In this document: in pieces, positions 1 to 13,104 of the stretch
How the letters are laid out: every line of letters begins with the position of its first letter
Position numbering within the stretch: the first letter of the stretch is position 1
DNA from: Clostridiales bacterium
GTDB taxonomy: Bacteria; Bacillota; Clostridia; Oscillospirales; Acutalibacteraceae
Length of the DNA stretch: 13,104 bases
Assembly: GCA_012516295.1 (NCBI GenBank)
Contig: JAAYWU010000280.1
Coordinates: 1 to 13,104 of the forward strand
Direction of reading: 5' to 3'
Notes under the pieces: generated by a model
The model's input: only the letters and a program-made list of their open reading frames with translations
Told to the model about the DNA's origin: nothing
The model's database searches: none
Program-made: the position numbers and the translations under genes

Positions 1-1721
1 CGAAAAGGAAGAAAATAAGAATCCGGTTGGATGTGGTGTCCGAAAAGTTGGGAATACCGGTTGTCGGCACAAGCGCGCGGAGCGGGAAAGGGCTGAACCG
101 CTTGATGGATGCGGTTTCCGCCCTGACTTCACAAAAATGCGAACCGCATCCGTTGGTTATCACCTATGGGGAGGAAATCGAAAAGGCCGTTTCCATCCTG
201 GAACCTGCCGTTCAAAGGGCTTTGCAAGGGAAATTAAACAGCCGTTGGGTCGCTTTGAAGCTTTTGGATGGGGATACCAGCATTCTGGACGCATTGAAAA
301 AACATCTTCAATACGATATCCTCGCCAATCGGGAAATAGCGGAATGCCTGGAAAAGGCGTGGCAATCGCTGGATGAAAGCGGGATCCCGCCCGAGATGTT
401 CCGGGACAAAATTGTCACGAAAATCGTGCAGACCTGCGAAGAAATCGGCCGGTGCGCAGTGGTTTATGAACAGCGGGAGTATGCCGCACGCGACCGGAAA
501 ATCGATAAAATACTTACTTCAAAAGCAACGGGCATCCCGATTATGCTGCTCTTGCTCTGCGGTATATTCTGGCTGACGATCACCGGCGCCAATTATCCGT
601 CGGAGCTGATCGCAAACGGCCTGTTTTGGGTGGAAGACCGGTTGTCCGAGCTTTTCACAGCGGCCAATGCCCCGCTTTGGGTAAAGGGGCTGTTAATAGA
701 CGGCTGCTACCGGACGCTGGCATGGGTGGTTTCCGTTATGCTGCCGCCAATGGCGATTTTCTTCCCGCTGTTTACCCTGCTGGAGGATTTGGGATACTTA
801 CCGCGCGTTGCTTTCAATCTGGATTATTTTTTCCGAAAAGCATGTGCGCATGGCAAACAGTCACTAAGTATGTGTATGGGATTTGGGTGTAACGCCTGCG
901 GCGTGATTGGCTGCCGGATTATTGACTCTCCCCGCGAGCGCCTGATCGCAATCCTTACCAATAATTTTGTTCCGTGCAACGGGCGGTTCCCAACGCTCAT
1001 CGCGGTGATCACCATGTTTTTTGCGGGCGGGGCGGCGGGCCCTTTTCAATCGCTGGTTTCAACGCTGATGTTAACCGCGGTCATTGTTTTGGGCGTAATC
1101 ATGACTTTGCTCATTTCCAAACTATTGTCGAAAACCATCCTGAAAGGAATGCCGTCCTCCTTTCATCTGGAGCTTCCGCCGTACCGCAAACCGCAGATCG
1201 GAAAGGTAATCGTGCGCTCCATCTTTGACCGTACGCTCTTTGTCCTTCGCCGGGCGGCGGCGGTTGCGGCGCCGGCCGGGCTGGTTATCTGGCTGATGGC
1301 GAATCTGAAAGCGGGCGATTCCAGCATCCTTACGCTATGCGCGGATTTCCTTGATCCGTTTGCGCGGCTGATCGGGCTGGATGGCTATATCCTCATGGCT
1401 TTTATCCTGGGCTTTCCCGCCAATGAAATTGTGTTTCCCCTTATTATTATGAGCTATATGGCGACCGGCGCTTTAACGGATTATGAAAGCCTGGCGCAAT
1501 TGCACACCCTGCTTATCGACCACGGGTGGACCTGGCTTACGGCTATCTGTGTAATGCTGTTTTCTTTGATGCACTGGCCCTGCGGGACAACATGCCTGAC
1601 GATAAAAAAGGAAACGCAGAGCATGAAATGGACCTTGCTGTCCTTCGCGCTTCCTACGGTTTCCGGATTGGCCGTATGTTTCTTCGTGGCAAATACCGCC
1701 CGGCTTTTTGGGTTGGCCTGA
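1..1721 (+). CDS. feoB: Ferrous iron transport protein B, 5'-truncated by window edge
   Basis: FeoB is the inner-membrane Fe(II) permease with a cytosolic G-protein domain. The frame is open to the left edge, so the true start lies outside; the TTG at 27 is internal. The missing part would be the first ~130 residues, with the G1-G4 motifs. What remains starts at the end of the G domain, with the G5-type motif GTSARSGKG (69-95). It continues through a helical GDI-like segment and then several hydrophobic segments. Two Gate regions are recognisable: GFGCNACGVIGC (879-914) and NNFVPCNGRFP (960-992), which follows SPRERL. The second is the Cys-Asn-Gly version I associate with clostridial FeoB; enterobacterial FeoB differs there. 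The family stretch FPLFTLLEDLGYLPRVAF is also present. The gene ends with TGA, and its length fits a FeoB of about 700 residues. feoA could lie upstream, off the window. Confidence 0.95.
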   Translation, partial: KRKKIRIRLDVVSEKLGIPVVGTSARSGKGLNRLMDAVSALTSQKCEPHPLVITYGEEIEKAVSILEPAVQRALQGKLNSRWVALKLLDGDTSILDALKKHLQYDILANREIAECLEKAWQSLDESGIPPEMFRDKIVTKIVQTCEEIGRCAVVYEQREYAARDRKIDKILTSKATGIPIMLLLLCGIFWLTITGANYPSELIANGLFWVEDRLSELFTAANAPLWVKGLLIDGCYRTLAWVVSVMLPPMAIFFPLFTLLEDLGYLPRVAFNLDYFFRKACAHGKQSLSMCMGFGCNACGVIGCRIIDSPRERLIAILTNNFVPCNGRFPTLIAVITMFFAGGAAGPFQSLVSTLMLTAVIVLGVIMTLLISKLLSKTILKGMPSSFHLELPPYRKPQIGKVIVRSIFDRTLFVLRRAAAVAAPAGLVIWLMANLKAGDSSILTLCADFLDPFARLIGLDGYILMAFILGFPANEIVFPLIIMSYMATGALTDYESLAQLHTLLIDHGWTWLTAICVMLFSLMHWPCGTTCLTIKKETQSMKWTLLSFALPTVSGLAVCFFVANTARLFGLA

Positions 1722-1767
1722 ATCGTAGGAACGGGCTGTTTATGCGCAAGTTTTTGTGCTTTCGGTA

Positions 1768-1802
1768 CGGATGAAGCGGATGGGCGCAATTGCTTCATCC
1801 GC
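1768..1802. repeat. Two mutually exclusive inverted repeats between feoB and the GTPase gene
   Basis: GGATGAAGC (1769-1777) pairs with GCTTCATCC (1792-1800); a flanking C1768-G1801 pair makes a 10-bp stem with a 14-nt loop. Alternatively GCGGATG (1776-1782) pairs with CATCCGC (1796-1802). Both stems use the same 3' arm, so only one can form at a time. No T-run follows, so a standard Rho-independent terminator is not supported. The 3' arm overlaps the proposed -35 box at 1790-1795, so the repeat could act as a DNA operator or as a weak processing or termination structure for feoB mRNA. The function is unknown. Confidence 0.5.
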
Positions 1803-1818
1803 CGGAACATGGTATATT
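1790..1818 (+). promoter_or_regulatory. Probable sigma-A promoter of the GTPase-NYN gene
   Basis: TTGCTT (1790-1795) and TATATT (1813-1818) are 17 bp apart, the optimal spacing. The -10 matches the consensus at 5 of 6 positions, the -35 at only 3 of 6. Transcription would start near 1825, about 45 nt before the ATG at 1871. The match is moderate and the call is by eye. Confidence 0.45.
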
Positions 1819-1824
1819 AAAACT

Positions 1825-1842
1825 GCCGGGGTAAAAACCGGC
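1825..1842 (+). promoter_or_regulatory. Small hairpin at the predicted 5' end of the GTPase mRNA
   Basis: GCCGG (1825-1829) can pair with CCGGC (1838-1842) around an A-rich loop. If transcription starts near 1825 this is a 5'-terminal stem-loop, of the kind known to protect mRNA ends from decay in Firmicutes. That role is inference. Confidence 0.3.
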
Positions 1843-1844
1843 AA

Positions 1845-1874
1845 ATGAATTTGTTGTTTGGGGAAAAAGTATGA
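1845..1874 (+). CDS. Possible 9-codon leader ORF overlapping the GTPase start
   Basis: ATG at 1845 opens a nine-codon frame (MNLLFGEKV) whose TGA stop (1872-1874) overlaps the ATG of the GTPase gene as ATGA. Such overlaps usually mean translational coupling. Leader peptides are known upstream of ribosome-protection genes such as tetM, but this one is very short and has no clear Shine-Dalgarno; GGGG at 1828-1831 is far upstream and within the hairpin. It may be chance. Confidence 0.25.
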   Translation: MNLLFGEKV

Positions 1875-4531
1875 AAAAGCTGGTTGTTGGGATATTAGCC
1901 CACGTGGACGCGGGAAAAACCACCCTGTCGGAAGGGCTGCTCTACCGGAGCGGGCGCCTGAAAAAGCTGGGACGGGGCGATCATCAGGATGCGTTTCTGG
2001 ACACCGATGCCCTGGAGCGCGAGCGGGGCATTACTATTTTTTCAAAGCAGGCGTTGTTCACGCTGGGAGAGATGGAAGTCACGCTGCTGGACACGCCGGG
2101 CCATGTGGACTTTTCCAGCGAAATGGAGCGTACGCTGCAGGTGCTGGACTACGCCATCCTGGTCATCAGCGGTACGGAAGGCATACAGGGGCATACTCTG
2201 ACGCTGTGGAAACTGCTGGAACGGCACGGTATTCCGGTGTTCCTGTTTATCAATAAAATGGACTTAGCCGGAGCCGACCGGTCCGGTTTGCTGGAAAATC
2301 TGAAACAGAGATTCCATGACGGCTGTGTGGATTTCGGCGCGACGGGGGATTCCTTTTGGGAAAACGTGGCCATGTGTGACGAGGATGTGCTGACCGGCTA
2401 TTTGGAGCGGGGCAAGGTGACGGATGACGAGGTTGCCTCTCTGATCGCGCGGCGCAGGCTGTTTCCCTGCTATTTTGGTTCCGCGCTGAAGCTCGACGGG
2501 GTGGACGCTTTTCTGCAGGGGCTGGAACGCTACACCCGCTGTCCGGATTATCCGCCTGCGTTTGGCGCGAAGGTCTTTAAAATTGCCCGCGACCCGCAGG
2601 GGAACCGGCTTACCTATATGAAAATTACCGGCGGAAGCCTGAAGGTAACAACGCTGCTGACCAACCGGCGGGAGGGCCTTCCGGAGGAAGTCTGGGAGGA
2701 GACGGTCGACCAGATCCGCATTTATTCCGGCGCGAAGTACATTACGGCGGACGAGGCCCCCTCCGGCACGGTTTGCGCGGTGACCGGGTTGAGCAGGACG
2801 TATTCGGGCGAGGGGCTGGGGATTGAATATGCCTCGGAAAAGCCGGTGCTGGAATCGGTTTTGACTTATCAGGTGCTTCTGCCCGACGGATGCGACACGC
2901 ACGCCGCGCTTTCCAAGCTGACCCAGCTAGCGGAAGAGGACCCGCAGCTCCGTATTTTTTGGAACGAGCACCTGCGGGAAATCCATCTTCAGCTCATGGG
3001 AGAGGTACAGCTTGAAGTTCTGAAACGGCTGATTTCCGAGCGCTTCGGCCTGGAGGTGGAGTTCGGCCCCGGAAACATTGTCTACCGCGAAACGATTGCG
3101 GCGCCGGTGGAGGGAGTGGGGCATTTTGAGCCGCTCCGCCACTATGCGGAGGTCCACCTTCTGATGGAACCGGGCGAGCGGGGAAGCGGGCTTCAGTTTG
3201 ATACCATTTGCAGCGAGGACATGCTCGACCGGAACTGGCAGCGCCTTGTTCTGACCCATTTGAAGGAACGCACGCACCTGGGGGTGCTGACCGGTTCCCC
3301 GATTACGGATATGAAGATTACGCTGGTGGCGGGAAAAGCGCACGAAAAACACACCGAGGGCGGCGACTTCCGGCAGGCGACCTAGCGCGCGGTGCGGCAG
3401 GGGCTGATGTCCGCCGAGTGCATCCTGCTGGAGCCATGGTACGATTTCCGGCTGGAGATTCCCGCGGATTATGTGGGGCGGGCGATGTCGGACATGCTGC
3501 GGATGTCGGGGAATGTTGCCCAGCCGGAGACCGTCGGGAACGAGGTGGTTCTGACCGGTTCCGTTCCGGTGGCGGAAATGCGGGGCTATGCTTTGGAGCT
3601 TACCTCCTATACGAAGGGGCGGGGGAGGCTTTCCTGCACGCTGAAAGGATACGAGCCCTGCCATAATCCGGAGGAAGTTATTGCGGCAATCGGCTACGAC
3701 AGCGAGCGGGACACGGAAAACCCGGCGGATTCCGTTTTCTGTTCCCATGGCGCCGGAGTTGTTGTCAAATGGAATGAAGTGCACAATCATATGCATTTGG
3801 AAAGCTTCCTGAAACCGGAAACGGCGGAAGAGGAGCCGGAAAAATTCCCGTCCGCCGCGCGGCGCACGTCGGCCTATACCGGGTCCCTGGAACAGGACAA
3901 GGAACTGAAAGCCATCTTTGAAAAGACGTACGGACCGGTGAAGGAGAGGCATTTTTACCGGCAGCCGCGGCAGGAGATGGAGGAATCATCCGAGCAGCAC
4001 GCCGCCCAATCCCGCGCTGCCGGCCCGGAGTATCTATTGGTGGACGGTTATAACATCATTTTTGCATGGGAGGAATTGAGCCGGGTGGCCCGGGATAGTC
4101 TGGATACTGCCCGGAATCTGCTGATGGACATTCTCAGCAACTATCAGGGCTTTAAAAAGTGCAATGTGATTTTGGTCTTTGACGCCTATAAAGTTCCGCA
4201 TAATACGGGGGAAGTCGTCCGCTATCACAATATTCATGTTGTGTTTACCAGGGAAGCGGAAACAGCGGACGCGTACATTGAAAAGGTTACCTATGAGATT
4301 GGGAAGAAGCACCGCGTTACGGTGGCCACCTCGGACAGCGCGGAGCAGCTCATTATTTTGGGGCATGGCGCCCTGCGCCTTTCCGCAAAGGCTTTTCGCG
4401 CAGAAATCGAACGCACCCAGGGGCAGATTTCGAAGATTCTGGCTGCAAACCGATGGGAAGGGCAAAAACAGCCGTTTAACCTTCCAAAGGCAAATACACA
4501 GGGGACGGGTCCCAAGCGGGAAAAAGAATAA
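1871..4531 (+). CDS. TetM/EF-G-like ribosomal-protection GTPase fused to C-terminal NYN nuclease domain; one in-frame TAG
   Basis: Read through the TAG at codon 505, this is an 886-residue protein; TetM itself is about 640. The G domain has G1 AHVDAGKTT (10-18), switch I RERGITI (50-56), G3 DTPGHVDF (74-81, catalytic-type His78) and G4 NKMD (128-131). The EF-G-like domains II to V follow to about residue 640, then a charged linker (~640-720), then an NYN domain (721-862). The loop that carries Ser-Pro-Val in TetM is replaced here by a KHTEGGDFR stretch, so classical tetracycline resistance is not assured. ATG 1871 has GGGGA 6 nt upstream. If TAG stops translation, the product is a 504-residue GTPase lacking most of domain IV; the remainder (first in-frame start GTG 3392) has no clear ribosome site. 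Inferred role: ribosome A-site GTPase delivering a nuclease. I recall similar clostridial translation-factor GTPases of this length, some perhaps with this domain. Confidence 0.85.
3383..3385 (+). other. In-frame TAG at codon 505 of the GTPase-NYN gene
   Basis: The reading frame runs GGDFRQAT, TAG, RAVRQGL. Both sides are in the same frame and both align with domain IV of the TetM/EF-G family, so this is a single-codon interruption and not a gene boundary. From memory of clostridial relatives the residue is usually Tyr; TetM has Pro at the aligned place. TAC or TAT to TAG needs one base change. The codon is followed by CGC, and a C after the stop is a weak termination context in bacteria. A true nonsense mutation, an assembly error, suppression or recoding are all possible. 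Confidence 0.95.
4031..4456 (+). other. NYN/YacP (Rae1-like) nuclease domain of the fusion protein
   Basis: This is a domain call within the gene at 1871-4531, residues 721-862. It begins YLLVDGYNIIFAW, the hallmark of YacP/Rae1 NYN proteins. It continues with VFDAYKVPHNTG (Asp771), TADAYIE (Asp800, Glu804) and VATSDSAEQ (Asp822). Together with Asp725 and Asn728 the acidic metal-binding set expected of a PIN/NYN active site is present, so the domain looks catalytically competent. In Bacillus subtilis, Rae1 (YacP) is a stand-alone endoribonuclease that cuts translated mRNA in the ribosomal A site. Here the same kind of domain sits behind a GTPase whose relatives bind that site. The last 24 residues are a polar tail. 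Confidence 0.88.
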
Positions 4532-4537
4532 AATGCA

Positions 4538-4577
4538 GGCTCCGGAATTCCAATTACGGAATTCCGGAGCCGGTTTT
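4538..4577. terminator. Bidirectional Rho-independent terminator between convergent genes
   Basis: A perfect 14-bp stem pairs GGCTCCGGAATTCC (4538-4551) with GGAATTCCGGAGCC (4558-4571) around a 6-nt loop. TTTT follows on the plus strand (4574-4577). On the minus strand the stem is followed by a T-rich tract, the complement of 4521-4535. It serves the GTPase gene from the left and the dehydrogenase operon from the right. Confidence 0.9.
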
Positions 4578-4607
4578 AAGGGATTTATGAGAAGACTGTT
4601 GCTTTCT

Positions 4608-5657
4608 TTATTTCGCGATTCGGATGACAGATTTTACGATATTTGCTTTGTCCTTCACGCTGGAATCCATTGCGTTCTGAATGTCGTCAAAATCAAAGAT
4701 ATTGGTTACGATTCCGTTCAGGTTTATTTTACCGCTTGCAACCGCTTCAATTGCCATGGGATAAATGTTGCGATAGCGGAAAACGGTCTTGAAGGTCAGT
4801 TCCTTGTCAAGAGCAAGGCTCATCGGCATATTGATATAGCCTGTTTTCCCGTATCCTACCAGAACAACATTGGCACCTTTTTTCGCCATGAAAACAGCCT
4901 GCTGCGAAGTGATTTCCGTGCCCGCGGTCTCAATAATCACATCGGCGCCCTTGCCGCCGGTCAATTCCAGCACTCTTTTTACGGTATCCTCTTTGGCGGC
5001 GTTGATCACGCCCGTTGCGCCTAGCTCCATCGCCTTGTCCAGGCGTTTCTGCATAACGTCCGAAACGTAAACCCTGGATACGCCCAACGCTTTCAGCGCC
5101 ATCATGGAAACCAGACCGATACAGCCGGAACCGAGTACCACGGCGGTCTGGCCCATGTGGGCGTCGCCCTGCCGCGCGGCATGAAATCCAACGGCCAACG
5201 GCTCAATCAGCGCGCCTTCCATCGTGCTTACGTTCTCCGGCAGCTTAAAGCACAGTTCCGCTTCATGTGCGACATACTCCTGAAATACGCCGTCATACGG
5301 CGGGGTGGCAAAGAATTCCACATCGGGGCAGAGGTTGTACCGGCCGGATTTGCAGAATTCACAGTGGCCGCAGGTCTTTCCGGGTTCCAGCGCCACGCGG
5401 TCCCCAACCTTCAAATGGGTAACATCCTTGCCGACTTCCACAACAACGCCGCCCGGTTCGTGCCCCAGTACAAACGGGGGATTTACCTTGATGTCACCGA
5501 TACAGCCCATTTCATAAAAATGAAGGTCCGAGCCGCATACGCCGACATATTCCAGCTTTACCAGTACTTCGTTGTCCTTCGGAACCGGGATGTCTCTTTC
5601 GACGAAGCCCATTTTCCCGACCCCGTTCATAACTGCAACTTTCATTTTCCCTTCCAT
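4608..5657 (-). CDS. Zinc-dependent polyol dehydrogenase (xylitol/sorbitol dehydrogenase-like MDR)
   Basis: This is a medium-chain zinc alcohol dehydrogenase of the sorbitol/xylitol dehydrogenase group, predicted to oxidise a polyol to a ketose with NAD+. Catalytic zinc ligands are Cys41 (GVCGSD), His66 and Glu67 (GHE), with Glu152 in IEPLAVG a likely further ligand. The structural zinc lobe is C-x2-C-x2-C-x7-C (Cys96, 99, 102, 110). The Rossmann motif GSGCIG is at 176-181, and the Asp at 200 ending beta-2 favours NAD over NADP. The length of 349 is normal. ATG 5657 has GGAGG 7 nt upstream; a second ATG at 5645 is in frame, but the ribosome site favours the first. It is the last gene of the operon, 17 bp after xylB. 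With the kinase next door the best guess is xylitol or D-arabitol to D-xylulose; the exact polyol cannot be read from sequence. Confidence 0.92.
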   Translation of the reverse strand: MEGKMKVAVMNGVGKMGFVERDIPVPKDNEVLVKLEYVGVCGSDLHFYEMGCIGDIKVNPPFVLGHEPGGVVVEVGKDVTHLKVGDRVALEPGKTCGHCEFCKSGRYNLCPDVEFFATPPYDGVFQEYVAHEAELCFKLPENVSTMEGALIEPLAVGFHAARQGDAHMGQTAVVLGSGCIGLVSMMALKALGVSRVYVSDVMQKRLDKAMELGATGVINAAKEDTVKRVLELTGGKGADVIIETAGTEITSQQAVFMAKKGANVVLVGYGKTGYINMPMSLALDKELTFKTVFRYRNIYPMAIEAVASGKINLNGIVTNIFDFDDIQNAMDSSVKDKANIVKSVIRIAK

Positions 5658-5674
5658 TTTGATACCTCCATTAT

Positions 5675-7171
5675 TTATTTTCCGACTTCCGCTTCAAATA
5701 AATCCTTTGTTCTGCTGTATAATTCCTGATATATTTCGTAGGAAGTTCGGTATTTAACCATTTTGCTCTGATTGGGATAATAGACCTTGCTATCGAATGT
5801 AATATACCGGTTGCAGGCTTCCTGTATGCTGCTGAAGATTCCGGTTCCTGCCCCAGCCATAATGCATGCGCCAAGGCAAGCCTGCTCCTTTACGCAGCTC
5901 ACATGGACTTCCTTTTCAAAAATATCTGCCTGTATCTGGAGCCACACATCGCTGGAGGCTCCGCCACCCGAAGCAATGATACGGTCGCCCTTGATTCCGA
6001 TTTCGTCAAAGATTTGCAGCGAGTCTTTTAGGCTGAAAGCGACTCCCTCCATAACAGAGCGGATTATGTGCCGGTTATCGTGGCGGAGCTGCAGGCCGAA
6101 AAACATTCCCCGGGCTTTCGGGTTCATATGCGGCGTTCGTTCACCGGATAGATAGGGGAGATAAATAAGCCCGTCGCTGCCGGAATCAATTTCTCCAGCC
6201 ATGTTGCTCATCAGCTTGTAATCCTTTATGTGCAGCAATTTGTTTTTCAGCCAGTTCAGGGTCATGCCGCTGCAAAGAGCCGCTCCGTAAACCGTATAGG
6301 CTTTGTCAATAGAGTGGCAGAAGGTGTGCGTGCGCAGCTCGGAATCGTATCCGTCCTTTTTCGAGTAGGTGGAAATCTGCCCGCCGGTCCCGATGTTGGA
6401 AATGATCAGGCCCTCCCGGACCGCGCCGTTTCCAATGCTCTGCGCCGGCTGGTCGCCGGAACCGTAAATGACGGGGATACCCGCCCGAAGCCCGGTTTCC
6501 TTCGCGCATTCTTCCGTAATATATCCGGCAATTTCCGTTGCCTCATGGCACGCGGGGAAAATGGATTCCGGAAGGCCGAAGCGCTTGAGGATATCCCATG
6601 CCCAGTCCCTTTTCCCAACGTCAAAGGCAAGCGAGGCGGACGCGTCCGACGTATCCGTTCCGAAATTCCCGGTCATTTTTAGCCGGATATAATCCTTGGG
6701 ATGCAGTATTTTATAAGTTTTCCGGAAAATGGCAGGCTCGTTCTCTTTCACCCAGAGCAAAGAGGGAAATGCAAAACCGGTGAATGCGCGGTTATGGAAA
6801 ATCTGTGCCATTTCCTCCAGGCTTAGTTTTTTGTTCATTTCCTCGAGCTGCTTTTCCGAGCGCTAATCCAGCCAAATGATAGCCGGCCGAAGCGGAATCC
6901 CGTGTTCGTCCGTTATCACCAGCCCGTGCATTTGTCCGGAAAAGCCGACCGCGGCAATGGAATCAAACGCTTCACGATGCTGTTCTTTCAGCTTTTTCAA
7001 TATGGTTACCGCAGCGTCCCACCACATTTCGGGGGCCTGTTCGGCGTAATTTGCATGGGGTATGCTTACCGTATAGCTTTGCGCAGCCACGTCGAGTACT
7101 CCGCTATCGATATCCAACAGCATTGCCTTTATACTGGAGGTCCCCAGATCGATTCCTAGAATTGTCTTCAT
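5675..7171 (-). CDS. xylB: Xylulokinase (FGGY family), interrupted by one in-frame TAG
   Basis: Read through the TAG at codon 103, this is a 498-residue FGGY sugar kinase, the normal length for xylulokinase, which phosphorylates D-xylulose to D-xylulose 5-phosphate. N-terminal ATP/phosphate motif: GIDLGTSSIKAML from residue 6. The family SGQMHGL motif precedes IIWLD, then TAG, RSEKQLEE. The catalytic-base Asp lies in YGSGDQPAQ (about Asp240), followed by NIGTGGQIS. The adenosine-side motif SGGGASSDVWLQIQAD is also present. ATG 7171 has AAAGGAG upstream at good spacing. If TAG terminates, only the first 102 residues are made. A restart at ATG 6838 would give 387 residues without the N-terminal phosphate-binding motif and so probably without activity. 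Another ketose such as L-ribulose is possible, but the polyol dehydrogenase neighbour supports xylulose. Confidence 0.9.
6863..6865 (-). other. In-frame TAG at codon 103 of xylB
   Basis: On the minus strand the codons read TGG CTG GAT TAG CGC TCG, that is IIWLD, stop, RSEKQ. Xylulokinases of this group usually have Asp-Gln-Arg here, so the lost residue is probably Gln (CAG to TAG, one transition). The downstream frame is fully conserved to the natural TAA at 5675. The next bases (CGC) are the same as after the TAG at 3383. Confidence 0.95.
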
Positions 7172-7198
7172 GGTTTTCTCCTTTAATGATGGGTTGTT

Positions 7199-8170
7199 TT
7201 AAGCTGCTTCCTTTTTTGAAGATGTAAAGATCTGAAGAAGCACGGATGCAATGATAATCAGGCCTTTAATAACATCCTGCGGATAAGACGGTACGGAGAG
7301 AAGGTTCATAATATTTCCGATTAAGGCAAGAACCAAAACACCGACTACGGTTTTCACCGCGGAGCCCGTACCGCCGGAAAGGCTGGCACCGCCGATGACA
7401 CAGGCGGCGATGGCGTCCAGCTCAAGGCCTTCGCCGTAAAGCGGGGTGCCGATACCGGTTCTGGAAGCGGCCATGACGCCGCCGAGCGTAGCACACAGGC
7501 CGGAAATCGCGTAAACAGCGATTAAGTAGTAATTCACCCGGATACCGGACAGGCGCACACAGTTTTCATTGCTGCCGATTGCCAAAACAATCCGCCCGAA
7601 AGAGGTGCGGTTAATAACGAAAGCAAAAATAGCTACGACAACCAGCGCCAATACAAGAAGCAGCGGGATAATATGGGCGATGGTATTCTGCCCAAGCTGG
7701 CTGATGGTGTTGGAGGGTGTGCGGATGGGGGAGCCGTTTGAAAGAATAAACGCGGCGCCCCGGATAATCGTCATCATCGCCATGGTTACGATGAAAGCCG
7801 GCATTTTGAATTTGGCAACCAAAACGCCGGAAAGCGTTCCGCAAACCAGCCCCAGCGCGACGTCCAGTAAAATTGCCGGGATCAGCCCGAGGCCGGAGTT
7901 AATGAAAATCGCCACGAGAACGCTTCCGCAGGCGAGATAGGAACCGACCGACAAATCAATTCCTCCGGTTGCAATCACAAGCAGCATGCCCATGCTCACC
8001 ACAGTAAGCGCCGCGTATTGTCTGCTGATATTGAAAAGGTTCGTGAGAGTGAGGAAATCGGGCGATATCGCCATGCAGATAATCAGGCAGACCGCAAGCA
8101 TTATATAGGTGTTATATTTCTTAATAAATTCAGTAATGGAATTGCTGTATTTTTTTGCATCGGTTTTCAT
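7199..8170 (-). CDS. Sugar ABC transporter permease (RbsC/XylH/AraH type)
   Basis: This is the membrane permease of a CUT2-type carbohydrate importer; in this family it works as a dimer with one two-domain ATPase. The 323 residues are strongly hydrophobic with a charged N-terminus (1-20) and many membrane segments. The family motif GGIDLSVG lies at 69-76. The conserved cytoplasmic coupling region GEGLELDAIAACVIGGASLSGG spans about 247-267. The gene starts 3 bp after the ATPase stop, with a G-rich ribosome site inside the ATPase 3' end, which indicates translational coupling. Substrate specificity cannot be read from the permease; the downstream kinase and dehydrogenase suggest a pentitol or related sugar. 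Confidence 0.93.
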   Translation of the reverse strand: MKTDAKKYSNSITEFIKKYNTYIMLAVCLIICMAISPDFLTLTNLFNISRQYAALTVVSMGMLLVIATGGIDLSVGSYLACGSVLVAIFINSGLGLIPAILLDVALGLVCGTLSGVLVAKFKMPAFIVTMAMMTIIRGAAFILSNGSPIRTPSNTISQLGQNTIAHIIPLLLVLALVVVAIFAFVINRTSFGRIVLAIGSNENCVRLSGIRVNYYLIAVYAISGLCATLGGVMAASRTGIGTPLYGEGLELDAIAACVIGGASLSGGTGSAVKTVVGVLVLALIGNIMNLLSVPSYPQDVIKGLIIIASVLLQIFTSSKKEAA

Positions 8171-8173
8171 TTC

Positions 8174-9664
8174 TTATTCCCCCACACATATTTTCATGAT
8201 ATTGACGTCCTGGAGATCTTCTTTCGGAAGCTCTCCGGTGATGCTGCCCCGACGCATGACATAGACCCGGTCGCTCATGTTGAGAATTTCCTCCATTTCG
8301 GAAGAAATCATAATAACGGCGATGCCGGATTCGGCCAGATCGTTGATGATTTTATAGATTTCCGACTTCGCGCCCACGTCCACGCCCCTGGTGGGCTCGT
8401 CAAGAATCATGAGCTTGCAGTCCGCGGCAAGCCATTTGGACAAAGCCACCTTTTGCTGGTTCCCGCCGCTCAGGCTGGAAACCTTGTCGCTCAGGGCATG
8501 GTACTTTGCGCTGACTTCCTTCAAAATGCTTTCCGCAAGGCCTTTATCCGCTTTTCGACAGATAACAGAGGCCTTCGTTACTTTTTTCAATGCTGTCAGG
8601 GTTACGTTATTTCTAATTGGCATGTCAAGCAGGATCCCCTGTTGCTTGCGGTCTTCCGGCAAAAAGCCGATTCCGTTTTTTACCGCCTCATAGGGACTCT
8701 TGAATACCACTTCTTTTCCAAAGTAAGTAATGGTTCCGCTGTCTATTTTATCCGCACCAAAAATTGCGCGCATAGTTTCCGTTCTTCCGGCGCCGACAAG
8801 CCCGCTGAAGCCTACTACTTCGCCTTTCCTTATATTAAAGGAGATGTTTTTTACCATTCTGCCGGCGTTCAGATTTTTTACCTCAAGCACAATATCACCG
8901 ATTTTCGCATTGCGTTTGGGGAAAAGCGTGGTTAATTCCCGTCCGACCATTTTTTCAATCAGTTCGTCTTTGCTGATGTCTTTTGTGTCGTAATCGCCTA
9001 TGTAACAGCCGTCTTTCATAACGGTGATTTTATCGCACAGCTCAAAAATTTCCTCCAGCCTGTGGGAGATATAAATAACCCCCATGCCCTGATCCCGTAT
9101 ATTCCTCAATAACACAAAAAGCTTTTGGATTTCGTTAAAGGTCAGCACAGCTGTCGGTTCGTCTAGAACCAAAATTTTTACATTTCTTGATAAGGATTTG
9201 CAGATTTCAACCACCTGTTGGTACGCTACGGATAAATCCATAATGCGTGCGTTCGGGTCGATGTCGCCGAAGCCCAGTTTCGTAAGAATATCCTTTGCGT
9301 CCTGCTTCAGCTTTTTCCAGTTGATAACCCCTCCCTTGGAAGAGAGTCTGTCAATAAAGATGTTTTCCGCAACGGTTAAATGCGGAGCCAGCATGAGCTC
9401 CTGATGAATGACGGAGATTCCCAGTTCCCTGCTGACTTTCGGAGAGGAGATTTTCCGAACCTCGCCGTCAATTTTAATCGTGCCTTCATCGCTTGGGAAA
9501 GCGCCCGCCAGAATGTTCATCAGCGTGGATTTTCCCGCGCCGTTTTCACCAATCAGGGCATGAATTTCTCCTTTTCCCAATTTGAAATTCATATTGTCCA
9601 AAGCCTTTACTCCGCTGAAACGCTTTGAAATATTCTCCATCTCGACCAGATATTCGCTGCCCAT
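8174..9664 (-). CDS. Sugar ABC transporter ATP-binding protein, two nucleotide-binding domains (RbsA/MglA/XylG type)
   Basis: This is a tandem ATPase of a CUT2 sugar importer, 496 residues. Domain 1: Walker A GENGAGKST (39-47), Q-loop near Gln88, signature LSVAYQQ (144-150), Walker B ILVLDEP (164-170) and switch His201. Domain 2: degenerate Walker A GLVGAGRT (288-295), in which Arg replaces the Lys, then signature LSGGNQQ (398-404) and Walker B LMILDEP (418-424). The degenerate second Walker A is the normal state for this family, so one site is expected to be weak. The start at 9664 has a GAGAGG/AGGA purine stretch upstream. It lies 76 bp after the binding-protein gene, with a stem-loop between them, and is tightly coupled to the permease. 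Confidence 0.94.
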   Translation of the reverse strand: MGSEYLVEMENISKRFSGVKALDNMNFKLGKGEIHALIGENGAGKSTLMNILAGAFPSDEGTIKIDGEVRKISSPKVSRELGISVIHQELMLAPHLTVAENIFIDRLSSKGGVINWKKLKQDAKDILTKLGFGDIDPNARIMDLSVAYQQVVEICKSLSRNVKILVLDEPTAVLTFNEIQKLFVLLRNIRDQGMGVIYISHRLEEIFELCDKITVMKDGCYIGDYDTKDISKDELIEKMVGRELTTLFPKRNAKIGDIVLEVKNLNAGRMVKNISFNIRKGEVVGFSGLVGAGRTETMRAIFGADKIDSGTITYFGKEVVFKSPYEAVKNGIGFLPEDRKQQGILLDMPIRNNVTLTALKKVTKASVICRKADKGLAESILKEVSAKYHALSDKVSSLSGGNQQKVALSKWLAADCKLMILDEPTRGVDVGAKSEIYKIINDLAESGIAVIMISSEMEEILNMSDRVYVMRRGSITGELPKEDLQDVNIMKICVGE

Positions 9665-9684
9665 TCCTATGCCTCTCTTTCAAA

Positions 9685-9711
9685 CTGTCCTGCCCAATTT
9701 GGGCAGGACAG
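9685..9711 (-). promoter_or_regulatory. Intercistronic stem-loop between binding protein and ATPase genes
   Basis: CTGTCCTGCCC (9685-9695) pairs perfectly with GGGCAGGACAG (9701-9711) around a 5-nt loop. On the minus strand only TTT follows, so termination should be partial at most. In several sugar ABC operons a hairpin at this position stabilises the binding-protein mRNA or attenuates the downstream genes, so that more binding protein than membrane parts is made. The same role is inferred here. Confidence 0.75.
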
Positions 9712-9740
9712 AACATGTGGACTCAATAAAATTCATTCGA

Positions 9741-10853
9741 TTAGAAAATAGCATTCGGATCATAGAAGGTGTCGACATTGTCTTTGTTAATGCAAACAGG
9801 ATCGGTGTTTACGGTAGCGCCGAAGGAATTCTTATCCGCGCCTTCCATTAAGAGTTTCGCTGCGACTTCAATTCCCTTTTTCGCAACCAGGGTCGGGCTG
9901 TTCAGGCCGGTGGCTTTATAGGCGCTGTCCTGCTTAATCAGTTCCAGCGCGCCCTTCATACCGTCCGCGGCCGCAAAAATCTTAATCTGGTTCAGCTTGC
10001 CCGCGTTTTCAATGGCCTTTTTCGCACCGATCAGCATGCTGTCATTCTCGCCGATTGTGCAGTTGATGTTCGGGTTTGCAACAAGGATATCTTCCATAGC
10101 CGGAAGGCCTTCGTCGGTTGTCCAGTTGCCCCAGCCCTGTGCGACAACTTCAAAATTTGCCTTCTCGTTGTAAGCCTTGCCCTTGTCGGTTAATTGCTGT
10201 TCAAATGCTTCGGCAAGCTTCCAAGCTTCTTCCTCTGTGCAGCCGATACGGCCTTCCAGGAAACCGCAGAACAGGCCGACTCTTCTGTCCTGTCCGCCGG
10301 GGTTGCCTTTGTTGCCGCTTAACAGGGCCGCAGAAATTTTGGTCGCTTTGTCGTACTGCTTTGCACCGTACAGGCCGACAACCCTTCCGTTTGAGCGGTC
10401 TGGGGCGGAAATGCTTGTGACAACCGGAGCGGATTTATCAACATGGCTGTCGATTCCAATGACCGGGATGCCCGCGTTCGTTGCTTCCTCAATGCTTAAG
10501 GTTGCGGCCTGGGTATCAACAACATTGATGAAAATTAAGTCATAGTGCTGGGAAATAAAGGTTTCCATGTTTTTCTGTTCGTTTTCAATCTTGTTTTTTG
10601 CGTCGAGTACGGTTACTTCAAATCCCTTTGCTTTGCCTGCTTCCACAAGGCCGTTTGCAAGCGCTGTCTGGAACTCGTTTTCCAACGTCTTCTGGGCAAA
10701 TCCGATCTTGAACGTTTTCTTACCGGAAGCCTGGGACGTGGCTGCGGACTGAGCGGAAGCGTTCCCGGACGAAGCGGTTGAACTGCTTGCGCAGCCGGTT
10801 ACCATACTGCCAGCCATGATGACTGTTAAAATAGCTGCTAAAAGTTTTTTCAT
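9741..10853 (-). CDS. Sugar ABC transporter substrate-binding lipoprotein (RbsB/periplasmic-binding-protein-1 family)
   Basis: This is the extracellular sugar-binding protein of the importer, membrane-anchored through a lipid. ATG 10853 is chosen because AGGAGG lies 8 nt upstream; an in-frame ATG at 10871 lies upstream of that ribosome site and is rejected. MKK is followed by a hydrophobic stretch and lipobox VTGC with Cys21 as lipid site. A Ser/Ala/Gly-rich linker runs to about residue 45, then a type-1 binding fold starts at KTFKIGFAQKTLENEFQ. Later family-like elements include GIPVIGIDS, CTIGENDSMLIGAKKA and DPVCINKDN. The length is 370. It is the first gene of the operon, right behind a strong promoter and putative operator. 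The ligand is not readable; xylitol, D-arabitol or a pentose is likely from context. Confidence 0.93.
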   Translation of the reverse strand: MKKLLAAILTVIMAGSMVTGCASSSTASSGNASAQSAATSQASGKKTFKIGFAQKTLENEFQTALANGLVEAGKAKGFEVTVLDAKNKIENEQKNMETFISQHYDLIFINVVDTQAATLSIEEATNAGIPVIGIDSHVDKSAPVVTSISAPDRSNGRVVGLYGAKQYDKATKISAALLSGNKGNPGGQDRRVGLFCGFLEGRIGCTEEEAWKLAEAFEQQLTDKGKAYNEKANFEVVAQGWGNWTTDEGLPAMEDILVANPNINCTIGENDSMLIGAKKAIENAGKLNQIKIFAAADGMKGALELIKQDSAYKATGLNSPTLVAKKGIEVAAKLLMEGADKNSFGATVNTDPVCINKDNVDTFYDPNAIF

Positions 10854-10891
10854 GTAATTCTCCTCCTGCATTTTCGATTAAATCAATTAAA

Positions 10892-10905
10892 TGAATTAAT
10901 CAATT
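10892..10905 (-). promoter_or_regulatory. Putative ROK operator at the sugar operon promoter
   Basis: On the minus strand the site reads AATTGATTAATTCA, beginning 10 bp downstream of the -10 box, within the first transcribed bases. A copy matching at 12 of 14 positions lies at exactly the same distance from the -10 of the ROK gene. It sits in a wider AT-rich inverted repeat, GATTAA (10876-10881) with TTAATC (10896-10901). A bound repressor here would block initiation or early elongation. Confidence 0.55.
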
Positions 10906-10915
10906 TTGTGATTTT

Positions 10916-10943
10916 ATTATAACACTCGATGTTTAAATGTCAA
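10916..10943 (-). promoter_or_regulatory. Consensus sigma-A promoter of the sugar uptake/catabolism operon
   Basis: On the minus strand a perfect TTGACA (10938-10943) and a perfect TATAAT (10916-10921) are 16 bp apart. Transcription should start near 10909, about 55 nt before the start codon of the binding protein. Such a strong core promoter implies control by repression, in line with the overlapping operator and the ROK gene upstream. Confidence 0.85.
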
Positions 10944-11008
10944 TAGAAAAGTAGAAATCCTTAAAATTTTTATTGATAATGGATGAATAATACGATTTTA
11001 AGCAAAAT

Positions 11009-11037
11009 AAGGACCTCTGTTCTGCGCAGAGGTCCTT
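11009..11037 (-). terminator. Rho-independent terminator of the ROK gene
   Basis: AAGGACCTCTG (11009-11019) pairs with CAGAGGTCCTT (11027-11037), an 11-bp perfect stem with a 7-nt loop. On the minus strand TTATTTTGCTT follows. It lies 29 bp after the ROK stop codon and before the operon promoter, so ROK and the operon are separate transcription units. The plus strand also has a short TTTT. Confidence 0.85.
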
Positions 11038-11066
11038 TTAAGAATTGATCCGTCTTTGCAAATCCG

Positions 11067-12269
11067 TTAAGGATGAATGTTTTCTTCGATAAAACGGGCG
11101 GGGTTTTCAAATACTTCATTAATCGCCACAATCGCGGCGCCGTGCAGAATGGAATCGTTCTTGATGTTGCTGAATCCGATTTTAAGATTTTCCCATACTT
11201 CGGGGATTACCCGGCTTTTTACGGTTTCGCAGACGGTATTGTACATCAGGCTGGGATTGATATGTGCCATTTCATCGCCCAAAATGATCATATCCGGGTT
11301 GAAGTTATTGACGATATTTACAATGCCGATCCCCAGGTACTCGCACGCCTCCGTAAACTTTTGCAGGCAGATGGGGTCGCCCTGCTTCGTCAATTCTTTT
11401 ATCTGTTCAAAAGTATATTTTTTCTTTGTTGCCTCATTGACGGCGTTTGTAAACGCAATGGAGGAGCAGTATTTTTCAAGGCACCCGGTGTTTCCGCAGG
11501 AGCACTTTAAGCCGTTGAAATCAATACAGGTATGGCCGATTTCGCCCGCGGTTCCCAGCGAACCCTTCATTACCTCGCCGTCGATCATAATTCCGGCGCC
11601 GATTCCCTGTCCCACCGCGACATAGATCAGCACATCGCATTCCGACGCTTCCTTTGAATGCCATTGCTGTGTGTAAACGCCCGCGTTCGCGTCGTGTTCC
11701 AATATAACCGGTATATGATACAGCTCTTCCAGCTCTTTCTTAATTAAAATATGCTTCCAGCCCTCAGCTTCCGTCATCAGTCCGATGCGCCCCTCTTTTT
11801 GAATAAACGGGCCGGGTATGGCAACGCCGATGGAAAGAATGGTATAGGATCGGTTCTGATTCAGGAATTCCTGTATCATATTTTTAATATTCGAAAAAAT
11901 ATCCTTTGGCTGCTCTTCCAAATTGGTTTCCACCCGTTGCAGCTGATGCATTTTTCCTGTTAGGTCAAACAGGCCGACGGAATAATATTTGCGGGCAATC
12001 CGTACGCCGATTACGCGGAAGGTGTCCGTGTTAATGGCAATCCCGATGGAGCGTCTCCCTTTGCTGCCGTTTAGGAAACCGACCTCTTTTACAAAGCCCC
12101 ATTTGATAAAATCATTAATGATATTCGTAACGGTGGCCTGCTTTAAACCCGTTGTGTTCGCCAACTGAACCCGGGAGCACATGCCCTGTTTACGAAGCAA
12201 ACTGATAATAAGCGATCGGTTGAATCCTTGAATGGTATCCTGGTTGATCCCTTTGTTTCTCTTTTTCAT
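11067..12269 (-). CDS. ROK-family transcriptional repressor (XylR/NagC-like)
   Basis: This 400-residue protein has a winged-helix DNA-binding N-terminus (about 14-70, with SRVQLANTTGLKQATVTNII as the recognition part) and a ROK sugar-binding domain. ROK features seen: VGVAIPG-like SIGVAIPGP (146-154), ILEHDANAG (189-197, sugar-contact Glu/His/Asp/Asn), GTAGEIGH (239-246) and the zinc site His246 plus Cys256, Cys258, Cys263 in CSCGNTGC. It has a regulator-type HTH extension, so it is not a plain sugar kinase. It likely represses the adjacent pentitol/xylulose operon and itself, released by the sugar or its derivative. Evidence is the shared motif downstream of both promoters. The ribosome site is weak (GGTGAAAG just before ATG), so levels may be low. 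Confidence 0.92.
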   Translation of the reverse strand: MKKRNKGINQDTIQGFNRSLIISLLRKQGMCSRVQLANTTGLKQATVTNIINDFIKWGFVKEVGFLNGSKGRRSIGIAINTDTFRVIGVRIARKYYSVGLFDLTGKMHQLQRVETNLEEQPKDIFSNIKNMIQEFLNQNRSYTILSIGVAIPGPFIQKEGRIGLMTEAEGWKHILIKKELEELYHIPVILEHDANAGVYTQQWHSKEASECDVLIYVAVGQGIGAGIMIDGEVMKGSLGTAGEIGHTCIDFNGLKCSCGNTGCLEKYCSSIAFTNAVNEATKKKYTFEQIKELTKQGDPICLQKFTEACEYLGIGIVNIVNNFNPDMIILGDEMAHINPSLMYNTVCETVKSRVIPEVWENLKIGFSNIKNDSILHGAAIVAINEVFENPARFIEENIHP

Positions 12270-12295
12270 TCTTTCACCAAACCTATATAATAAAT

Positions 12296-12309
12296 TGAAT
12301 TAATTAATA
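12296..12309 (-). promoter_or_regulatory. Putative ROK operator in its own promoter region
   Basis: On the minus strand the site reads TATTAATTAATTCA, containing the 10-bp palindrome ATTAATTAAT (12299-12308). It starts 10 bp after the -10 box, as at the operon promoter. It supports negative autoregulation of the ROK gene; this is inference from motif and position. Confidence 0.55.
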
Positions 12310-12319
12310 TCTTAGTTTA

Positions 12320-12347
12320 ATTATATCTATTATACATTCCTTGTCAA
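12320..12347 (-). promoter_or_regulatory. Consensus sigma-A promoter of the ROK repressor gene
   Basis: On the minus strand TTGACA (12342-12347) and TATAAT (12320-12325) are separated by 16 bp, the same layout as the operon promoter. A second TATAAT at 12329-12334 is only 7 bp from the -35 and cannot pair with it. Transcription should start near 12313. Confidence 0.8.
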
Positions 12348-12419
12348 TAAAAGATTTCCTTTCTTCATATATTGCTGGCGCAATAAGTGTTCAATCCGTA
12401 CATAAATTTTAAAATGTTG

Positions 12420-12448
12420 TTGACATCAATGTAGAAATATGCTAACTT
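12420..12448 (+). promoter_or_regulatory. Promoter of the BglG-family antiterminator gene
   Basis: A perfect TTGACA (12420-12425) lies 17 bp before TAACTT (12443-12448). TG at 12440-12441 gives an extended -10 (TGC then TAACTT), which compensates for the weak -10. Transcription would start near 12455, leaving a leader of about 110 nt that holds the antiterminator and terminator hairpins. Confidence 0.65.
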
Positions 12449-12479
12449 ATATATATGAACAAAAAGCAATAAAATAATA

Positions 12480-12509
12480 GGTGTGTTACTGATTCGTCAG
12501 GCATTAACC
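12480..12509 (+). promoter_or_regulatory. RAT-like ribonucleic antiterminator site for BglG/LicT-type protein
   Basis: The stretch starts GGTGTGTTACTG and continues ATTCGTCAGGC and ATTAACC. It matches the general form of LicT/SacY/BglG RAT hairpins, with GG, GTTACTG, variable loop, CAGGCA and ACC at matching spacing. Binding of the CAT domain of the antiterminator would hold this hairpin and block the overlapping terminator, which starts at 12501. Confidence 0.85.
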
Positions 12510-12540
12510 GGATTTTCTTTGTCCGTGTTAATGCTTTTTT
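12501..12540 (+). terminator. Conditional terminator in the leader of the antiterminator gene
   Basis: GCATTAAC (12501-12508) pairs with GTTAATGC (12527-12534). The stem continues with CGG (12509-12511) and CCG (12523-12525) after one bulged T. TTTTTT follows (12535-12540). Its 5' arm is the 3' part of the RAT, so the two structures exclude each other. This is a classical antitermination switch, here placed before the antiterminator's own gene, which implies autoregulation. Confidence 0.88.
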
Positions 12541-12563
12541 GTTTATGGTGGGGTGGTGGTAGG

Positions 12564-13104
12564 ATGACGGAAGTATATCGCATTTTACGCGTGATGAATA
12601 ATAATGTGATTCTAGTCCGCAGGAAATCAAAGGATACCCAGTTGGTTCTGATCGGGAAGGGACTGGGCTTTAAAAGGAAACCCGATATGGAAGTTGCGAT
12701 CGATTCCGAACAGATTGAAAAATCTTTCCTCGCTTGCGATACAAAGGGGAAGAACGATTATCTCACTCTTATTGAGAATCTTGACGATAAACTGATCGGG
12801 CTTTGTTCTGAAATCACTTTGATGGCAGAGAAAAGGATGGGCCGGTTAAACGAAAATTTGCTGATTGTTTTAACCGACCATATCGGGTTCGCAATCGAAC
12901 GGATAAAAAAGGGCATCGAGATTCAGAACCCGGTTGTCTATGAAATTAAGAATCTGTATCCGGAAGAGTTTCGGGTCGGGCTTGCGGCAAAGGACCTGAT
13001 CAAGGAGCAGCTGGGGATCGAAATCAACGACGACGAGGTTGCCTTTATTGCCCTGCATCTTGACGCGGCAAAGCTGCATATAAAAGCATCCGATTCCTTT
13101 AATA
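12564..13104 (+). CDS. BglG/LicT-family transcriptional antiterminator, truncated by window edge
   Basis: From ATG 12564 the frame is open to the right edge, giving 180 residues of a protein usually near 280. The RNA-binding CAT domain covers about 1-57, with the family pattern RVMNNNVILV and GKGLGFKRKPD. PRD1 follows, with phosphorylatable histidines His106 (LTDHIGFA) and His165 (FIALHLD) and the motif LYPEEFRVG. The histidine spacing is the same as for LicT His100/His159. PRD2 lies outside the window. By family, phosphorylation of the PRDs by PTS proteins decides whether the protein binds the RAT. The PTS genes it controls should lie downstream. A G-rich stretch precedes the start but a clean Shine-Dalgarno is not obvious. 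Confidence 0.93.
   Translation, partial: MTEVYRILRVMNNNVILVRRKSKDTQLVLIGKGLGFKRKPDMEVAIDSEQIEKSFLACDTKGKNDYLTLIENLDDKLIGLCSEITLMAEKRMGRLNENLLIVLTDHIGFAIERIKKGIEIQNPVVYEIKNLYPEEFRVGLAAKDLIKEQLGIEINDDEVAFIALHLDAAKLHIKASDSFN

What the first reader, a model, noticed from the sequence alone, without database searches (positions are those of the whole stretch)
1871..4531. Ribosome-protection GTPase fused to a Rae1-like A-site nuclease
Seen: TetM/EF-G-like G motifs and domains in residues 1 to about 640, and a complete NYN/YacP domain with all expected acidic residues at 721-862, in one frame apart from a single TAG. Known: TetM-type GTPases bind the ribosomal A-site region, and B. subtilis Rae1 (YacP) cuts mRNA in the A site during translation. 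Inferred: the fusion is a single-chain device in which GTP-driven docking places a nuclease on stalled or drug-blocked ribosomes, for mRNA cleavage and rescue. The TetM tip residues are not conserved, which argues for a role other than simple tetracycline release. I recall clostridial GTPases of similar length, so the architecture may be widespread but functionally undescribed.
Basis: partly seen in the sequence, partly recalled or inferred. Interest (0 to 1): 0.75.

Follow-up and report, generated by a model that had tools for sequence, protein, structure and literature searches.

The report
Rae1 nuclease captured by TetM-like GTPase
A gene from a gut-type bacterium joins a ribosome-binding GTPase to the mRNA-cutting enzyme Rae1, and its relatives appear to have replaced the free-standing Rae1 gene with this joined form, although the copy in this assembly is cut by a stop codon.

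Summary
Window 1871-4531 encodes an EF-G/TetM-like GTPase followed by a complete YacP/Rae1 (NYN) domain in one frame, broken by one TAG (3383-3385). The pieces were searched apart; intact one-frame copies exist in the same genus and widely beyond. The architecture is in print (Atkinson 2015, ten Clostridiales), with a guess about antibiotic resistance.

New here is evidence that the fusion took over from rae1. Free rae1 lies between rlmB and sigH in 25 of 31 loci. In 14 fusion carriers where sigH was found behind rlmB, one keeps an intact rae1, two hold a decayed relic and 11 show no trace. Fused domains keep four conserved aspartates (52 of 52 rows) but lack Rae1's C-terminal W-R-R motif (basic pair 30 of 31 free, 0 of 50 fused).

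My reading: the GTPase replaced Rae1's own docking element and brings a tethered nuclease to ribosomes with a vacant A site. Ribosome docking and cleavage are inferred. The GTPase tip is neither TetM's nor EF-G's, and five intact relatives score far below NCBI's tetracycline-protection cut-off, so that annotation is probably wrong. Whether the TAG is an assembly error or a recent mutation is not settled.

The parts
1871..3382 (+). Piece 1: translational GTPase, G domain to domain IV (504 codons), incl. AHVDAGKT, RGIT, DTPGH, NKMD, GSALK
3350..3370 (+). Domain IV tip motif HTEGGDF, differing from TetM SPVSTPADF and EF-G VDSSEMAF
   Evidence: K and H 65 of 65, T, E, G, G each 63-64 of 65 rows of A2
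3383..3385 (+). In-frame TAG that interrupts the frame in this assembly; absent from the intact relatives read
3386..4528 (+). Piece 2 (381 codons): domain V, tail, linker, NYN domain; stop TAA 4529-4531
3425..3667 (+). EF-G domain V (EFG_C)
3659..3811 (+). Conserved tail after domain V with near-invariant C, C, H, H (possible metal site); a similar tail ends the short GTPases that lack NYN
   Evidence: limits taken over from P0001 by one-residue offset
3812..4024 (+). Flexible linker (about 70 residues) with one conserved helix motif, DKELKAIFEKTYG (3896-3934)
4034..4456 (+). NYN_YacP (Rae1) nuclease domain with four conserved Asp; the residues behind it do not carry Rae1's C-terminal W-R-R motif (as in the G001 copy L012)
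4538..4571 (.). Inverted repeat (15 bp stem), terminator-like, directly after the gene

Best explanation
The gene encodes Rae1 in a new setting. In the lineage of Clostridia and their kin the Rae1 nuclease domain was joined to the C-terminus of an EF-G/TetM-family GTPase, and free-standing rae1 was then lost from its slot between rlmB and sigH. The fused domain kept its catalytic core but lost the C-terminal W-R-R motif that free Rae1 needs; the GTPase, which should bind the ribosomal factor site and A site in its GTP form, replaces that docking. Proposed cycle: GTPase-GTP binds a ribosome with a vacant A site; GTP hydrolysis withdraws domain IV; the NYN domain, held near on a roughly 70-residue tether, enters and cuts the mRNA, which opens the way to tmRNA rescue and mRNA decay. 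Shown: architecture, fold, conserved active site, one-or-the-other distribution, emptied and decaying rae1 slots, loss of the motif. Inferred: ribosome binding, order of steps, A-site cleavage, rescue. The copy in this window is interrupted.
Against: No biochemistry was found. Domain IV and NYN cannot both sit in the A site (inference). Losing a motif that free Rae1 needs could instead mean loss of the ribosome-dependent role. The R conserved in 31 of 31 free rows at the GA.R motif is changed in 33 of 50 fused rows (kept in the window), so substrate handling may differ. Short GTPases without NYN: of 12 chosen pattern-positive genomes, 6 have free Rae1 and 6 have no NYN_YacP, so the GTPase does not need the nuclease. 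49 of 60 relatives have no NYN_YacP, so the function is dispensable. In 15 of the 28 carriers, incl. the window's genus, sigH was not found behind rlmB, so the slot could not be read (G310's contig ends 511 bp on). G247's 592 bp gap shows no relic (28 of 1000 shuffles as good). Single origin is compatible, not proven: fused NYNs as one clade p-AU 0.38; GTPase branch support 34; 9 of the 11 fusions in the phylum sample lie outside the window's own class label.
Confidence: 0.6

Rival explanations
1. Antibiotic resistance: a Tet-type ribosome protection protein that gained an RNase domain, as suggested in 2015; it frees drug-blocked ribosomes and perhaps cuts rRNA, tRNA or mRNA on them.
For: Stated as a possibility by Atkinson et al. 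(PMC4342817, passages read); best NCBIfam match is tet_protect; source names such as 'TetM/TetW/TetO/TetS family' and on an Agathobacter rectalis plasmid record.
Against: Five intact proteins (3 fused, 2 short) score 374-458 bits against the tet_protect cut-off of 775. The tip lacks TetM's SPVST loop incl. the Pro that sits in the drug site. No conserved neighbours in 41 loci beyond an ABC ATPase group in 9 and two groups in 4 each; only 2 of 72,556 plasmid records cover 80% or more of the tail-NYN part.
Confidence: 0.12
2. Ballast fusion: the NYN domain does Rae1's or another RNA-processing job by itself and the GTPase does its own, unrelated work; the fusion only couples their expression.
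For: Short GTPases without NYN and free Rae1 both occur; flexible linker.
Against: The free gene was lost in favour of the fusion, the fused domain lost a motif that free Rae1 needs, and a motif in the linker is conserved (E 97%, G 98% of 65 fused rows).
Confidence: 0.2
3. The stop is real and this strain's copy is a recent pseudogene (rather than an assembly error).
For: In-frame TAG; TAG is an ordinary terminator here (11 of 71 ends of open stretches), so recoding is unlikely.
Against: A second in-frame TAG splits the xylulokinase gene in the same 13 kb of an assembly in 387 contigs, 87% complete, which suggests base errors; dN/dS 0.11-0.14 on both sides; same locus intact in G001.
Confidence: 0.4

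Closest known systems
Rae1/YacP (B. subtilis), NYN_YacP PF05991
   Different: Fused behind a GTPase; lost the C-terminal W-R-R motif; not in the rlmB-sigH slot
TetM/TetO-type ribosome protection proteins (NF012153, NF033148)
   Same: Five-domain GTPase matched over nearly the whole profile; DFR after the tip
   Different: Below the curated cut-offs; tip KHTEGG instead of SPVSTPA; C-C-H-H tail; NYN domain
EF-G
   Same: Best structural match; His at the tip position of EF-G's GSYH
   Different: Shorter stretch between G domain and domain II; tip loop KHTEGG; two other EFG_IV proteins are in the genome
NYN-fused Tet proteins of ten Clostridiales (Atkinson 2015)
   Same: Same architecture; relatives of this gene are members
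   Different: There a note on resistance, before the A-site role of Rae1 was published; no link to loss of rae1 in the passages read

Membership tests
Rae1 / NYN_YacP | PF05991 over its gathering score | tested here: met
   171.2 bits vs 24.6
Rae1 / NYN_YacP | Conserved acidic active site | tested here: met
   4 Asp in the window row and in all 29 free and 52 fused rows
Rae1 / NYN_YacP | C-terminal W-R-R motif of free Rae1 | tested here: not met
   0 of 50 fused rows have both basic residues; window profile match ends at 143 of 166
Rae1 / NYN_YacP | rlmB-rae1-sigH locus | tested here: not met
   Window locus is feoB - fusion - Zn dehydrogenase
Rae1 / NYN_YacP | Translation-dependent mRNA cleavage | not testable with these tools
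   -
Tet ribosome protection proteins | NCBIfam tet_protect cut-off 775 bits | tested here: not met
   374-458 bits for 5 intact relatives; window piece 1 alone 322
Tet ribosome protection proteins | Tip loop with the drug-site Pro | tested here: not met
   KHTEGG in place of SPVSTP
Tet ribosome protection proteins | Tetracycline resistance | not testable with these tools
   -
Translational GTPase (EF-G superfamily) | G motifs and domains II-V | tested here: met
   EF-G_D2 slightly under its cut-off
NYN-fused Tet-like GTPase (Atkinson 2015) | Tet-like GTPase plus C-terminal YacP NYN in one chain | tested here: met
   Intact in relatives; interrupted by a TAG in the window

The most novel reading that the evidence does not exclude
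A one-chain, GTP-clocked ribosome rescue enzyme: an EF-G-like arm tests for and clears a vacant A site, then hands it to a tethered Rae1 nuclease that cuts the codon in it. It arose once in Clostridia and kin and displaced rae1, making the nuclease dependent on a GTPase for ribosome access.
Probability: 0.45. Interest if true: 0.85.

Novelty: new variant of a known kind. Interest (0 to 1): 0.63.

Why it matters
If true, many Clostridia and kin cut mRNA on ribosomes with a GTPase-delivered enzyme unlike any characterised one that I know of, and genes named as tetracycline resistance are in part a housekeeping Rae1 form, which would inflate counts of resistance genes. The lost motif and lost slot give direct tests of how Rae1 itself reaches the A site.

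Tried and rejected
TAG recoding: rejected, TAG ends 11 of 71 other open stretches in 20 contigs plus the window (that script did not pick up the xylulokinase split). Conserved gene neighbours: in 41 loci only an ABC ATPase group in 9 (window and G001 among them) and two groups in 4 each. Fission as origin of the two free NYNs that group with fused ones (L130, L183): not shown; their genomes' short GTPases lie among the short forms, L183 is followed by sigH. A relic in G247's gap: no. Docking of the model on a ribosome and metal-site geometry: coordinates not available. Paper searches: I looked into seven papers by passages (PMC4342817, PMC6613710, PMC12320835, PMC11780869, PMC8161019, PMC8547433, PMC5983828), and PMC4342817 alone states the fusion; the other listed papers were not opened. 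Leroy 2017 and Condon 2018 on Rae1 and two later Rae1 papers are not held and may mention it. The VIA list for the whole model shows no NYN row, hence the separate NYN model.

Full report
What is there. The window is the whole contig C197 of a metagenome-type assembly (1.7 Mb, 387 contigs, 87% complete). Between a feoB gene cut by the contig end (3-1721) and a zinc dehydrogenase on the other strand (4608-5657) stands one gene, read as 1871-4531 (887 codons with TAG and final stop), with a single in-frame TAG at 3383-3385. Piece 1 holds the G domain and domains II-IV of a translational GTPase; piece 2 holds domain V, a conserved tail, a linker and a YacP NYN domain. A 15 bp inverted repeat follows. 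Because the gene resembles a drug-resistance family, the pieces were analysed apart and intact relatives were used for whole-chain work.

The interruption. Genome G001 of the same genus carries the same 13 kb (window 1-13056, 95.0% identity, one alignment) with the gene intact; G008 also has it intact. Against G001 dN/dS is 0.106 before and 0.142 after the stop (NYN part 0.116). TAG is a normal terminator in this genome (11 of 71 ends, 20 contigs plus window). A second in-frame TAG splits the xylulokinase gene in the window, intact in G001. So the stop is a recent lesion or an assembly error.

Relatives. A search with residues 500-870 of the G001 protein scored 7996 candidates (the scoring limit), all at E 0.001 or better; of the 120 listed all carry PF05991, 117 are 854-1002 aa with EF-G domains and 3 are 551-559 aa pieces; names given are 'small GTP-binding protein', 'translation elongation factor G', 'translation factor GTPase' or 'TetM/TetW/TetO/TetS family'. 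[quoted passage not shown] That was before Rae1 was shown to cut mRNA in the A site (2017; paper not held; PMC12320835 and PMC6613710 passages read).

The tip. In the alignments printed TetM reads YGLYYSPVSTPADFR, this family TGRAHNKHTEGGDFR, EF-G DGSYHEVDSSEMAFK. The family keeps EF-G's His position and has its own near-invariant loop. TetM's Pro-509 sits in the tetracycline site (PMC8161019, passages read). Five intact members score 374-458 bits against tet_protect (cut-off 775). Membership among resistance proteins is therefore not met; working like one at the level of A-site binding remains plausible.

Two forms of each half. The tip pattern occurs in 115 of 393 genomes of the class sample (90% completeness asked), the reversed control in none. 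It is a lower bound: 24 of 80 fusion-length genomes lack the exact pattern. Besides the long form a short form of 618-665 aa ends just after the tail; of 13 loci that I chose and read, 12 are short and 1 (L177) is a fusion. Six of those 12 genomes have free Rae1, six no NYN. NYN is free or fused: 65 and 80, with 5 intermediate, of the 150 rows classed (one search lists no more). In the phylum sample 110 of 199 genomes match, each once: 11 fusion-length (877-914 aa), 97 frames of 163-308 aa, the window's own 381, and one match under the cut-off in a 714 aa frame; 9 of the 11 lie outside the window's class label, so the fusion is not confined to it. The 5 class genomes with more than one match were searched again: G340 has a fusion and an intact free copy, G425 a fusion and fragments, G176, G230 and G264 only sub-cut-off extras.

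Replacement. Of 31 free NYN loci 25 lie between rlmB and sigH, 5 have sigH behind, 1 neither; an annotated C. difficile record names the order rlmB, NYN protein, sigH. I searched rlmB in 28 fusion carriers and 2 others. sigH follows rlmB within the held DNA in 13 of the 28; between them lies an intact rae1 in G340, a 35-residue relic in G133 (31.6 bits; 0 of 1000 dinucleotide shuffles as good), and nothing recognisable in 11. G425 adds a fourteenth case: two relic pieces (57% and 61% identity, E 2e-12 and 3e-11) with the middle missing, between rlmB and sigH. That these 14 are true fusions was checked by profile: 13 have the GTPase over its whole length and NYN in one frame; in G077 the held DNA starts inside the GTPase. 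In the other 15 of the 28, incl. the window's genus, sigH was not found behind rlmB and no rae1 was found there either.

Loss of the motif. All 31 free rows end in LEK-x-R-R/K or close to it: R 31 of 31, both basic 30 of 31. Of 50 fused rows none has both; 16 have a gap at the first R; L026 and L028 keep an R, L013 and L131 have a K. By the alignment this is W164-R165-R166 of B. subtilis Rae1; R166P is among the rae1 suppressor alleles that the authors take as loss of function (PMC6613710, Table 1 as seen in passages). I read it as a docking element made dispensable by the GTPase; that reading is inference.

Trees. NYN: 29 free rows against 53 fused plus L130 and L183, support 100/97, few columns; holding the fused together is not rejected (p-AU 0.38). 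GTPase: fused rows are one side of a branch, weakly supported (34), inside a strongly supported group that also holds short forms of Bifidobacterium (L040) and Collinsella (L038); other short forms lie outside (in that tree the window piece is labelled short only because it ends at the TAG). One fusion, with loss of NYN on transfer to Actinomycetota, is the simplest account.

Mechanism. Domain IV of a bound EF-G or TetM fills the decoding site, so a nuclease on the same chain must act before or after it. A roughly 70-residue tether from behind domain V can reach the A site (inference). Hence the proposed hand-over. Rivals and what would refute each are in their sections.

Verdict. Real feature, known architecture, unknown function; the capture and replacement of rae1 is the new part. 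I found no statement of it in the searches named, but the two Rae1 papers most likely to mention it could not be read.

Noticed in passing
window 5675-7171 (-): Xylulokinase-like gene split by a second in-frame TAG (6863-6865); intact in G001 (L012 10613-12109).
   Followed up: partly
window 4608-12269 (-): Likely sugar operon: Zn dehydrogenase, FGGY kinase, sugar ABC transporter genes (by reading, not searched), ROK regulator.
   Followed up: no
window 3659-3811: Tail after domain V with C 62, C 65, H 60, H 64 of 65 rows: possible metal site; a similar tail ends the short GTPases.
   Followed up: partly
L038, L040 (and L034, not in the tree): Collinsella and Bifidobacterium carry a short form close to the fused group: probable transfer and loss of NYN.
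   Followed up: partly
L130 (G265), L183 (G281): Free NYN proteins that group with fused ones but keep the C-terminal R; L183 stands before sigH. Candidates for the donor lineage.
   Followed up: partly
L241 (NZ_CP149721.1): A C. difficile 'plasmid' of 97 kb in PLSDB carries the rlmB-NYN-sigH-tuf-ribosomal protein region: likely a circularised chromosome piece; 12 C. difficile records match, one was opened.
   Followed up: partly
MT835563.1 7215-8009, MT835514.1 17022-17783: Fusion-type tail-NYN on unannotated faecal 'Bacteriophage sp.' contigs; phage origin unchecked.
   Followed up: no
window 2000-4000: G+C rises to 0.58-0.61 over the gene against 0.40-0.55 around it.
   Followed up: no
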